DNA of 64,000 bases from NCBI GenBank assembly GCA_016785955.1, contig JAEUWH010000024.1, positions 1 through 64,000 on the forward strand, read 5' to 3'. Origin of the DNA: Pseudobdellovibrionaceae bacterium. GTDB lineage: Bacteria; Bdellovibrionota; Bdellovibrionia; Bdellovibrionales; Bdellovibrionaceae. Of this stretch, positions 1-64,000 are shown piece after piece. The notes beneath the pieces are model-generated. The model was given only the letters and a program-made list of their open reading frames with translations. It had not been told where the DNA came from and searched no databases. Position numbers and translations under genes: made by a program. The number at the start of each line of letters is the position of its first letter. The first letter of the stretch is position 1.

Positions 1-353
1 ATGGATGTTGTATTAAGCGAAGCGCCGCCTGTGAGGCCACGATGGCCGCGTTTGCTTTTTCAAAGAGACCTCTCCCTACACCCTTGGGCTTGGCCACGTC
101 CCCCTCCTGTCTTTCAGGGCGCCCGAACCCCAACCCAATCCCAATCCCAATCCTAAGCCCATCCCCATCCCCATCCCCATCCCCTCTGAGTCCTCGGCTC
201 CGCCAGCTCTCGTCCTTCCCTCTCTCCAACTGTATTATTTTCTAACAAACATTGCCTTAAATTGTCCCCTGTCGGTTTAAAACAAATCTATTTAGCAATC
301 ATATCTTAAATTCTTGGTACTACTTTTGTTAGTCATTCTAATTAGGAGATAAG
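1..353. other. Left-edge region without a convincing gene
   Basis: This stretch holds a C-rich microsatellite (described separately) and then AT-rich sequence leading to the lipoprotein gene at 354. An open frame at 42-245 would encode a proline-rich 67-residue peptide made mostly of Ile-Pro and Ser-Pro repeats. That is what the microsatellite gives when translated, and there is no convincing ribosome binding site, so I do not call it a gene. An AGGAG at 344-348 serves the gene at 354. The left part is C-rich compared with the rest of the window. Confidence 0.6.
134..184. repeat. Hexanucleotide microsatellite, CCCAAT then CCCCAT units
   Basis: Three exact CCCAAT units occupy 134-151. After a short break, a CCCCAT tract of period 6 runs from 158 to 184, about four units. 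All C runs are on the plus strand. The tract is intergenic as far as can be seen and resembles a slippage-prone simple sequence repeat. Confidence 0.85.
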
Positions 354-1565
354 ATGCGTTTTATAACTCGTCCATTATTCATATTTGCATTGTGTGCCTA
401 CATGCTAGGTTTGCTGGTGGCATGTAACGACGTCAAATTCTCTCAAAAGTTTGATTGCGAGAAAGATGGGACATGTATTGTGCAAAATGGTAAAGCTATT
501 TATCCGGCTCAGAAGATTATTGTGGAAGGTGGTAAGGTCGATGTTCTTATTGTTAATGATAACTCGGCGTCGATGTCTTTCGAACAAAAGCGAATGTCCG
601 AGCGATTTAATCAATTTATCCAAAATCTAGAGCATAAGGCGGTTAACTATCGTATTGCATTTACGACAACGGATATCTCGACCTCGCAAAATGCTCCTCG
701 TGCAATTAACGAGAATGGCGCTTTGCAAGACGGCCGTTTGATCGCGTTGACGAATGGTAAGAAGTATCTTTCTAAAGAAGATGGCGATATCAATGCTAAA
801 ATTACACTTTTTAAAAATGCCATTGAAAGAAACGAAACAATTAAATGTGAAAACTTTATAAATAGTTGGGTTTCTTCAGGTAAAACTGTGAATGATTCCG
901 CTTATTCATCGGAGTACTATAATAACTGTCCTTCTGGTGATGAGCGTGGTGTTTATGCGGCTCACTTGGTAGCCAAAAACAATCCAGATTCATTCTTGCG
1001 GGATGATGCTGATTTTCACATTATCTTTTTGGCGGACGAAGACGAGCGTAGTGAGCTGTATCGCTCGAATCCAAGTTATGCGTTAGAAGATATGGATCTT
1101 GGAAAAAGTTTGGCGCAGGTGATTCGTACCACTTATCCAAGCAAAAGTTTTGGTGTTCATCCCATCGTGACCGGGATGGAGTCGTGTTTGAAGATCCAAA
1201 ATCAACAAATGAATGGACTAGTGAACGGCTCTTACGGGACAGAGTATGATAAAGCTCGGAAGGAAGCCCTAGCGATCATGAATGCGGAACGATCACAAAA
1301 GGGTTTGCCAGCCGTCAAAATGGTCTTGGGAGACATTTGTTCTAATGATTATTCTAGTCAGTTGAAAGATATTTTTGACAATGTTGTCGGTGCCATTGTG
1401 GATAGTCATGCCTTGAAGTGTTCAAATCCTCAAGACATAACGATCACGGTAAATACATCGGATTCTTCGGTGACTTATGAATTGGTTGGTAACGTGATTA
1501 AGTTCAACAAAAAATTACCAGTAGGTACGGAAGTATCTATCAGTTCTTACTCATGCCCCGAGTAA
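354..1565 (+). CDS. VWA-domain lipoprotein
   Basis: A 403-residue exported lipoprotein. The N-terminus has a hydrophobic signal segment ending in a lipobox LLVAC with the acylated cysteine at residue 24. Residues about 62-260 look like a von Willebrand factor A domain: the strand VDVLIVND is followed by the metal-binding DxSxS pattern (D69, S71, S73), and later by a HIIFLADEDE strand. VWA domains usually bind protein ligands through a metal ion, so a surface or periplasmic adhesion or assembly role is likely, but the partner is unknown. AGGAG lies 5 bases before the ATG. The gene converges on the minus-strand gene ending at 1569. Confidence 0.75.
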   Translation: MRFITRPLFIFALCAYMLGLLVACNDVKFSQKFDCEKDGTCIVQNGKAIYPAQKIIVEGGKVDVLIVNDNSASMSFEQKRMSERFNQFIQNLEHKAVNYRIAFTTTDISTSQNAPRAINENGALQDGRLIALTNGKKYLSKEDGDINAKITLFKNAIERNETIKCENFINSWVSSGKTVNDSAYSSEYYNNCPSGDERGVYAAHLVAKNNPDSFLRDDADFHIIFLADEDERSELYRSNPSYALEDMDLGKSLAQVIRTTYPSKSFGVHPIVTGMESCLKIQNQQMNGLVNGSYGTEYDKARKEALAIMNAERSQKGLPAVKMVLGDICSNDYSSQLKDIFDNVVGAIVDSHALKCSNPQDITITVNTSDSSVTYELVGNVIKFNKKLPVGTEVSISSYSCPE

Positions 1566-1568
1566 TTT

Positions 1569-2567
1569 TTAATAGCGCCAATATAAATCCATAAAGAAAT
1601 AATAGCCTTCTTCGTAGGACCAGTTTTTGGATCGAATATCGATCGTATTTAAACTCAAGTGCAGGGTAAAGCGATCCCAAATACTTACATAAGATAAGTA
1701 ACCGCCGATGGTCTTTTTTTCGAAATTATAGTTCGGCCCGACAAGGACTCGATCCCAACTGTTCAAGATAAACTCGTATCCTGTCTGGATCGAGCTTGTT
1801 CCAAAGGACTTAATTGCAGTTGATTCTGCCGCGTTGTCATAAGCCAATACAGCTAGGCTGAGGAAGTTGTGTGTAATCATGGTATCGTTGGAATAGGAAT
1901 CCCATAGAAATGTTAAATTCAAATTACTTTGAGTCATATTGGGAACGCGTGTGAACGTTAAAAGCGTGGACACTGTATTTTCTGGTGACGAATAAATTTT
2001 GTATTTACCTAAGAAGTTTAATCCACCGGCGGCATTGACAGTCGCCGCCGTGCCAATAGTAAATCGGGGGTAAAGGCCGTAATACAATTGACCTAGGTAG
2101 CTGACCATAAACTCATTTTTGTCTAGTGTCTCGGCGGTGTCTCCCACCAAGATACCTTGAGTGTATAGCGGTTTATATCGACTCGAAATGCTTTCACCGG
2201 TCGAGCGGATCATTAGAAATGTTCCACCTTTGTAATTGGGATTGATACCGACCAAGCTCATGGGTTTTAGATATTGTCCTGGAAAAATAATTTGGTCCTT
2301 GAAAACTTTTAGAACGATAAAGCTATTTTCTGTGTATCCAGCCGGAGAAAGTTGTGAACTGACTAGTTCCGCAAGGCCTAAAATTTCTTGGTTGCGATCA
2401 GAATGAATTGTAAAGCGATCACCAATTTTTAGTTTTTCACTGTAGGTGATAACAACAAATGACTTTTCATCTTCGATACGTTTAATGGTCAGTTCTGGCT
2501 CGGGCTTAGCAAGTGCCGCAAGCGCCAAGAGACTAGAAAATAAGCATAAAAATAAAGTACGTACCAT
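1569..2567 (-). CDS. Exported protein, probable outer-membrane barrel
   Basis: I do not recognise this 332-residue protein. Residues 1-20 form a Sec signal peptide ending ALA. Residues about 30-105 are strand-rich and could be a small beta domain. The remainder alternates polar and aromatic residues and ends in the aromatic tail DLYWRY, as outer-membrane barrels often do. The start codon has no visible Shine-Dalgarno sequence and lies in the loop of a 14-bp inverted repeat (see the separate entry), so initiation may depend on RNA structure. It lies just downstream of the FliG-like gene on the same strand. Confidence 0.55.
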   Translation of the reverse strand: MVRTLFLCLFSSLLALAALAKPEPELTIKRIEDEKSFVVITYSEKLKIGDRFTIHSDRNQEILGLAELVSSQLSPAGYTENSFIVLKVFKDQIIFPGQYLKPMSLVGINPNYKGGTFLMIRSTGESISSRYKPLYTQGILVGDTAETLDKNEFMVSYLGQLYYGLYPRFTIGTAATVNAAGGLNFLGKYKIYSSPENTVSTLLTFTRVPNMTQSNLNLTFLWDSYSNDTMITHNFLSLAVLAYDNAAESTAIKSFGTSSIQTGYEFILNSWDRVLVGPNYNFEKKTIGGYLSYVSIWDRFTLHLSLNTIDIRSKNWSYEEGYYFFMDLYWRY

Positions 2568-2593
2568 GAAATCGGTATAACGTACTTTATTTT
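2549..2593 (-). promoter_or_regulatory. 14-bp perfect inverted repeat spanning a start codon
   Basis: AAAATAAAGTACGT at 2549-2562 is exactly inverted at 2580-2593, with a 17-base spacer. In the minus-strand transcript the spacer holds the ATG of the gene ending at 1569. One arm is 5' untranslated sequence and the other encodes the first signal-peptide residues. It could be an RNA hairpin controlling translation, a weak AT-rich terminator for the upstream FliG-like gene, or a DNA operator. Confidence 0.6.
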
Positions 2594-2594
2594 G

Positions 2595-3341
2595 TTAGGC
2601 TATTTTTTTAATTTGATCGAGTTTGTTTTTTAATACAGAATTTTCAATCTTTAAGGTCGTCGATTCTTGTGTCAGTTGGTTTACTTTCTTTTTTAGGAAA
2701 TCATTTTCTTCTTTAAGTGCTTCCAATTTGTCATTTTTGGCAGCCTCTTTACGATTGTTAGCGCCACTGAAGTCTAATTTTACTTCTGCCTCGCCATCGA
2801 CAGTGGGTGTGCTGTTGGTCGCACTCATGGCGTCAACTGATGTCGGTATAGAGTGGCCTTCCGTTTTTTGATTGATCAGTTCTTCGATATTCTCAGGAAC
2901 GGCCATATCTGGATTGAATTTTTCAAGTTTAATGATGCCTTGTTGAATGAGTCCACGCACTTCTGTTACAATTTTGGACAAGCAGGTTGCGATTTCTGCT
3001 GCATTAGGAGTGGTTTCATCAATCAAGCTTAAGATTTTACGTTTTTCACTTTGTGAAAGGACATTTAGAATTTCGTCTCGTTTCGGAGGCTCGAATTTAC
3101 GCAAGGCCACTGCTAAAGTTAATGGCTGAATCCGAGAAATAATTTCGTTCAGCGGTTCCCGCGGCCATTCAATAATTTTGTCGACTGTCAGCACGCGTTT
3201 TTTTAATTCCATTTCCCAATTCACGTTCTCTTGTGAAATAAGTGTTAAAAATTGTTCCTGCTTGGCTTTTGACGAAGTCTCCAGCAAGTTCAACAATTGA
3301 ACAAAGCCACCTTTTTTCTTGTATCTATCTAGCATTCCCAT
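2595..3341 (-). CDS. FliG-like domain protein with C-terminal coiled coil
   Basis: A 248-residue protein. Residues about 10-145 show the helical repeat pattern of FliG middle and C-terminal domains: a GGFVQLLNLLE helix, TVDKIIEWPREPLNEIISRI, LTLAVALRKFEPPKRDEIL and a following EVRGLIQQGIIKL segment. In FliG these helices bind FliM and transmit torque. The EHPQ motif of true FliG is missing. The last 45 residues form a heptad-rich coiled coil. No other flagellar gene is adjacent, so this is a FliG-related scaffold protein rather than the motor switch protein. The upstream neighbour on the same strand is the Ppx/GppA gene. Confidence 0.6.
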   Translation of the reverse strand: MGMLDRYKKKGGFVQLLNLLETSSKAKQEQFLTLISQENVNWEMELKKRVLTVDKIIEWPREPLNEIISRIQPLTLAVALRKFEPPKRDEILNVLSQSEKRKILSLIDETTPNAAEIATCLSKIVTEVRGLIQQGIIKLEKFNPDMAVPENIEELINQKTEGHSIPTSVDAMSATNSTPTVDGEAEVKLDFSGANNRKEAAKNDKLEALKEENDFLKKKVNQLTQESTTLKIENSVLKNKLDQIKKIA

Positions 3342-3348
3342 GGAAAAC

Positions 3349-3367
3349 TTCTCGGGAGGCCCGAGAA
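3349..3367 (-). promoter_or_regulatory. Perfect 8-bp hairpin before the FliG-like gene
   Basis: TTCTCGGG at 3349-3356 pairs with CCCGAGAA at 3360-3367 across a 3-base loop. On the minus strand the hairpin ends about 7 bases before the ATG at 3341, and its second arm carries the only purine-rich GAGAAG that could act as a ribosome binding site. The T-tract after it is short (TTTT). It may be a weak terminator after the ppx-like gene, a translational block, or both. Confidence 0.5.
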
Positions 3368-3402
3368 ATTCTTTAAGAAAAATTGGCGTCTCAATTGTAG
3401 AT

Positions 3403-4338
3403 CTATAGAATCATGGACCAAAGTATTCCATTACGGAGTCCCACTCTGGGAATAAAGATACGATGAGCGTCGCACTGACGTAGAATCATTTTGACCGTGA
3501 AGATAGCTGGTAAAATGACATCGGCACGGTCCGGTCTAAGGTTCAGCTTTTCGATACGATCTTTTATCGAAAGTTTAGATAGCTTGTCATAAATTTCTAT
3601 GAGTTCATTCAGCGTTACGAAGGTGTTAGACGATTTTTTTAGTAGGTCCCATTTTAGGCGTGCCATGCATTCCAAATTTCCGCCCGTACCGATTGCAAAA
3701 TCGACGTTGTGATGGAAATTGTTCTTATCAATAAAATCGAATACTGGGCGAATGTAGTCGCCGACAACAACTTTCAAATGACTTTCATCTAATTTTCTTT
3801 TAATCAGCTGATCTAAAATACGAACGGTTCCCATCGGAAACGATTCGGTTTGTTTTATCTTGGAATTATCTGACAGTGTAATTTCCACACTGCCACCACC
3901 GACATCAATTAGTACGCACCGACGAGCTTTCAGCTCCACCTCACGGCTAACCGCCAAATAAATCAGTCGGGCTTCTTCCATGCCGTCAATCACTTCTACT
4001 TTGATTCCGCTTTTTTTGGCAATTTTGTCGATAAATTCCAATTTGTTTGAGGCTTCTCGCAGGGCACTAGTGGCCACGGCCCGACAGCTTTGCACACGAT
4101 ATTTTTGATTGATGTTTCGAAAATGTTCAAAAGTCTCAATCGAATCATTTAAAGTTTGTTGAGAGATCGGCTTGTCTAAAAAAACCTCTTTACCCAAACG
4201 AATAGGCGATCTGATTTTTTTAATTTCTTTGAATACATAGGACTTTGTAGAAGCATCATAAATCATTTCTGAAATGATCATCCGAATTCCATTAGAGCCA
4301 ATATCAATCGCTGAAAGCACTCGTCCCATATTTGACAT
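3403..4338 (-). CDS. Ppx/GppA-family phosphatase
   Basis: A 311-residue member of the exopolyphosphatase / pppGpp phosphohydrolase family, which has the actin-like ASKHA fold. Seen: the phosphate-1 loop AIDIGSNGIR at 10-19, the ATSALREA segment at 89-96, the acidic pair at 121-122 expected to hold the catalytic glutamate, and the phosphate-2 loop DVGGGSVE at 145-152. The length matches the short single-module enzymes rather than the longer E. coli forms. The likely substrate is polyphosphate or pppGpp, which the sequence cannot separate. The gene is divergent from the porin-like gene and about 1.2 kb from phoU, a suggestive phosphate neighbourhood. Confidence 0.88.
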   Translation of the reverse strand: MSNMGRVLSAIDIGSNGIRMIISEMIYDASTKSYVFKEIKKIRSPIRLGKEVFLDKPISQQTLNDSIETFEHFRNINQKYRVQSCRAVATSALREASNKLEFIDKIAKKSGIKVEVIDGMEEARLIYLAVSREVELKARRCVLIDVGGGSVEITLSDNSKIKQTESFPMGTVRILDQLIKRKLDESHLKVVVGDYIRPVFDFIDKNNFHHNVDFAIGTGGNLECMARLKWDLLKKSSNTFVTLNELIEIYDKLSKLSIKDRIEKLNLRPDRADVILPAIFTVKMILRQCDAHRIFIPRVGLRNGILWSMIL

Positions 4339-4385
4339 TGTTAACTAAATATTGTTCGATGTAAAGACTTGTGGGGGGCTTTTGC

Positions 4386-5429
4386 ATGAGAAACTTTTTC
4401 TTTGCAGCGCTTATGATTTTGGTTCCATTATTCGTGTCGGCTCAGGTCATGGATGGGAAATTAGAGTTTGAAGGTGAAGTGGATATTTTGACTGGTGTGG
4501 GGTCTAAGCCTACCTCCGAGCAGGGGCAAATTGCTTTTTCGTTACCGTCTTTGAAGTTCGCTGCCGATTACGAAGCTGATCAAAATAATTCCGTATTTTT
4601 TCAATTCCAAATGGCCGAAGCTCGTGATGGTGCTACGAAAAGGTCGTCATTGCAGCTCACTCGAGCCTTCTATCAGTTTTTGTCTGATGATGCGTCTTGG
4701 ATCATTCGCTATGGCTTGGTTCGAAGTGCTTATTTGGAGGATAGCGAGCGATTGTTGGACTACGATGTCGTCCCTGAATTTCGTGCTTTTGCGTATCGAT
4801 ATAATTATTTACCTTATTCAGATATGGGAGTGGAAGTTCGGTATGTATTCAATCCATACTTGGATATCTCTTTAGGTTTTTTTAACGGCGAGGAAAACAA
4901 TGCCAAAGAAGAGGGTACGCAAAAGGATCTCTACGCAGGGTTAAACTATGATGATTCTAGTTTTCATTTTGCTTTGTTGGCGATTCGCGGTGCATATGAT
5001 GAGTACGAGAAGCCTTTGAATATGAAAGAGCGAAACTTGGTGCGCATTGCCTGGAAAACTGATTGGCTGCAATTGGGCTTGGAAGGTATGACATCAAAAG
5101 AGCTAAGTAATGCGACCGTAGCCTACAAGCGTGCCGAAAATTGGGATGGCTCGATGATTCCTGAAGTTGTCGTTGAGGGGCAGGGGGGCTGTGGTTGGTT
5201 GTTGCTGAGTCCTGATGTGAACATTGATTTTTTATTGAGGAAAGATGTTTGGGATCCGCACAAGCAAGGCGAGTCCGATGAAATCGCTTCCGAAAATATG
5301 GCGATGATCATAAAAGACAAAATGAGATCTTGGGTTTTAGGGTATTCAAAGACCACATACAAAGAGAATCATTCGACTCAGTCTCCCGAGCGAGAATTTG
5401 GTTTCCTTGGGCTTCGGCAAATCTTTTAA
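4386..5429 (+). CDS. Porin-like outer-membrane protein
   Basis: A 347-residue exported protein. I start it at the second ATG, which directly opens the signal peptide MRNFFFAALMILVPLFVSAQ; an upstream GTG would add five residues before a normal signal sequence. The mature part has alternating strand-like sequence with turns rich in D, N and G and a C-terminal phenylalanine (LRQIF), typical of a beta barrel. The nearness of phoU-phoB-phoR is compatible with an anion or phosphate porin, but I see no motif proving substrate and no Pho box in front. Confidence 0.6.
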   Translation: MRNFFFAALMILVPLFVSAQVMDGKLEFEGEVDILTGVGSKPTSEQGQIAFSLPSLKFAADYEADQNNSVFFQFQMAEARDGATKRSSLQLTRAFYQFLSDDASWIIRYGLVRSAYLEDSERLLDYDVVPEFRAFAYRYNYLPYSDMGVEVRYVFNPYLDISLGFFNGEENNAKEEGTQKDLYAGLNYDDSSFHFALLAIRGAYDEYEKPLNMKERNLVRIAWKTDWLQLGLEGMTSKELSNATVAYKRAENWDGSMIPEVVVEGQGGCGWLLLSPDVNIDFLLRKDVWDPHKQGESDEIASENMAMIIKDKMRSWVLGYSKTTYKENHSTQSPEREFGFLGLRQIF

Positions 5430-5494
5430 AAACAAAAATATATTTATTTGTTCCCAGTAGCTTTTCGGGTAAATTATGTTAGATTTTTGTTAGG

Positions 5495-5517
5495 AACTTG
5501 TGAATCGTTTACAAGTT
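5495..5517. promoter_or_regulatory. Inverted repeat upstream of phoU
   Basis: AACTTGT at 5495-5501 is inverted as ACAAGTT at 5511-5517 with a 9-base spacer, 27 bases before the phoU start. It could be an operator or an RNA hairpin. It does not match the direct-repeat Pho box. Confidence 0.35.
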
Positions 5518-5543
5518 TCAATTATTTAGATAACTAAACATAC

Positions 5544-6221
5544 ATGGAGCCCCTGTTGGAACGAGCTTTAGATACTCAGATTGATGAGGCCAAACGGTTG
5601 ATTTTAATCATGGCCGGGAGCGTAGAGTTAGCTCTTTTTGAAGCGACCGAAGCCCTTTTAGGCAGAAACCCGACAAAACTAAAAAACATTCATCAGATTG
5701 AAACCAAGATTAATGAAGATCATATTAAAATTGACGAATGTTGTATGAATATTTTAGCCAAGCAAAGCCCGGTGGCTAAGGATTTACGGATCATTTTGTC
5801 GATTCTAAAAATTAATACGGATCTTGAACGAATGGGAGATCAGGTTACAAATATTGCGTATACGACCCAGGACTATCTGGCGCGCAAAGAGCTTAGCCAA
5901 GTCAGTTTGATTTCTGAAATGAGCGAGTTTGTACGCACGATGGTCAAAAAATCGTTAGATTGTTTTGTGCGCGGGGATGCGATTACGGCTAAATCCATTT
6001 TGGTTATGGATGACGAAGTCGACGAAAGAAAAAATAGAGTTTTTAGAGAATTGTGTGAGCATATGAAGAAAAATCCAACCGATGTGGATGCTGGTTTGGA
6101 TTTAATTTTGATTGCACGTAATTTTGAGAGGTTAGGTGATCATGCAACAAATATTGCCGAAGACGTCATTTTCGCCTACACAGGCAGCGATATCCGACAC
6201 GGTGGTAAATCTGGATCCTAG
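5544..6221 (+). CDS. phoU: Phosphate-signalling regulator PhoU
   Basis: A 225-residue all-helical protein with two PhoU repeats (about 15-100 and 118-205). The second copy of the family signature ERLGDHATNIAED is near the C-terminus and the first copy ERMGDQVTNIA is at about 97-107. PhoU normally links the Pst phosphate transporter to the PhoR kinase and keeps the Pho regulon off when phosphate is plentiful. No pstSCAB genes are present in the window. The 3' end overlaps the start of phoB, so the three genes are probably co-transcribed and translationally coupled. The ATG at 5544 has only a weak ribosome binding site. Confidence 0.92.
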   Translation: MEPLLERALDTQIDEAKRLILIMAGSVELALFEATEALLGRNPTKLKNIHQIETKINEDHIKIDECCMNILAKQSPVAKDLRIILSILKINTDLERMGDQVTNIAYTTQDYLARKELSQVSLISEMSEFVRTMVKKSLDCFVRGDAITAKSILVMDDEVDERKNRVFRELCEHMKKNPTDVDAGLDLILIARNFERLGDHATNIAEDVIFAYTGSDIRHGGKSGS

Positions 6222-6900
6222 TATTTTAGTTGTCGAAGATGAAACTGAAATACGCGAGCTGATGGCTCTGCATCTGCTCAGACAGGGTTATAAAGTTACG
6301 GAGTGTGAAAGTGTTTCGGCTGCTATCGAGCACTTGGGAAAGAAAAAATACGATGTGATTGTTCTTGATTGGATGTTGCCAGGGTTAAGCGGCATGGATC
6401 TTTTGGGCTTCTTGAAAGATAAAGAAATTGATAGTCGGGTGGTGATGGTTACGGCCAAAGCTGAGCCGGTTGATATCGTGCAAGGGCTAGAGAGTGGTGC
6501 GGATGATTACCTGACGAAGCCCTTTGATCCTGCGATTCTAATGGCTCGCGTAAGAGCTGTTATGCGACGGGTGCCAAAGCGAGACGATGAGGCCTCTTCA
6601 GAAGAGATGCAAATAGGTCCTTTAAGTATTAATTTTCGTACTTATGATGTCACTTTACATAATGAGAAATTGCATTTAACTCCGAGTGAATTTAAGTTAT
6701 TGGGAATCATGATCCAGAACCAAGGGCGGGTTTTAACCAGGGATAATCTGATTGAGAATATTCAAGGTGAAGGGGTCAACGTAATCGGCAGAACCATTGA
6801 CACACATGTTTTTGGTTTGAGAAAAAAACTAGGCAGTTGGGGAGATCGCATTGAAACCATTAGGGGAGTGGGTTACCGGGTTAAAACGGAGCCAAATTAG
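6142..6900 (+). CDS. phoB: PhoB-like response regulator
   Basis: An OmpR/PhoB-family transcription factor of about 252 residues. The receiver domain starts at ILVVEDE, has the phosphoacceptor aspartate in IVLDWMLPG and the lysine in LTKPFD. The C-terminal winged helix includes LTPSEFKLLGIM and ends GVGYRV. The start is uncertain: ATG 6142 overlaps phoU by 80 bases and gives a long N-terminal tail, while GTG 6202 gives a normal-length regulator but lacks a good ribosome binding site. It should activate phosphate-starvation genes when phosphorylated by the PhoR encoded next. Confidence 0.88.
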   Translation: MQQILPKTSFSPTQAAISDTVVNLDPSILVVEDETEIRELMALHLLRQGYKVTECESVSAAIEHLGKKKYDVIVLDWMLPGLSGMDLLGFLKDKEIDSRVVMVTAKAEPVDIVQGLESGADDYLTKPFDPAILMARVRAVMRRVPKRDDEASSEEMQIGPLSINFRTYDVTLHNEKLHLTPSEFKLLGIMIQNQGRVLTRDNLIENIQGEGVNVIGRTIDTHVFGLRKKLGSWGDRIETIRGVGYRVKTEPN

Positions 6901-8326
6901 TTTTACTTTTCTTCATTTCCCTTGGCGAATCTTCGTTCAATTTTTTATTATCCAGGTCATTTCTTTCAATATTTTGTTTATCGGTTTGTTCTTCTCGCAA
7001 CTGGCATCGTTAAAATGGGCGGCTTTATTCTTTTGTGGCTCGGTTCTGGTTTCGTTATCAACGGCTTTTTTTTTCACCCAACCGATTCATCGCATTTATT
7101 TAAAAATTTTAAAACTATCTCATAAAAAAGCCATGAAAGAATGGCAGCCAGAAGCCGATGATTTGACAGAAGAAGAAGTGGGCGAGTTCTCGGCGCTCGA
7201 AAAAGGTTTAAATAAAATTCAGAAAAAATTAAAAAAGCGTAAAGAGCAGCTGTATCAAGAGCGAGAGGAAACCCAGGCATTTATGACCTCTGTGCAGGAG
7301 GGGTTGGTCAGTATTTCGAAAAACGAAAAAATTACTTTTTTTAATTCGCGCTTTGCAACCTTGTTTTTAGATTCGGGGCAAATGGCCCAGGAGCAGATTT
7401 TTTTAACGGATGTGTTCAGGGATCCAGTGGCGTACAATGCTTTTCGTAAAGTTTTGACCGAAGGAAAATCGGTTAAAATTGAACTTCAGATGGAAACTAA
7501 GATTGATAATAGTAATCGTTATTTTTTGTTATCATTGAGTCCACTTCGTAAAGGAAAAACGAACGAGCTGTATGGTATGATTGGGCTCTTTCATGATATT
7601 TCTGATATTAAAAAAACAGATCAAATTCGTATCGATTTTGTAGGAAATGCATCTCATGAACTCAGAACTCCGTTGACGTCGGTGAAGGGATATATCGAGA
7701 CGTTAAAAGCCGATTTTGTTTCGGGAAACTTGGCGCAAACAAGTAATTTTTTGCAAATTATTTCCCGCAATGTCGATCGTTTGATTGATCTGGTGAACGA
7801 TTTATTGACGATTTCAACGCTCGAGTCGCATCCGCAAGTTCGTTTCGCTGTGATCAACCCGATGCAACTAAGTCATTTAGTTGTTTCCGATTTAATGATT
7901 TTAGCGCAGGCCAAAAACCAAAAAGTTTTTATACATTCGGAAATTGAAGAGTTTCGGGCTGATCCAGAGAAGGTAGATCAAGTTCTCAGAAATTTGGTCA
8001 CGAATGCCATTAAATATATTCCAGAAAACAAGGACATTCACGTAACCTGGGGCCGAGATGCCGATGGCGCGGCCGTATTAAAAGTAAAGGATAATGGGCC
8101 GGGTATTCCGAAAGAACATCATGATCGCCTATTTGAACGCTTTTACCGCATTGACAAAGGGCGCTCTCGTGATCGTGGTGGTACAGGTTTGGGGTTGGCA
8201 ATTGTTAAGCATATTGTATTGGCGCATGGTGGACGAATCGAGCTTCGGAGCGAGGTTGGTAAAGGAGCCGAGTTTTTGTGTTATTTTCCTCAGGACAAGA
8301 TGCTGGGCCTAGGACCTGGGCATTAG
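6851..8326 (+). CDS. phoR: PhoR-like sensor histidine kinase
   Basis: A 491-residue membrane kinase. Two hydrophobic segments lie near residues 25-75, then a charged coiled linker, a PAS-like domain (about 140-255), the phosphoacceptor helix with NASHELRTPLTSV, and a catalytic ATPase domain with NLVTNAIKYI, DNGPGIP and GGTGLGLAIV boxes. This is the PhoR layout, without a large periplasmic domain. I accept a TTG start at 6851 because GGGGAG lies six bases upstream and no ATG or GTG follows before the membrane segments. The start overlaps phoB by 50 bases. It probably senses phosphate status through PhoU. Confidence 0.88.
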   Translation: MKPLGEWVTGLKRSQISFTFLHFPWRIFVQFFIIQVISFNILFIGLFFSQLASLKWAALFFCGSVLVSLSTAFFFTQPIHRIYLKILKLSHKKAMKEWQPEADDLTEEEVGEFSALEKGLNKIQKKLKKRKEQLYQEREETQAFMTSVQEGLVSISKNEKITFFNSRFATLFLDSGQMAQEQIFLTDVFRDPVAYNAFRKVLTEGKSVKIELQMETKIDNSNRYFLLSLSPLRKGKTNELYGMIGLFHDISDIKKTDQIRIDFVGNASHELRTPLTSVKGYIETLKADFVSGNLAQTSNFLQIISRNVDRLIDLVNDLLTISTLESHPQVRFAVINPMQLSHLVVSDLMILAQAKNQKVFIHSEIEEFRADPEKVDQVLRNLVTNAIKYIPENKDIHVTWGRDADGAAVLKVKDNGPGIPKEHHDRLFERFYRIDKGRSRDRGGTGLGLAIVKHIVLAHGGRIELRSEVGKGAEFLCYFPQDKMLGLGPGH

Positions 8327-8586
8327 TTTTTCAAAATTCTAGAGATTCTGAATTCTTTTAAAGATTGATAGCCATAGGTCTTTTTGCGGTAGATGTCGAC
8401 GATTTCTTCTTCAAGGTCCATTAACACGTCTCTAAATACGGGTTCGGGAATTGTGTTGGACATCAACAAATATTTTACAAATTGGTCGCGGACTCGTTTA
8501 ACAAATTGAGCTGTTGTCTCGTTCAGATTTGATGAGTCTCTTAAATAGGTGATGATCAGCTCAATAAGCACTTGTTTATCGTTCAT
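8323..8586 (-). CDS. Small conserved-looking hypothetical protein
   Basis: An 87-residue, mostly helical, charged protein without signal peptide or membrane segment. It is convergent with phoR, overlapping its stop by 4 bases. I do not recognise the family. The sequence has amphipathic helices (for example LIITYLRDSS and FVKRVRDQFVKYLL) and no cysteine. Codon use resembles its neighbours, which supports a real gene. Confidence 0.5.
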   Translation of the reverse strand: MNDKQVLIELIITYLRDSSNLNETTAQFVKRVRDQFVKYLLMSNTIPEPVFRDVLMDLEEEIVDIYRKKTYGYQSLKEFRISRILKN

Positions 8587-8755
8587 ACTAAGAGTTTCGG
8601 AAAAGCATTTTGAACCTTTAAATAAAAATGGGCTTGTAAAAAATGAAAACAGTAGTCAAGGAAAGTTTGATCGATCTCTAAAAAGTAGAGTAAAGTTGTA
8701 TCATTTTGAATGGAAAATCCCAAGAAACCGTGAAAAAGTTCACGAAGGACTAGTT

Positions 8756-10039
8756 GTGAAGAGTATGAATTTCCTTGAATTCCAGGCCGGTGTCGAGAAA
8801 ATTCGCGCGGCTATTGTCGGTGCTCAGCTTCAAGATTTTTTAATCCAGGGTACTGATTTGTTGCTGCAATTTTATGCACGAAAATCACGTGTGCTTCGGT
8901 TATCGTTTAAGACTCCGCCCGTTCTGTTTTTTGAGGATGAAAATTTCAAATTAGAAAAAACTAAAGATAGAATTCCGCTTACTTTGTTTTTAGCGAAGCA
9001 TTTTTTAAGGAAAAGTGTTTTGGAGGTTCGTTACAAGAAAGATTGGGGGCGTCGATTCGAAATTCATTTGCACAACGATGAGGGGGGGGTGTTGTGGATG
9101 GAGGTGGTGATGGTGCCGGGGTACCAAAATGTAGGGCTTTTCATACGGGAAAATCATAAAGAGAAAAAAGTGTACTGGAATAAACCAAAAGAATTGTCCG
9201 TGTCGACTGGAGAGTCAAAAGTTGAAGTCAGTGATTTTCGTTCGCTCGAGGGGCTTCGGGACGAGTGGTATGAACAATGGCGAAAAAATCCGAGCAACGA
9301 TGCGGGGGAAAACGTCGCTGACACATGGAAGCTCGATATTAGAAAAAAAATTCAAAAGAAAACAAATGCGATTGAAAAAATAAAACAGCAGAGTATCGAG
9401 AACGATGCAACGGTTAACCGGTTGTACAGAATCGGCGAGTTTGCGAAATACAAAGCGATGGGTGAGCTGGATAAAAATGACCAAGACTGGCTAAATGGAA
9501 TAGCTAAAGATATGGATCGAGAGTCGATTTTCAAAAAAGCAAAAGCCTTGGCCGCTAAGAGTGAAGGGATCGGTGGGCGTTTGCAAGTTCTGCAAGACGA
9601 GATATTAGCTCTCGAAAACACATTGAAAGGTGAGCGTCCAGAACTGCAACATAAGATTTCTATTGCGGGCAGTGCGGATATAGCTACGCGCAAGCTGGAG
9701 GTGGGTGTAGGTTTCAGTCTGTATATGGGAAAAAACGCAAGAGACAATGTCCAATTGTTAAAATCTTCCCAACCTTGGGAGCTATGGTTTCATTTAAAGG
9801 ATTACCCTAGTGCTTACGCGATCACTCGTAAAAATAAGACCACGGCGGTGGAGCATGTGCATTTGATGAAGATGGCGTCTTGGTTCGCAAAAGAATGTTT
9901 CAAGAACAACAAAGAAAAAGCTCCAAAGCATATAGACGTCATTTATACAGAATGCCGTTACGTCAAACTACTTAAGGGTGACAAGCTTGGTCGCGTCACA
10001 TACGCGAATATTAAAAACTTGCGTGTGCTTCTGGATTAG
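8756..10039 (+). CDS. Short NFACT-family (RqcH-like) protein
   Basis: About 427 residues from a GTG at 8756, which has AAGGA six bases upstream; ATG 8765 is the alternative. The C-terminal part from about residue 300 is the NFACT-R (DUF814) domain: it contains FSLYMGKNARDNVQLL, then WELWFHLKDYPSAYAI and HIDVIYTECRYVKLLKGDKLGRVTYAN. The middle is a long coiled coil. RqcH proteins bind 50S subunits with stalled nascent chains and recruit alanine tRNA. This one is clearly shorter than usual RqcH, its N-terminal domain is abbreviated, and the Asp-Arg motif needed for tailing is not evident. Confidence 0.75.
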   Translation: MKSMNFLEFQAGVEKIRAAIVGAQLQDFLIQGTDLLLQFYARKSRVLRLSFKTPPVLFFEDENFKLEKTKDRIPLTLFLAKHFLRKSVLEVRYKKDWGRRFEIHLHNDEGGVLWMEVVMVPGYQNVGLFIRENHKEKKVYWNKPKELSVSTGESKVEVSDFRSLEGLRDEWYEQWRKNPSNDAGENVADTWKLDIRKKIQKKTNAIEKIKQQSIENDATVNRLYRIGEFAKYKAMGELDKNDQDWLNGIAKDMDRESIFKKAKALAAKSEGIGGRLQVLQDEILALENTLKGERPELQHKISIAGSADIATRKLEVGVGFSLYMGKNARDNVQLLKSSQPWELWFHLKDYPSAYAITRKNKTTAVEHVHLMKMASWFAKECFKNNKEKAPKHIDVIYTECRYVKLLKGDKLGRVTYANIKNLRVLLD

Positions 10040-10069
10040 AAAGTTAAGAATATGATTTTCCTTTAGCCC

Positions 10070-10098
10070 TTGACAGAAGTCCAGCCTGTGACGAAAAT
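10070..10098 (+). promoter_or_regulatory. Candidate sigma70 promoter for the ABC operon
   Basis: TTGACA at 10070-10075 is an exact -35 hexamer. At 17-bp spacing follows GAAAAT (10093-10098), a partial -10 match. AAGGAG at 10120-10125 then serves the ATG at 10131. The -10 is weak, so the assignment rests mainly on the -35 and the position. Confidence 0.4.
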
Positions 10099-10130
10099 TT
10101 TTTAATTAATCCTGTGAAGAAGGAGTTTAG

Positions 10131-11066
10131 ATGATTGAAGTAAAAAATCTTTCGAAAGAGTATGGTTCTTTAAAGGCGATTGATGATGTGTCGTTTTCAA
10201 TCAAGAAAGGGGATGTCGTTGGTTTTCTTGGGCCGAATGGTGCTGGGAAGTCGACAACCATGAAGATCATCACTGGATTTATGGCTCCCTCGAGTGGTTC
10301 GGCTTCAATTTCTGGTTTTGATGTTTTTGAAAATCCGATTGAGGTAAAAAAAAGGATTGGTTATTTGCCGGAAACACCCCCGGTATATTCTGATCTTTAT
10401 GTACACGAGTATTTAAAATATGTTGCTCAATTGAAGAAAGTTCCCAAAGACAGAATTAACACTTTGGTCAACCGAGCCATTGAAAAAACTAATCTTGGTT
10501 CTGTTCAAAACCGTTTGATTCATCATTTGTCTAAAGGTTTTAAGCAACGAGTAGGAATCGCTCAAGCCATTGTTTCTGATCCTGAAGTTTTGATTTTGGA
10601 TGAGCCGACAGTTGGTCTTGACCCCAAACAAGTGGCCGAGATTCGCGATTTAATTCGTGAACTACGCGGGCAACATACGATCGTCTTGTCGACGCATATC
10701 CTTCCCGAAGTGCAAGCAACATGCGAGCGTGTGGTTATTATCAGCAAAGGTAAAATTGTAGCCCAGGACACCATCGATAACTTATCTAAATTAGAAAAAG
10801 GCCAAGGGCGTATTTTTGTCCGCCTGAGAAAAGAAGTATCTGATTTGAAATCAGTTATTGCGGGGATTGATGAAGTCATGAGTGTTGATCAAGGGACTTC
10901 TAAAAAAGAATGGCGCATTGATTTTAAAGGTGACGATGAAACGATTGAAAAGGTTTCGTCTAAAATTGTTGGCAATGGTTTGGGATTAATTGAACTGACG
11001 CCCTCGAAGGTGGATCTTGAAGATGTATTCTTGAAATTAACTTATGGCATGGAAAAGGGAGGCTAG
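10131..11066 (+). CDS. ABC transporter ATPase, GldA-like
   Basis: A 311-residue ABC-2-type ATPase. Walker A is GPNGAGKST at 34-42, the signature is LSKGFKQR near 133, Walker B is VLILDEP near 153, and the switch histidine is in LSTHILPE. The C-terminal 90 residues form the accessory domain common in DrrA/GldA-type ATPases. It is the first gene of a tight cluster (permease next at 0 bp, then a GldG-like and a DUF4340 protein). That order is typical of gliding-type ABC systems, whose substrate is generally unknown. A strong AAGGAG precedes the ATG. Confidence 0.9.
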   Translation: MIEVKNLSKEYGSLKAIDDVSFSIKKGDVVGFLGPNGAGKSTTMKIITGFMAPSSGSASISGFDVFENPIEVKKRIGYLPETPPVYSDLYVHEYLKYVAQLKKVPKDRINTLVNRAIEKTNLGSVQNRLIHHLSKGFKQRVGIAQAIVSDPEVLILDEPTVGLDPKQVAEIRDLIRELRGQHTIVLSTHILPEVQATCERVVIISKGKIVAQDTIDNLSKLEKGQGRIFVRLRKEVSDLKSVIAGIDEVMSVDQGTSKKEWRIDFKGDDETIEKVSSKIVGNGLGLIELTPSKVDLEDVFLKLTYGMEKGG

Positions 11067-11837
11067 ATGTCGAGTATAATGACAATCGCTTGGAAGGAAT
11101 TCAAAGGCTTTGTAAAGAGTCCGACCTTCTATATTATGATGGCGTTGCTGACTTTGATTTTAAGTTCGCTGTTTACCATTCAATTGCAAAGATTTTTTCA
11201 AATGGGCAGTATGGCGATGAGCCAACCGGGTATGGGCGGGCAATTAAATATTCACTATACGGTTTTTTTGAATCACTTACAGATTTTGAATTTGTTGCTG
11301 ATTTTTATCGTTCCGGCGATCACGATGCGGTTATTCGCAGAAGAAAAGAAACTTAGAACATTTGATTTGCTGTTAACATCTCCATTGAAATCATATGAAA
11401 TCGTGATTGGAAAATATTTAGGTGCCATGCTGGCGCTTCTTGTTGTATTTGGGATTGCATTTTTGTACCCGTTGGGTACGGCAATGTTTGCCAAGTTTAA
11501 TTGGGCGCCATTGTTGATTGCGTTTTTTGGGATTTACCTTATTGCTGCAATTTATGCTGCGATGAATTTGTTTTGCTCCAGTTTATCAGAAAGCATTTTA
11601 ATTTCATACGTGATGGCTGCAATTCTAAATATCACCGTTTGGTTTGTTTCTCAGGGGGTCGAATTCGCGGACTCTCAGTGGGCCAGAAATATTCTAGAGC
11701 ATATTTCTTTAAGTTTTCATATTTCGGGCTTGATTGAAGGCACCATCCGAACAAATTCTTTGATTTATTTTTTCAGTGGCATTGGTTTATTCCTGTTTTT
11801 AAATGAACGTGTCGTGGAATCACATCGCTGGAGGTAA
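11067..11837 (+). CDS. ABC-2 permease, GldF-like
   Basis: A 256-residue polytopic inner-membrane protein with about six hydrophobic segments. Segments include FYIMMALLTLILSSLF, LLLIFIVPAITMRLFAEEK and FGIYLIAAIYAAMNLF. The EEKKLRTFDLLLTSPL motif after the second membrane region is characteristic of ABC-2 permeases (NosY/GldF group). It begins immediately after the ATPase stop and ends two bases before the GldG-like start, so the three products very likely form one transporter. Confidence 0.88.
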   Translation: MSSIMTIAWKEFKGFVKSPTFYIMMALLTLILSSLFTIQLQRFFQMGSMAMSQPGMGGQLNIHYTVFLNHLQILNLLLIFIVPAITMRLFAEEKKLRTFDLLLTSPLKSYEIVIGKYLGAMLALLVVFGIAFLYPLGTAMFAKFNWAPLLIAFFGIYLIAAIYAAMNLFCSSLSESILISYVMAAILNITVWFVSQGVEFADSQWARNILEHISLSFHISGLIEGTIRTNSLIYFFSGIGLFLFLNERVVESHRWR

Positions 11838-11839
11838 CT

Positions 11840-13360
11840 ATGAGTAGACTAGGACAATTAAGCTTATTATTTTCAGGTATAACGTTGGCTGCATTCGGTG
11901 TGACACGTTTTTTTATCCGGGAGTGGTATCCATTCTATTGGGTCATGATCGGGTTGATTTTCGTATTTCTTTTGGCAGCTGTATTTTTTGATCGAAAGTT
12001 TTACGGCGAGTTTTTTTCGATGAAAACGACCAAGCACGGAATGAATATGGGGGCGATGATATTGCTTGTGTTCATAATGCTATTTTTGGTCAATTTCATT
12101 GGGGCACGAAATATTAAAACTTTTGATTTCTCGCAGGCACAGCGAAACACGTTGTCAGAGCAAACAATCAAGCTATTAGGCTCTTTGACGGAGCCTCTTA
12201 AAATTAGATTTTTCTACCAGGATAAGCAGGAAGGCGTTGAAGAGAATCGTCGGGCATTTCGCGAGCTGATTCGTAAATATCAAGACAACACCAATAAAAT
12301 CAATTTGGAGTTTGTAGAGATAAACGAAGATCCTAAGCTTGCAGAAGAATATGGTGTGAAGCAGGGTAAAGGTATCGTATTTCTCGAGTATAAAGGTAAA
12401 AAGCAAAGTATCGAGAAAATTGATGAGCAAGATATGACACAAGCCTTGATTCGGGTTATGAGTGACAAGTCTAAAAAGATTTATTTTGTTGAAGGCCATG
12501 GCGAAATGTCATTATCAGATACAAATAATCCAAAAGGTTTGGGGCGGTTAAAAACTGTTCTTGAGGGTAAGAACTATCAAATAGTTAACCTCGCGCTCGC
12601 GCAGACGGGAAGAGTACCTGAAGATGCTGATCTGATTGCGATCATTGCTCCAGACCAAGGTTTTCTAGAGCATGAAGTTAAAGCGTTAAGTGATTATGTT
12701 AAAAGTGGTGGAAATGTGATCGTCGGTCTTGAGCCACGCAACAAATCGGGCTTGGACAATTGGTTGAAAAATTTTGGTTTGGAAATGCAAAATGACTATT
12801 TGGTCAGTGTTAGCAATTCACCATTGCCGAAAGGAATCACATTTTCCTATCAGTTTTCTGGTACGAGTGAGATCACCAAATCATTTCCTAAAAATCAGGT
12901 GGCTCTGTTTTTCTTGCCTCAATCGATTAAGAAATCGACATCGCCCTTGGCTGGTGTCACTTATGATGAGTTGGCTAAGGTTGGGCCGGCGGTTTCGATC
13001 ACCGACTTAAAAGCGCCCATGCCACGCGATCAGGGAAACTATACATCAGTTTATTATATGAAGGGTAAGCTTGCGACCGAGGACACCAAAGATTTCCAAA
13101 TGATCGTATATGGCGACGCCGATGTTTTCAGTAATGATTTGTTGGATGCGAATATGAATAAAGATCTAGTTTCAAATTCATTTTCTCAGCTAGCTAAAGA
13201 TGAAAACTTAATCAGTATTAGTCCTAAAGAATTGACTAAAACCGAGATCGATCCATCGCAAGCCAAGCAAGCCTTCTTTTATTTCGGCATTGTTTTTCCG
13301 ATCCCATTAGTGATGCTTATTTCGGCGATTGTTATTTGGTATCGAAGGAGAAATGCGTAA
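11840..13360 (+). CDS. GldG-like ABC transporter auxiliary protein
   Basis: A 506-residue membrane-anchored protein. Hydrophobic segments near residues 7-50 and 70-92 are followed by a large extracytoplasmic domain and a single C-terminal membrane segment (FGIVFPIPLVMLISAIVIWY) with a basic RRRNA tail. The domain has the pattern of ABC_transp_aux/GldG proteins: DFSQAQRNTLSEQTIKLL, KIYFVEGHGE and a C-terminal region with VYGDADVFSN. In gliding bacteria GldG works with GldA and GldF. Its stop overlaps the next ATG by one base. Confidence 0.85.
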   Translation: MSRLGQLSLLFSGITLAAFGVTRFFIREWYPFYWVMIGLIFVFLLAAVFFDRKFYGEFFSMKTTKHGMNMGAMILLVFIMLFLVNFIGARNIKTFDFSQAQRNTLSEQTIKLLGSLTEPLKIRFFYQDKQEGVEENRRAFRELIRKYQDNTNKINLEFVEINEDPKLAEEYGVKQGKGIVFLEYKGKKQSIEKIDEQDMTQALIRVMSDKSKKIYFVEGHGEMSLSDTNNPKGLGRLKTVLEGKNYQIVNLALAQTGRVPEDADLIAIIAPDQGFLEHEVKALSDYVKSGGNVIVGLEPRNKSGLDNWLKNFGLEMQNDYLVSVSNSPLPKGITFSYQFSGTSEITKSFPKNQVALFFLPQSIKKSTSPLAGVTYDELAKVGPAVSITDLKAPMPRDQGNYTSVYYMKGKLATEDTKDFQMIVYGDADVFSNDLLDANMNKDLVSNSFSQLAKDENLISISPKELTKTEIDPSQAKQAFFYFGIVFPIPLVMLISAIVIWYRRRNA

Positions 13361-14784
13361 TGAAAAACAAAGGGACATTGGGGTTACTGGCGGTAGTTGT
13401 TCTTTTATCTGCCTATACTTATTTTGTAGAGTATAAAGGCAAAGAGAATGAAAAGACTACGAAAGAGCAACAGTCCGTTGTTTTGAAAGATATCAAGGCG
13501 GATCAGGTGAACCTAGTTGAAATCAACAATCTTCAGCAAAAAATTGTTTTGACTCGGACGCCGGGTGGTTGGGAAATCGTGGAGCCGATCAAGGATTCTG
13601 CGGACAGCAGTGAGATCGAAAGTCTAATCGTACAATTGTTAGATGAAAAATCATTATCTATTGCAACCGAGGGAAATGAAATCAAGTGGGCTAATTTTGG
13701 TTTTGATAAACCGGTGAAGTCGATCATGATTAAAACGACCTCGAATCAGCAGAAAACTGTCGAAGTTTCTGAACAGAAAAATTTTGAAAACAACAGTTTC
13801 TTGCGTATTCCTGGGGAAAATAGAGTCTTGGTGGTCAGTCCAAGTTGGTCGACCAATGCCGATAAGAAAGTTTTTGATGTTCGAAACAAACAGATTTTTC
13901 GTCATCAAGTTTCAAATGTGCAGCAAGTGCAGATCAAAAATAAGAATGGCGTAACGATCATTGAAAATAAAGATGCTAAATGGATCACTTCAAAACAACC
14001 TGATTTGCCACTAGATCAGAACGGTATCCGTGAAATGATCGCAAAAATTAACGAAATTAGGTCGATCGAGTTTGTCGGCGAAAAAGACGGGGTAGAGGCT
14101 CAGAAAAAAAATCTCAAGCTAGGAGCGAGCGCGATCAGCTTACAGGTCAAGCTAACGGAAGGGACTTGGAACGCTCAAATTTATAAGGGCAAGGATAGTT
14201 TTGTATACGCGGAAGTCCCCAGTATTCAGTTGTTGGTGAAAATAGGCGTCGAGAACTTCGATCGCCTGAGTGAAGTTACACTCGAAGGCTTACGGGATTT
14301 TAAATTGCCATTTGCGGCCTTTGATAAAGCAAAAGTTGAAAAACTGTCTTACGAGACGAGTTTAAAACGAGCCAGCCTGATTAAAAAAGGCACCGTGTGG
14401 GAACTGGATCCAGCTGATCCGGTGAATGAAGTTCAGCAAGACAAGGTGACGGCATTGATGGAGGTCCTTCGTAATTTGGCAGCGACCAGCTATGTGACGG
14501 CCAAAGATGTCAAAAAAGACTTCTCAAAACAGCGACTGACGTTCAAAGATGCGGCGAATGCGATTCATTTTCAGTTGCAGTTTTCAGATTCTGAAAAACG
14601 AAAAGTTCATAATGAAGAAAAGACAATTCGTTATGCTAAAACTAATTTATATACGGACGTGTTTTTGTTGGATGAAACAGAGTTTGAAAAACTGGGTTTG
14701 AATGATGTTATTAAAATCAAAGTGAATGGCGAAGGTAAGTCGCTGCCGGTGGATAATAAAAAAGAAGAAAAACATGCAAAGTGA
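13360..14784 (+). CDS. DUF4340 domain protein of the Gld-like transporter
   Basis: A 474-residue protein with one N-terminal membrane segment (GLLAVVVLLSAYTYFVEY). Repeated segments of the form VNLVEINNLQQKIVLTR...GGWEIVEPI, ANFGFDKP and KWITSKQPDLPLDQNGI are the hallmark of DUF4340 repeats. Such proteins are commonly encoded with GldG-like proteins and are predicted to act on the outer face of the membrane. I choose ATG 13360, which overlaps the preceding TAA as TAATG; a further-upstream start would run deep into gldG. The function is not established. Confidence 0.82.
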   Translation: MKNKGTLGLLAVVVLLSAYTYFVEYKGKENEKTTKEQQSVVLKDIKADQVNLVEINNLQQKIVLTRTPGGWEIVEPIKDSADSSEIESLIVQLLDEKSLSIATEGNEIKWANFGFDKPVKSIMIKTTSNQQKTVEVSEQKNFENNSFLRIPGENRVLVVSPSWSTNADKKVFDVRNKQIFRHQVSNVQQVQIKNKNGVTIIENKDAKWITSKQPDLPLDQNGIREMIAKINEIRSIEFVGEKDGVEAQKKNLKLGASAISLQVKLTEGTWNAQIYKGKDSFVYAEVPSIQLLVKIGVENFDRLSEVTLEGLRDFKLPFAAFDKAKVEKLSYETSLKRASLIKKGTVWELDPADPVNEVQQDKVTALMEVLRNLAATSYVTAKDVKKDFSKQRLTFKDAANAIHFQLQFSDSEKRKVHNEEKTIRYAKTNLYTDVFLLDETEFEKLGLNDVIKIKVNGEGKSLPVDNKKEEKHAK

Positions 14785-15781
14785 AATTGTAATTTCATCG
14801 CCGACGCGGGTTGATCTGGCCGGGGGGACACTGGATATGTGGCCCCTTTTTAATTTTGTCGGTGGTGCGAAAACCGTGAATGTAGCAATTGACGTGTATT
14901 CTGTGGTTCAGTTGAGGGGCATTGCCGGAAAGGAAATCACGATTGATTCGAAAGATCTGGGGTACGCAAAAACGTTTGCCGATTTAGAAAGTCTTCTGAT
15001 CAGTACGGACTCTCAGTTAACACTGTATAAACCGCTGCTGAGTTTCTTTAAACCACAAAATGGATTTCATTTGGTGACCAAGTCTCAGAGCCCGGTCGGT
15101 GGCGGCTTAGGGGGCAGTTCTAGTTTAGTGATTTCGATGATGAAAGCGTTCTATCAGTTTTTGAATCAACCTTTGCCTTCGAGTCATCAGGTGGTGGACA
15201 TTGCCCATAATATGGAGGCGCAGATTTTGAACACTCCCACGGGGACTCAGGATTACTATCCGGCCTTCAGTGGTGGTCTGAACATCTTGGACTATTCGGT
15301 GAAAGGTATTGTGCAAAAAGTAATACCTGTCCGGAGCACCCCCATGAAAGAGCATTTTTTGTTGGTTTACACAGGAAGGTCTCATCATTCGGGAATTAAT
15401 AACTTTGAAGTTTTGAAGTCCGCGGTTGGCAAAGACACCAAGGTGATGGGCGCGCTTCAGAATTTGAAAGAGGTAGCCACGAAGACGGCTGAATTGTGTT
15501 TAAACGGTGAATGGAAAAAGTTGCCCGAAATTTTTGAGCAAGAATACACGTACCGGATTCAGCTGACCGAGCACTTCTCAAGTCCAGAAATTCGTCAAAT
15601 CAAAGAAATTTCCCAGAAAATAGGACAGTCACAGGTGAAAATATGTGGGGCAGGTGGAGGCGGATGTGTTCTTGTGTGGACAGCGCCAGAGGTCAGATCT
15701 AGTATAATAAAAGAATGTCAAACACAGGGGTTTCAAATCTTGAATTCTCAACCAGTGGATCTGGCTTCCACCGGTTCATAG
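14774..15781 (+). CDS. GHMP-family sugar kinase
   Basis: A 335-residue GHMP kinase. The substrate-binding N-terminus SPTRVDLAGGTLDMWP and the ATP loop SPVGGGLGGSSSL near residues 101-113 are clear, and the C-terminal CGAGGGGCVLVW is the third GHMP motif. The DLAGGTLD form resembles D-glycero-D-manno-heptose-7-phosphate kinase and related sugar kinases rather than galactokinase or homoserine kinase. The ATG lies inside the end of the DUF4340 gene (11-base overlap), so it is part of that operon, which could mean a sugar-containing cell-surface substrate; that is inference. Confidence 0.8.
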   Translation: MQSEIVISSPTRVDLAGGTLDMWPLFNFVGGAKTVNVAIDVYSVVQLRGIAGKEITIDSKDLGYAKTFADLESLLISTDSQLTLYKPLLSFFKPQNGFHLVTKSQSPVGGGLGGSSSLVISMMKAFYQFLNQPLPSSHQVVDIAHNMEAQILNTPTGTQDYYPAFSGGLNILDYSVKGIVQKVIPVRSTPMKEHFLLVYTGRSHHSGINNFEVLKSAVGKDTKVMGALQNLKEVATKTAELCLNGEWKKLPEIFEQEYTYRIQLTEHFSSPEIRQIKEISQKIGQSQVKICGAGGGGCVLVWTAPEVRSSIIKECQTQGFQILNSQPVDLASTGS

Positions 15782-16584
15782 GTTTGTCGTTGTCCGGAGG
15801 GAAGAACGACAAAGCCTGCGTGGCCGTGATAGAATATTTCCCTAAATATCACAAAATATTTCTGACAAAAATTTATGACAGGATTGTGGGCGATCTTAAC
15901 CATTCCGCCGACCAAAGAATCGTTGATATTTTGGAGTCCTACAAAGATGGTGTTCAGAACATAGCCGTTGATACGCCTTTTCAGCTGCCCTTGTGTTTGG
16001 ATTGTAAACTGAAATGTCCCGGATATGAATTGTGCAAGGTCGAGCATGTGGTGTGGATGCGCAAGCAGATTCAAAAAAAGCAGAAAAAGAAAAAAGTAAA
16101 AAAGCAATTCACGCCATACACTCAAAAAGCCGTTGAATTTGTGATTAATGAAGAGCTAGAGGAAAATTTTTTAATGCCTCATGCTCTGGGAGCAAACTTG
16201 GCTCCTTTGGTGGCCCGCTGTCTGTTTCTGAAAAAGCGTTTTGAAGGAAATTGGACGGAAGTTTATCCCAAGCTGTCAGTATGGCGGGTGGGGCGCGCGA
16301 TGGGTATTTCAAAATCAGATCTCAGATTTCATCGTCATGCAGTTTCGGGTAACCGGGTTCGGGAAAAAATTATCGAGGAACTTGTCGATCACAAATTAGC
16401 ATTCGTCTACGAGCAAGATAAGAAAATCATGGTGCAGAACAATCACGCCTTCGAAGCCTTCATCTGCGCACTGACCGGGTTTCTAAAGTATTTCCAGCAG
16501 ACAGAACCCCGCCCCAAAGACTTCCCCGAGTCGGAAAGTTGGATCGACTTTCCAAAGGAGAAGATCAAATGGGATCGGGTGTAG
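15715..16584 (+). CDS. DUF429-like predicted nuclease
   Basis: A 289-residue protein. The opening FIGLSLSGGKNDKACVAVIE strand, the acidic NIAVDTPFQLPLC segment and the later TEVYPKLSVWR and NNHAFEAFICAL segments match the DUF429 RNase-H-like layout, where such acidic residues would bind metal. A CLDCKLKCPGYELC cysteine cluster and a very lysine-rich stretch (KKQKKKKVKK) are extra. The ATG overlaps the GHMP kinase by 67 bases in another frame; both frames look genuinely coding. Substrate unknown. Confidence 0.6.
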   Translation: MSNTGVSNLEFSTSGSGFHRFIGLSLSGGKNDKACVAVIEYFPKYHKIFLTKIYDRIVGDLNHSADQRIVDILESYKDGVQNIAVDTPFQLPLCLDCKLKCPGYELCKVEHVVWMRKQIQKKQKKKKVKKQFTPYTQKAVEFVINEELEENFLMPHALGANLAPLVARCLFLKKRFEGNWTEVYPKLSVWRVGRAMGISKSDLRFHRHAVSGNRVREKIIEELVDHKLAFVYEQDKKIMVQNNHAFEAFICALTGFLKYFQQTEPRPKDFPESESWIDFPKEKIKWDRV

Positions 16585-16593
16585 ATTATTTTT

Positions 16594-17898
16594 CTATTCT
16601 AAATAATAGGTTTTTTCGCCCATGCACAAAACACTATCTTTTGTATGACGGTTGCTTTGAAAGATAGAACAATTTCTTCCCACCACAGGAAAAGATTCGA
16701 TATATCCTTGTTTGACTACTCCGCGAATTCCAAATTTTTTGCTTATCAAGACGTCTGTAAAACCAGAAACTATATGTCCGTTCGAAAGATAGGTTTTTTG
16801 ATTTGAATCCAAAACCATATCAAATTTAAATTTATAGTCTGTGAATTGCTGGCTAGAAACTCGGATATCGCCGCATCCCGAAAGGGATATGCTGAATTGC
16901 TCAGGAAAATTTGAAAAAGATATGCTGCCGGATTTTAAAAATGCTGAATACATCCGGTCCAGTGCAAATATCGAGTTTCTCTGTATATTCGACAAGTCAG
17001 TGATTTTGAAGTTTCGGCATTGGTATTTTAAAGAATCTAGGTACAAATTCGTCTTGTTTTGTTCTATCAATGATCCAAATGTAAAGCTCGTACCATCAAA
17101 TTCCGCCCAATGGGTGGCCGGTGGGAAATTTTCCGTAAAATTCGCTGGGTATTGGTTATGAATCCGAAAGGTGGTATCAAAACTTTCAAAGTTTTGAACG
17201 GGAAGCCCCCAAAACACAAGGCCACTTTTTAAAATTTCATATCTATAGTCGGCAGTTAAAATTTGTTTAGACGAAATCAAAGCCACGTACCTGCGAATTC
17301 TGAGCGAGTCATTGGCCCCACGAGATACACCTTCTCGGTAGGCTATTTCGTGAAGTTTAATTCCTGCCTTGGTAGTCTCGTCCAGTGTTTTCCAAAGCCC
17401 AGAAATTTCATAAACCTTCCGATCGTTCGAAAGAAAAACTTCCTGCTCCGAGCGTAGAACTGCCAGGCGGCGAATAGAGCATCCGTCCTCAAGGAAATAT
17501 CCGCTTCCTAAATCATTTGATGTGGTACCCCAAGATTGGGAATCTGAAATGGTCATATCTTTTTCGAAATCGGCAGCATATTTTCTGTATAAGTTTGCAC
17601 GAAAAGGATCTATTTTTTCTAAACGATCGAGAACATAAGCTATCTTTTCTTCGTTTGTTTTCTTTGGGCCGAGGTCAATTTCAAAACCATAGCCGCCGTT
17701 TCGAGTAGCATCATAATAATCGAGAAGTTCGATCTTAGGTGGTTGGCCTTCATTCATTTGACAATATTTTATATTCCCGCCGCCGCTCACACGTTGAGCC
17801 AGGGCGGTGCCTGCGGACAGTGAGGTGGCGAGTAAGGTTCCTATGACCAGGGACCTTAAAATTTTTATAGATTGGGTAGATTGAGTAACTTTAAACAT
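16594..17898 (-). CDS. Large exported protein of unknown function
   Basis: A 434-residue protein with a signal peptide of about 34 residues ending GTALAQ and AAAGGAGAC just before the ATG. The mature part has scattered cysteines (GCSIRR, YQCRNF, SGCGDI, GRNCSIFQSN) that could make disulphides, and mixed helix and strand sequence. I cannot place it in a family. It is divergent from the TIGR02147 regulator at 18040, and repeated ACTAT(A/T)AGTAA sites lie between them, so that regulator may control it. Confidence 0.6.
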   Translation of the reverse strand: MFKVTQSTQSIKILRSLVIGTLLATSLSAGTALAQRVSGGGNIKYCQMNEGQPPKIELLDYYDATRNGGYGFEIDLGPKKTNEEKIAYVLDRLEKIDPFRANLYRKYAADFEKDMTISDSQSWGTTSNDLGSGYFLEDGCSIRRLAVLRSEQEVFLSNDRKVYEISGLWKTLDETTKAGIKLHEIAYREGVSRGANDSLRIRRYVALISSKQILTADYRYEILKSGLVFWGLPVQNFESFDTTFRIHNQYPANFTENFPPATHWAEFDGTSFTFGSLIEQNKTNLYLDSLKYQCRNFKITDLSNIQRNSIFALDRMYSAFLKSGSISFSNFPEQFSISLSGCGDIRVSSQQFTDYKFKFDMVLDSNQKTYLSNGHIVSGFTDVLISKKFGIRGVVKQGYIESFPVVGRNCSIFQSNRHTKDSVLCMGEKTYYLE

Positions 17899-17996
17899 AG
17901 TGTCTCCTTTGTTATATGATTCAATTGTTCGGCCATATTAACGCATTGCGACTGGCCCTTCGACTGTTTTATTATAAAAAATAACTATGTTTTTTT

Positions 17997-18028
17997 ACTA
18001 TAAGTAAAAATTGTGTAACTATTAGTAA
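17997..18028. promoter_or_regulatory. Direct repeat ACTAT(A/T)AGTAA in divergent intergenic region
   Basis: ACTATAAGTAA at 17997-18007 and ACTATTAGTAA at 18018-18028 differ at one base and are 21 bp apart start to start, two helical turns, so the same DNA face is presented. They sit 11 bases before the TIGR02147 start and about 100 bases before the divergent exported-protein gene. They could be autoregulatory operator sites. Confidence 0.45.
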
Positions 18029-18039
18029 TAACTAGATTT

Positions 18040-18846
18040 ATGGAAATATTTGAATACACCGACTACAAAAAATTCGTCAATGAACGTTTGAAATCTCACC
18101 CTAAACAGGGGCGTGGGGTGTACTCGCAGATCGCCAAACATTTGAACATTCACACAAGTCTTGTCAGTCATATTTTCAGTGGCGACAAGCATCTGTCGTT
18201 TGAGCAAAGCTGTGATTTGGCTCAATTTCTGGGCCTGACCTCACTCCAAGAAGACTACTTTATCAATATGGTTTTGAAATCCCGGGCAGGCACCGCCCGG
18301 GCTCGTCAGCGTTGCGATCACCAACTGGAAATCATTCGTCAGAAATCGCAAATGCTTAATGAGCGCGTGATTTCCGATACGGTATTGTCAGAATCCCAAA
18401 GTTCAGTATTTCTTTCGCAATGGTATTACACGGCCATCAAGTTAATGATTTCGCTTTCCAGCTACAAAAATGCCGATGAAATTGCCGAGAAAATCCATTT
18501 GCCCAAAAAACTTGTTGCCGATGTGCTAGAATTTTTAGTCACAAATGGTTTACTTAAATATGAAAATGGCGAATACATACAAGGGCCTGCCCGTCTTCAT
18601 TTTAGCAGTGATTCTCCTTTTGTCAGTCGCCATCACGCCAACTGGAGAATTAAAGCGATCGAGAAAATAAATGATAAAGACGAAACCAGTTTGCATTTTA
18701 CGATGCCAGCAAATCTTTCCCAAGCGACAGTCATGCAAATAAGAAAAAAAATGGTCGAGCAGATAGAGTCGATCACACAGATCGTAGACGCCTCGGAACC
18801 CGAGACGACCTATTGTTTAAATATCGACTGGATGAAAATAGTGTAA
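18040..18846 (+). CDS. TIGR02147-family transcriptional regulator
   Basis: A 268-residue protein. The start MEIFEYTDYKKFVNERLK, the helix-turn-helix region (IAKHLNIHTSLVSHIFSGDKHLS, about residues 31-55) and the following LTSLQEDYFINMVLKSRAGT are characteristic of the TIGR02147 family, abundant in Bdellovibrio-like and Fibrobacter genomes. The C-terminal part has a second winged-helix-like region (EIAEKIHLPKKLVADVLEFLVTNGLL) and a dimerisation tail. The targets of the family are mostly unknown. The stop codon is the first triplet of a 23-bp direct repeat. Confidence 0.85.
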   Translation: MEIFEYTDYKKFVNERLKSHPKQGRGVYSQIAKHLNIHTSLVSHIFSGDKHLSFEQSCDLAQFLGLTSLQEDYFINMVLKSRAGTARARQRCDHQLEIIRQKSQMLNERVISDTVLSESQSSVFLSQWYYTAIKLMISLSSYKNADEIAEKIHLPKKLVADVLEFLVTNGLLKYENGEYIQGPARLHFSSDSPFVSRHHANWRIKAIEKINDKDETSLHFTMPANLSQATVMQIRKKMVEQIESITQIVDASEPETTYCLNIDWMKIV

Positions 18847-18866
18847 GCCCCCCCCTGCGCCGTGTC
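18844..18866. repeat. 23-bp direct repeat, left copy
   Basis: TAAG, eight C, then TGCGCCGTGTC. It is identical to 19718-19740 and the two copies bracket the HepT/MntA-type gene pair exactly. The left copy contains the stop codon of the TIGR02147 gene. This looks like a duplication produced when the pair was inserted, or a repeat used for recombination. Confidence 0.85.
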
Positions 18867-19008
18867 TGTGTTAAATAGGACAAAGGATATCGCCGTTAAA
18901 AGAAGATGGGCTCGGAGGGTTCGTAATGGATGATGACTTTTGCTGTCGACGGGCTTTAATCTATCTATAGATATTTATTGAGTAGTTTTCATTTTAAAAG
19001 CGAGGGCT

Positions 19009-19407
19009 ATGAGCACAACAATTATTGAACTCGAAAAAGCAAAAGTCTCGTTAGAGACATCCATTCAACTATTAAAACACTTCGAGCAAAAAGACTCTGC
19101 CAACACGGAACTTCATAAAGCTTTGCGAGATGCTTGTATTCAGAGATTTGAATTTTGTATGGAATTGGCTTGGAAGGTGTCTATAAAAATATTGGGCTTG
19201 GACACCAAGGCACCTAATCCAGCGATCAGGGACATGGCTCAGAATAATTTAATTGATGATACTCAAATCTGGTTCGAATTTTTACTGGCCAGGAACAAAA
19301 CTTCCCACTCTTACGATGAAGATGTCGCACGTGCCGTATATAAGGAGGCAGAACGTATAGTACCTGAACTAAACATGCTTGTAACTCGTTTAAAGAAAAT
19401 AAAATGA
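19009..19407 (+). CDS. HepT-like / HI0074-family toxin candidate
   Basis: A 132-residue helical protein of the HI0074 nucleotidyltransferase-substrate-binding family. Seen: RFEFCMELAWK near 46-56 and the HepT motif RX4HXY as R95, H100, Y102. In characterised HepT/MntA systems HepT is an RNase-type (HEPN) toxin that is silenced when MntA adds AMP to the tyrosine of this motif; whether this copy is toxic is inference. It overlaps the downstream MntA-like gene by 4 bases (ATGA), the usual order and coupling of the pair. Confidence 0.82.
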   Translation: MSTTIIELEKAKVSLETSIQLLKHFEQKDSANTELHKALRDACIQRFEFCMELAWKVSIKILGLDTKAPNPAIRDMAQNNLIDDTQIWFEFLLARNKTSHSYDEDVARAVYKEAERIVPELNMLVTRLKKIK

Positions 19408-19709
19408 TTGCGGGACTAAATAGCTCTGAATTCGAGTTTATACAAAACAAATTGATTCGGCCTTTGAAGTCCAAAGGAGCCCAAGTTTTCCTTTTTGGAT
19501 CCCGTGCCAAAGGCAATCACAAAAAATTTTCCGACATTGATCTTTTGTACTGCCTACCGGTTGATAAAAAAATACCAGGACATTTTATCCATCAGCTCTT
19601 GATGGAAATTGAGGAATCTAATTTTCCCTACAAAATTGATTTAGTAGGCGAAAATGAATTGGCGCAAAGTTACAAAGACAGGGTGCTTTTGGAAAAGCAA
19701 AAGCTGTAG
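19404..19709 (+). CDS. MntA-like minimal nucleotidyltransferase
   Basis: A 101-residue polymerase-beta-type minimal nucleotidyltransferase. The active-site pattern GSX10DXD is exact: G32-S33 followed by D44 and D46 (FGSRAKGNHKKFSDIDLLYC). In HepT/MntA pairs this enzyme transfers AMP to the HEPN toxin and acts as antitoxin. It is coupled to the upstream gene by a 4-base overlap. Nine bases after its stop begins the right copy of the 23-bp direct repeat. Confidence 0.85.
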   Translation: MIAGLNSSEFEFIQNKLIRPLKSKGAQVFLFGSRAKGNHKKFSDIDLLYCLPVDKKIPGHFIHQLLMEIEESNFPYKIDLVGENELAQSYKDRVLLEKQKL

Positions 19710-19717
19710 GTTAAAAC

Positions 19718-19740
19718 TAAGCCCCCCCCTGCGCCGTGTC
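19718..19740. repeat. 23-bp direct repeat, right copy
   Basis: Exact duplicate of 18844-18866, 874 bp away start to start. It lies between the MntA-like stop and the 3' end of the convergent 590-residue exported protein gene. Confidence 0.85.
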
Positions 19741-19746
19741 CGCCGT

Positions 19747-21519
19747 TTACGGTTGGACGACTTCTGCTGCTGGAAACGCTGTCGCCACCGTTTTGATTGT
19801 GATATTTTGATCTGTTGGTACAACACCATTGACGATCAAATTGATGATATGTGGAGGTGAGTAATGCTCAACATATTTAATTCCTTGAACCAGACCCTCT
19901 TCCGTGGTTAATGCGGCTTTCACTTGGCGAGCGCGCTCTAAGTCATCACTAACAGCTTCTTTGTATTTGGCTTCGGCAATTTCCATCGTAGCAGATTTAT
20001 TTTCCAAAATCCATTGAGCCGAACCTTTCAACTGTGCTGAAAGTGCGGGAATAATCATCTGGCTTAACTGAGCGCCCGTCGGCCCCATTGTGGCGAATAC
20101 TTGAGTGTATCCTCCCGCTACGTTCTGAATATATTGATCCAGTGCCATGTTCATTGTTTGAATATCGGGAACCTGACTTAATTTTAAAGTTGCATCATGT
20201 CTCCACATTTCCACAATGGCAGGGAAAGCCATTTTCATGAAATCTTCTTGTTTAAGACCAATCCGTTTATTTACTTCCGTGTAAAAGTTAAGAAGAGCTA
20301 GGGAAGAAAACAAAGGCCCCGCTTTCGAGAAGCTGACGTAGAAGCTTAAAAAACCATTCACCATGTCTGCTAATGTCAATGGTGCCCAGGCTAGGCTTTT
20401 CCCGAAAGCATTGAATGCCGTTGGATTTTTAATTCCATGTCGTTCCCATACAGGTACAAAGTTATCGATCTTGGGAAGTTCTTGGCCGGCAGATATAGTT
20501 TTGAAGTTCGCCTTAACTTTGGCGAACAAATCGGGTCCAACCTGGGGGCCCCAAATTTTTGTATAAGCTTCCAATGTATGTGGCACGTTGATCGCCACGT
20601 TCGTGGCCATCGTAATATGTTCTGAACAGTAGCAATGATAGGTTTTATCGTTGATCAATTTTTTGATATAAGGGCCTTCTCCGGGAAAGCGCTCCCATGA
20701 GTGATCATTCCATCCTCGCCAGTAAGCCAGAACTTCTTCCAGATTTACAAATCGATAGTAGTCGAACGTATAAGGCTCTGTCGGAAATTTCACGCCATTA
20801 CCGAATTGATTCAGAATTTCTAGAGAGATTTTGATATTTTGGTTCAAGTTGGCAGATTTAACACCTTTCATTTCAATAGTACTTAAGTTGATGGGATAGC
20901 GAGCGTTCTTCCAAGATCCCGGCGGCACATATTGTTGAGGCGAGTGCCGAGACAAGCTGCCACCGAGATATCCACCCATGTGGCCGACACCGTGTTGAAC
21001 CAGCTCGGAAACGTTTGCAAAGGCGACATTGTTAGATTTTTGTGGTGTCGTGAATGTCATGAATGCAAAAAGTGGATCTCCCTGGCCTAGGCCATATTGA
21101 TTTTCTAGGTATCGATCAACGATTTCACCGCCAAAAATGTCCTTACCGTCGGCCGTTTGGGATGGTCTAAGGACAGAGGTTTTTTGGTCAGAAGTCGGCA
21201 AAATACGAACACCGACTTTGCCCTCGCCTAAGGGATAATGTTGATGTTTGGCGATATAGGAAACGCCATTAGGCAAAGTGATTTTTACTTGTCCATACCC
21301 CGCAGGGGCTTGGTCCACGTTATACGCTCTGATACTTTCATCGCTGAGTCGGTAAGGCCCGGCATAGGTCATTTCGCCTTGAGCATGGACGGGAGGTACC
21401 CAGTATTTACTTCTATAAAAGCCAATACACGCAGATTGTTCTGCTAAAGTGATGGATGATAAAAATAATGTAGATGTAAAAACGATCGCTCTTACAGCGT
21501 GAGATTTAAATAACGACAT
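19747..21519 (-). CDS. Large exported protein, unknown
   Basis: A 590-residue protein with a clear signal peptide (about 26 residues, ending TLA). I do not recognise a family. The central part holds SELVQHGVGHMGGYLGG with paired histidines, KTYHCYCSEH with two cysteines beside a histidine, and EEVLAYWRGWNDHSWERFPG. These could form a catalytic or metal site, but I cannot say which. The C-terminal third is helical. Its 3' end lies six bases beyond the right 23-bp repeat. Probable periplasmic or secreted enzyme. Confidence 0.6.
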   Translation of the reverse strand: MSLFKSHAVRAIVFTSTLFLSSITLAEQSACIGFYRSKYWVPPVHAQGEMTYAGPYRLSDESIRAYNVDQAPAGYGQVKITLPNGVSYIAKHQHYPLGEGKVGVRILPTSDQKTSVLRPSQTADGKDIFGGEIVDRYLENQYGLGQGDPLFAFMTFTTPQKSNNVAFANVSELVQHGVGHMGGYLGGSLSRHSPQQYVPPGSWKNARYPINLSTIEMKGVKSANLNQNIKISLEILNQFGNGVKFPTEPYTFDYYRFVNLEEVLAYWRGWNDHSWERFPGEGPYIKKLINDKTYHCYCSEHITMATNVAINVPHTLEAYTKIWGPQVGPDLFAKVKANFKTISAGQELPKIDNFVPVWERHGIKNPTAFNAFGKSLAWAPLTLADMVNGFLSFYVSFSKAGPLFSSLALLNFYTEVNKRIGLKQEDFMKMAFPAIVEMWRHDATLKLSQVPDIQTMNMALDQYIQNVAGGYTQVFATMGPTGAQLSQMIIPALSAQLKGSAQWILENKSATMEIAEAKYKEAVSDDLERARQVKAALTTEEGLVQGIKYVEHYSPPHIINLIVNGVVPTDQNITIKTVATAFPAAEVVQP

Positions 21520-21775
21520 AAAATTTCTCCCTCTCTTGCAAGTACATAAGTCTATAAGAGTTCCATGTTATTTTAAACTGTAGAGATATAGACAAAGTGA
21601 CCATTCACGGCCCTCGAGAGATAATCCATTGGTTTTAAAGGGATGAGTCGTCAAAGTAGGGAAAAGATTATGCCTATCCGATGCGGGGTAGTAGCGCGTT
21701 CCGCTCTACACCTTCGGTAGCATTTATCTGTAAGTCAATTCGGATGAAAAGACGTTTTTTTAAACAGATTAGTTT

Positions 21776-22276
21776 TTAAAAACAGGATTGATTATCATCA
21801 ATCAAGTTATGCAGACTTGCTTCGATAGAGGCAGATTCCATTTTGGTGTCGACGAAAATTTTCTTATAATTTTCTTTCAATGTCGTGCCCACCTCTTTTG
21901 GCTTACAGTCCATGATGACAGATAACGAGTTAATGGTTTCGCCGTGTCCGCGTGAGGCCTCGACGGAAAGACGATCTTTATTCATTTCGATAAAGTTCGG
22001 CAAATTTCCTGCGCTGTTTGTGGGAACAGGGATGCTGGGATAGCAATTTGAAGTCCCGGAAGAAATTCCAAACGCTTGGGACGAGGTAATGTGATTCGAA
22101 GTGATCGCGATAAGCTGATTTTCTTTTGGAGCAAACATCATCGAGCCAAATCCGCAGCCGGCGTATCCATAGCCACCAGGACCTTGCAGCTGGCCTTTTA
22201 AACCATCGTTTTTGACTCGCGCGAATCCAACGTTGACCAGCAGTGTAGATAGGAAAAACAAAATATATTTTGTCAT
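21776..22276 (-). CDS. DUF3015-like exported protein
   Basis: A 166-residue protein with a signal peptide (MTKYILFFLSTLLVNVGFA). The mature sequence YGYAGCGFGSMMFAPKENQ, then ITSNHITSSQAFGISSGTSNC, matches the DUF3015 pattern of conserved cysteines (AGCG and GTSNC) followed by an ESS-rich helical region. The function is unknown; members are small periplasmic proteins. It stands alone between two longer minus-strand genes. Confidence 0.68.
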   Translation of the reverse strand: MTKYILFFLSTLLVNVGFARVKNDGLKGQLQGPGGYGYAGCGFGSMMFAPKENQLIAITSNHITSSQAFGISSGTSNCYPSIPVPTNSAGNLPNFIEMNKDRLSVEASRGHGETINSLSVIMDCKPKEVGTTLKENYKKIFVDTKMESASIEASLHNLIDDNQSCF

Positions 22277-22412
22277 CGTCAGACTCCGTGTACCTATAAA
22301 TGAGACCTATTCTTCTCAGAGGGGTGTGTTCTTATCGTAGTCAGAAAAAATTTAAAGTGCTATCAGATTTTGATTTTTTGAAACAGATTTTGTCGCGACG
22401 GCTGTTGGGCCG

Positions 22413-22467
22413 CTACTGTGCGGTTACGATGCCGTTACTGCTCCCTTACTGTGCCATTACCGTGCCG
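22413..22467. repeat. Five imperfect 11-bp tandem repeats carrying stop codons
   Basis: Units at 22413, 22424, 22435, 22446 and 22457 (consensus TTACTGTGCCG) each end on the minus strand in TAA or TAG. Because 11 is not a multiple of 3, the stops fall in all three frames. The last unit encodes the C-terminus and stop of the SPL-like gene. Confidence 0.75.
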
Positions 22468-23599
22468 TAGCACTTTCGGAAGTTTCACTTTTGACTTTCG
22501 GCAAGGGGCGAAACAAATTTTCCAGACCGTCCACCTTCATCGGAGATTTATTCAGCGTTGTAGCCCAGGTCTCCGGGGTTTCCATGCACAGGAAAATATT
22601 CCAGGCGGGATTATTATTCTTGAAACGATTCAGAACAAACTGAAACATCTCTGTGCGTAGATGCCAATCATAGCGCATTTTCCCGCTATCGGACGTGAAC
22701 ATTTCTGCTTGATTGACCAGCGAGTTCATACCAAATCGCTCGCGCATCATCAGGCGTTGTTCGGGTTGAAAACGTAATGTTCCTAAGGAAATAACTTTCA
22801 AATCTGTTGGTGAAAAATTTCGAACGATTTCGTCCACCAAGAATGCATAGTTTTCTTTCCATCCTTCATGATAAATGATCGGATCAATGTGGAATGCCAA
22901 CTTAAACCCTGCATTGACGATTTTCCGCGCAGCCGTTAACCGTTGCTCAAACCGAGCCGTCCCGTGTTCTTCCGAATCGATAATGACCGGAGGATTGATC
23001 GACCAACTGACATGGACATTTTCAACAGGGCCTAAATCCAAAAATTGATCAACTCGGTCCGATTTAGTCTTAAATTCCAAAGTCCAATGGGGAAACTCTT
23101 TGAATAGAGGTATCAACTGACGGGAATATAGGGTCAGTTCATCCATACTGAGGCTATCAATAATTTCCCCAGTACCGACCCGATAGGGATACTTAGGGAA
23201 TGACTTCATCATATCCAGTAATTCGGCCTTCGCCATATCGATGTTTGAATATATTTTCATGATGGCCGTATTCAGGTAACTTTGCAGATAGCAATACGAA
23301 CAGTTCAGATTGCATTGAGATCCCAAATTCAAAACATAGTAATTACAACAGGTCAGCGCTGTTTTTTGTGAGGCTCCCGGGCAGCGCTTGAAAAAATGAC
23401 CTTTGAAGGGCGTCACCAAAACATTGCGCTTACTCCATTCAAATTGATCCTTGCTTAGGGGGCCTTTGTGATCGTTCATAAACTGGCTGTCGACCCATTG
23501 AATTTTATCTGAGGGAAAAGCAGCTTGAATACGGTGAGCGACATCAGAATCGCGAGAAGCCTCGTCAATATAAATTGTGTCAAAGTTGAATGGCCTCAT
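22457..23599 (-). CDS. SPL-family radical SAM protein
   Basis: A 380-residue radical SAM protein related to spore photoproduct lyase. The sequence CCNYYVLNLGSQCNLNCSYC contains the iron-sulphur CX3CX2C motif (C95, C99, C102 by count) and is followed by YLQSYLN, a family hallmark. A TIM-barrel region follows (VHVSWSINPP, AFHIDPIIYHEGW). SPL repairs UV-made spore photoproduct, but SPL-like proteins also occur in non-spore-formers with unproven roles. It overlaps the upstream gene at 23596 by 4 bases, so the two are translationally coupled. The C-terminus is made by an 11-bp repeat. Confidence 0.82.
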   Translation of the reverse strand: MRPFNFDTIYIDEASRDSDVAHRIQAAFPSDKIQWVDSQFMNDHKGPLSKDQFEWSKRNVLVTPFKGHFFKRCPGASQKTALTCCNYYVLNLGSQCNLNCSYCYLQSYLNTAIMKIYSNIDMAKAELLDMMKSFPKYPYRVGTGEIIDSLSMDELTLYSRQLIPLFKEFPHWTLEFKTKSDRVDQFLDLGPVENVHVSWSINPPVIIDSEEHGTARFEQRLTAARKIVNAGFKLAFHIDPIIYHEGWKENYAFLVDEIVRNFSPTDLKVISLGTLRFQPEQRLMMRERFGMNSLVNQAEMFTSDSGKMRYDWHLRTEMFQFVLNRFKNNNPAWNIFLCMETPETWATTLNKSPMKVDGLENLFRPLPKVKSETSESATAR

Positions 23600-24405
23600 G
23601 AGTTTAATTTCTCCAGCTTGCTAGCCCAATCGGGAACAACTTTTTCTAATTGGCTCAGTGTTTGAGTCAGCTCTTCGGGATGGCTTACGAAAAATTGAAC
23701 TTGATAGCCCATTTTATCTTGGATGCGTTTTGTTTGCGTGGAAATATTTTTCGGCCATTTAAGTTCAATTTGTTTTACGGGGTTAAATGTAAAACTTTTT
23801 GGATAGCGAAGGGCATGGATTTCAACAACTGTTTTTTCATTCCATGGCTGCGTGTTCAAAGCTGCGGAAATATCAATTTTCATCAGTAACAATTCAGAAG
23901 CTGTTTCTAAAAGTTTTAATGAATCCATTTTAGATAAAGACGAGCTGCCCATGGATTCCATCAGTTGGTTGCATTCAGCGGCTGACAACAAATTTAAAAA
24001 CGAAATTTCATGTGGTTTGATTTTTTTCTGCAGCAGCCAATTTAACGTCGAGTCACTCCAGGCCGTCGAACGTTCTAGTGTTTTCATGACATGGTTCGTG
24101 GGTGGAATTTGGTAGTGACTCAATAATACATTCGACTGAATACACGTTTTAAGTTTTTCATGATTAAGAATCATAAAAAGACTCGCGTAATCGATTTCGG
24201 GCAGAAACCGCGCGATGACGGCCTCTAAATGGGGGGATTGAAGCTGTGGTCCATAATTCAAATACTGGGTTTGATTCGAGCCTTTTGAGCCAAGCCCAAT
24301 GGACTGAATGGCCAATTGCAGATCAAGCTCCGTTTGGTAAGAACAGCGCAGGGGTAACAATTCAGTTAATTCCGAGGTCTTGATCAAAACATAATTCATG
24401 ATCAA
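23596..24405 (-). CDS. Hypothetical partner of the SPL-like protein
   Basis: A 269-residue soluble protein I cannot assign. It has no signal peptide, one cysteine-containing N-terminal segment (LLPLRCSYQ) and mostly helical sequence. A second ATG at 24399 would shorten it by two residues. Its only notable feature is tight coupling (4-base overlap) to the SPL-family radical SAM gene, suggesting a shared pathway. It is divergent from the phosphatase gene at 24577. Confidence 0.6.
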   Translation of the reverse strand: MIMNYVLIKTSELTELLPLRCSYQTELDLQLAIQSIGLGSKGSNQTQYLNYGPQLQSPHLEAVIARFLPEIDYASLFMILNHEKLKTCIQSNVLLSHYQIPPTNHVMKTLERSTAWSDSTLNWLLQKKIKPHEISFLNLLSAAECNQLMESMGSSSLSKMDSLKLLETASELLLMKIDISAALNTQPWNEKTVVEIHALRYPKSFTFNPVKQIELKWPKNISTQTKRIQDKMGYQVQFFVSHPEELTQTLSQLEKVVPDWASKLEKLNS

Positions 24406-24576
24406 GATGGATTACAAAACTTATACGCTTTATGTCAATCATTAGGGTAAAAGATTGTGCAAAATTTGGTTCAAAATGCGGCTGACTCCACGAGTCTCTT
24501 AAAAGGTCTGGGTTGAACGTCCCGGGCTGTAAACTGTGTTTGAGATAAAGGCTGAAACTGTTAATCTGAAATTATC

Positions 24577-25623
24577 ATGGCGGATTGGCGAAACAAATCA
24601 GAAGTAAATGGTGATGTGGTATTTTTTCGTTATGCTCCCGAGGGGCTCGAGCGGGGAGCCGATGAAGTTTTCATTTGGGATTTAGATAAAACTTATTTAG
24701 ATACAACGATCGATTCCTTACGAGGTTTGTTCAAAACCATCATGGAACGGGCGTTGAATAAAAAAAATGTTCCCGGAACGGATACGTTGCTGCGTAACTT
24801 AGCGCAGTTTCGAACCGAGCAGAAGGGAACCGAGTACTTTCCGATTTATTTTATTACGGCCAGTCCGCCACAGCTGGAGGACAGAATTTCCGAAAAATTT
24901 TATATTGATAATATCAATCCTTTGGGATGTTTCTACAAAGACAATTTGAAAAATTTAAAGCCAGACCGTTTCTGGCGATTGACCAAGCAAGTGGGCTACA
25001 AGCTGCAAGCCTTGATGCAATTGCGTGCGCGATTGAACGAAAACGTAAAACAAATTTGCTGGGGCGACGACAGCGAAAGCGATGCGATCATCTATAATTT
25101 GTATTCAGATATTTGCGCACGCCGTATTTCGATCCAGGAGATTCGCGGTGTATTGGCCGAACTTTACGTGACGGGTGATCAGGTGGATACGATCTTGGAT
25201 TTACAATCACAGTGTCCTGAACGAGATCCCGTTGAAAAAATATACATCAATTTGGCGACGGACACTGATCCCGAGTACTATCTGAAATTTGGTCGTCGAA
25301 CATTGCCCACCTACAACACTTTCCAAGTGGCGCTTGATCTGCTGCAAGACAAGCGTTTAAACTTTGAGGGGCTAGTGGAAGTTTTAAACGACATGGTTTA
25401 CAATTATTACTACACAAACGAAGAGCTGATTAAAAGTTTTGATGAGCTTATTCGCAGGGGTGTTCTGTCCCAAGAGACTTATCTCAGTTTAAAGCCTAAA
25501 TTCGTGGAAAAAGGTATTTTATATCCATCATATGAGCCATCATCAGGAACATTTGATAAGAGCTTGTACATTGAAGAGCCTTGGGTGCAAGAGCACGTCG
25601 ACTATCTTAATGAATACCGTTAA
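24577..25623 (+). CDS. HAD/APP1-like phosphatase
   Basis: A 348-residue cytosolic protein with HAD-type motifs: DLDKT at 35-39 (catalytic aspartate in VFIWDLDKTYLDT), IYFITASP, the lysine-rich NLKNLKPDRFW segment and WGDDSESDA as the final acidic motif. The spacing and the ITASP form resemble the phosphatidate-phosphatase APP1 catalytic domain. The C-terminal 150 residues are a helical domain of unknown role. Substrate is inference; phospholipid phosphate is one possibility. It converges with the gene ending at 25620. Confidence 0.7.
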   Translation: MADWRNKSEVNGDVVFFRYAPEGLERGADEVFIWDLDKTYLDTTIDSLRGLFKTIMERALNKKNVPGTDTLLRNLAQFRTEQKGTEYFPIYFITASPPQLEDRISEKFYIDNINPLGCFYKDNLKNLKPDRFWRLTKQVGYKLQALMQLRARLNENVKQICWGDDSESDAIIYNLYSDICARRISIQEIRGVLAELYVTGDQVDTILDLQSQCPERDPVEKIYINLATDTDPEYYLKFGRRTLPTYNTFQVALDLLQDKRLNFEGLVEVLNDMVYNYYYTNEELIKSFDELIRRGVLSQETYLSLKPKFVEKGILYPSYEPSSGTFDKSLYIEEPWVQEHVDYLNEYR

Positions 25624-25976
25624 TTTGCGTCGATCCACTCGAGCTGGCAGGAGTATCGATTGTCCAAACTGACAGAAAATGGCTCCGATAAATTTATGCT
25701 GCCATTGAACGTCGTAATATAAGGTTCATACAGAAACGACATACGTAGACGGGTGTTTTTGGATAGGATATTTAACGAGTCGATTTCACATTTGTATAAA
25801 ATACCTTGGACTACTAGGCGTTGTCCAGGTGCCGTGGGGACTTGTACAATGGCGGTCCCCAAAATTTTCGAATCAAATGTAAAAACTTTCATACGCAAGA
25901 CATCGGCTTTACAGTAAGAGCCCATGATTAAAAGCAAACAAATAATCCAATTTTTCAGAGTCGAAATTAAAATCAT
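25620..25976 (-). CDS. Small exported hypothetical protein
   Basis: About 118 residues from ATG 25976, where GAGG lies upstream; a longer TTG-started version would overlap the previous gene. The hydrophobic N-terminus (NWIICLLLIMGSYCKA) is a signal peptide. The mature part is a small beta-rich domain with a cysteine pair (YKCEID and YSCQLEW). No family recognised. It follows the FecR/AgmX-type gene on the same strand, probably in the same transcript. Confidence 0.55.
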   Translation of the reverse strand: MILISTLKNWIICLLLIMGSYCKADVLRMKVFTFDSKILGTAIVQVPTAPGQRLVVQGILYKCEIDSLNILSKNTRLRMSFLYEPYITTFNGSINLSEPFSVSLDNRYSCQLEWIDAN

Positions 25977-25989
25977 GGACGCCTCGCCA

Positions 25990-26772
25990 TTATTCAAAGT
26001 TCAGAGGGATGACTGTTGAAATCGGTTCTCCTTCAAAGGCTTTAAATTCAATCCGATTTAAAACCTCAAAAAGGCAGGATTTGAAACTGGAGTCAGTCAG
26101 TACGGAACTAGCTACATTGGGATTGCTGACGCGTCCAGATTTTTCAATCGTAAATGCCAAAGTGACCGAGCCGCTAACACCCGGGGTTTTTTGTAAAAGC
26201 TTGTTATAACACTGAAGGAATTTGGTTTTGTGTACTTGAATCGTATCGCTAATGATTGTCTCGGACAGTTTCTCGTTCGAATTGTACGAGTTCAGACCAT
26301 TTGCCGCTTTGTTTGAATTGCTTTGTGCGGACAGCCAGCCTTCCCATTCTTGAAGTCGGATTCGTTGTCCTTGATAGGATACAAAAACCAAACCTTGGTT
26401 GCCATAGTTTTCTATTGAAAATTTCCCTTTTGATAAAATGATCAGCAGGTTGTCTCGCTCTTGATCAATGATTACTTTTGTTTCTGCATTCAGACGAATT
26501 TGTGTTCCGTTGTTAAACTGAAGTTCGACTTGGCTCTGCTTATGAGTTTCGATGGTGTCTAAAACTTGTAAAGACTCTGATTCTCGAAGGCTATGCGATC
26601 GCGATTGATTCTTGCGAGTGATGGACGCATTTCCAGAAAGTTTTTCGATTTGTCCCAAAAGCTGAGGCTTGAAGGACGTTTTACCTGCCGGTTTAGAGAT
26701 AAAGTAACCAATCGTAATAAATCCAATGCCTAAAAATATAAAAATGTACGTATATATATTATCTTTAAACAT
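25990..26772 (-). CDS. FecR-like / AgmX-PglI C-terminal domain membrane protein
   Basis: A 260-residue protein with one N-terminal membrane anchor (IYTYIFIFLGIGFITIGYF). Residues about 40-130 look like a FecR-type beta domain (SGNASITRKNQ, QVELQFNNGTQIRLNAETKV). The C-terminal 90 residues (FLQCYNKLLQKTPGVSGSVTLAFTIEKSGRVSNP) match the AgmX/PglI C-terminal domain seen in gliding and adventurous-motility proteins, a TonB-like fold with two cysteines. This suggests an envelope-spanning energy-coupling or motility protein. Its stop is near the start of the small exported protein. Confidence 0.68.
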   Translation of the reverse strand: MFKDNIYTYIFIFLGIGFITIGYFISKPAGKTSFKPQLLGQIEKLSGNASITRKNQSRSHSLRESESLQVLDTIETHKQSQVELQFNNGTQIRLNAETKVIIDQERDNLLIILSKGKFSIENYGNQGLVFVSYQGQRIRLQEWEGWLSAQSNSNKAANGLNSYNSNEKLSETIISDTIQVHKTKFLQCYNKLLQKTPGVSGSVTLAFTIEKSGRVSNPNVASSVLTDSSFKSCLFEVLNRIEFKAFEGEPISTVIPLNFE

Positions 26773-26784
26773 TAAGTTTAAATC

Positions 26785-27204
26785 TTACTTCTTTTCTGGC
26801 TGATTTTCAGTGGGCGTTGTCGCTGCGGGAGGGGCTTTAGCCGCTGGATCCACCGCCATAGCTCCCTGCTCACCTGTCGCCGGTTTGGTGTCACTAGTCA
26901 CCGGAGTCGACGGACTATTTTCAGGAATGGGACTTGTATTGATTACGGAATGACGTTGATCCACGACGCTTTTGTTTTGGTGAGCTAAGAAATAAGTGAG
27001 TGCAATGCAAGACGCTGCGAAAAGAACGGCTACCCATTTAGTCATTGTCGCGGCCAATGTTTGAGCGCCAGTTGCGCCCAACAATGAATTTGAACCGCTA
27101 CCGCCGATACCGAGTGCGCCTCCACCTTTTGAATCTTGAACTAAAACAAGTCCACAAAGTGCGACTGTGACGATGATGTGTAATACGGATAAAAATTCAA
27201 CCAT
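26785..27204 (-). CDS. secG: Sec translocase subunit SecG
   Basis: A 139-residue inner-membrane protein. The first 75 residues are a canonical SecG: membrane segment, LVLVQDSKGGGALGIGGSGSNSLLGATGA loop region (a glycine-rich conserved loop) and second membrane segment. A Pro/Ala/Thr-rich tail of about 60 residues follows, longer than in E. coli. SecG assists SecYE in export of the many signal-peptide proteins encoded here. It is divergent from tmk. Confidence 0.9.
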   Translation of the reverse strand: MVEFLSVLHIIVTVALCGLVLVQDSKGGGALGIGGSGSNSLLGATGAQTLAATMTKWVAVLFAASCIALTYFLAHQNKSVVDQRHSVINTSPIPENSPSTPVTSDTKPATGEQGAMAVDPAAKAPPAATTPTENQPEKK

Positions 27205-27331
27205 GGCTAACCTCTAATCAAAAGTATGTGGATGGAATATCAGGGTGAAACTGATTTTTCACAATTCATAACTCTGCGCATAAAACTAAAATTATCTTCA
27301 CACTTTTAGGCAATTACCACCATATATACCC

Positions 27332-27967
27332 ATGGCTTTCATTGTATTCGAAGGTTTGGACGGCTCAGGCAAGAGCACGTTGATTAACCGGCTCTCTCAC
27401 ATTCTAAAAGAACGTAAAATCGAGCATGATTTAACGCGAGAACCTGGCGGTACGGAACTGGGTGATAAATTGCGGGATCTTATCATAGCCAAAGGCCCCC
27501 ATGCTCCCAGACCTCGAGCTGAACTTTTAATGTACGAAGCGTCCCGGGCGCAATTGGTAGAGACCTGGATTAAGCCCAAACTTGAACAAGGCCGTTGGGT
27601 GATTTCTGATCGTTTTGCGGCAAGTTCTATAGCCTTTCAGGCCGCTGGACGCAGTATCGATGAGGCCGATGTGAATTGGCTAAATCAATTTGCCACTTTT
27701 GGGTTGCAACCTGATCTTTATATTTTATTGGATATTTCCGTCGAAGAGTCAAAACGTCGGCGCCAGAAACGTCAGGATACCTTTGGCGTCGAGGAAGATC
27801 GTATAGAAGCTGAAAAAGATGATTTTCACGCACGTGTGCGTGACGGTTTTTTAAAGCAGGCGAAAGCCAATCCCCAGCAATGGTTTATTTTATCTGCCCA
27901 GTTGCCAACAGAGCAGATGTTAGAGCACGTTTTGCAAAAATTAAAGGACCGACAGTGGCTCAAATAA
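27332..27967 (+). CDS. tmk: Thymidylate kinase
   Basis: A 211-residue nucleoside monophosphate kinase making dTDP from dTMP. Walker A is FEGLDGSGKST at residues 5-15, the DRF motif is in VISDRFAASSIAFQ, and the REPGGT motif binds substrate. The length is normal. holB begins before its stop (13-base overlap), the common tmk-holB arrangement. Confidence 0.95.
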   Translation: MAFIVFEGLDGSGKSTLINRLSHILKERKIEHDLTREPGGTELGDKLRDLIIAKGPHAPRPRAELLMYEASRAQLVETWIKPKLEQGRWVISDRFAASSIAFQAAGRSIDEADVNWLNQFATFGLQPDLYILLDISVEESKRRRQKRQDTFGVEEDRIEAEKDDFHARVRDGFLKQAKANPQQWFILSAQLPTEQMLEHVLQKLKDRQWLK

Positions 27968-28923
27968 TTTCCCAGGTGGTGGGTCTTCAGAACCAATGGG
28001 AACAGGTTCGCAAAATTATTGCCTCGGATTTGCAATCGGGATCATTTTTATTTGCTGGTCCCGAGGGAGTTGGAAAGAAAAAGCTCGCGCAGGCCATCGC
28101 CCAGTATTTTTTATGCGAAACCCAAAGTGGCTGCGGTCATTGTGGCGCGTGTAAGCGCGCAGAAACAGGTGTGCATGAAGGTCTGCTGAATATTGATCAG
28201 GATGAGGACATCATTAAAATGGATGATGTTCTTAAAGTAAAAGAATTTCTAAAGTTAAAATCCCTGAGTTCGGCACGATTTATCATAATTAACAACGCCC
28301 ATCGCATGAATATTCCAACATCAAATGCGCTGCTGAAAACGCTAGAGGAGCCGCCAGAAGGTGTCTATTTCTTTTTGGTTTCATCGCGAATGAGTGGTTT
28401 GTTGATGACGATTAAATCACGTTGTCGTTTGATTCCATTTTCAGTTTTGACCGAAGAAGACCTGGCGCAAATTAGCCAGCGCAATGGGTTTTCGATGTTG
28501 AATTTCAGCAAAAGTGGCCAGCTTCACCTGGTGTCTAAAAGTCAGGATAAAGAATTCAAACCGCTTATTGTGTTGGCCGCTACGATTTTGAATCGTATTG
28601 CCGAGGGTAAATTTGATACCTTATCGGATCCCCAAAAAGCGATCGTGAAAAGCAAGGATCAATTTCAAGACCTGATCACCTATTTGGAAATTTTGGTGCG
28701 GGATATTTTACTGACTCAAGCTGGTTTCGATGCCATGACGGACGAAGTTTACTTTACCGAGTACAAAAAAGAAATTCAATCATGGGCGCAAGTAAGCCCT
28801 GCGGTTTGGTCCCAGTTTTATCAGGTTTTGGAAACAAAAAAAGAGGATTTGTTTTTAAGTCCGGATGCTCAGTTGTTCATAGAGTCTTTAATCGTCGAAA
28901 ACTTAAGGAGTGTGATGTCGTGA
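27955..28923 (+). CDS. holB: DNA polymerase III subunit delta prime
   Basis: About 322 residues. I choose GTG 27955 (AAAGGAC upstream); a longer frame would run through tmk. It shows the AAA+ clamp-loader fold: GPEGVGKKKLAQAIAQYF as P-loop, the zinc module CGHCGACKR, NNAHRMNIPTSNALLKTLEEPPEG, and the sensor SRC motif (IKSRCRLIPF). The P-loop has KKK in place of GKT, usual for the ATPase-inactive delta prime. The stop overlaps the tatD GTG start by 4 bases. Confidence 0.9.
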   Translation: MAQIISQVVGLQNQWEQVRKIIASDLQSGSFLFAGPEGVGKKKLAQAIAQYFLCETQSGCGHCGACKRAETGVHEGLLNIDQDEDIIKMDDVLKVKEFLKLKSLSSARFIIINNAHRMNIPTSNALLKTLEEPPEGVYFFLVSSRMSGLLMTIKSRCRLIPFSVLTEEDLAQISQRNGFSMLNFSKSGQLHLVSKSQDKEFKPLIVLAATILNRIAEGKFDTLSDPQKAIVKSKDQFQDLITYLEILVRDILLTQAGFDAMTDEVYFTEYKKEIQSWAQVSPAVWSQFYQVLETKKEDLFLSPDAQLFIESLIVENLRSVMS

Positions 28924-29699
28924 CAAATCTATTCTGGACGGACATGCATGCGCATTTAGATAAATTGGAAGAGGGCCCCGAGGCAGCGATCGCGGCAGCT
29001 TTAGCGCAGAATGTGAGACGAATCGTAACGATTGCTACGGACCCTAACGATTTAAAAACAGTTTTGGAGTTTTCGGATAAATACGGTCCCCATGTCTATT
29101 GCACTCTGGGAATCCATCCGCATGAAGGAGTCACTTACACGCCCGATGTTCGGGCGTTTATTAAATCCAATGCGCATCATCCGCGCGTCATCGCCATTGG
29201 CGAGATTGGTCTGGATTATTATTATCTGCAATCACCGAAGAAAGAACAGTTGTTTGCGTTCCGTGAGCAAATTGAGTTAGCCTACGAGCTGGGTTTGCCC
29301 ATCGAGATTCATACGCGAGACGCGGAACAAGATACGATCGATATTTTGAAAGAATACCAAGGTAAAGTAAAAGGAATCATTCATTGTTTTACTGGCACTC
29401 AATGGTTGGCCGACCAAGCTTTGGCGCTGGGGTACAATATTTCAATCTCGGGAATCGTGACCTTCAAGAATGCAGCGGATTTGCGCAAGGTTGTCGAGAG
29501 TATTCCTGTGGATCGAATTCATGTCGAAACGGATGCGCCATTTTTGGCGCCCGTGCCGATGCGAGGTAAATCGAATACCCCCAGCTATGTGGTACACACA
29601 GCAAAATTCGTGGCCGATCTTAAAAAAATTTCGATCGAAGATTTATGTTTACAAACTAATAAAAATGCGGAAAAGATGTTCCCCAAATTATTGAATTAA
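28920..29699 (+). CDS. tatD: TatD-family metal-dependent hydrolase
   Basis: A 259-residue TatD/YcfH-type nuclease. Seen: the metal-binding DMHAHLD near the N-terminus, GEIGLDYYY, EIHTRDAEQDT, IHCFTG and ETDAPFLAPVP, all in family order. These enzymes are 3'-5' exonucleases or esterases with a TIM-barrel fold. The GTG start overlaps holB by 4 bases, so tmk-holB-tatD form one operon. Confidence 0.9.
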   Translation: MTNLFWTDMHAHLDKLEEGPEAAIAAALAQNVRRIVTIATDPNDLKTVLEFSDKYGPHVYCTLGIHPHEGVTYTPDVRAFIKSNAHHPRVIAIGEIGLDYYYLQSPKKEQLFAFREQIELAYELGLPIEIHTRDAEQDTIDILKEYQGKVKGIIHCFTGTQWLADQALALGYNISISGIVTFKNAADLRKVVESIPVDRIHVETDAPFLAPVPMRGKSNTPSYVVHTAKFVADLKKISIEDLCLQTNKNAEKMFPKLLN

Positions 29700-29721
29700 C
29701 GGCTTTTTAGTGGAGAAAAAT

Positions 29722-31407
29722 ATGGTAAAAATAAATACATCAATACTAAGCGTCTGCTTAATTTTTTCTTTTATTCAGCCGGTCTTTGCGCAGAAAAATA
29801 AAGAACTCACTATCGGTATCAACACCGAGTATGATTCTTTGAACCCAATTCTTACTTCAGTGAGCGCCGCTAAATATATGTTGTATCTTGTCAGTCGTCC
29901 ATGGGCCTACATGGATGATAAAAACGAATGGCAGCCAGGAATATTCAAAAAAATTCCGAACTTGAAAGATAAGTCGATGAAAATCGTGACAGAGAACGGA
30001 CAAAAAAAACTGATCGCCACCTGGGAATATATAGATGGCATTAAATGGGGAGACGGAGTCCCTATGTCATGTAAAGACGCCAAGTTCACATGGGAAGTTG
30101 GTTTGAGTCCTAATACATCGTTACCGTCTAAAGAGGGTTACGAAAATGTTGAGTCCATCACTTGGGATGAAAAGACGCCCACTAAATGTGTAATCAAATA
30201 CAAATATGCGAAGTGGAATTTCTATACAGACAGTCATACATTGATGTTGCCGGCGCATATAGAAGAGCCTATTTTTCAAAAGTGGGGAAAAGAAAAAGAA
30301 GGGTATGATCGAAATACTTTGTACCAAAAGGATCCAACCGTTAAAGGTTTGTGGAACGGTCCTTATGTTGTATCCGAAGTAAAGCTAGGGTCTCATGTTG
30401 TATTTACAGCGAATCCAAATTTTTTTGGGGCCAAACCAAAAATTCAAAAGATTGTTATTCGTATTATTCCTAACTCGGGAACGCTTGAGGCTAATCTGCG
30501 ATCCAAAACCATCGATAAAATTGGTCGCATTGGCATGTCTTTGGATCAAGCACTAGCTTTCGAAAAGAAAGTCAAAGAAGAGAACTTGCCTTATAAAGTT
30601 GAGTTTCAAGATGGGATCACTTATGCGCATATCGATGTGAATTTGAACCATCCAATTTTGTCCGATCTGAAGGTGCGTGAAGCGTTGTCATATGCCATTA
30701 ACAAGGATGATATTAATAAATCCATTTTTGATGGCAAAGTGACCATTGCACATTCTATGACCTCGCCGCTGGATTCGTTGTACACGAATGATTCTAAAAT
30801 CGTAAAAGTATATAAGAATGATAAAAAAACGGCGCGAAAAATTTTAGATGAAGCGGGATGGAAAGTCGGACCGGATGGGTTCCGTTATAAGAACAATCAA
30901 AAATTAACTTTTAAATTGGTTGGTGCCGCAGGTATTAAACAAATCGAGACGTTGCAAGCCATTTTACAGTCGCAGTGGAAAGATGTTGGTGTGGATTTAC
31001 AACTGAAGTCGGATCCTACGCGTTTATTATTTTCCGAGACCCTTAGGAAACGTAATTTTGATTTGGCTGTGTTTTCCTGGAGCAGTTTTCCTGGCTTAGG
31101 ACACGAGTCAGTTTTGCACAGTAAGAATATTCCGAGCGAGAAGAATTCGTGGACTGGTCAAAACTATCCGGGGTTTGCAGATCCCAAAGTGGACAAGCTG
31201 ACGATGGACTACGATTACGAGTTTGATTTTAAAAAACGTAAAAAAATCACCGAAGAAATCATGAAAGAATACACGACAAAAATCCCCGTGATTCCGCTTT
31301 ACTTCCGTTCGGAAGTGGCTGTGATTCCTAAGGGGCTGAAAAACTTCAGAATGTATGGTCATTATTTCTATGAAACGCTGCAAGCTGAAAATTGGAATTT
31401 AGAATAA
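29722..31407 (+). CDS. Peptide/oligopeptide ABC substrate-binding protein
   Basis: A 561-residue periplasmic binding protein of the Opp/Dpp family. ATG 29722 opens the signal peptide (INTSILSVCLIFSFIQPVFAQ); a GTG four codons earlier is less likely. The body has the family pattern: NTEYDSLNPILTSVSA at the start of the mature domain, a GDGVPMSCKDAKFTWE segment, IDVNLNHPILSDLKVREALSYAINKDD, and KIPVIPLYFRSEVAVI. No permease or ATPase is adjacent, so it is an orphan binding protein in this window. GGAGAAA precedes the ATG. Confidence 0.88.
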   Translation: MVKINTSILSVCLIFSFIQPVFAQKNKELTIGINTEYDSLNPILTSVSAAKYMLYLVSRPWAYMDDKNEWQPGIFKKIPNLKDKSMKIVTENGQKKLIATWEYIDGIKWGDGVPMSCKDAKFTWEVGLSPNTSLPSKEGYENVESITWDEKTPTKCVIKYKYAKWNFYTDSHTLMLPAHIEEPIFQKWGKEKEGYDRNTLYQKDPTVKGLWNGPYVVSEVKLGSHVVFTANPNFFGAKPKIQKIVIRIIPNSGTLEANLRSKTIDKIGRIGMSLDQALAFEKKVKEENLPYKVEFQDGITYAHIDVNLNHPILSDLKVREALSYAINKDDINKSIFDGKVTIAHSMTSPLDSLYTNDSKIVKVYKNDKKTARKILDEAGWKVGPDGFRYKNNQKLTFKLVGAAGIKQIETLQAILQSQWKDVGVDLQLKSDPTRLLFSETLRKRNFDLAVFSWSSFPGLGHESVLHSKNIPSEKNSWTGQNYPGFADPKVDKLTMDYDYEFDFKKRKKITEEIMKEYTTKIPVIPLYFRSEVAVIPKGLKNFRMYGHYFYETLQAENWNLE

Positions 31408-31432
31408 AAATATAATTAAGGAGAAAACAAAG

Positions 31433-32440
31433 ATGTCTAAAAAAATTCGTGTCGGGATTAATGGTTTTGGTCGTATTGGTCGTGTGCTTTTTCGTGCCGG
31501 TTTTGAAAAGTTAGACATCGTGGCGATCAACTCGCTAGACAGTGTCGACGGTGCGGCTCATTTGTTAGAGTATGATTCTACCCATGGACGTATCAATGCC
31601 GAAGTGTCTCATGATGGTAAGAATATCATCGTCAATGGTAAAAAGGTTTCATATTTTTCACATAAAAATCCATTGGAAATTCCTTGGAAAGATGCCGGTG
31701 TGGATGTCGTCCTAGAATGTACAGGCGTAATGAAAAATGCTGATGACTATCAAAAACATATTACGGCGGGTGCTAAAAAAGTATTTATTTCCGCTCCAGC
31801 AGATGGTGTGGATTTGACGTTGGTGATGGGCGTGAATCAGGAATTGTACGATGCTAAAAAACATACGTTTATTTCAAATGCATCGTGTACGACAAACTGC
31901 CTGGCTCCGCTGGCAAAGGTTCTTCACGAAAATTTTGGAATTGATTATGGCATGATGACGACGATTCACTCGTACACGAACGATCAACGTATTTTAGATA
32001 CGTCCCATAAAGATTTACGTCGCGCACGTTCGGCGGCATTAAGCATGATTCCGACATCAACGGGCGCCGCTAAAGCCGTGGGAAAAGTTCTTCCTGAGCT
32101 CAAGGGAAAAATTGATGGGACTTCGATTCGTGTTCCAACCCCTAACGTCAGCTTGGTTGATTTTACCTTTAATTCTAAAAAAGATATGACGATTGAGTCG
32201 ATCAACGAGGCTTTGAAAAAAGCGGAACAGACGAACATGAAGGGCGTTATGAAGTGTGAATCTAAAGAACTTGTTTCGGTGGATTTCAATGGGAATCCGT
32301 ACTCTTCAATTATCGATTTAAAAAGCACAATGGTGGTTAATCCACGAATGGCGAAGGTATTTTCTTGGTATGATAATGAAACCGGGTTTTCGAACCGTAT
32401 GGTCGACTTTGTTCAGTTGATGGGCGAGAAAGGATTATAA
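31433..32440 (+). CDS. gap: Glyceraldehyde-3-phosphate dehydrogenase
   Basis: A 335-residue GAPDH of normal length. The N-terminal Rossmann motif GINGFGRIGR, the catalytic SNASCTTNCLAPL with the nucleophilic cysteine, and the substrate-binding PTSTGAAKAV are present, ending WYDNETGFS. It converts glyceraldehyde-3-phosphate to 1,3-bisphosphoglycerate. AAGGAG precedes the ATG. It is followed by pgk after one base, the usual glycolytic operon. Confidence 0.97.
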   Translation: MSKKIRVGINGFGRIGRVLFRAGFEKLDIVAINSLDSVDGAAHLLEYDSTHGRINAEVSHDGKNIIVNGKKVSYFSHKNPLEIPWKDAGVDVVLECTGVMKNADDYQKHITAGAKKVFISAPADGVDLTLVMGVNQELYDAKKHTFISNASCTTNCLAPLAKVLHENFGIDYGMMTTIHSYTNDQRILDTSHKDLRRARSAALSMIPTSTGAAKAVGKVLPELKGKIDGTSIRVPTPNVSLVDFTFNSKKDMTIESINEALKKAEQTNMKGVMKCESKELVSVDFNGNPYSSIIDLKSTMVVNPRMAKVFSWYDNETGFSNRMVDFVQLMGEKGL

Positions 32441-32441
32441 A

Positions 32442-33638
32442 GTGTCAGGTTTAAAGGGCATCAAAACAGTCCGAGATTTTGAAGTTGAAAACAAGGTTGT
32501 CTTTTTAAGATTGGATCTGAATGTTCCGATGGAAAAAGGTAAAATCACCGATTACACGCGAATTGATGCTACTTTACCGACAATTAATTTTTTGATCGAA
32601 AAAGGCGCCAAGTTGGTGTTAGCGTCACATTTGGGTCGGCCTAAGACATCAAAAGATAAAGAATTTTCGATGGAACCGGTCGCCAAAGCTTTGACCGAAC
32701 GATTGAGCAAAGAGGTTCTTTTAATTGAAGATCCGAGTGCAAAAGCCGTTAAACAATTACTGCACACGTTAGGAAAAGACCAAATTATTTTATTGGAAAA
32801 TGTTCGATTTGAAGCTGGTGAGACGGAAAATTCAGAAGAGTTTGCGTCGCGGTTGGCGTCTTATACAGATATTTACATCAACGATGCATTTGGAGCTTCC
32901 CATCGCGCACATGCGACGATTCAGGCATTGCCTGCAATGATTCCTCAGCGCGGAATTGGTTTTTTGATCGAAAAAGAGATTCAAATGCTGGACACATTGC
33001 TGTTGAATCCAAAGCGTCCGTACGTCGCTATATTGGGCGGGGCTAAGGTATCAGATAAAATTGGCGTGATCGAAAAATTGATGGACATTGTGGATGCATT
33101 TATTATCGGTGGAGCAATGGCGTATACGTTTCTTAAAGCCCAGGGGCATTCCGTTGGTAAGTCTCGCGTGGAAGATGACAAGGTGAAATACGCTAGGGAA
33201 TTGCTGGAACGTATTGATGCTCGTAATAAGACGGTGTTGTTGCCAGTGGATCATGTGGTCACGACTGGTATCGCGGATACGGCCAATGCGTCGGTGAAAA
33301 AATCATTCAGTGACATCGAGATGGGTGTAGATATTGGTCCCGAATCAATTCGAAACTTTAGTGCTTTGATCAAAGAGGCGGGCACTATATTCTGGAATGG
33401 TCCCATGGGTGTTTTTGAAACACCTGAGTTTTCAAAGGGAACATTCGCCTTGGCGAAAGTAATTGCCGAAAGCAAAGGTATGAAAATCATTGGTGGGGGC
33501 GATAGCGCCGCCGCGGCCGAACAAAGTGGTTTTGCAGACAAGATGACCCATATTTCGACCGGTGGTGGGGCGAGTTTAGAATATCTACAAGGAGATAAGT
33601 TGCCTGGCCTGGAAGTTCTACGATTTAAAATACGCTAG
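32442..33638 (+). CDS. pgk: Phosphoglycerate kinase
   Basis: A 398-residue PGK: RLDLNVPMEKGKITDYTRI, SHLGRPK, VRFEAGETEN, LGGAKVSDKI and the C-terminal GGGDSAAAAEQSG (nucleotide site) are all present in order. It starts at GTG 32442, one base after the gap stop, with AAAGGA upstream. It makes ATP from 1,3-bisphosphoglycerate. A hairpin with a T8 tract follows its stop. Confidence 0.96.
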   Translation: MSGLKGIKTVRDFEVENKVVFLRLDLNVPMEKGKITDYTRIDATLPTINFLIEKGAKLVLASHLGRPKTSKDKEFSMEPVAKALTERLSKEVLLIEDPSAKAVKQLLHTLGKDQIILLENVRFEAGETENSEEFASRLASYTDIYINDAFGASHRAHATIQALPAMIPQRGIGFLIEKEIQMLDTLLLNPKRPYVAILGGAKVSDKIGVIEKLMDIVDAFIIGGAMAYTFLKAQGHSVGKSRVEDDKVKYARELLERIDARNKTVLLPVDHVVTTGIADTANASVKKSFSDIEMGVDIGPESIRNFSALIKEAGTIFWNGPMGVFETPEFSKGTFALAKVIAESKGMKIIGGGDSAAAAEQSGFADKMTHISTGGGASLEYLQGDKLPGLEVLRFKIR

Positions 33639-33655
33639 TCGTGGTTATTTAATGA

Positions 33656-33703
33656 GTACGTCATTCATGGGCTGTGTGGATGGCGTACATATGAATTTTT
33701 TTT
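33656..33703 (+). terminator. Hairpin with T8 tract between pgk and tpiA
   Basis: GTACGTCATTCA (33656-33667) pairs with TGGATGGCGTAC (33677-33688), 12 bp with two G-U pairs and a 9-base loop. T8 follows at 33696-33703, seven bases after the stem, which is slightly far for an ideal intrinsic terminator. It may attenuate read-through to tpiA or stabilise the gap-pgk mRNA. Confidence 0.5.
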
Positions 33704-33740
33704 AGTACAATTTTCAAGATTATTTCAATGAAGGTTATAG

Positions 33741-34511
33741 ATGAAAAACATGATTTTGGCGGCGAATTGGAAACTTAATAAATCTCCGGAACAGACGCGA
33801 GCTTTTTTTGCGACCTTTCTGGAAATTCTTAAAAACAATGCGTCGGCTTATTCGCAGCTTGGAAAACAATATCAAGTCGCTTTTTTTCCTTCAGCCACCT
33901 CATTGGAAGCGACAAGCACGAGTCTGAGGGGAACGCCCGTTCAATTTGGTGTACAAAATATCTATCATGAATCGCAAGGGGCTTTTACGGGCGAAAACTC
34001 GGCAAGAGTGGTTAAAGAATTAGGTGGTCATTACATCTTGATCGGTCACTCAGAACGTCGTCAATATTTCCACGAAACAAATTCATCGTTAAATAAAAAA
34101 GTCCACCATGCGCTTCAAGAACAGCTTGCGCCTATGTATTGCATTGGTGAGACCCTGGAAGAGCGAGAAAAAGGACAGACGGAAAAAGTGTTACTTACGC
34201 AGATTACGGAAGGGCTAAAAGACGTAAATCCCTTGTTGGCGGGATCGCTTGTGATCGCATACGAACCGGTATGGGCGATTGGTACGGGAAAAGTCGCAAC
34301 GCCCGATCAAGTGAAAGAGACTCATGCTTTTGTGCAGACGGCATTAGTGAAATTAGGTTTTACATCGACTCCTATTCTGTATGGTGGTTCGGCTAAAGCA
34401 TCCAATGCTGGGGAACTCATTCAGATTCCTCATGTCAGTGGTTTCCTGGTGGGTGGAGCCTCTCTCGAGCCGCAATCATTTTTGGATTTGATACAGGCTA
34501 GTTTGTCATAA
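33741..34511 (+). CDS. tpiA: Triosephosphate isomerase
   Basis: A 256-residue TIM-barrel enzyme: NWKLNKS with the catalytic lysine, GHSERRQYF with the catalytic histidine, and AYEPVWAIGTGK with the catalytic glutamate, then LYGGSAKASNA and FLVGGASL. It interconverts dihydroxyacetone phosphate and glyceraldehyde-3-phosphate. It follows pgk after 102 bases that contain a hairpin, so expression may be lower than that of gap-pgk. Confidence 0.96.
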   Translation: MKNMILAANWKLNKSPEQTRAFFATFLEILKNNASAYSQLGKQYQVAFFPSATSLEATSTSLRGTPVQFGVQNIYHESQGAFTGENSARVVKELGGHYILIGHSERRQYFHETNSSLNKKVHHALQEQLAPMYCIGETLEEREKGQTEKVLLTQITEGLKDVNPLLAGSLVIAYEPVWAIGTGKVATPDQVKETHAFVQTALVKLGFTSTPILYGGSAKASNAGELIQIPHVSGFLVGGASLEPQSFLDLIQASLS

Positions 34512-34527
34512 GAGAATTTTGTGAGTG

Positions 34528-34580
34528 TAGCCCGCATGGTAAAGACTCGAATGTTGGCATGCAGTGGCTAGATTGTTTTT
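34528..34580 (+). terminator. Terminator after tpiA
   Basis: TAGCC (34528-34532) and GCATG (34534-34538) pair with CATGC (34558-34562) and GGCTA (34566-34570), a ten-pair stem with a small internal loop, followed by a T6 run at 34575-34580. It fits an intrinsic terminator closing the glycolytic operon. Confidence 0.6.
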
Positions 34581-34755
34581 TAACGCAATGCGTGTTTCGC
34601 GAAATTTGTCATTCTTCTTCTTGCCCTGCAAATCATTTTGATTCGGATTTTAAATTCTGTAGTTAAATCAATATTTAAGACAAGCTGAAAATCGTGTGTG
34701 TTTTAGCCTTGTTTTGAGAACCTGGATTTCTCTTTGCATTAAGTTCTATTAAACT

Positions 34756-34789
34756 AGAGATGTGTGGGCGGCATCTCTGAAAAGAGAGG
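34756..34789 (+). promoter_or_regulatory. Two mutually exclusive hairpins over a ribosome binding site
   Basis: AGAGATG (34756-34762) pairs perfectly with CATCTCT (34772-34778). The same TCTCT (34774-34778) can instead pair with AGAGA (34783-34787) across a GAAA tetraloop, masking the Shine-Dalgarno AGAGAGG of the gene at 34798. The arrangement resembles a simple on/off translational switch. No known riboswitch class is recognised. Confidence 0.45.
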
Positions 34790-34797
34790 ACGCTAAA

Positions 34798-35043
34798 ATG
34801 AATATAAAAATCCATTTCCGACGTTGCCACTATTGTAATGAAACTAATGAGTGTGTTGGCGATATTGTCACCAGTTGTGGTATGTGCGGTAAAAGACTTC
34901 TTCCCTTTCTGTATTTTGATGAACGTATCGAATTTGGCTTTTCAAAGCTGAGCAAGGCCAAAAAAAAGAAACTCAAATCAAAACTTCCGTATTCGACATA
35001 TCCACCATTAATAGGTGTATCAAGTGTATGGGAAACAGATTGA
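34798..35043 (+). CDS. Small zinc-ribbon-like protein
   Basis: An 81-residue protein started at ATG 34798, where AGAGAGGA lies 8 bases upstream. CHYC near residue 10 and CGMC near residue 30 form a CxxC...CxxC zinc ribbon. The second half is lysine-rich (KAKKKKLKSK) and may bind nucleic acid. It is a single gene with an unusual structured leader. No named family is recognised. Confidence 0.62.
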   Translation: MNIKIHFRRCHYCNETNECVGDIVTSCGMCGKRLLPFLYFDERIEFGFSKLSKAKKKKLKSKLPYSTYPPLIGVSSVWETD

Positions 35044-35108
35044 GGTAATAGCTAGATTTTGATTTTTTGCTTGAGTTCCCACTCTAAATTAACAATGCTA
35101 GAGAAAAT

Positions 35109-36344
35109 ATGAATTCTCTAGCCGCACCTCTTAAAGTCGATATTTCGGATATTCAAAAAGCTCACGGGCTTTTAAAACCCATTGTTAAGTACACCGATCT
35201 GGATTTGTCACTTTCGGCAAGCCAGATGTTTGGTCGAAATATTTATTTGAAATTTGAAAATACACAGCGCACGGGATCTTTTAAAATTCGTGGTGCGTAC
35301 AATAAAATTATGAATCTTTCGCCCGATGAAAAAGGCCGCGGCGTGGTTGCTAGCTCGGCCGGAAACCATGCTCAAGGTGTGGCATTGAGTTCAAAGCTGG
35401 CAGGGGTAAAAGCAAAGATCGTGATGCCAGAAACAGCGCCACTCAATAAAATTATTGCGACTCGCCATTATGGCGGTGAAGTTATTCTTAAAGGCGAAAT
35501 ATATGACGACGCATACGAATACGCTAAAGAACTTGAGAAAAAAGAAGGCTATACGTTCGTGCATCCATACCAAGACTCTCATGTTATTGCAGGGCAGGGG
35601 ACGATTGGATTGGAAATTTTAAGTCAACTGCCTGATGTTGACAGTGTAATTGTACCCATTGGTGGAGGTGGTTTAATCAGTGGGATTAGTTTAGCGATTA
35701 AGACATTGAAACCTTCGTGCAAAATTTTTGGTGTTCAATCGGATCAAACTCCGGGCATGAGTCAATTGTACCGAAATCAACCATCGGAGCCAAGAAGTAA
35801 GCGGATTACAACGATTGCAGATGGCATCGCGATTAAAAAACCAAGTCAGGAAATGTGTGATTATTTTATTTCCAAGTACGTGGATGATATTGTCACGGTG
35901 ACGGACGATGACATAGCGGAAGCGATTGTCTATTTGGTTGAGCGCATGAAAACGGTAACAGAAGGGTCGGGGGCTGTCAGTTTTGCGGGTTTGATGAAAC
36001 ATCAGTTGGAATTTGGGAAAAATACCTGTGTGTTGCTTTCGGGTGGCAATATTGATCTTAATATTATTTCGAAAGTCATCGAGCGTGGCCAAATAAAACG
36101 GGGCCGCATTGCCAAGATGTCAGTTGTTGTGGAAGATATGCCTGGTAATTTGCAAAGACTAACCCAGATTATTGCCGTCGAAAAAGCGAACATTTTAGAG
36201 GTTAACCATGATCGAGTTACACATGGGTTGTCGCTACGAGAAACGCGAATCGATTTTTTTCTGGAGACCAACAGCTTTGAACAAATTCAAAAAATTGAAT
36301 CAGAGATTGAAAAAGTTGGTGGGAAAATTCTTCGCATCACCTAG
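35109..36344 (+). CDS. ilvA: Threonine ammonia-lyase
   Basis: A 411-residue PLP enzyme converting threonine to 2-oxobutanoate. RTGSFKIRGAYN holds the PLP lysine, SSAGNHAQGVA and PIGGGGLISGI bind substrate and phosphate, and LSGGNIDLNII follows. A C-terminal ACT-like domain (VVVEDMPGNLQRLTQIIAVEKANILEV, about residues 335-405) suggests allosteric control. Length and domain plan fit the single-ACT group (TdcB/IlvA-short type), so biosynthetic versus catabolic use is not certain. The stop overlaps the convergent XRE gene by 4 bases. Confidence 0.92.
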   Translation: MNSLAAPLKVDISDIQKAHGLLKPIVKYTDLDLSLSASQMFGRNIYLKFENTQRTGSFKIRGAYNKIMNLSPDEKGRGVVASSAGNHAQGVALSSKLAGVKAKIVMPETAPLNKIIATRHYGGEVILKGEIYDDAYEYAKELEKKEGYTFVHPYQDSHVIAGQGTIGLEILSQLPDVDSVIVPIGGGGLISGISLAIKTLKPSCKIFGVQSDQTPGMSQLYRNQPSEPRSKRITTIADGIAIKKPSQEMCDYFISKYVDDIVTVTDDDIAEAIVYLVERMKTVTEGSGAVSFAGLMKHQLEFGKNTCVLLSGGNIDLNIISKVIERGQIKRGRIAKMSVVVEDMPGNLQRLTQIIAVEKANILEVNHDRVTHGLSLRETRIDFFLETNSFEQIQKIESEIEKVGGKILRIT

Positions 36345-36625
36345 CTGTTACTTTTAGCTATTTTCTTACCTTGTGAAATTTCAGATTTTAAATTGGTTTC
36401 GTATGACTTAAGCAAAATTTCTAAGATTTTCTTTTCTGGAATTCCTAGTAAAATAATCAAACGGCCTAGAATATTATGGGGGACCTTGGAGAGACCTCTT
36501 TCAAACAATGAAATAAATTGTGTAGAATCATAACCCAGCTTTTGAGACAATTCGAGTTGAGTCATATTTTTTTGTTGTCGATAATTTCTAATCAGTGTGC
36601 CGAGTTCATAATGAGTGCTATTCAT
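36341..36625 (-). CDS. XRE-family regulator, copy A
   Basis: A 94-residue helix-turn-helix protein: IRNYRQQKNMTQLELSQKLGYDSTQFISLFERGLSKVP is a Cro/C1-type DNA-binding domain, followed by a helical tail with KKILEILLKSYE. It is a close paralogue of the gene at 36718, most similar in the central 50 residues. It ends convergent with ilvA and is separated by 92 bases from copy B on the same strand. It lies about 0.6 kb from the ThiF-like gene and may regulate that locus. Confidence 0.82.
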   Translation of the reverse strand: MNSTHYELGTLIRNYRQQKNMTQLELSQKLGYDSTQFISLFERGLSKVPHNILGRLIILLGIPEKKILEILLKSYETNLKSEISQGKKIAKSNS

Positions 36626-36717
36626 ACAACGCCTTTTAACCTATTTTTTTCGAGTTATTGATAATCTTATCGTAACAAAACTATAAAACTTAAAATCAAG
36701 ATTTCTTGAGATGGCTA

Positions 36718-37002
36718 CTATGCTGAATCTTTAGCTGCTTTTTTACCTGATAAAATCTCAGCCTTTAAGTTAAATTCATAAGCCTTCATCAATGTATCAA
36801 GGACCTTCTTCTCGGGAATACCTAAAATTATGATTAGTTGACCTAAAACATTATGAGGAACCTTGGACAGGCCTCTTTCGAACAGAGAAATAAATTGAGT
36901 AGAGTCGTAGCCAAGCCTTTGAGCCAAATGTAACTGTGTTAAATTTTTTTTGATTCGATAGTCTCGTATTAAGGCACCTAGCTCGCGACGTATTTCTGGC
37001 AT
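36718..37002 (-). CDS. XRE-family regulator, copy B
   Basis: A 94-residue Cro/C1-type regulator, paralogue of the 36341 gene. The shared core YDSTQFISLFERGLSKVPHN is identical apart from neighbouring substitutions. It is divergent from the ThiF-like gene at 37206, so the two share a 200-base regulatory region that contains a 9-bp inverted repeat. The tandem pair probably arose by local duplication. Confidence 0.82.
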   Translation of the reverse strand: MPEIRRELGALIRDYRIKKNLTQLHLAQRLGYDSTQFISLFERGLSKVPHNVLGQLIIILGIPEKKVLDTLMKAYEFNLKAEILSGKKAAKDSA

Positions 37003-37081
37003 GAAATTTCCTCGTTAAAATATAGTGAATATATATTATTATACACCCGATAGCGTCAAGAGAAGTTAACAGCTTTGAGTT

Positions 37082-37118
37082 TTAAGAAAGCTTTTAGGGG
37101 CTTTAAACACTTTCTTAA
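37082..37118. promoter_or_regulatory. 9-bp inverted repeat between XRE copy B and ThiF-like gene
   Basis: TTAAGAAAG at 37082-37090 is exactly inverted as CTTTCTTAA at 37110-37118 with a 19-base spacer. It is centrally placed in the divergent intergenic region and is a plausible operator for the XRE proteins. Confidence 0.45.
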
Positions 37119-37205
37119 CCACACAATCTCAATTAGGCTCTAAGGATAGGGGCGAGTTTTACCGATAATATAGGTAGTTTCAGCTCGAGTCTCATGAGGA
37201 GGCAA

Positions 37206-38054
37206 ATGAACGTTAAGAGGTTATCTCAGGCAGAATTGGAACACTATTACAAAAGAACTCTACGTAACCATTTTTGGGTTAATGGCAAGTCGGGACAAAG
37301 CAAGATTCACGATTTTCGTGTTGGCGTCGCCGGATTAGGTGGGATGGGATCTAATATAGCCGAGATTTTTTGTCGACTCGGTGTGGGAGCTATGCGGGCC
37401 ACAGATCCTGACACCATTGAAAGAACTAATATAAATCGTCAAGTCATTGCGTTCGAGGATACGGTGGGACACAAAAAAGCGGAAGCTTCTATTAATGAGC
37501 TGCGCAAAATTTCGTCTGATATCAATTTGGAATTTTCGACTGTGGGGATCCAAGAAAATAATGTGGAAGCTTTTGTCAGTGGGCTGGATGTTATTATTAA
37601 TGAAATCGACGTTTTTCATATCGATAAACAGATACTTTTGCTTGAAGCTGCGCGTAGAAGAGGAATCCCTGTCTACACGACCTTAGTCGTAGGGCTGGGT
37701 GTGCATTTATACAAATATGATCCAGCGGGGTCTTATACCCCTAAAGATTTTTTGGAAATTATAACTGTTAATAAAGATGTGCAAACATTAATTGATCGAT
37801 TGGGGCAGCCACTTCCTGTTTATCTACAGGGAAATACATTGAAAGATTTTGTGAAGGAAGTGGGTGATGGCAATGTTCCTATTTTTGGAGCGAGTACCTA
37901 CCTGGGACAATCATTGTTGGCGATTCGTGTATTGTTCGACTTTGGATTTTTAAGAATTGAAAACAACATACCTAAAACACCAAGTCTGCCTCAATTTCTT
38001 GTACTTGATCCTCTCACTTTGCAATTTGAGGTCGCCGAGGTGGACAGGACGTAA
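37206..38054 (+). CDS. ThiF/E1-like adenylating enzyme
   Basis: A 282-residue E1-superfamily protein. I start at ATG 37206, three bases after AGGAGG; an ATG at 37194 overlaps that site. The Rossmann loop GLGGMGS is at about 43-49, followed by DPDTIERTNINRQ with the nucleotide-binding acid and arginine, and the GHKKAE lysine. These residues adenylate a C-terminal carboxylate in ThiF, MoeB and related enzymes. No conserved catalytic-cysteine or zinc CxxC motif is visible, so it may adenylate without forming a thioester. It is followed after 1 base by a hydrolase gene. Confidence 0.8.
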   Translation: MNVKRLSQAELEHYYKRTLRNHFWVNGKSGQSKIHDFRVGVAGLGGMGSNIAEIFCRLGVGAMRATDPDTIERTNINRQVIAFEDTVGHKKAEASINELRKISSDINLEFSTVGIQENNVEAFVSGLDVIINEIDVFHIDKQILLLEAARRRGIPVYTTLVVGLGVHLYKYDPAGSYTPKDFLEIITVNKDVQTLIDRLGQPLPVYLQGNTLKDFVKEVGDGNVPIFGASTYLGQSLLAIRVLFDFGFLRIENNIPKTPSLPQFLVLDPLTLQFEVAEVDRT

Positions 38055-38055
38055 T

Positions 38056-38823
38056 ATGACTGCGGTTCAAAAAAATAGTCTCTTTCTGCATATGGGGCCA
38101 GGGTTTCATGCACAGATTGAGGGCGAGCTGTTTTCAACGGCGCACCCGGATGTTATTTTTTGGAGCCAACCAAAGGTTTCTTCGTTTGCACTTTTACGAA
38201 GTGAGGTCGAGGCCTTCGTAAGTAGTTTGCCAAGCGAAAAAATTGATCTGATTGCGCACAGTTTTGGGGCGCAGCTAGTTTTGGGTTTAATGCAGAAACT
38301 TCCACAGAAGATTGGTCGTATTACTCTTTTAAATAGCGCCGTGGATCCATTTGAGTGCTTTTTGAATTTAGGTTTACAGTTAAGAATTGTGACGCCGGCG
38401 CAGTTGCGGGACATACGTGCCGGTGATGTTGCTAAAAAAATGGAGTATATATTTAAAGTCGCAACAATGCCTGGGTTTGACGATCATTATTGGTACTCTG
38501 GTCAAAAAAAGAAAGACTTTGCAGAGATTTTCGCCCGATTTCCCCAGCTTGATGTTGGTGTATTTGCAGAAATTTTCTCGGATTATCTGCGCTCGCGAAT
38601 CCAATTTCTAGACTCTATAAAACCTTGGGATAAAAGCGTGGAAATATATACCAGTGAAAATGACAATTTACTGGACTTTGAAAAAGACGTTTTTCCATGG
38701 AAACAGTTTTTTCCAAAAGCGAGGTGGGTCATGCTGAAGAATTCAGGGCACTATGCTTTGTTTGAAGACAAGGCTCTATCTGCGACTGTTTTTCAGAGAC
38801 ACAGAAAATTAGACGGATTTTAA
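38056..38823 (+). CDS. Alpha/beta hydrolase
   Basis: A 255-residue alpha/beta-fold hydrolase. LFLHMGPGFHAQ near the start resembles the HG oxyanion segment, the nucleophile elbow is LIAHSFGAQLV (serine in AHSFG), and NSGHYALFED near the end gives the catalytic histidine. It is coupled to the ThiF-like gene (one base between). An esterase or thioesterase acting on the product of the same pathway would fit, but the substrate is unknown. An upstream in-frame extension overlaps the ThiF gene and is rejected. Confidence 0.75.
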   Translation: MTAVQKNSLFLHMGPGFHAQIEGELFSTAHPDVIFWSQPKVSSFALLRSEVEAFVSSLPSEKIDLIAHSFGAQLVLGLMQKLPQKIGRITLLNSAVDPFECFLNLGLQLRIVTPAQLRDIRAGDVAKKMEYIFKVATMPGFDDHYWYSGQKKKDFAEIFARFPQLDVGVFAEIFSDYLRSRIQFLDSIKPWDKSVEIYTSENDNLLDFEKDVFPWKQFFPKARWVMLKNSGHYALFEDKALSATVFQRHRKLDGF

Positions 38824-38861
38824 ACACGACTTTTTCTATACTACACGAACAGTAAATTATT

Positions 38862-38876
38862 AAACTATAATAGTTT
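38862..38876. promoter_or_regulatory. 15-bp perfect palindrome over a TATAAT box
   Basis: AAACTAT, A, ATAGTTT forms a perfect palindrome at 38862-38876 and contains an exact -10 hexamer TATAAT at 38866-38871. No good -35 lies at normal spacing. The acyltransferase ATG follows at 38893 with GGGAGGA at 38881-38887. Overlap of palindrome and -10 is typical of a repressor operator. A half site AAACTAT also occurs at 36678, in front of XRE copy A. Confidence 0.55.
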
Positions 38877-38892
38877 GCATGGGAGGACTCTT

Positions 38893-39639
38893 ATGTCTAA
38901 TTTGAGATTGGTAGTTCTTGATTACGCTCTTAAACACATACAAAATCAAGCAACTCGGCAAGCATTAAATGATTTAGTCGTAATGAAACAGGTCAATTTT
39001 CAGCGAACTGATCCGAACTATGTGGTCACCGATAAACATGATATTATTGGAACTCATTATTTAGTATATGATACAAGTGATTTATATGAGCCAAAAGTAG
39101 TGTTTGCTTTACGTACTACGTATGGCGATCGGTCTCAGCAGCACCGATTGAATACTCCATTTCAAGATTTACTACCTAAAATATCGGATCGTTTGCAGAC
39201 TGCGTATCAAGATTTTTACAAGACTAGGCCAGTTGTTGTGGACTGTAATTCTTGGTGTGTTGATCCTCAATTTTCTAAAAAATCATCAGGTTTAAAGTTG
39301 GCCGATATTGGTTATGCAATGGTATTTTTGCATTTAACCCGGATGGGGCACAACCATTTTATAGGTTGTACCAACGAACGTTATCGGGCTAGTCGTTGGT
39401 TGGAAAGCGTCGGTAGTTATACGCGTGGTTACGAATTTGTTCATCCCGTGGTGCCAGATCCTCATATGATGATCATGATTGAAAAATTTGATGAAGCGCA
39501 TATGAAGACGGTTTATGAAGAAAACAAAGAATTATTCGACCAGCTGTACGACCTTGTACCAGAGAATAGTCCCTATTCAGATATGCCTATGGCCATTCAG
39601 CAAATATTTTATGGAGCTAGGTTAGGGAAAGCAGCGTAA
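38893..39639 (+). CDS. GNAT/LuxI-like N-acyltransferase
   Basis: A 248-residue protein with a GNAT-like plan. The N-terminal part HDIIGTHYLVYDTSDLYEPK, then VVFALRTTYGDR, resembles the start of acylhomoserine-lactone synthases and related acyltransferases. The C-terminal half has LADIGYAMVFLHLTRMGHNH and GCTNERYRASRWLESVG, like the helix and strand that bind the acyl-CoA or acyl-carrier substrate. It may make an acylated signal or acylate a peptide or amino acid. It follows the E1-like and hydrolase genes and has its own palindromic promoter. Family identity is tentative. Confidence 0.5.
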   Translation: MSNLRLVVLDYALKHIQNQATRQALNDLVVMKQVNFQRTDPNYVVTDKHDIIGTHYLVYDTSDLYEPKVVFALRTTYGDRSQQHRLNTPFQDLLPKISDRLQTAYQDFYKTRPVVVDCNSWCVDPQFSKKSSGLKLADIGYAMVFLHLTRMGHNHFIGCTNERYRASRWLESVGSYTRGYEFVHPVVPDPHMMIMIEKFDEAHMKTVYEENKELFDQLYDLVPENSPYSDMPMAIQQIFYGARLGKAA

Positions 39640-40519
39640 GCGGTGATCTTGGAAATGTGACCGTGCAAACAGAATGTATCCCGTCAGGCTTTACCTGATG
39701 GGATACTGTTGGAATTACGGGAGGTAGGCCAGACAGATATGGAAACCAACCCAGCAACAGTTGACGGTAGCGGAAAAGTTTATTCATTTTGCATTCTTGC
39801 CACTCAAAATGATTATGAATTTCATAAGGAAGAAACGTAATCATAGAATAATGATTTTTGTCTAATTCGGATTTATAAATAAAGTTGTCATCAAACAACT
39901 TAAAGTTATTTGCCAGTGTTAGATAGCAATCGTAATAATTTGTTGCTTGTTTGAATTTCATAAATAACGGGGATTCAGACCAGCTTAAAAATAGAAGACC
40001 AGAAAGGGAATCAACTTCATTTTGAGTGAAACCTTGAGATTCCAAAATAGCGAGTAAATCGATGAAATAATTTAAGCTAATTCGGTTGTTCAGGTTTTGA
40101 TAAAATAAAGGTGAAACATTTAATTTGTATGCAATAGAATCCGCAAAGTGTTGGCCGCGTGAAATGGCTAGATATTTGAAAATATGCGCGGACGTGCGGA
40201 TATAGCTAAATTGATTGTGAGAGTATTTTTCTGGCAGAGCCAGTGGATCTACAAAAATACGGGTACGTAAGGATTCGGCATCGTATTTACCCAACATAAT
40301 TTGTTCTTCTGTAACTCCTAAAAACTGAGCAACTGTTTTCAATTGAATTTTGGAGGCACAAAGCTCGCCATAGGAACTCCACCACTGTAAAAAGTCCGAG
40401 CTAGACATTCCCAGCGCCTCGGGCGCTCGATTTAAAGGTAAGCCTGTGTCTAAAATTAAATTGCGGACGCTTTCGCTTTGGGATTTAAGCAAAGAGCTAG
40501 GCTGGGTAATTTTCATCAA
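39617..40519 (-). CDS. Regulator with possible V4R-like sensor domain
   Basis: A 300-residue protein without signal or membrane segment. Residues about 12-75 look like a small helix-turn-helix region (SRAPEALGMSSSDFLQWW and KTVAQFLGVTEEQI segments). The C-terminus, GWFPYLSGLPPV followed by SHQVKPDGIHSVCTVTF, resembles the end of V4R / heme-NO-binding-type ligand domains (conserved Gly-rich, His and Cys pattern). It starts inside the end of the adjacent XRE gene (23-base overlap) so the two are co-translated. It is convergent with the acyltransferase gene, overlapping it by 23 bases. Confidence 0.5.
   Translation of the reverse strand: MMKITQPSSLLKSQSESVRNLILDTGLPLNRAPEALGMSSSDFLQWWSSYGELCASKIQLKTVAQFLGVTEEQIMLGKYDAESLRTRIFVDPLALPEKYSHNQFSYIRTSAHIFKYLAISRGQHFADSIAYKLNVSPLFYQNLNNRISLNYFIDLLAILESQGFTQNEVDSLSGLLFLSWSESPLFMKFKQATNYYDCYLTLANNFKLFDDNFIYKSELDKNHYSMITFLPYEIHNHFEWQECKMNKLFRYRQLLLGWFPYLSGLPPVIPTVSHQVKPDGIHSVCTVTFPRSPLTLLSLT
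39676..39706. other. 13-bp inverted repeat inside a coding end
   Basis: GTATCCCGTCAGG (39676-39688) pairs with CCTGATGGGATAC (39694-39706), one G-U pair and a five-base loop. It lies in the 3' end of the minus-strand regulator and about 36 bases after the acyltransferase stop. There is no T run, so it is not a clear terminator but could act as a mRNA end-stabiliser. Confidence 0.5.
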
Positions 40520-40838
40520 TTTCCTTGTAGAGGCTCATTAAATATTGAACGTGTGTGATTCGACTCATTTCGATAAGGGAATTTGAGTCGAGTTCAAAAT
40601 AGCTGATAAAAAAATCAAATTGCTCTTGAGAAAGATTTTTATGGCCAGTTTCGATCATCCGCAAAACTCTGGGGGACAGACCGGTAGCAAGAGACACATC
40701 TTCGTAGGATCGGCACATTTCTCGGCGTTTTTGACTAATATGCAAGCCAAGAATCTTTTTAAAAAAACGCTTGTTAAAGCTAGAAAGCTTATCGATTTGC
40801 ATACATTGTCTATAAGCTTTTTTGCTTCTTTTTTCCAC
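40497..40838 (-). CDS. XRE-family helix-turn-helix protein
   Basis: A 113-residue regulator. SQKRREMCRSYEDVSLATGLSPRVLRMIETGHKNLSQEQ is a Cro/C1-type DNA-binding domain. The residues before it (RFFKKILGLH) form an amphipathic helix. It is the upstream partner of the 300-residue regulator, whose start codon is inside its 3' end. The pair probably forms a two-protein regulatory unit for the neighbouring genes. Confidence 0.75.
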   Translation of the reverse strand: MEKRSKKAYRQCMQIDKLSSFNKRFFKKILGLHISQKRREMCRSYEDVSLATGLSPRVLRMIETGHKNLSQEQFDFFISYFELDSNSLIEMSRITHVQYLMSLYKEIDENYPA

Positions 40839-41009
40839 TTATTTTTAAGAAACATCAAAAGTTTGCTTTTGTTGCGGTAGTTTTTGGGTTCTAGGTAGAA
40901 AAGTGTCAACGGTGTAGACAGTTTCTTGCCAAGAGTTTAGACAGGCATCCGAGGTTTTTAAATTGCAGAAATCAATTGCACGAATATGTGAATAAAGTAA
41001 AATGGTTTA

Positions 41010-41390
41010 ATGACGACGCAAAGTAAATTAGGTGAAATATATAAACGGGTTTTGTTGATTGAAGACAATAGTGAAATTTGCGAGTTTTACAAAGATTTTT
41101 TTGATTCAGAAGGTCTATCAATCGATATTTTTAATCAAATTCCTTGGGATCAGAACGAACTCACAGACTCTTATGATATCCTTATTTGTGATTGGCTTGT
41201 GGGTGTTCAATCCTCGCAGCTTTGGCTGACAGATCTATATGATAATTGTAAATTACCAGACGTGACATTGGTATCTACGGGAATGTTTGGGGTGGAAGAT
41301 GAGATTTCTCATCTTCCCGTAAAGGTTATTTATAAACCTTTTGATTTTGAATATCTAAAAAAAGTTATTGTTCAATATAACCAGTTTTAA
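41010..41390 (+). CDS. Stand-alone response-regulator receiver
   Basis: A 126-residue CheY-like receiver domain with no output domain. LLIEDNSE carries the acidic pocket (E18, D19), ILICDWLV has the phosphoacceptor D61, TLVSTG has the switch serine or threonine, and VIYKPFDFE the conserved lysine. It may act by protein contact. It is convergent with the HyuB-like gene and overlaps it by 26 bases. No histidine kinase lies in the immediate neighbourhood. Confidence 0.82.
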   Translation: MTTQSKLGEIYKRVLLIEDNSEICEFYKDFFDSEGLSIDIFNQIPWDQNELTDSYDILICDWLVGVQSSQLWLTDLYDNCKLPDVTLVSTGMFGVEDEISHLPVKVIYKPFDFEYLKKVIVQYNQF

Positions 41391-42750
41391 TGTCGATGAT
41401 GTCACCGGGATTAATATTGAGAGTAGCGAAAGGATCCGTTAATCTGCGTCCATTTATGGACAGAGTGGGTGCAATAAAATTGATTTTGTTTTTACCCAGT
41501 TTCAATTTGGCAGGAAAGCTGGGGTTAATGAACGCGAATGTCACAGGATTTATACAAGAAAATTGCAAGTGATTTTGATAGTCATTCACTTCTTTAGCTT
41601 TTGAGGAAGGGAATTCAAGTTGACATAGTTTTACCTCTAAACCTAGGTCTGCGAATTCCGTATAATCAGGAATACTTTCTGCCCCCGGAGTGGGGCGCGA
41701 GTTCAATAAAATTTCGAAACCATTGGTTACAGCCATCGACCCAACAGGTTTAGCGTTGGGAATAGCAAACTGGCGAGTTCGATTTAAGTTTTGCAGTTGG
41801 AAATGGGGTTTGGCGATCATGTATGGCTTTAAGGAACTTCGATCTACGACACAAGCCATTAAAGCCTGGTTGATTAAATCAGGTCCGCAATAGTCGGAAT
41901 AAAGTTTATTAGAAATGTTTTTAGAATTTATAAATGATTGGGTTGGCTTGGCAATTTGGAATAAAGCAAAAGTAGCATCGTTCATCATATCGCTAAACTG
42001 AAAATAGTCTGCAAAAAAATAAAAACAGATCGAATCCGTAGTGGAGTCGGACATTTGAATGAGATTGTGCGATGTTGTTCCTTGGAAATCAATGCGTATC
42101 CCCAATTCAGATGTCGAGGCTTTAATTTTCAAGTTTGAAAGTGGCGCAAATTCGTATTCAGTTTGCGAGGACGAGTAGGCCTTGGATTTTATAGATTTTA
42201 ATGCGCTTTGGGCCGAGGAACTTAAGAAGTATTTCTGTAACTCTTTGCTGGAAAAATTCTTATTTGCTTTAAGCAGTCTCTTGAAATCTAATTGGAACAA
42301 TTCAATTTTTTGAATTGTTTTCGTTATAAGAGAATTGACTTCCTTTGGGCAGTCCGGCTGGCTAGTTAAGTTTTCAAGAAGTTGAATGTTAATTCGGCGA
42401 TTTTCAACAATTGGGACTGGTGGTATTTTAATTACTTTTTGTGAAAAATCCCAGGGTAGATTAAAAACTTCTTCAATAGCAAAATGAAATGACTCAACTG
42501 AAAATAAAAACTGAATTCGATTTGAGCCGCCACAACCCAAAAGTGAATCATTATGTGCGACCACCAGTGATTCGCTCCATGGGAAAAAATTCTTAAGAGC
42601 TTTAAGGCCACTCATCAAACCAACTGAATTGCTAGAGCAACTAGTTTTTGTATGTAAACATTTAAAATCAGAATTAAATATTGCGACACTTTGAAATGGT
42701 CGGCTGATCGATTTAAGAAAAAAGTGAAAATCAGAAGTGCGTATTTCCAT
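41365..42750 (-). CDS. Diverged HyuB-like (hydantoinase B / oxoprolinase) protein
   Basis: A 461-residue protein. After a diverged N-terminus, the region NRRINIQLLENLTSQPDCPKEVNSL and following TIQKIELFQLDFKRLLK matches the HyuB order of elements, then GIRIDFQGTTSHNLIQMSDS corresponds to the HyuB substrate-binding strand, and APTLSINGRRLTDPFATL with LNINPGDIIDIKTG to its C-terminal glycine-proximal end. The usual TPGGGGYG tail is absent. The family hydrolyses 5-oxoproline or hydantoins with ATP. Its ATG overlaps the HyuA-like TAA as TAATG. Many motif changes make its activity doubtful. Confidence 0.58.
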   Translation of the reverse strand: MEIRTSDFHFFLKSISRPFQSVAIFNSDFKCLHTKTSCSSNSVGLMSGLKALKNFFPWSESLVVAHNDSLLGCGGSNRIQFLFSVESFHFAIEEVFNLPWDFSQKVIKIPPVPIVENRRINIQLLENLTSQPDCPKEVNSLITKTIQKIELFQLDFKRLLKANKNFSSKELQKYFLSSSAQSALKSIKSKAYSSSQTEYEFAPLSNLKIKASTSELGIRIDFQGTTSHNLIQMSDSTTDSICFYFFADYFQFSDMMNDATFALFQIAKPTQSFINSKNISNKLYSDYCGPDLINQALMACVVDRSSLKPYMIAKPHFQLQNLNRTRQFAIPNAKPVGSMAVTNGFEILLNSRPTPGAESIPDYTEFADLGLEVKLCQLEFPSSKAKEVNDYQNHLQFSCINPVTFAFINPSFPAKLKLGKNKINFIAPTLSINGRRLTDPFATLNINPGDIIDIKTGYIEQ

Positions 42751-44117
42751 TAGTTCGCTCGCGTTCGGCCTTGAAGAAGAGCCAAGTGGGCTTTCAATAG
42801 TTTTTTCTGAGAAACAAAGACTGTATTTTTTGTATTAAAAATTTCCTTCGCGCGTCGTTCAAAGCTTGGAGGAAGGTCTCCGTAAAAAACAACAGTCTCG
42901 GTGTTAATTAAAAGACTAGATTCAATCAGTATTCTGTCCCATATTACGGTCTTAAACTCATCGAATGTTTTTTCAGTTGCATGCGGTCCCGTCGAGGATC
43001 GAGCGAGTGCCCAAAAAGAATCGCGAATCTTTTTTTGTAATTCGGGGGTTGAAAACTCGGCATTCAGGATATCATAAACGCAAGGGATCTTGCCGCGCCC
43101 CAAGCACATAGGTCCCGGCTCAAAACTTTCTTCCGATTGGCTGATCTCGATATCTTCAAATGAATTTAAATGAAATGAATTTGTCGGTTGGATTTCTAAA
43201 TCAATGCGCTTGCGGGCTACTAGCGAGGTCGCTCCCCAAGGGCTTTGCCAAGGTTCGATTTTATTGAGCCAAACCGAAAAGTTTTCTAAGCCTAAATGGA
43301 CAACTGAAAATTGATCGGGCAGTTTCAATTCGCTTTTGCCTACTTCAAAGAATGCATCCTCTAAGGCGAATAAGCCGGACAAAATGTTGCGAGAACCTTT
43401 GCCTTCAAAACTATTGTTTACAAATGATATATTTTCGATAGTTGTGAACTGTTGAAGAGTCTCTACAATCTCGCTTCTCATTTCGTTAAAGGTTCCGGCT
43501 AGGGAAGCTTCGATCAAGCATGTTCGCCAATCAACGGCACTGCTATCTTTGCTTGTTTCCAATCGATCAAAAACTTCAAATTGGTTTTCGATCAGAATTT
43601 TTTTCAACAAGTTGTGATGGATTGGGTTCTTATGTGCATTCACTAAATTCAAACAGACGCGTTTGGCTTCTTTCTTTTTCAAGCTTTCAATAAGTTCATT
43701 CACTTCATTGAGGTCTATGGGCAATTGCACGTTTCCATCATAAGAAATTTTTTCGTTAACCGGGAATATCATGTCGAAGGATGACAAATCAGGAGCCGAT
43801 TTTAGGAAAAACAAACTTTCATTTTTATTATAGTGATGCGAACCTAACCAGTTTTCAAAACCTTTGGTCACAACTTGCGCAACAGATCCACCTAATTTGT
43901 ATTTAAAAATACGTTCTAAGTAACGATAGCTTACAAAAACAGAATCAATTTTAACTTCGCCAAAATTTTGAACGAGTTTTGGAAATTTGTTTTTAAAAGG
44001 ATCTTTTATATTAAAAAAAGAGCCGCTAAATAAAATAGTACCGGACGGTCGTTCCGTAAAAATGACTTCGTAAAAGGATTCACCAAAAAAAAGACCGACA
44101 TCAACCTGTTTAGTCAT
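42750..44117 (-). CDS. Diverged HyuA-like (hydantoinase A) protein
   Basis: A 455-residue protein resembling the ATP-binding HyuA half of oxoprolinase-type enzymes. The clearest match is FEPGPMCLGRGKIPCVYDILNAEF, which follows the DPGPACYGRG...TVTDAN pattern. The N-terminal phosphate loop is VDVGLFFGESFYEVIF where family members have a GGTFTD-type sequence, so the ATP-binding loop appears changed. It is directly followed by the HyuB-like gene with a one-base overlap, the normal order. It is divergent from hisC with a 49-base gap. Confidence 0.58.
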   Translation of the reverse strand: MTKQVDVGLFFGESFYEVIFTERPSGTILFSGSFFNIKDPFKNKFPKLVQNFGEVKIDSVFVSYRYLERIFKYKLGGSVAQVVTKGFENWLGSHHYNKNESLFFLKSAPDLSSFDMIFPVNEKISYDGNVQLPIDLNEVNELIESLKKKEAKRVCLNLVNAHKNPIHHNLLKKILIENQFEVFDRLETSKDSSAVDWRTCLIEASLAGTFNEMRSEIVETLQQFTTIENISFVNNSFEGKGSRNILSGLFALEDAFFEVGKSELKLPDQFSVVHLGLENFSVWLNKIEPWQSPWGATSLVARKRIDLEIQPTNSFHLNSFEDIEISQSEESFEPGPMCLGRGKIPCVYDILNAEFSTPELQKKIRDSFWALARSSTGPHATEKTFDEFKTVIWDRILIESSLLINTETVVFYGDLPPSFERRAKEIFNTKNTVFVSQKKLLKAHLALLQGRTRAN

Positions 44118-44166
44118 AAAAAGTAATTGAATCCAGCAGATATCTGATAATATAACTGCTGTCTAG

Positions 44167-45270
44167 ATGAAAATTCCTGATTATATAAATCACCTGACTG
44201 CATACAAACCAGGCAAGCCGATCGAAGAGACTCAGCGAGAGTATGGTTTGAAGCAAGTTTTTAAGCTGGCCAGCAATGAAAATCCGCTTGGCCCAAGCCC
44301 ACTTATACGAAAAGCACTTGAAAAAGCGATTGCGAATCAACATCTTTATCCGGACCCTAGCCAATATGAATTATTGCAAGCTGGGACAAAGTTTTGGAAT
44401 TTGAAGACGGAAAATATTTCATTCGGTAACGGCACAGATGAGATCATTGATTTTCTTGTTCGCATTTTTTGTAGAACAAAAGATCAAATTTTATTCCCAT
44501 TGTATTCGTTCCAAGCTTATGAAGTAACGGCGGGAGCCTGTCAGGTTGAGTGCGTGCGTGTACCCTTGAAAGATCAATGGCATTTTGATTTGGACAAGAC
44601 GATTGAGGCATTTGAAAAAAACAAAGAAAAAATCAAGATTGTTTTTATTGCAAATCCAAATAATCCCACGGGGACTTATATGGACGCCAAAACGGTAAGA
44701 TCATTTTTGGATTACTTCCGTAAGCAAAAAGATGTGTTGATTGTTTTTGACGAAGCCTATTTCGAATTTACACGCGCTCAGGATTACGAGTCGGCCGTTC
44801 AGTATCTTCCCAGTACCGAAAACTTGGTGGTATTAAGAACATTTTCCAAAATTTTTGGTATTGCAGGATTGCGATTGGGGGCGATGCTGGCGAACGCGCC
44901 TATCGTGCAGGCCTATAATAAAATGAGAAAACCTTTTAATGTCAGTGGCTTGGCTCAGGTGGCGGGTGTTGCCGCCATGGCAGACCAAGATTTTATCCGT
45001 CAAACTCAGCAGATCACTTGGTCAGGTTTAGACTATTATTACGGTGAATTAACGCGATTGAAAATTGATTATATCCCATCAGAAGGAAATTTTGTTCTGA
45101 TCGACACTCAAACAGAGGCCAGTGTTGTTTTTGAACAACTTTTGCGTCGTGGGATTATTTTGCGACCCGTAAAGAATTACGGTTTGCCAAATCATTTGCG
45201 CATGAGTGTCGGGCTAGAAATAGAAAACCAAGCTGCGATCAAGGCTCTTGCCGAGGTTCTGCGTGGCTAA
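44167..45270 (+). CDS. hisC: Histidinol-phosphate aminotransferase family enzyme
   Basis: A 367-residue fold-type-I PLP aminotransferase. Motifs: KLASNENPLGPSP at the N-terminus, IANPNNPTGTYM, the acidic VFDEAYFEF, and the PLP lysine in LRTFSKIFGIAGLRLG, with a final RMSVGLE. These define HisC. HisC also may act on aromatic amino-acid precursors. No other his gene is nearby, so its pathway is by family. It overlaps cmk by 8 bases. Confidence 0.88.
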   Translation: MKIPDYINHLTAYKPGKPIEETQREYGLKQVFKLASNENPLGPSPLIRKALEKAIANQHLYPDPSQYELLQAGTKFWNLKTENISFGNGTDEIIDFLVRIFCRTKDQILFPLYSFQAYEVTAGACQVECVRVPLKDQWHFDLDKTIEAFEKNKEKIKIVFIANPNNPTGTYMDAKTVRSFLDYFRKQKDVLIVFDEAYFEFTRAQDYESAVQYLPSTENLVVLRTFSKIFGIAGLRLGAMLANAPIVQAYNKMRKPFNVSGLAQVAGVAAMADQDFIRQTQQITWSGLDYYYGELTRLKIDYIPSEGNFVLIDTQTEASVVFEQLLRRGIILRPVKNYGLPNHLRMSVGLEIENQAAIKALAEVLRG

Positions 45271-45934
45271 GGCACCCGTTATCGTTACTATTGATGGCCC
45301 AGCGGCAAGCGGTAAGTCTTCGGTGAGTCGAGAGATTGCGCGCAAACATGGTTGGAAATGGGTGTCGACAGGAGCGTTCTATCGTGGTCTGGCTTTTGTC
45401 GCTTTGAAAAAACAAATTGAGTTGGATGATACTCAGGGTTTAGTTGATCTTTGCAACAGTGATGAGTGGTCTATTGAGTTAACGCCAACAAAAACCGAGG
45501 TCGTTTTTCAAGGAGTGGACGTCACAGATCAAATCAATCACGAGGACGTGGGCAGTTTTGCCAGTCGAATTAGTCATCATACCAATGTTCGAAAAGCTTT
45601 GCTGGCAGCCCAACGAAATTGTGCTGTTGGACAAATAGGCTTGGTCGCCGAGGGACGTGATTGCGGCACCGTGGTTTTCCCTGAAGCACCGATCAAGGTC
45701 TATCTAACAGCTAAAAGTGAAAACCGTGCATTGAGACGAGCTTTAGAGCATGGTTCGGATGTTCAAGAGATTCAAACAGCACAAAAAATCAGAGACCAGC
45801 AGGATTCATCAAGAAAGACGGCTCCTTTGCAAATCCCTGAGAATGCGCTGGTCATCGATACGACAGAGCTGGATTTAGTGGGCGTTGTAGCGGCCGTCGA
45901 TCGACATATTCAAAAAATAATGACTCAATTATAA
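45263..45934 (+). CDS. cmk: Cytidylate kinase
   Basis: A 223-residue CMP/dCMP kinase started at GTG 45263 (GAGG six bases upstream). The P-loop is TIDGPAASGKSS, then the substrate segment WKWVSTGAFYRGLA, and EGRDCGTVVFPEAPIKVYLTA with the catalytic region. The hisC-cmk pair overlaps by 8 bases. It often precedes rpsA in other genomes; here a large subtilase gene and its spacer lie between cmk and rpsA. The stop overlaps that convergent gene by 10 bases. Confidence 0.93.
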   Translation: MAKAPVIVTIDGPAASGKSSVSREIARKHGWKWVSTGAFYRGLAFVALKKQIELDDTQGLVDLCNSDEWSIELTPTKTEVVFQGVDVTDQINHEDVGSFASRISHHTNVRKALLAAQRNCAVGQIGLVAEGRDCGTVVFPEAPIKVYLTAKSENRALRRALEHGSDVQEIQTAQKIRDQQDSSRKTAPLQIPENALVIDTTELDLVGVVAAVDRHIQKIMTQL

Positions 45935-48537
45935 AAACCTAAGCATGCCTTGGCGGAGTTCGTTTTTTTCTTGCTGGTGAACGTAAGGGCTTTCAATGCT
46001 TTTTTGATTTTGCTTTCATCGGTATCCGGCTTCCATGTACGGATGCCTTCAATCAACAGATGCAAGCTGATAGAGCCAGACAGACTTTTTGCCTGAGCGA
46101 TCTTAAAAACATCGGCTATGATTTTTTCGGGTTTGAATTCTTCGTGATTGTAGAGTTCCTCAAAAAGAACATGCGACATTCCCAAAGCCTCACGTTTTTT
46201 TGCCAAGAAAACCGCAATAATTCCAGTTGCGGTTGGTGTGGCCATAGATGTGCCCGACATTTTATTTCGACTGACGGGATTGGTAATCGCCAAACTTTGC
46301 GCCAGAGCGGTGGTGGCGCTGGTCAAACCTGTGTTTAATTTTTTCAAGAACTCGTAGGCGGCCATCGATTTTGGATTGTTTAAATCTCGGATGAGGTCTA
46401 TTTCAACAGAGCTTAAGTCCTTCAGCGGGGCAAAGTTTTCTTTTAAGGCTGCGTCCACTTGGGCTTGATGCCAAGAACTTTGGCGTGGTGGAACGGCGGC
46501 CATGATTTCTTCACCCGTCGAAAAAATTTGCGGGATACGGGAGTCCAAAAGAAAATTTGAAAAGCTGGTTAAGGTTTTCTCGTTAGGGTTTACACTGCCG
46601 ACACCCATCACATTTTTAACTACATTGTTAGGAGCATCGGCTACACCTTTTTGCGCGGCGATTTTAATCAGGCGCTCGGATGTGATGCCGACGGGAAACG
46701 CGGACTTGGAGACCCCATCTACCCACGCACCGTCGTTGCCATTGGCGACCATAAATAATGTCCCGGGGGCGTGGTCACGAATAGTTTGACCCATTTTATA
46801 TCGCACAAATTCCGAATATATGTCGCTGGCGATCGCGGCCCATTTTTGTTTCGAGTCGTGATTTTTCTTGAACATTGTACCTAAAGAAACATTAGTCAGT
46901 AATAATTTTGCGTTACCGGCTTCCTGTATGCCCTTGAATACTTCGTCGATGAAAATTAAATTCAATGGATTCGCCTCGGCGTAGGCGCGCATTTCTTTCA
47001 ATAGGCGGCTTTCGGTAATATTATTTTGTTTGTATTCTTTGCCGATTTGCTGAACTAAGTCTTGGATCAGAGGTTCTTTCAGCCACGTTTTAAATTCAGT
47101 TTCTAGTCCGGCGGCTAATTCACGGTATTGTTCGGGCGAGGCCACGGACTGCGTGGTTGCTTTTATGGGGTAGATGCGAATGTTTTTATGTTGTCGCGCG
47201 ATGGTCGAGGCCACATGAGTGTGATGACTGTTCGATAGGCTGGCTGAATCGATGTAAGGATGCATCGTTCGAACAATCCAACGACGTTTTTGGGAATCAT
47301 AGGCGGCCCGTTCTGCAGGATCCGTTTCATATTTATACAAATAATCCAATACAGCGTTCAAAGAATCGAGCGCCCCTTTGGCTTTGGCAACTTTCAGTTT
47401 TTGTGGTTCAGAAACTTTAGGCAGTGTCTCTATATTTTCGAGTCCCTCTTTGATTTTTTGTTTAGCTAGGAAAAGCTGCTGATCCAAAGGCAGTTCAGGG
47501 TGTTGACTCATTTTGCTGACTAGTTGTTTAAGATCATACAGAGGATCGAATGCGTCGTAACCCAACATTATAAAAGCGCCGGCATTTTTTAGAATGGCAT
47601 CGGCAGATCGAGAGAGGGAGTCTTGCGTAATTTTTATGGGATCGGGTTTGGTTGAGGACGAATGGTATTTTAAAAATTCTTTCAGTTGCTGGCGATTTTT
47701 TTTGATCTTGAATTCGCTATCGACGCGCTCTAAACTGGATTTTACGAGTTCATAGAAAAGATCAAAGTGCTCCAAGAGAAACGCTGAATCAACATTGGAA
47801 GGTAAGTTTTCACTTTTTACGAATTCCCATGGTTCTTGGAGCGCTTTTAGGCTTTGCTCACTAAATATTTTTTTTGGATCAGGGGTGGTGGCCGTCAAAA
47901 CCTTATTTTCTGCTAGGCTCTTGCGATACTGTTCTAATCGTGCAAATTCTTCTTGCTCTTGAAGCCAAGTCTCAAACCCAAAAACGGTGAATGTGCCACT
48001 GGTAACTTTTGAGAAGTAACTTGAGCTGAGCGCGGGGGATTCCGCGATTCCCTGCAGGAGCAGCTGGGTAAATCGCTCGTTAACTTGTTTCATGTACTGT
48101 AATGGTGATGCCTTTTCGCCATAGATGAGGCCATTCTTAACGGCCTCCGCACCGTAAGAAAACAGAGTGGGGTCAACCATCATATAGGAGGGCATCGAGT
48201 CGGCGCCCATGATATCGCGACCCACAGCTATGACTTTGCCATCTTTCATTTTGTAAGCCAGTTGGTCTATCAGGTCGGGATGAGTAAGATCCAGACCTGA
48301 ATCGATGACTCCGACCGGAATCAGGTCGGCTGGGTTTTCTTTGGCCAATCGATCGGCGATTCGTTTATTCAGTTCGGGCGTGAATTCTCGTTTTTGATTG
48401 GCGATTAACTCGAGTGCGCGAGGGAGTTTCTTGCTGGCAAAGCTGTCTCGGGGATTTTGGCCTACCAGAAGACGGCATGAATTCAAAAGTAGAAAGAAAG
48501 CCAGGGTGACACTCAAAAATAATCGATTCGCACGCAT
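45925..48537 (-). CDS. Large subtilisin-like (S8) lipoprotein protease
   Basis: An 870-residue secreted protease. The signal peptide ends in a lipobox with C21 (FLLLNSC). The catalytic aspartate is D79 in VGVIDSGLDLTHPDL, the histidine H438 in SNSHHTHVAS and the serine in MSGTSMATPTA (about residue 763); an asparagine in VANGNDG supplies the oxyanion hole. Between Asp and His lies an insertion of roughly 320 residues, where most S8 enzymes have a few dozen. The HGTHVA box reads HHTHVA, so the glycine after the catalytic His is replaced by His. It is convergent with cmk and divergent from rpsA. Confidence 0.85.
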   Translation of the reverse strand: MRANRLFLSVTLAFFLLLNSCRLLVGQNPRDSFASKKLPRALELIANQKREFTPELNKRIADRLAKENPADLIPVGVIDSGLDLTHPDLIDQLAYKMKDGKVIAVGRDIMGADSMPSYMMVDPTLFSYGAEAVKNGLIYGEKASPLQYMKQVNERFTQLLLQGIAESPALSSSYFSKVTSGTFTVFGFETWLQEQEEFARLEQYRKSLAENKVLTATTPDPKKIFSEQSLKALQEPWEFVKSENLPSNVDSAFLLEHFDLFYELVKSSLERVDSEFKIKKNRQQLKEFLKYHSSSTKPDPIKITQDSLSRSADAILKNAGAFIMLGYDAFDPLYDLKQLVSKMSQHPELPLDQQLFLAKQKIKEGLENIETLPKVSEPQKLKVAKAKGALDSLNAVLDYLYKYETDPAERAAYDSQKRRWIVRTMHPYIDSASLSNSHHTHVASTIARQHKNIRIYPIKATTQSVASPEQYRELAAGLETEFKTWLKEPLIQDLVQQIGKEYKQNNITESRLLKEMRAYAEANPLNLIFIDEVFKGIQEAGNAKLLLTNVSLGTMFKKNHDSKQKWAAIASDIYSEFVRYKMGQTIRDHAPGTLFMVANGNDGAWVDGVSKSAFPVGITSERLIKIAAQKGVADAPNNVVKNVMGVGSVNPNEKTLTSFSNFLLDSRIPQIFSTGEEIMAAVPPRQSSWHQAQVDAALKENFAPLKDLSSVEIDLIRDLNNPKSMAAYEFLKKLNTGLTSATTALAQSLAITNPVSRNKMSGTSMATPTATGIIAVFLAKKREALGMSHVLFEELYNHEEFKPEKIIADVFKIAQAKSLSGSISLHLLIEGIRTWKPDTDESKIKKALKALTFTSKKKTNSAKACLGFYN

Positions 48538-48967
48538 AGCTAGATCTCCAAGGGGTAAAAAGAATCATGTGACTATACTGGTTTTCAGAAAATTTTCAGC
48601 TGTAGTGTTTTAGACGAAGTGACGAAATATGCTTGTGGCTTTGTCCTTCAAGTGAGGTCAACCTAAGGGGGCAATAAGGCTAACGAGTTCATCTAAGATC
48701 TGCTAATAATCTGATATCATTGATTTTTTGAGAAAACGGATCAAAGTTGGCACGCGAATGTACGTGTGTTCTAGGGGTGCTGTATGGAGAAAGTCAGGGG
48801 GGGGGGCTATCTGGCTTGCTGAGCTTGTCGATTTCGATTGGACCATTTCCGTAAGAAGCTAAAAACCCTTTGACTTTGATTCGTCGCCCCCATTACAACC
48901 AAGCTTCATTAGAAATCTTATAGGCCCAATAAGAGGCCTTTAGATCGGGGAGGATCAATCAATTTCT
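48538..48967. other. 430-bp spacer between the subtilase and rpsA
   Basis: No open frame here looks coding. It contains the divergent promoters, a run of ten G at 48796-48805, and the rpsA leader. A GGCC...GGCC imperfect hairpin (about 48923-48938) is followed by GGGGAGGATC, the rpsA ribosome binding site. A TTGACT at 48870-48875 could be a -35 hexamer, but the -10 region at 17 bp is poor, so I do not name a promoter. Confidence 0.5.
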
Positions 48968-50761
48968 ATGGCAAAACAATTAAATAAAACGGAAACGGAA
49001 AGACAAAAGGTGCTAGCTATCCTAGACGCCGAAGACGAAAAAGTATTATCTGGTGGAGTTTATGGCTCTACAAAAAGTTCAGACTTCGACAAACTTTTCA
49101 CAGACTCAGTTCGTGAGCAGGATTTCAAAGTCGGGGACGTAGTTACCGGGACCGTAGTTGAAGTTCAGAGTGATTATGTACTAGTAGACATTAATTACAA
49201 ATCTGAAGGCCTAATTGATATTAACGAATTCAGAGTATTAGATGGCGTTCGCGATGTTAAAGTGGGCGATAAAATCGAAGTATTAATTGATCGTATCGAA
49301 AATGAAAATGGCATGATCGTGTTATCTAAAGATAAAGCGGACATGTTGCGAGCATGGACGGACATCACTAAAGCGGCAGAGAACGAAGAAGTGATCGAAG
49401 GTACTGTGATCGCCAAAGTAAAAGGTGGCTTACAAGTCGATATCGGCGTGAAAGCATTCTTGCCTGGTTCACAAATTGATCTAAGACCGGTTCGTAACAT
49501 GGACATCTTCTTAGGCAAAAAATACAAATTCAAAGTTATCAAGTTCAATAAAAAACGTGGTAATATCGTTCTTTCTCGTCGAGCGTTGCTTGAAGAAGAA
49601 AGAGAAAATCTTAAAACACAAACTATTGATCAAATGCGTGAAGGTTCAATCGTTGCTGGTCTGGTTAAGAACATCACTGATTACGGTGCGTTCATTGACT
49701 TGGGCGGTATGGATGGGCTGTTGCACATTACAGACATGAGCTGGGGTCGTATTAAGCACCCATCAGAAGTGATCAATGTGGGTGATGAAATCCAAGTGAA
49801 AGTATTGAAATACGATCAAGAAAAACAACGTGTTTCTTTAGGTCTAAAACAACTTCAGCAAGATCCTTGGGAGTCCGTAGCGGCTACATACCCAGTTGGT
49901 AAAAAAGTTAAGGGTAAAGTTGTTTCTGTTACTGAATACGGTGCATTCGTAGAGTTAGCTGAGGGTGTTGAGGGTTTAATCCACGTTTCAGAAATGAGCT
50001 GGACTAAACGTGTAAAACACGCGAACCAAATCGTACAACCGACTCAAGAAGTCGAAGTGCAGGTTCTGGAAATCGACAACGAAAATCGCAAGATCTCTTT
50101 AGGTATGAAACAACTTATGGCGAATCCTTGGGTTGAGTTGAAAGATACTTATCCTCCAGGAACAATTATCGAGGGTGAAGTTAAATCGGTCACTGATTTC
50201 GGTGTGTTCATTGGTATTGAGGACGGTATTGACGGTCTAGTTCATATCTCTGATTTCTCTTGGACTAAACGTGTAAATCATCCTTCAGAGATGTTTGCTA
50301 AAGGCCAAAAAGTACGAGCGGTTGTTTTAGGTGTGGACATCGAAAACGAACGTTTCAGCTTGGGTCTAAAACAGCTTGAAAATGATCCATGGTCAAATAT
50401 CGAAACTAAATATGCTATCGGTACTCAACACGACGTGAAAGTAACCAAAGTTGCTGATTTCGGCGCGTTCGTAGAACTTGAAAGTGATATTGAAGGTTTG
50501 ATTCATGTTTCTGAATTGACGACTGACAAAATCGCTAAGCCAGAGGATTTTGCTAAAGCTGGTCAAACTTTGAAAGCAGAAGTGATTTCAATCGATAAAG
50601 ATGCTCGTAAAATTGGCTTATCTTCTAAACTTGTTAAATTGAGAGAGCAAAAAGCTGATGTTGACGATTATGTTAAGAAGGCGACTGCGTCTTCTAAAAC
50701 AAGCTTCGGTGATGTTTTCGCAGATGCTCTAAAAGGTGTTAAAACAGATAATAAAAATTAG
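48968..50761 (+). CDS. rpsA: 30S ribosomal protein S1
   Basis: A 597-residue S1 protein with six S1/OB-fold RNA-binding repeats. The first two diverge (GDVVTGTVVEVQSDYVLVDI and EEVIEGTVIAKVKGGLQVDI); repeats 3-6 carry the typical GAFIDLGG-MDGLLHI, GAFVELAEGVEGLIHVSEMSW, GVFIGIEDGIDGLVHISDFSW and GAFVELESDIEGLIHVSEL patterns. S1 brings mRNA to the 30S subunit. GGGGAGG precedes the ATG by 14 bases. A strong terminator follows at 50815. The gene is usually linked with cmk; here 3 kb separates them. Confidence 0.96.
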   Translation: MAKQLNKTETERQKVLAILDAEDEKVLSGGVYGSTKSSDFDKLFTDSVREQDFKVGDVVTGTVVEVQSDYVLVDINYKSEGLIDINEFRVLDGVRDVKVGDKIEVLIDRIENENGMIVLSKDKADMLRAWTDITKAAENEEVIEGTVIAKVKGGLQVDIGVKAFLPGSQIDLRPVRNMDIFLGKKYKFKVIKFNKKRGNIVLSRRALLEEERENLKTQTIDQMREGSIVAGLVKNITDYGAFIDLGGMDGLLHITDMSWGRIKHPSEVINVGDEIQVKVLKYDQEKQRVSLGLKQLQQDPWESVAATYPVGKKVKGKVVSVTEYGAFVELAEGVEGLIHVSEMSWTKRVKHANQIVQPTQEVEVQVLEIDNENRKISLGMKQLMANPWVELKDTYPPGTIIEGEVKSVTDFGVFIGIEDGIDGLVHISDFSWTKRVNHPSEMFAKGQKVRAVVLGVDIENERFSLGLKQLENDPWSNIETKYAIGTQHDVKVTKVADFGAFVELESDIEGLIHVSELTTDKIAKPEDFAKAGQTLKAEVISIDKDARKIGLSSKLVKLREQKADVDDYVKKATASSKTSFGDVFADALKGVKTDNKN

Positions 50762-50814
50762 GTTGGTTCTCGGTGAGCGTCTAGGTGCTCATCATGACGT
50801 ATCATATTAAATTT

Positions 50815-50844
50815 AAAAAGGACTCTTCGGAGTCCTTTTTTTTT
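50815..50844 (+). terminator. Rho-independent terminator of rpsA
   Basis: AAAAAGGACTC pairs with GAGTCCTTTTT across a TTCG tetraloop (50826-50829), giving an 11-bp perfect stem. T9 runs from 50836 to 50844, partly inside the stem. This is the clearest intrinsic terminator in the window. Confidence 0.95.
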
Positions 50845-50920
50845 GCTCTGGTCATATTGAGTTTCTTGAGTATAAAATTAATGATCAACACCGTTGTTAG
50901 ATTTTTTCTATGGAGAAAGA

Positions 50921-51889
50921 ATGAAAAAGAGTTTTTTTACGAAGTTAATAGTTATTGCCTTGGTATTTTTTGTTTTAGGATTTTTACTAAAAAAGGGCGG
51001 CTCATTTTTTAGCTCGAGCGACGATGATGTTAAGCTAGATGTCTCTAAAAACAGTATTCTTCATATGGAGCTTTCCGGCGTTATCATGAATGGTAAGCGC
51101 TTTCTTAAAAATTTAAAAAAATATAAAGATGATAAAAATATCAAAGCGATTGTTATTAACGTGAATTCTCCGGGAGGTTCTGTTGGGCCATCTCAGGAAA
51201 TTTTCACGGAAATTAAGCGTGTGCGTGAAGAAACCAAGAAGCCAATTATTTGTGTCTCTACGGGAATTATGGCTAGTGGCGCTTATTACTCGGCGATTGC
51301 GTGCGACAAAATTGTCGTTGCTCCTGGTGCCTTGGTCGGGTCTATCGGTGTCATTATGGAATTTGCTAATTTGGAAAAATTGTATGATTGGGCAAAGGTT
51401 CAGAGGTTCACTATTACGTCAGGAAAGTTTAAAGACTCTGGGAATGAGTTTCGCCCGATGCGTGACGATGAAAAGGCGTTATTCCAAAATATGATTGCCG
51501 AAGTTTATCAGCAGTTTCGAACAACCGTGAAAGATGCGCGAAAGTTGAGTGACAAAGTGATGGATGAGTATGCAGATGGCCGAGTGTTTACTGGCACCAC
51601 GGCGGTAAAAATGGGTTTTGCGGATCAAGAAGGAACTTTTGAAGATGCTGTGGCGTTAGCTGCTAAAGATGCCAATTTGGGCAGTGATTTTGAAGTGATT
51701 GAAATTCCGAAACGTCGACGAACTATTTTTGATTTTGGTGATAATAGCGAAGACGATCCTGTAAACACATTGAAAGAATTGAAAGGGGCATTCACCGATA
51801 AAGCAATTGGTGAATCCGTCGAGAAGGTATTTCGTATGAAATATCTGAACCAGCCGATGATGATTATGCCTGGGTTTTGGAATCAATAA
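50921..51889 (+). CDS. sppA: Signal peptide peptidase SppA
   Basis: A 322-residue membrane serine protease of family S49. ATG 50921 has GGAGAAAG upstream. One N-terminal membrane segment (LIVIALVFFVLGFLL) precedes the protease domain with INVNSPGGSVGPSQE, STGIMASGAYYSAIACDKIV holding the catalytic serine, and TSGKFKDSG with the catalytic lysine. It degrades signal peptides left by the Sec pathway. Length fits the short SppA form. A HIT gene follows after 9 bases. Confidence 0.9.
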   Translation: MKKSFFTKLIVIALVFFVLGFLLKKGGSFFSSSDDDVKLDVSKNSILHMELSGVIMNGKRFLKNLKKYKDDKNIKAIVINVNSPGGSVGPSQEIFTEIKRVREETKKPIICVSTGIMASGAYYSAIACDKIVVAPGALVGSIGVIMEFANLEKLYDWAKVQRFTITSGKFKDSGNEFRPMRDDEKALFQNMIAEVYQQFRTTVKDARKLSDKVMDEYADGRVFTGTTAVKMGFADQEGTFEDAVALAAKDANLGSDFEVIEIPKRRRTIFDFGDNSEDDPVNTLKELKGAFTDKAIGESVEKVFRMKYLNQPMMIMPGFWNQ

Positions 51890-51898
51890 GCCTGAAAT

Positions 51899-52486
51899 AT
51901 GAAAGTAAAAAAGGGAAATAGAAAAAAAGTATCGAAAAGTAGGTCGTCGTCGGCACAAGCTGCTGCTGGTGATTATGATTTGAGGCGTATTTCCTTGGTA
52001 AAAAATATTTTATTTAAACCGGAACGTTACAAGTATATTCGTAAAAAAGAGAAAGTAGACGGTTGCGTATTCTGCTCTTCGTCTCGGAAAATAGCATTTG
52101 AAACATTATGCATTTATAAATCTCGGTATTCGATGATTGTTTTGAATAAGTTTCCATACAATAGCGGTCATTTGCTGGTGTTGCCGCAACGTCATTGTGG
52201 AGACCTATTGACGTTGTCCCCAAATGAATACGAAGACTTGATGTCAACGTTGAGGGTTGCGTGCAAGGCGGTCACTGATGTTTATGCGCCTTCAGCCTAT
52301 AATTTAGGAATGAATCATGGATCTTCGGCCGGTGCAGGAATTCCTGATCATTTGCATTTTCATGTGATTCCTCGATGGGCCGGAGATTTGAATTTTTTCC
52401 CTCTCATTGCTCAGACAAAAGTCGTTATTGAAACTCTTGAGCAGACATACCAGAACTATTTAGGTTATTTTAATAATAGGGTTTAA
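51899..52486 (+). CDS. HIT-family hydrolase
   Basis: A 195-residue nucleotide-binding protein. The histidine triad is HLHFHVIPRW near the C-terminus, typical of Ap4A-type HIT enzymes and their relatives. A CVFCSSSRK segment near residue 55-63 could bind zinc. SGHLLVLPQRHCGDLLTL is the conserved strand before the triad. N-terminal 30 residues are lysine/serine-rich and disordered-looking. It shares the operon with sppA and a rhomboid protease. Confidence 0.85.
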   Translation: MKVKKGNRKKVSKSRSSSAQAAAGDYDLRRISLVKNILFKPERYKYIRKKEKVDGCVFCSSSRKIAFETLCIYKSRYSMIVLNKFPYNSGHLLVLPQRHCGDLLTLSPNEYEDLMSTLRVACKAVTDVYAPSAYNLGMNHGSSAGAGIPDHLHFHVIPRWAGDLNFFPLIAQTKVVIETLEQTYQNYLGYFNNRV

Positions 52487-52488
52487 CT

Positions 52489-53259
52489 ATGAATTATCGT
52501 CCATCACAAGTGTCTATGTCTGTTCCTCCTTTTCCTCCGGCGGTTAAGTGGATTATGATCGTGACGGTAGCGATTTGGTTTATCGGACAGGTTTTACTTG
52601 AAGGGTATTTGGGAGTTCCCCTGACGGAATATTTTAGCCTTCAGCCGGGACAAGTATTGTTTGATTATTCTGTTTGGCAACTCGTTACCTATATTTTTCT
52701 GCACTCCCAAACGCAAGTGACTCATATTGTTTTTAATATGTTGATGTTGTGGTTTATGGGAGCCGAGCTTGAAACCCGTTGGGGAACTAAGTCGTTCGTA
52801 ATGTATTATATTATAAATGGTGTTGGGGCGGCATTGATCTATATTTTGGGTGTCGCTTTGTATGCATATTTTTCGGGATCTCAACGGGCATTGGCTATCC
52901 CGGTCGTTGGGGCCAGCGGTTCTTTGTTTGCGTTGATGTTGGCCTATGGCTGGCTCTTTGGGGATCGCATTATCTATTTTTTCATGGTTTTCCCCATGAA
53001 GGCTCGTTATTTCGTGATGATCTTGGGATTTATTCAGGTGTCCTCGTTATTGACGACGGGAGTTGCCGGTGGAGAGGTTGCTCATTTAGCCCACTTAGGG
53101 GGCATTATTTCTGGGATAGTCTATATTCTCTTGTGGGGTTTTTATAAGACTCGCCAGCAAGAAACTAAACTTAGCAAAAAGAAGGGCAACCTTCGTCTGA
53201 TTGTGAATAATGATGGCGATGATGGAAGCAAAAAACGAGACCCTCGTTATTGGAACTAG
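52489..53259 (+). CDS. Rhomboid intramembrane protease
   Basis: A 256-residue polytopic serine protease, S54 family. HIVFNMLMLWFMG holds the conserved HxxxN, the catalytic serine is in VVGASGSLFALML (GxSG), and the catalytic histidine in VAHLAHLGGIISG. About six membrane segments are present, followed by a charged C-terminal tail. It begins two bases after the HIT gene. Targets are unknown. Confidence 0.9.
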   Translation: MNYRPSQVSMSVPPFPPAVKWIMIVTVAIWFIGQVLLEGYLGVPLTEYFSLQPGQVLFDYSVWQLVTYIFLHSQTQVTHIVFNMLMLWFMGAELETRWGTKSFVMYYIINGVGAALIYILGVALYAYFSGSQRALAIPVVGASGSLFALMLAYGWLFGDRIIYFFMVFPMKARYFVMILGFIQVSSLLTTGVAGGEVAHLAHLGGIISGIVYILLWGFYKTRQQETKLSKKKGNLRLIVNNDGDDGSKKRDPRYWN

Positions 53260-53345
53260 GCACGTAAGATATCTGGTATTCTAATTTACGCTGGACCAAG
53301 CCTGAAAAATAAGCTAATTATCAGGATTCAAGAAAAGGAAGGCCT

Positions 53346-53531
53346 ATGTCATTAAGTGATTCTTTAAAAAAACTGAAATTTGATACGCGTTTAACAGAAT
53401 GGTACATAAAGAACAATTTATTGACTCAAGAGGAGCTTACAAAAGTTCTGGATGCTTTGCCAGATGTTGCTGCCAATATTGATATCTCTGCGGAGGACGA
53501 TGATGATGTTACTCCTGAAGAGACTCACTAG
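53346..53531 (+). CDS. Small acidic-tailed hypothetical protein
   Basis: A 61-residue protein with a good ribosome binding site (AAAAGGAAGG before the ATG). The N-terminal half is an amphipathic helical region (LKKLKFDTRLTEWYIKNNLL), followed by EELTKVLDALPD, and the tail is very acidic (EDDDDV). It converges with the L,D-transpeptidase gene, overlapping by 4 bases. No family recognised, but codon use and the site before the start support it. Confidence 0.6.
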   Translation: MSLSDSLKKLKFDTRLTEWYIKNNLLTQEELTKVLDALPDVAANIDISAEDDDDVTPEETH

Positions 53532-54568
53532 TTCTTTCTAATAGCGTCTTGTACAGCAGAAGTGGGTGTTTGTTGATCGGCCTGCTTCTGAGTGATTTCA
53601 AACCCCTCTGGATTAGCTTCTTTCCAGTCTTCGCTGATAATTTTGTAGTTTCCATCGATTTTTAGTGCATGGATTGTTTTAATGCCGAAATCTGTATGCT
53701 TGTTGCTTTGGTATTTTTGTAATGTTTTAATGATCAGTTGATCGTTATGAATCAACAGAAAAGGTTGATCAAACGATACATTAATATATTCGTATTTTCC
53801 AATTAAGCCCTCTTTATACTTTTTCCATCGTTTTTTATTGTAGCCTAGGGATTTAAAGCCTTCGTCGTAAAAGTCGATATATTTATCGATAGACTTGCTT
53901 TGCCAAGCTTCTCGCCACCCATTGATAAAGGCATGGATTTCACTTTTCTTTTTTTCATGTTCGCTTGTGGCGACAAATTTGATCTGATCAAAAATGAGAA
54001 TGGGGGTTTCTTTGAGTTGAATGTATTGGGTCAGTTTTTCAATTACATCATTGCGCACCACTACGCACCCACGAGAACCTCGAGTGAGTGGAACACTGTC
54101 GGGAATTGAATGGAGCCAAATGCCACTGCCCGTTTTTCGAGTGCGCATATCAAATATGTTAGGGTAGTCCATCGTGAACGCCATCTTGCCATAGGTATCA
54201 AATGGAATCTCTGGTGGTTTTTTTAAATGTTGAAAGAAGTAAATGCCTTCCGGCGTCCTGTGGTCATTCTCTTTCATTTTATTGCCGCCATTTTTTCCGA
54301 TGTCGGCGGGAAACTCACCTACTTTTTTAATTCGCGAGTCTTCGCGTTCGTAGAGAAATAAAGTGCGTAAACTTTTGTCGACGAGAAAGACATATTTTGC
54401 AAAGGCTTTTGTGCTGGCGATTTGAAGTAGTTGTTCGGGCATCAACGACTTGTCGATTGTCTCAGAAGTAGATTTTTTTTCAGAAGTTTCTGATTTTCCA
54501 GGCAGACTTCCGAATGTCAAAAACAACGACAAAAAAAGAATAAAAGTGATTTGTGAATTCTTATTCAT
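53528..54568 (-). CDS. L,D-transpeptidase with NTF2-like C-terminus
   Basis: A 346-residue exported protein. A signal peptide (about 25 residues) leads to a YkuD domain with the catalytic pattern LHSIPD (histidine) and SRGCVVVRND (cysteine nucleophile). YkuD enzymes form or cut 3-3 cross-links or anchor proteins to peptidoglycan. The last 120 residues (FINGWREAWQSKSIDKYIDFYDEGF) form an NTF2/SnoaL-like domain, often found with periplasmic peptidoglycan enzymes. Predators use many such enzymes in prey and self wall remodelling; that use here is inference. Confidence 0.85.
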   Translation of the reverse strand: MNKNSQITFILFLSLFLTFGSLPGKSETSEKKSTSETIDKSLMPEQLLQIASTKAFAKYVFLVDKSLRTLFLYEREDSRIKKVGEFPADIGKNGGNKMKENDHRTPEGIYFFQHLKKPPEIPFDTYGKMAFTMDYPNIFDMRTRKTGSGIWLHSIPDSVPLTRGSRGCVVVRNDVIEKLTQYIQLKETPILIFDQIKFVATSEHEKKKSEIHAFINGWREAWQSKSIDKYIDFYDEGFKSLGYNKKRWKKYKEGLIGKYEYINVSFDQPFLLIHNDQLIIKTLQKYQSNKHTDFGIKTIHALKIDGNYKIISEDWKEANPEGFEITQKQADQQTPTSAVQDAIRKN

Positions 54569-54739
54569 ATGTATGTCATTCTATTGAATCGTTATTCGTT
54601 AAAAAGCGCAAGTCTGGAAAAAGGTCAAGTTATTGATATTTTTATTATTTTTACTTAACAGTAGTCCAGCCTAAGAAATCTTTGTTTTCAGACCTAAGGT
54701 CTTAGGACTTTCTTCCGAAATAACACGTGTGAGGTGTTC

Positions 54740-55261
54740 ATGGCTGAAGAGAGCAAAGACGGGCAACCCAAAGCTGAGGGCAAAAAAGTTGATATCAAGA
54801 AAATTCTGAACCTGGTCTTTGTTGTGATAAATATTGGGGTCGGTGGTTTTGGACTTTTTATGACGTACAAGGGGACGTTGGGCTGGACTAATCCCAAGAT
54901 TACGGAAGAGGACTTAAAAAGACAAATCGCTTCAGAGGCGCCAAAAGACATTGTGGGGCCATTTATCTACACGATGGACAAGTTTACGGTAAATTTAGGT
55001 GGGCAGCCCAAGCGAACCATTCGCTTAGAGGTAAACTTAGAGCTGTTGGATCACGAAGGTTTTGAAGAAATCATCAATACTGAAAATCGAGCACGTGCTC
55101 GGGACAGAATTGTGGATTTGCTAAACTCTAAGACTTTCAACGATGTGGAAACATTGCAGGGAAAGTTATTTTTGAAAGAGAATATCGCATACGAGATTAA
55201 TCAAATTCTGCCACGCGGTTCAATTAAAGATATTTATTTTACTGAATTCGTTGTTCAGTAA
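54740..55261 (+). CDS. fliL: FliL-like flagellar protein
   Basis: A 173-residue protein with one membrane anchor (ILNLVFVVINIGVGGFGLFM) and a periplasmic domain resembling FliL: YTMDKFTVNLGGQPKRTIRLEVNLEL followed by RARDRIVDLLNSKTFNDVETLQGK and ending IYFTEFVVQ. FliL associates with the stator and motor. No other flagellar gene is near. ATG 54740 has GAGG upstream; a GTG two codons earlier is also possible. Confidence 0.88.
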   Translation: MAEESKDGQPKAEGKKVDIKKILNLVFVVINIGVGGFGLFMTYKGTLGWTNPKITEEDLKRQIASEAPKDIVGPFIYTMDKFTVNLGGQPKRTIRLEVNLELLDHEGFEEIINTENRARARDRIVDLLNSKTFNDVETLQGKLFLKENIAYEINQILPRGSIKDIYFTEFVVQ

Positions 55262-55347
55262 TTTACCTAATGATTAAAGTGCCAGTTTGGCTGCAAAAAA
55301 TTGCGCAATCCTTGACCATGAATTGAATAGTCCTTAAGATGGCTTAG

Positions 55348-56685
55348 ATGATGTCAAAGTGTAATCTGGCCGTTTTTTTATTGAGTTTATTTATGGGGGC
55401 GTCAAATGTTTGTGCGCAGACAAAGACACTGTCCCGTATTCAGTTTTCTGTAGTTAAATACAACCTGGCAAATGGTCTAACTGTTATTCTACATGCGGAT
55501 AATTCTTTGCCATTAGTCAGTTATCACACCTGGTATAAAGTGGGTTCGCGTGATGAATATGCGGGGGTGACCGGGGCGGCTCATATGCTTGAGCACATGA
55601 TGTTTAAAGGCTCCAAGAGATTTCCAGGAAATGATTATGACCGTATTTTGCATGAAAACGGAATTACGAATAATGCATTTACGAGTTATGACTACACGGG
55701 GTTTTATCAATCCTTACCTAGCTCTAAATTGGATTTGATGATGCAATTGGAGGTCGACCGTATGGCGAACTTACTTTTGCGTGAAGAAGATTTAAAAACG
55801 GAAAAGGAAGTCGTCAAAGAAGAGCGTCGTTGGCGCGTGGACAATAATCCTGTGATGGCATTGTTCGAGCTGACGATGTCGACCGTGTTTAAAACACATA
55901 GTTATAAAAATCCAGTGATTGGTACGATGGAAGACATCACTAATTTCAATGTGGCTACCTTACGTAAATTCTACGAAACCTATTATGTGCCGAACAATGC
56001 CGTGCTGGTGATTGCTGGGGATATCCGAATCGCTGAAGTTAAAAAAATGATTGAAAAATATTATGGGGGCTTGGTGAAAAGGGATTTGCCAGCTCGGGAT
56101 GTTAAGAAAGAAACGACGCAAACTGTGCAGTATAATGCTAAAATTAAAAAAGACGTGAATGCGAATAGTTTTAATCTGGTTTTTCAAAGTGTGCCGCAGG
56201 GGCATCCGGATTCGTATGCACTGGATTTAATTTGTACGATGTTGGGCTCGGGCAGCTCCAGTCGATTGTATAAACGCTTGATTTATTCGAAGGAATTGGC
56301 AACGGGAGTCGACTGCAGCCATTATAATTTGAAGGATCAGGGAGTATTGAATATTCACGTATCGCTTAAGCCAGGTATTGATATCGAGGATCCGTTAAAT
56401 TTAGTTTATAACGAAGTTTACATGTTTAGAAATTTTCTAGTTAAAGATGCTGAATTAGAAAAGGCAAAAACATTGGCAATTAAATCACATGTGGACTCAC
56501 TGAGGACGTTAGATAATAAGGCCAGGCTATTGGCCGCTGCAGAAATTTCAACGGGTAGTTACGAGACTTTATTTACTGATGTTGAAAAACTTCAAAGTGT
56601 TACGTTGGCTGACATTAAAACAGTGGCTTCGAAATATCTAAATCAGTATCAGAGATCAATAATCTCTTTGTCGCCAAAAAAATAG
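55348..56685 (+). CDS. Active M16 zinc peptidase
   Basis: A 445-residue processing-peptidase-like enzyme with a signal peptide. The zinc motif HxxEH is H79-M-L-E82-H83 in GAAHMLEHMMFKG, and a downstream glutamate lies in the ENNPV/KEEREE-like region (KEVVKEERRWRVDNNP). The C-terminal half is the homologous non-catalytic domain. It probably acts in the periplasm as a heterodimer with the next gene, which lacks the zinc motif. The neighbouring start ATG at 55351 is an equal alternative. Confidence 0.9.
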   Translation: MMSKCNLAVFLLSLFMGASNVCAQTKTLSRIQFSVVKYNLANGLTVILHADNSLPLVSYHTWYKVGSRDEYAGVTGAAHMLEHMMFKGSKRFPGNDYDRILHENGITNNAFTSYDYTGFYQSLPSSKLDLMMQLEVDRMANLLLREEDLKTEKEVVKEERRWRVDNNPVMALFELTMSTVFKTHSYKNPVIGTMEDITNFNVATLRKFYETYYVPNNAVLVIAGDIRIAEVKKMIEKYYGGLVKRDLPARDVKKETTQTVQYNAKIKKDVNANSFNLVFQSVPQGHPDSYALDLICTMLGSGSSSRLYKRLIYSKELATGVDCSHYNLKDQGVLNIHVSLKPGIDIEDPLNLVYNEVYMFRNFLVKDAELEKAKTLAIKSHVDSLRTLDNKARLLAAAEISTGSYETLFTDVEKLQSVTLADIKTVASKYLNQYQRSIISLSPKK

Positions 56686-56695
56686 AGGCTTGAGC

Positions 56696-58114
56696 ATGGT
56701 TAAATATTCAATAGGAATAATATTACTTTCTTCATTTCTTTTAAATTCATGTCAGACAACGAAAAAAGAATCCTCATCGAATTCGTCAACGGCAATTTCT
56801 GCGGCGGCACCACTGGTGGCCCGTCCTGTGGCCTCGTCGGCATTAAAGCTTAAGCCTACGAAAGAAATAACTCTTGAGAATGGTTTAAAAGTATATGTAT
56901 TTCGTGATATGTCGCTTCCGCGATTTAGTGTAAATCTGATGATTAAAGTTGGCCAAAAAGATGATCCAATTGAAAAAGTTGGACTGAACTACATTACGGC
57001 CTCTTTGTTAGAGCAAGGGACCAATTCCTACACGGCCGTGCAAATCGCTGATAGAATTGCATCTTTAGGGTCAAATTTGTCTATTGCTCCTAGTGATGAG
57101 TACACATTTGTATCGATCGATGGCTTGTCGATGTCTGTGGATGCCATCGTCGATATTTTTAGTGAACTTATTTTCAAGCCCGCGTTTCCAAACAGCGAAA
57201 TTATAAAAATGAAGAAAGATTTTACAGCGCAAATTAAGAAGGTTCAGGATGATGCCTCGCGAGTTGCTGATTTGGGGTTGAGTAGTTTTGTTCATAGGGG
57301 AACGGTGCTGGCCTATCCATCCATTGGGACCGAGGCTTCATTGAAGGTAATTAATAAATCAGATATTATTAAAAATTATCTAGCTAATTATCGCCCTAAT
57401 AATGCAATTTTAAGTATCGTTGGCAGTATTACCGATGATGTAGAAAAGAAAATTCTTGATCGATTCAAAGCGTGGCCATCGCGAGCCCTCAAGCCAGCGG
57501 GTGTATCTGCGGCACCAAATATTGAAAATAAGAAAATGGAAACGCAGTTAAAGAAGGATTTGGTACAATCTGAAATTCGTGTGGCTTTGCCGATGATTCC
57601 TCGGAAGCATCCAGATTATTTGAAGCTTCGGTTGGCCAACGAAATTTTAGGCGGCGGATTTGTGTCACGATTAAATTCTAAAATTCGTGATCAGTTGGGT
57701 CTAACCTACGGAATTAGCAGCACGCTGGATTTAGGTTTAGACAGAGGTTATCTTTATATTTCAACCTTCACTAAAAATGAAACAACGGTTCAGGTTTTAG
57801 AGCAGATTACTGCCGAGTTGAATCGTTTAGTTACCGACGGTGTAACGGCTAAAGAGTTATCGTCGGCAAAGAATATGGTTCTTGCTCAGTTTCCTAGAGC
57901 CTTGGAAACTGTGGATCGCATTGCATTTAACTTTATGTTTTTAGATTTTTATGGTGTTGGTCATTCATATTTGTATGATTTCCAAAAAGCAATTGATCGA
58001 GTGTCGCAAGACGAGATCAATGAGGCGATCCGTAATCACTTTAAGTTAGAGAATATGAAAGTATTCGTCTTGGCAAACCCGGCTATAGAAAAAAACTTGA
58101 AAGTATTTAATTAG
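56696..58114 (+). CDS. Inactive M16-type partner lipoprotein
   Basis: A 472-residue lipoprotein (acylated C19 in FLLNSC) of the M16 fold. The position of the zinc motif reads YITASLLEQGTNSY, so HxxEH is missing and the subunit is predicted inactive. The rest, including LVQSEIRVALPMIPRKHPD and LRLANEILGGGFVSRLNSKIRDQLGLTYGI, follows the family. GAGG is 7 bases before ATG 56696. It is 10 bases after the active subunit, the usual active/inactive pairing. Confidence 0.88.
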   Translation: MVKYSIGIILLSSFLLNSCQTTKKESSSNSSTAISAAAPLVARPVASSALKLKPTKEITLENGLKVYVFRDMSLPRFSVNLMIKVGQKDDPIEKVGLNYITASLLEQGTNSYTAVQIADRIASLGSNLSIAPSDEYTFVSIDGLSMSVDAIVDIFSELIFKPAFPNSEIIKMKKDFTAQIKKVQDDASRVADLGLSSFVHRGTVLAYPSIGTEASLKVINKSDIIKNYLANYRPNNAILSIVGSITDDVEKKILDRFKAWPSRALKPAGVSAAPNIENKKMETQLKKDLVQSEIRVALPMIPRKHPDYLKLRLANEILGGGFVSRLNSKIRDQLGLTYGISSTLDLGLDRGYLYISTFTKNETTVQVLEQITAELNRLVTDGVTAKELSSAKNMVLAQFPRALETVDRIAFNFMFLDFYGVGHSYLYDFQKAIDRVSQDEINEAIRNHFKLENMKVFVLANPAIEKNLKVFN

Positions 58115-58126
58115 AAATGTCCTATT

Positions 58127-58840
58127 TTATTTTTTTCGGTTGCGTATGAGAATCAATAGTCCAATAGCAGCACATACCACCGACACGATAATATAAATCA
58201 GTTTATTGCTTTTTTTGTTTGCGTGATTGTCTATGGCAAGACCGCCGATGGGTTCACTGACTGGAGCTGATGGAATGGGCGCAAGTGAGTCATTGCCAGC
58301 ATAATTTTGTGGGACTTGAAGTGATTTTTTGGTGACGAAAACGCTTAGAGAGTTGATCGCATTAAAAAAATCAGTCGTATATTTGGTGTAAAATTCTTTG
58401 TGTGCGCTGAATGTTACCAAAACAGCGACGTTATCTTTGATGGTGGCTACATATCGCGTATAATAGTTAGGAATTTCACTGCTCAGGTGGAAACCATCAA
58501 TCCAATCTAAATCTTTGATTTTTTTAATGCTGGGTGCAGACATGACCTGAGAGTTAATGGTCCCGCCGTTTTTGGTTTTAGCGGGAATCGGACTTTTCAT
58601 GTAGTCGGCGTATATCGTTAATGTATCGGATGGACCACGTTCTTTTGCTGTCAAAACAATGATGGCCTCTTTAGATTCATTGGTCTCTTGACTGCGGCAA
58701 ACCCATTCTGTGGACTCTAAAATACAATTCCAGCGATCAGGGATCTCGAAGGACACGTAGCTGTTTCTAAATTGCTTGGAATGAGCGATACCCATGAAGA
58801 AGATATAAATCACAAAAAAAATTGATATAGGCCGATTCAT
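58127..58840 (-). CDS. Tandem paralogue 2: exported protein with C-terminal membrane anchor
   Basis: A 237-residue protein with a signal peptide, then FRNSYVSFEIPDRWNCILESTEWVCRSQETNESKEAIIV, then a helical core and a C-terminal membrane segment (LIYIIVSVVCAAIGLLILI) with a basic RNRKK tail. The gene upstream on the same strand (58863) encodes a clear paralogue. The anchor plus tail looks like a type I membrane protein. The CILES...EWVCR cysteines are shared and could form a disulphide. No family recognised. Confidence 0.65.
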   Translation of the reverse strand: MNRPISIFFVIYIFFMGIAHSKQFRNSYVSFEIPDRWNCILESTEWVCRSQETNESKEAIIVLTAKERGPSDTLTIYADYMKSPIPAKTKNGGTINSQVMSAPSIKKIKDLDWIDGFHLSSEIPNYYTRYVATIKDNVAVLVTFSAHKEFYTKYTTDFFNAINSLSVFVTKKSLQVPQNYAGNDSLAPIPSAPVSEPIGGLAIDNHANKKSNKLIYIIVSVVCAAIGLLILIRNRKK

Positions 58841-58862
58841 AATCTACCTTTGGTGTCCGATG

Positions 58863-59579
58863 TTATTTTTTCTTCATTCTCAATAAAAGCAATAGGCCTA
58901 CAGCTGCAAAAACGATGGCACCTACGATAAAGAAAAATTTGTTATTTTTCTTTTGTGGTTGTTGGATGGGTTCAAAGCCAGGAATGTCGATGCCTTGGTT
59001 TTGTCCTGTATTAATTGGGCCTAGGGTTCCTCCTGAGCCTTGGATACTAGGATCTTGCATAGTATTTTTAGTAGCGATGACATTTAAGGAATTCACCGCA
59101 TTGAAAAAGTCTTGAGCGTACTTTGTGTAAAAGTCTTTGTGTGCGCTAAATGTAACCAAGACAGCAATTTTTTCTTTAATTGCAGCGATATAACGTGTGT
59201 AATAGTTTTGTACCTCGCTGCCGAGATGGAAGCCATCGACCCATAGCAAGTTGTTGATTTTTTTCTGAGTGGGTGGGGACATCACTTGTGACATAATGAC
59301 TTCACCAGTTTTGGTGGAGGTCTTGATCGCATTTTTCATATGGTTTTCATATATTTGTAAACTGTCGCTGGGGCCGACTTCTTTTGCAGTCAAAACGATA
59401 ATGGCTTCTTTTGACTCATTGGTATCCTGGCTGCGGCAGACCCACTCGGTGGCTTCTAAGATGCAATTCCAGCGTTCTGGAATTTCAAATGAGATATAGG
59501 CATTTTTAAACTGCTTGGCATTTGCCGATTGAAAAAAACCGGCAGCGACCACCAAAATTAAAAATATGGTGCCTCTCAT
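58863..59579 (-). CDS. Tandem paralogue 1: exported protein with C-terminal membrane anchor
   Basis: A 238-residue protein, paralogous to the 58127 gene over its whole length: FKNAYISFEIPERWNCILEATEWVCRSQDTNESKEAIIVLTAKE, HLGSEVQNYYTRYIAAIKE and FSAHKDFYTKYAQDFFNAVNSL are nearly the same. The C-terminal anchor FFFIVGAIVFAAVGLLLLLRMKKK is likewise conserved. Between copies there are 22 bases, so this is a recent-looking tandem duplication. Role unknown. Confidence 0.65.
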   Translation of the reverse strand: MRGTIFLILVVAAGFFQSANAKQFKNAYISFEIPERWNCILEATEWVCRSQDTNESKEAIIVLTAKEVGPSDSLQIYENHMKNAIKTSTKTGEVIMSQVMSPPTQKKINNLLWVDGFHLGSEVQNYYTRYIAAIKEKIAVLVTFSAHKDFYTKYAQDFFNAVNSLNVIATKNTMQDPSIQGSGGTLGPINTGQNQGIDIPGFEPIQQPQKKNNKFFFIVGAIVFAAVGLLLLLRMKKK

Positions 59580-59659
59580 TAATTCCCCTTATTTTATTGT
59601 TCAACGTACGCTATTCATTATAATAGTCATTTTGAAAGTATCTCAACAAGGATTTAAAG

Positions 59660-60568
59660 ATGCTCAATTTATATCAACTGACCACTTTCGTTACAGTTAT
59701 CAGTGAAGGGAGCATGACAGCCGCAGCTGACAAGCTTTTCCTCACTCAACCAGCCGTTAGCCAACAAATTCGAAATTTAGAAGAAGAGTTAGGTGTCGAG
59801 CTTCTGGTGCGAGGCGTTAGGCAGATTAAGGCCACTCCTCAGGGTGAAATTTTATACGAGCATTCTCGAAAAATTCTTCATCATGTTCAGCAGGCTGAGA
59901 TTGCCATCAAGTCGATGGGGGCCGAACTGAAGGGAAATGTTTATATGGGAACATTGAACTCGTTAGGCTTGCACCTGATGAGTCCTATTATCAGCCGTTT
60001 GCTACGGCATAATCCTGATTTGATGGTGAAAGTAGACTATCAAAAAGGAGAAGAGTTAATTCATAATTTTAAATCGGGTAAAGTTGATGTTTTGATTCTT
60101 CCGGAAACGAATCGAGAGTTCCACTTTGAAATGGATGAGACTGTCGAGTCCAAGTTTTTAAGTAAAGAAGAAATGTGGTTAGTTTGTTCGGGCAAGGACT
60201 CGAATATTCCTCAACAGCTTTCCATCGAGGATTTAGCAGAGCATCAGATCGTTCAGTTTTCCGGCGAGTATCCAGAATTCGATCAGAAAATAAAAGAAAA
60301 AATGAAAGCCACGGGCAAGAAGTTTAACGTGATTTTCGAATCGTCGAATGTAGGAACTTTGAAGCGAGTGATTGAAACCGGTATTGGTTTGGGATTTTTA
60401 CCCGCCCATGCGGTTAAAAAACAAGTTCGTTCGGGGCGAATGAATCGTATTCATATTAAAGATCTATCGTATGAAATGGATCTTGTTTATTATTATAAAA
60501 AGAACTCGGACAAGAAAGTTTTAATAGAGACCTTCTACCAAGCTCTTTCTCAACAAGAGAAAGGCTAA
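59660..60568 (+). CDS. LysR-family transcriptional regulator
   Basis: A 302-residue LysR regulator. The N-terminal helix-turn-helix is LTTFVTVISEGSMTAAADKLFLTQPAVSQQIRNLEEELGVELLVRG, followed by a periplasmic-binding-protein-like effector domain (about 90-295). It is divergent from the tandem paralogue genes, whose start is 81 bases away, a typical arrangement for control. The effector is unknown. Confidence 0.92.
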   Translation: MLNLYQLTTFVTVISEGSMTAAADKLFLTQPAVSQQIRNLEEELGVELLVRGVRQIKATPQGEILYEHSRKILHHVQQAEIAIKSMGAELKGNVYMGTLNSLGLHLMSPIISRLLRHNPDLMVKVDYQKGEELIHNFKSGKVDVLILPETNREFHFEMDETVESKFLSKEEMWLVCSGKDSNIPQQLSIEDLAEHQIVQFSGEYPEFDQKIKEKMKATGKKFNVIFESSNVGTLKRVIETGIGLGFLPAHAVKKQVRSGRMNRIHIKDLSYEMDLVYYYKKNSDKKVLIETFYQALSQQEKG

Positions 60569-60640
60569 AGTGAACGAAAAAAAGATAATGGTTAATGTGA
60601 CTTTGACCGCTCTTTTTTTCGTTTTAGATTTAAAAACCGC

Positions 60641-60662
60641 GAACTGTCTCTGTTGGCAGTTC
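60641..60662 (-). terminator. Possible terminator for the CNB-domain gene
   Basis: GAACTG (60641-60646) pairs with CAGTTC (60657-60662) across ten bases. On the minus strand the hairpin is followed within five bases by a T-rich stretch (60633-60637). The stem is short, so this is tentative. Confidence 0.4.
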
Positions 60663-60671
60663 CTAAAATTG

Positions 60672-61817
60672 CTAAGCTGATTTAGCAGCCAGCGGAACTC
60701 CGCATTCTGAACAAAACTTCATTTGGGCGCTGACGACGGCCGCGCAGTTGGGGCATGTGGGACCATCGATTTTTTTGATTTTTTTTTCTTCTTTCTCGTT
60801 GATATCGACAAAACCTTTTTCGTTCCATTTGTCGATTTCTTTCAATACACGCCAGGTAAAGATGATATTGGACAACTCTTTCAACTCGAATTCTAATTTT
60901 ACTTGATCAGCGATGGAGCGACGTTTAGTGATGGCCCCTTTTTGTTCGAGTCGAGAGAAATGGTCATTGTTTAATTGAATGCCATGGTCAGCATTTAAGC
61001 GTTCTTTTACTTTCATGAAATCTAAAGAGACCACTCCGAATCGATCGGGCGTGACATCAACCGCTTCCTTTAAAAATGTGTCAACGACGTTGATGACAAA
61101 ATCGTCAGGCTTTAAAATTTCGCTACGGCCTTGTTTGAAATAGTAGTATTGATAAAATTCAAAAAATGCTTCCAGGGGCAGTAATGATGGGGTAATAATT
61201 TTTTGAATTTCATCCGGTCCATCGGGATTGTCCTCGGCTTTACCCATTTCATAGTTAGCCAGTTTAAGCTTTACTAAAATGTTACAGGCCTGTTCTAGTT
61301 TCTTTGGAGATTCACCAAACACGCGTTGAGAATACTGTTTAAACATGTGCCATGGAATTTCAATCGAACCATCTTTGCGTTTGGTTCCTTTATGATTGAT
61401 CGTATGAAAAACAACTCCAAAAATAATTGACGTTTGATCTTCCGGGCATGGAGCCGCGTCTTTTTCTAGGCGGATGGATTTTAGTTCGTTGAAAGAGGAC
61501 TTCAAGCGTTCACCCATGCTTTTAATGACCATTTTAAACAGCTGAGGGCCAGATTCGAATTGTGGTTTAATCGCGTCGGTGGGTACCTCGAGGACCTTGG
61601 TTTCGGATGTACAAACGGCCGAATAAGGATGGGTGGCTTGACCGTTAAAAAAAGATTCTCCCACGATACCTTGGGAGCCGAGCTGATACAGATCTAAAGT
61701 TTTCTTTCCCCGCACCAAACATACGTTTACGCCACCGGATTGGATAAAGTAGAGATTAGTTATTTTATCGTTTTCTTTAAAAAGAAACTCACCTTTTTTA
61801 AATGTTTTTTGATTCAT
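60672..61817 (-). CDS. Cyclic-nucleotide-binding protein with zinc ribbon
   Basis: A 381-residue protein. Start ATG 61817 has GGAGAGG upstream; a longer start adds nine residues. Residues about 1-110 are a cNMP-binding domain (FKENDKITNLYFIQSGGVNVCL, GIVGESFFNGQATHPYSAVC). A helical middle follows. The last 30 residues have CPNCAAVV and CSECGVPL, a two-CxxC zinc ribbon. This is not the classical Crp plan, which has a helix-turn-helix. It could respond to cAMP or c-di-GMP and bind another protein. Confidence 0.78.
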   Translation of the reverse strand: MNQKTFKKGEFLFKENDKITNLYFIQSGGVNVCLVRGKKTLDLYQLGSQGIVGESFFNGQATHPYSAVCTSETKVLEVPTDAIKPQFESGPQLFKMVIKSMGERLKSSFNELKSIRLEKDAAPCPEDQTSIIFGVVFHTINHKGTKRKDGSIEIPWHMFKQYSQRVFGESPKKLEQACNILVKLKLANYEMGKAEDNPDGPDEIQKIITPSLLPLEAFFEFYQYYYFKQGRSEILKPDDFVINVVDTFLKEAVDVTPDRFGVVSLDFMKVKERLNADHGIQLNNDHFSRLEQKGAITKRRSIADQVKLEFELKELSNIIFTWRVLKEIDKWNEKGFVDINEKEEKKIKKIDGPTCPNCAAVVSAQMKFCSECGVPLAAKSA

Positions 61818-61888
61818 AAAAAGCCTCTCCTGAACTATCGGCATCTACGGTCGAGACACGAGTCGAGTACAGCTAGATCTGGAAGATC

Positions 61889-61989
61889 GTCTGGTGATGA
61901 CATAGATAGGCTGGTAATGACATAATGACAGTTGGTAGTGACAAAGAACAGGCTGGTAAGACATGGAAACATAGGCTGGCAAGGATGCC
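61889..61989. repeat. Imperfect 20-23-bp tandem repeats upstream of the CNB-domain gene
   Basis: Five units begin at 61889, 61909, 61930, 61951 and 61974 and share GGCTGGTAATGACATA-like cores. They fill the space between the 206-residue gene (stop at 61989) and the CNB-domain gene (start at 61817), upstream of the latter on the minus strand. They could be regulator binding sites or decayed duplicates. Confidence 0.65.
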
Positions 61990-62609
61990 TAGAATTCAAA
62001 AGTAAAAGAAATCGAGGCCAGTAAATTGACCCCGCCAATAAAATACAAACCGCTTTTAATACTATCTTGTTTTTGTTGGCTGGCATTGTAGAAATTCAGG
62101 CCGGCTATTAGTCCATGTGTGATGGCTTTGATTTGTCGTTCTCTTTTTTCGGAAGCTTTTTTTTGGGTATAGTAACTGCGAAGAAATTGCGTTCTTTGTT
62201 CGGGCGTCAATCGGGATGTGTTTAATGTTTTATTTATCATTCGTTCTTCGCCACCAATTTTCCAAATGTAAGCGCCATAACCAACCGAGGCGACGCCGAT
62301 AGTTTGAAAAATCGTGTAAATTCCTTTCTCTAAATTATCGTCCGTTAAACCTCCACCCAGGATCCCACCTGCAAGCGCGAGTGATCCGCTGATTATATAG
62401 CTGATACCATTTCGACGATCGGTTTTTTCTTGTTGTTCGGTTTCTTTGGAATAGTTTTCCCAAGTAATAGTAGACTCGTTGACGGAGACCTCGTCAAAAG
62501 CAGCACACACTCCAGGAAGAAGTAATGTGAGGATTAATAAAAATGCAGAACTAAATCTGCCAGCCCAATTGCATATAGACTGTCTGTGTAAAAAAGTCTT
62601 CATTGTCAT
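61989..62609 (-). CDS. Exported or membrane protein, unknown
   Basis: A 206-residue protein with an N-terminal hydrophobic segment (FSSAFLLILTLLLPGVCAAF) that may be a signal peptide with cleavage after CAA. Later segments GISYIISGSLALAGGILGG and YTIFQTIGVASVGYGAYIW look membrane-embedded. It overlaps the upstream gene (62551) by 59 bases; ATG 62603 is an alternative start. The C-terminus is LLASISFTFEF, with a final phenylalanine as in outer-membrane proteins. No family recognised. Confidence 0.5.
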   Translation of the reverse strand: MTMKTFLHRQSICNWAGRFSSAFLLILTLLLPGVCAAFDEVSVNESTITWENYSKETEQQEKTDRRNGISYIISGSLALAGGILGGGLTDDNLEKGIYTIFQTIGVASVGYGAYIWKIGGEERMINKTLNTSRLTPEQRTQFLRSYYTQKKASEKRERQIKAITHGLIAGLNFYNASQQKQDSIKSGLYFIGGVNLLASISFTFEF

Positions 62610-63591
62610 TCACAAAGCGAGTTGTTGAGTACATGATTCCAGCGTTTATTTTATCCAAAGAGTAGTATACGCCACTAGAAATTCCATTAGCATCAATACC
62701 CCCGGTCAAGTACATGGAACCAAAACGGTAGAGTGAACCAATATGAAGTTTATCAAAATTGGATTCTTCATAGGTCATACTTCGATACTCGAGACTAATG
62801 TCCAAATCACCCCACATCACTGGCGGAGAAAATCCGAATCCAACTTGGGGCTCAACGGGAGTTTTGAGTTCATCATGATTTTCTGAAATGGTACCCAGAT
62901 TAGCAACTAACAATGAAATCCGAGGTTTCCATGCCTCTGCAATAATCCAGCTGGCGGCGGGCTCGAAATAAGTAGCAGTTTGCTCTTTGGGTTTCAGATA
63001 ATCTGCGCCCGCTTGGGTTCCTAGAGAAACAAGTTTAAATTGGCGCCGAATAAATTTTCGATTCACTAAACGAACTTGCGCACCCGTATAAAAATTGTCG
63101 GTTATCTCGTATCCCGATTGAAAACTAAAGCCTTTTTCCTCGACGGCATATAAATCCACATCGGGATTGGCTTCATTTCGTACAACCGAAAATCCTTTGA
63201 CGGTCATGGGGCTGTACTGTCCATTTAGATATTTGGACCGAAAATTGATATCAATATTTGATTCAATCTGAAGAATTTTGCCTTTAGAAAATAATGTGTC
63301 CGCAAGTTCTTGATTGATTTTATTGCTCAGCAGACTACGCAGGTTTTCGAGGGAAGAGTAGCCATTAGAAAGTAGTATTTCGATTCCTAAAGAAGGCTTT
63401 TTATTCAGCGGCGTATAAGCTGGGTTGCATGGTAATCCATCGGGAATAGTCATGATGGTTAAGCAAGAATGGGCTAATCCTTTAACGACGATCGAAGAGT
63501 GTTGCGTCTCGAATGTGCGTGCGTTGCTGCTGAAGGACAGTTCGGCAAGGCCTTGGAGAGAAAGTAAAAGAATAGTTAATGCTAATCGCAT
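62551..63591 (-). CDS. Outer-membrane barrel-like protein
   Basis: A 346-residue exported protein with a signal peptide (LALTILLLSLQGLA). The mature sequence alternates hydrophobic residues with Y and F, has many G/N/D turns (GFGFSPPVMWGDLDISLEY, SMYLTGGIDANGISSGVYYS) and ends QLGWQI. This looks like a beta barrel, perhaps a TraF-like exported protein, but I cannot assign a family. It overlaps the gene on its 5' side (63582) by 10 bases and the downstream one by 59, so the three are co-translated. Confidence 0.6.
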   Translation of the reverse strand: MRLALTILLLSLQGLAELSFSSNARTFETQHSSIVVKGLAHSCLTIMTIPDGLPCNPAYTPLNKKPSLGIEILLSNGYSSLENLRSLLSNKINQELADTLFSKGKILQIESNIDINFRSKYLNGQYSPMTVKGFSVVRNEANPDVDLYAVEEKGFSFQSGYEITDNFYTGAQVRLVNRKFIRRQFKLVSLGTQAGADYLKPKEQTATYFEPAASWIIAEAWKPRISLLVANLGTISENHDELKTPVEPQVGFGFSPPVMWGDLDISLEYRSMTYEESNFDKLHIGSLYRFGSMYLTGGIDANGISSGVYYSLDKINAGIMYSTTRFVNDNEDFFTQTVYMQLGWQI

Positions 63592-64000
63592 TGGATGACT
63601 TTTCCTAAACCTTTTTGAAATAGAGCTTGCTTCAATAAAATAGCTGAAGCTTCATCTAGCACCACCATTGATGTGGTGGCTAATGTCAAATTAGAAACGG
63701 CTTCGCCAGTTGCTTGGCTGAGTTTTCGCATTTCTGCGGCTTGATCTGGTCGGGCAATACTAAGATCGTTAAATATATCAATAAGTAATTTCCCTAACGT
63801 GATAAATGTATCGTTCAAATGTCCAATAGCCACTCGACATTTGGTGGATGTGGAGGGGATAGGGGCCGAAGATTCAGACGCAGAGGGGGTGGCGACAAAT
63901 TCTCCAATCAAATTTTCGGTAAAAATATGTTTAAATAATATGACCTCTAGAACAACACGATAGAGGACGTCATCCACACTGAGCTGCTTGCCTTGACTAT
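63582..64000 (-). CDS. Partial gene running off the right edge
   Basis: The frame is open from 63582 to the window end. The GTG at 63977 is inside it, and codons before it (SQGKQLS) continue without stop, so the start is probably beyond 64000. The visible 139 residues are helical with a low-complexity Ser/Pro stretch (SESSAPIPSTST) and a C-terminal CD. No family can be named. It is coupled with the barrel-like gene. Confidence 0.55.
   Translation of the reverse strand, partial: SQGKQLSVDDVLYRVVLEVILFKHIFTENLIGEFVATPSASESSAPIPSTSTKCRVAIGHLNDTFITLGKLLIDIFNDLSIARPDQAAEMRKLSQATGEAVSNLTLATTSMVVLDEASAILLKQALFQKGLGKVIQCD

Follow-up and report, generated by a model that had tools for sequence, protein, structure and literature searches.

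Pairs of an acyltransferase and an E1-type enzyme have been described in acyl-oxazolone and N-acyl-dehydrotyrosine clusters (PMC10404671, PMC12856293, PMC12479983). In the acyl-oxazolone pathway an acyltransferase (TyzA, TrzA or OxzA) N-acylates an amino acid, the ThiF proteins contained in TyzB, TrzS and OxzB cyclise the N-acyl amino acid driven by ATP, and a flavin oxidase desaturates the product (PMC10404671, PMC12856293). OxzAB originates from Pseudoalteromonas rubra and TrzAS from M. tuberculosis. The physiological role of acyl-oxazolones is a major unresolved question, and signalling was suggested from their structural similarity to AHLs (PMC12856293). In quorum sensing, luxR and luxI genes of convergent topology are reported to overlap by 2-79 bp (PMC3386692), and in Ralstonia the methyltransferase PhcB makes the signal (PMC8578825).

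The locus studied here lies in a window of 64,000 nucleotides from a Pseudobdellovibrionaceae bacterium (genome G000, contig C55). Three co-directional genes on the plus strand encode a ThiF/E1-type adenylating enzyme (37206..38054; PF00899, E=1.3e-30), an alpha/beta hydrolase (38056..38823; PF00561, E=9.5e-10) and a 248-aa protein, X (38893..39639), assigned by its fold to the LuxI/FeeM-type acyltransferases and representing a new family. The earlier note had placed this trio correctly, and both Pfam families were confirmed. It had missed the minus-strand genes, namely those of small HTH proteins and of a regulator of about 300 aa, Y (39617..40519), which is convergent to X and overlaps its 3'-end by 23 bp (39617-39639). 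A single base separates the E1 stop from the start of the hydrolase gene, which was described as translationally coupled to E1, and 69 bases lie between the hydrolase gene and X.

As in OxzAB, TyzACB and TrzAS, a gene for a LuxI/FeeM-fold N-acyltransferase is found in one cluster with that of a ThiF-type adenylating enzyme presumed to act on a carboxylate with ATP. TyzA, like X, also matches FeeM and BjaI structurally. In contrast to the acyl-oxazolone clusters, the locus carries an alpha/beta hydrolase and a dedicated HTH-V4R regulator, X belongs to another sequence family, and the X-linked E1s form clades of their own. No nitroreductase-type flavin oxidase (PF00881) was found near X in 25 genomes with X and E1. 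By a strict test the system is therefore outside the acyl-oxazolone pathway, and since no oxidase gene is near X, a dehydro-oxazolone product cannot simply be assumed. The earlier note knew of no described system with exactly this trio. In the light of the pairs cited above, the novelty is smaller on the E1-acyltransferase side than that note supposed, and larger on the regulatory side, with X and Y.

The acyltransferase X and the regulator Y

X has no significant Pfam match and no NCBIfam family. When its AlphaFold model (pLDDT 83, pTM 0.84; the other four models scored lower) was compared with the PDB by Foldseek, the 13 best folds were all AHL synthases, among them BjaI, MesI, EsaI, RpaI and LasI, or the N-acyl amino acid synthase FeeM. 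E-values ranged from 2.4e-5 to 3.6e-4 and TM-scores were moderate (0.43-0.56 by query length). The label LuxI/GNAT-like, a guess when it was first given, thus found support in the fold search. At the sequence level, homology to LuxI/FeeM is weak and only just detectable. Alignment of 56 X with 14 FeeM sequences by hhalign gave P=1.8e-4 and a probability of 49%, spanning the GNAT core, whereas an earlier three-sequence FeeM profile had reached only 6%. FeeM was the best Pfam match, shared by two of the 56 members, but was weak (best E=0.0066), and none of the 56 reached the curated cut-off of the FeeM family PF21926. A PDB sequence search with the X profile gave no match. Autoind_synth (PF00765) did not match the X of the window at E<=1 and was absent among the families matched by the 56 members. 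In the alignment of these 56 homologues (mean column identity 26%) D50 is invariant, and K32, H55 and G174 are nearly so. The D-x-x-D and Arg positions of what we take to be the LasI motif look alike in X; their register is unverified and they were not counted as evidence. On its modelled fold, X is an acyltransferase family of the AHL-synthase/FeeM type that is separate in sequence, with substrate and product being inferred.

FeeM-type clusters resemble the locus in the fold of the acyltransferase and in having ThiF proteins as genomic partners. They differ in that they encode a nitroreductase and that no V4R regulator has been described there, and X stays below the FeeM cut-off. FeeM proteins themselves are frequent in the order (99 of 140 genomes) and often adjoin ThiF genes. 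In G001, a relative of the same genus, FeeM-PilZ fusion proteins adjoin ThiF genes (L047:3346-6717, L048, L049); the L047 locus, which has a weakly matching nitroreductase-like neighbour, resembles a complete oxazolone-type cluster.

The AlphaFold model of Y (pLDDT 86) consists of an N-terminal helical bundle resembling a DNA-binding domain and a C-terminal sensor-like domain. The latter matched H-NOX, TRAPP Bet3 and the VirS sensor domain in Foldseek searches, with weak E-values (4e-3 and up). Although the Y of the window has no Pfam match of its own, 16 of 51 homologues matched V4R (best E=4.8e-9) and 3 matched HTH_3, and further HTH models related to HTH_3 match several of them. Neither a LuxR-type ligand-binding domain nor a LuxR-type DNA-binding domain was matched by Y; V4R and an XRE-type HTH were found instead. 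Because of the sensor-like fold and these matches in homologues, Y is taken to be a one-component HTH-sensor regulator and not a LuxR protein; ligand binding and target genes have not been shown. The arrangement of an AHL-synthase-fold protein adjoining a one-component regulator, convergent and with a short 3' overlap, resembles LuxI/LuxR. A canonical LuxI/LuxR system was nevertheless rejected, since X lacks an Autoind_synth match and Y lacks LuxR domains; the extra enzymes and the phylum, Bdellovibrionota, are further differences. The system is not LuxI or LuxR by sequence but probably works like both LuxI/LuxR and the oxazolone pathway.

A small HTH protein (40497..40838, minus strand; HTH_3 E=4.9e-4, below cut-off) overlaps the 5'-end of Y, and its homologues adjoin Y in several X loci. 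Divergent from E1, a 94-aa XRE-type HTH protein is encoded (36718..37002, minus strand; HTH_31 E=2e-5, below cut-off), homologues of which are found at many X loci of the order. Its paralogue, also of 94 aa (36341..36625, minus strand; HTH_3 E=2.3e-5), is kept within the genus. Beyond Y, two overlapping minus-strand genes (41365-44117) with weak matches to hydantoinase B and A/oxoprolinase evolve fast, with 56-67% identity within the genus versus 82-87% for the flanking ilvA.

A single-sequence scan of genome contigs with X found nothing, and the recurrence of X became visible only by profile search. X was found in 8 of 60 relatives, with Y convergent to it in 7 of these, and in 18 of 141 genomes of the order. 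With a wider profile, X was found in 85 of the 369 genomes of the phylum, which represent 48 of 182 genera, Bdellovibrio sp. qaytius being among the named carriers. Outside the phylum X was found in one Nannocystineae MAG. All neighbour counts are based on 60 X loci that were fetched and annotated. Y is located at most two genes from X in 53 of these and is convergent in 49. Of the 44 convergent pairs without a gene in between, 32 have an overlap of 4-69 bp, close to the range of luxR/luxI (PMC3386692). One X clade is without Y (L148, L162, L167). In L148 the next gene encodes a haem-oxygenase-like protein (PF14518), of which L162 and L167 have homologues, and which possibly represents another type of tailoring.

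The E1 enzyme, the hydrolase and alternative cassettes

The adenylation-site residues GxGxxG, NxNRQ, K91, D128 and D135 are invariant in 16 X-linked E1s. The E1 of the window contains a single cysteine, C56, which is shared by 2 of the 16 and hence not conserved; the conserved catalytic cysteine expected of a ubiquitin-like or sulphur-transfer E1 is not present in this set. The earlier note had seen no obvious catalytic cysteine and had preferred simple adenylation to sulphur or ubiquitin transfer; the first observation is correct and the second view fits. Judged by its sequence, the enzyme is a ThiF-family protein with a predicted intact adenylation site, and adenylation without such transfer fits its residues; cyclase activity is inferred. 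Full-length PDB matches were the entries 9EGB-D, on which no relevant literature was found. SAM-driven lactonisation, as by a LuxI AHL synthase, would require no E1 partner, which is an inference on our part.

Of the 30 ThiF genes closest to the window E1, 18 have an X or FeeM gene at a distance of at most 6 kb (X in 5 cases, FeeM in 13 others), against an expectation of about 1% from gene numbers. Apart from one long-branched exception, X-linked E1s fall into three exclusively X-linked clades, separate from the FeeM-linked E1s, and the E1 of the window belongs to a clade of X-linked E1s only.

The hydrolase contains a Ser-Asp-His triad and an HGGPG-like motif. The triad is intact in all 19 family members aligned, which come from both E1- and methyltransferase-linked loci. 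In the X clade of the window an alpha/beta hydrolase is present at each of the twelve loci that have E1. Eleven of these hydrolases fit the hydrolase model, that of G121 only weakly, and in G017 the place is taken by an esterase-family enzyme. The hydrolase of the window type is not obligatory, since it was not found at the seven X-E1 loci with a PLP enzyme. In G004 and G119 the hydrolase gene is represented by two overlapping ORFs (L043:2362-3119; L077:8940-9735), due to either a sequencing-error frameshift or decay.

In other genera, too, E1 and hydrolase accompany X, with shuffled gene order and orientation, so that both checks proposed in the earlier note, recurrence of the trio and a fold match of the acyltransferase, came out positive. 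Some X-Y loci are without E1. Among the 60 loci, 27 have an E1, 24 a SAM methyltransferase, one both (with a weak methyltransferase match) and 10 neither. The mutual exclusivity of E1 and methyltransferase is strong by Fisher's test (p=1.2e-7, strict overlap 0), which ignores relatedness. With correction for relatedness, about 3 informative pairs remained, all opposite (p=0.25), and power was low with so few pairs. In the X tree the cassette labels switch repeatedly, and at least five changes for E1 are forced by the supported branches alone. At one G081 locus two X genes share one E1. A second X clade combines E1 with a PLP enzyme, often with a hybrid histidine kinase. We conclude that X and Y form the core unit, to which E1 plus hydrolase is added as one cassette among several that can replace each other. 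Neutralising the carboxylate may be the common purpose, as the methyltransferase alternative suggests without proving it. A methyltransferase-made signal is known from PhcB; that enzyme uses a hydroxy fatty acid and no LuxI-like step is involved, its signal is sensed by a histidine kinase, and the locus of the window has E1 and not a methyltransferase.

Within the genus, the E1-hydrolase cassette was exchanged at one chromosomal site. G000 and G005 carry type A E1s (75% identity) and G001 and G004 type B (78%), with 27-29% between the types. X of G005 groups with those of G001 and G004, and its X and Y are closest to those of G004 (71% and 88%), though its E1 groups with that of G000. The flanking ilvA is 82-97% identical throughout the genus. 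G002 and G003 have only the right flank in common, and no clean insertion site could be shown.

Several other genes were observed near X. Fatty-acid desaturase genes, pointing to acyl-chain tailoring, are found in G005, G004 and G001 (L042:10534-11424, L043, L044), and a different one in G034 (L040:6842-7816). A FadL-type outer-membrane transporter, a possible uptake or export partner, is encoded near the X module in G005 and G001 (L042:3105-4436; L044:4346-5689); a homologue (75-78%) in G000 is located on another contig, C34, close to a second ThiF gene (L050:4954-8729). PGA_cap genes (capsule synthesis-type metallophosphatase) adjoin X in two distant lineages (L139:7957-9177; L101:3495-4832). 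A diverged second X-Y system comprises X, E1 and a CysK-like PLP-dependent enzyme, mostly with a GAF/hybrid histidine kinase (L081, L082, L083, L169, L079, L080); an unusual amino acid substrate might come from these PLP enzymes.

Proposed function and competing explanations

Support for the anatomy of the locus is strong, and what is inferred is the substrate, the product and the role in signalling. Our favoured interpretation, held with slightly more confidence than doubt in the absence of biochemistry, is a synthase-receptor module that is LuxI/LuxR-like in its working but built from other parts: X makes an N-acyl amino acid, E1 cyclises it, the hydrolase opens it and Y senses it. Going by its fold, X would acylate an amino acid at its amine, with acyl-ACP or acyl-CoA as the donor. 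Going by its family and the Oxz/Tyz/Trz precedent, E1 would adenylate the free carboxylate, and the activated acid would cyclise to an azlactone (oxazolone) or, with a side-chain nucleophile, to a lactone or lactam; any of these would be neutral and diffusible. Where a methyltransferase replaces E1 in other members of the phylum, it may cap the same carboxylate as a methyl ester. The hydrolase, putatively an esterase, lactonase or thioesterase on the capped product, might open or de-esterify it and so set its lifetime, or else act in release. Y would bind the product in its V4R/H-NOX-like domain and regulate transcription via its HTH. The idea of an acylated small molecule put forward in the earlier note gains from the fold of X and from the recurrence of E1 and hydrolase; that it is a signal remains an inference. 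Whether this amounts to an undescribed cell-cell signalling system throughout the phylum, in which the signals of LuxI-fold synthase X and HTH-V4R receptor Y are diversified by exchanging E1 cyclase and methyltransferase as carboxylate-capping cassettes at one locus, with turnover by a hydrolase common to both, is more tentative, and we do not yet lean towards it.

The product may instead be a secreted bioactive or stress metabolite, such as an N-acyl amino acid or oxazolone weapon or lipid, with Y as a pathway-specific regulator and the hydrolase serving self-protection or tailoring. The variable tailoring genes, including desaturase, acyl-CoA dehydrogenase, methyltransferase and PLP enzyme, are reminiscent of biosynthetic clusters, related N-acyl tyrosines are antimicrobial and the oxazolone role is reported as unresolved (PMC12856293). 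We consider this unlikely without dismissing it: the tailoring genes vary, but X has a regulator of one and the same family beside it in 53 of 60 loci, the convergent overlap is like that of luxI/luxR, and no dedicated exporter or resistance gene recurred among the neighbours examined.

That X and E1 are merely unrelated neighbours, with X-Y as a regulatory unit and E1-hydrolase belonging to separate metabolism, appears improbable. The independent exchange of the cassette in the genus, seen in G005, and the X-Y loci without E1 speak for it, but 27 of the 60 X loci have an E1 nearby, with varying gene order and orientation, and almost all of these E1s are in exclusively X-linked clades. Similarly improbable is a pathway directed at a peptide or protein, of the MccB/PaaA or the bacterial ubiquitin-like kind, with E1 adenylating a peptide and X acylating it. 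MccB, PaaA and ubiquitin E1s have the same fold as E1, but neither a Ubl, E2 or JAB gene nor one for a precursor peptide was seen near E1, its sole cysteine is not conserved, its closest ThiF relatives pair with FeeM or X, and the PADLOC matches were generic E1-E2 hits reflecting only the ThiF domain of E1-E2 proteins; ubiquitin-like conjugation was rejected. GNAT toxins paired with HTH antitoxins exist, and small XRE-type proteins are near X, but a toxin-antitoxin module with X as GNAT toxin and the HTH proteins as antitoxins is scarcely credible and was rejected, as the fold of X ranks LuxI/FeeM ahead of small acetyltransferases, X has no PADLOC match, Y is a 300-aa convergent V4R protein and metabolic enzymes recur alongside.

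To our knowledge, no system composed of synthase, capping enzymes and sensor has been described in this predatory group. Since the pair of acyltransferase and ThiF enzyme adjoins a dedicated regulator of the small-molecule-sensor type, the idea of oxazolone signalling becomes directly testable here. If the synthase-receptor interpretation is true, the locus would be a candidate for a self-produced quorum-sensing circuit in predatory and other Bdellovibrionota. It would also give a function to protein families that so far have none, and X-Y loci may serve as a handle for new metabolites across the phylum.
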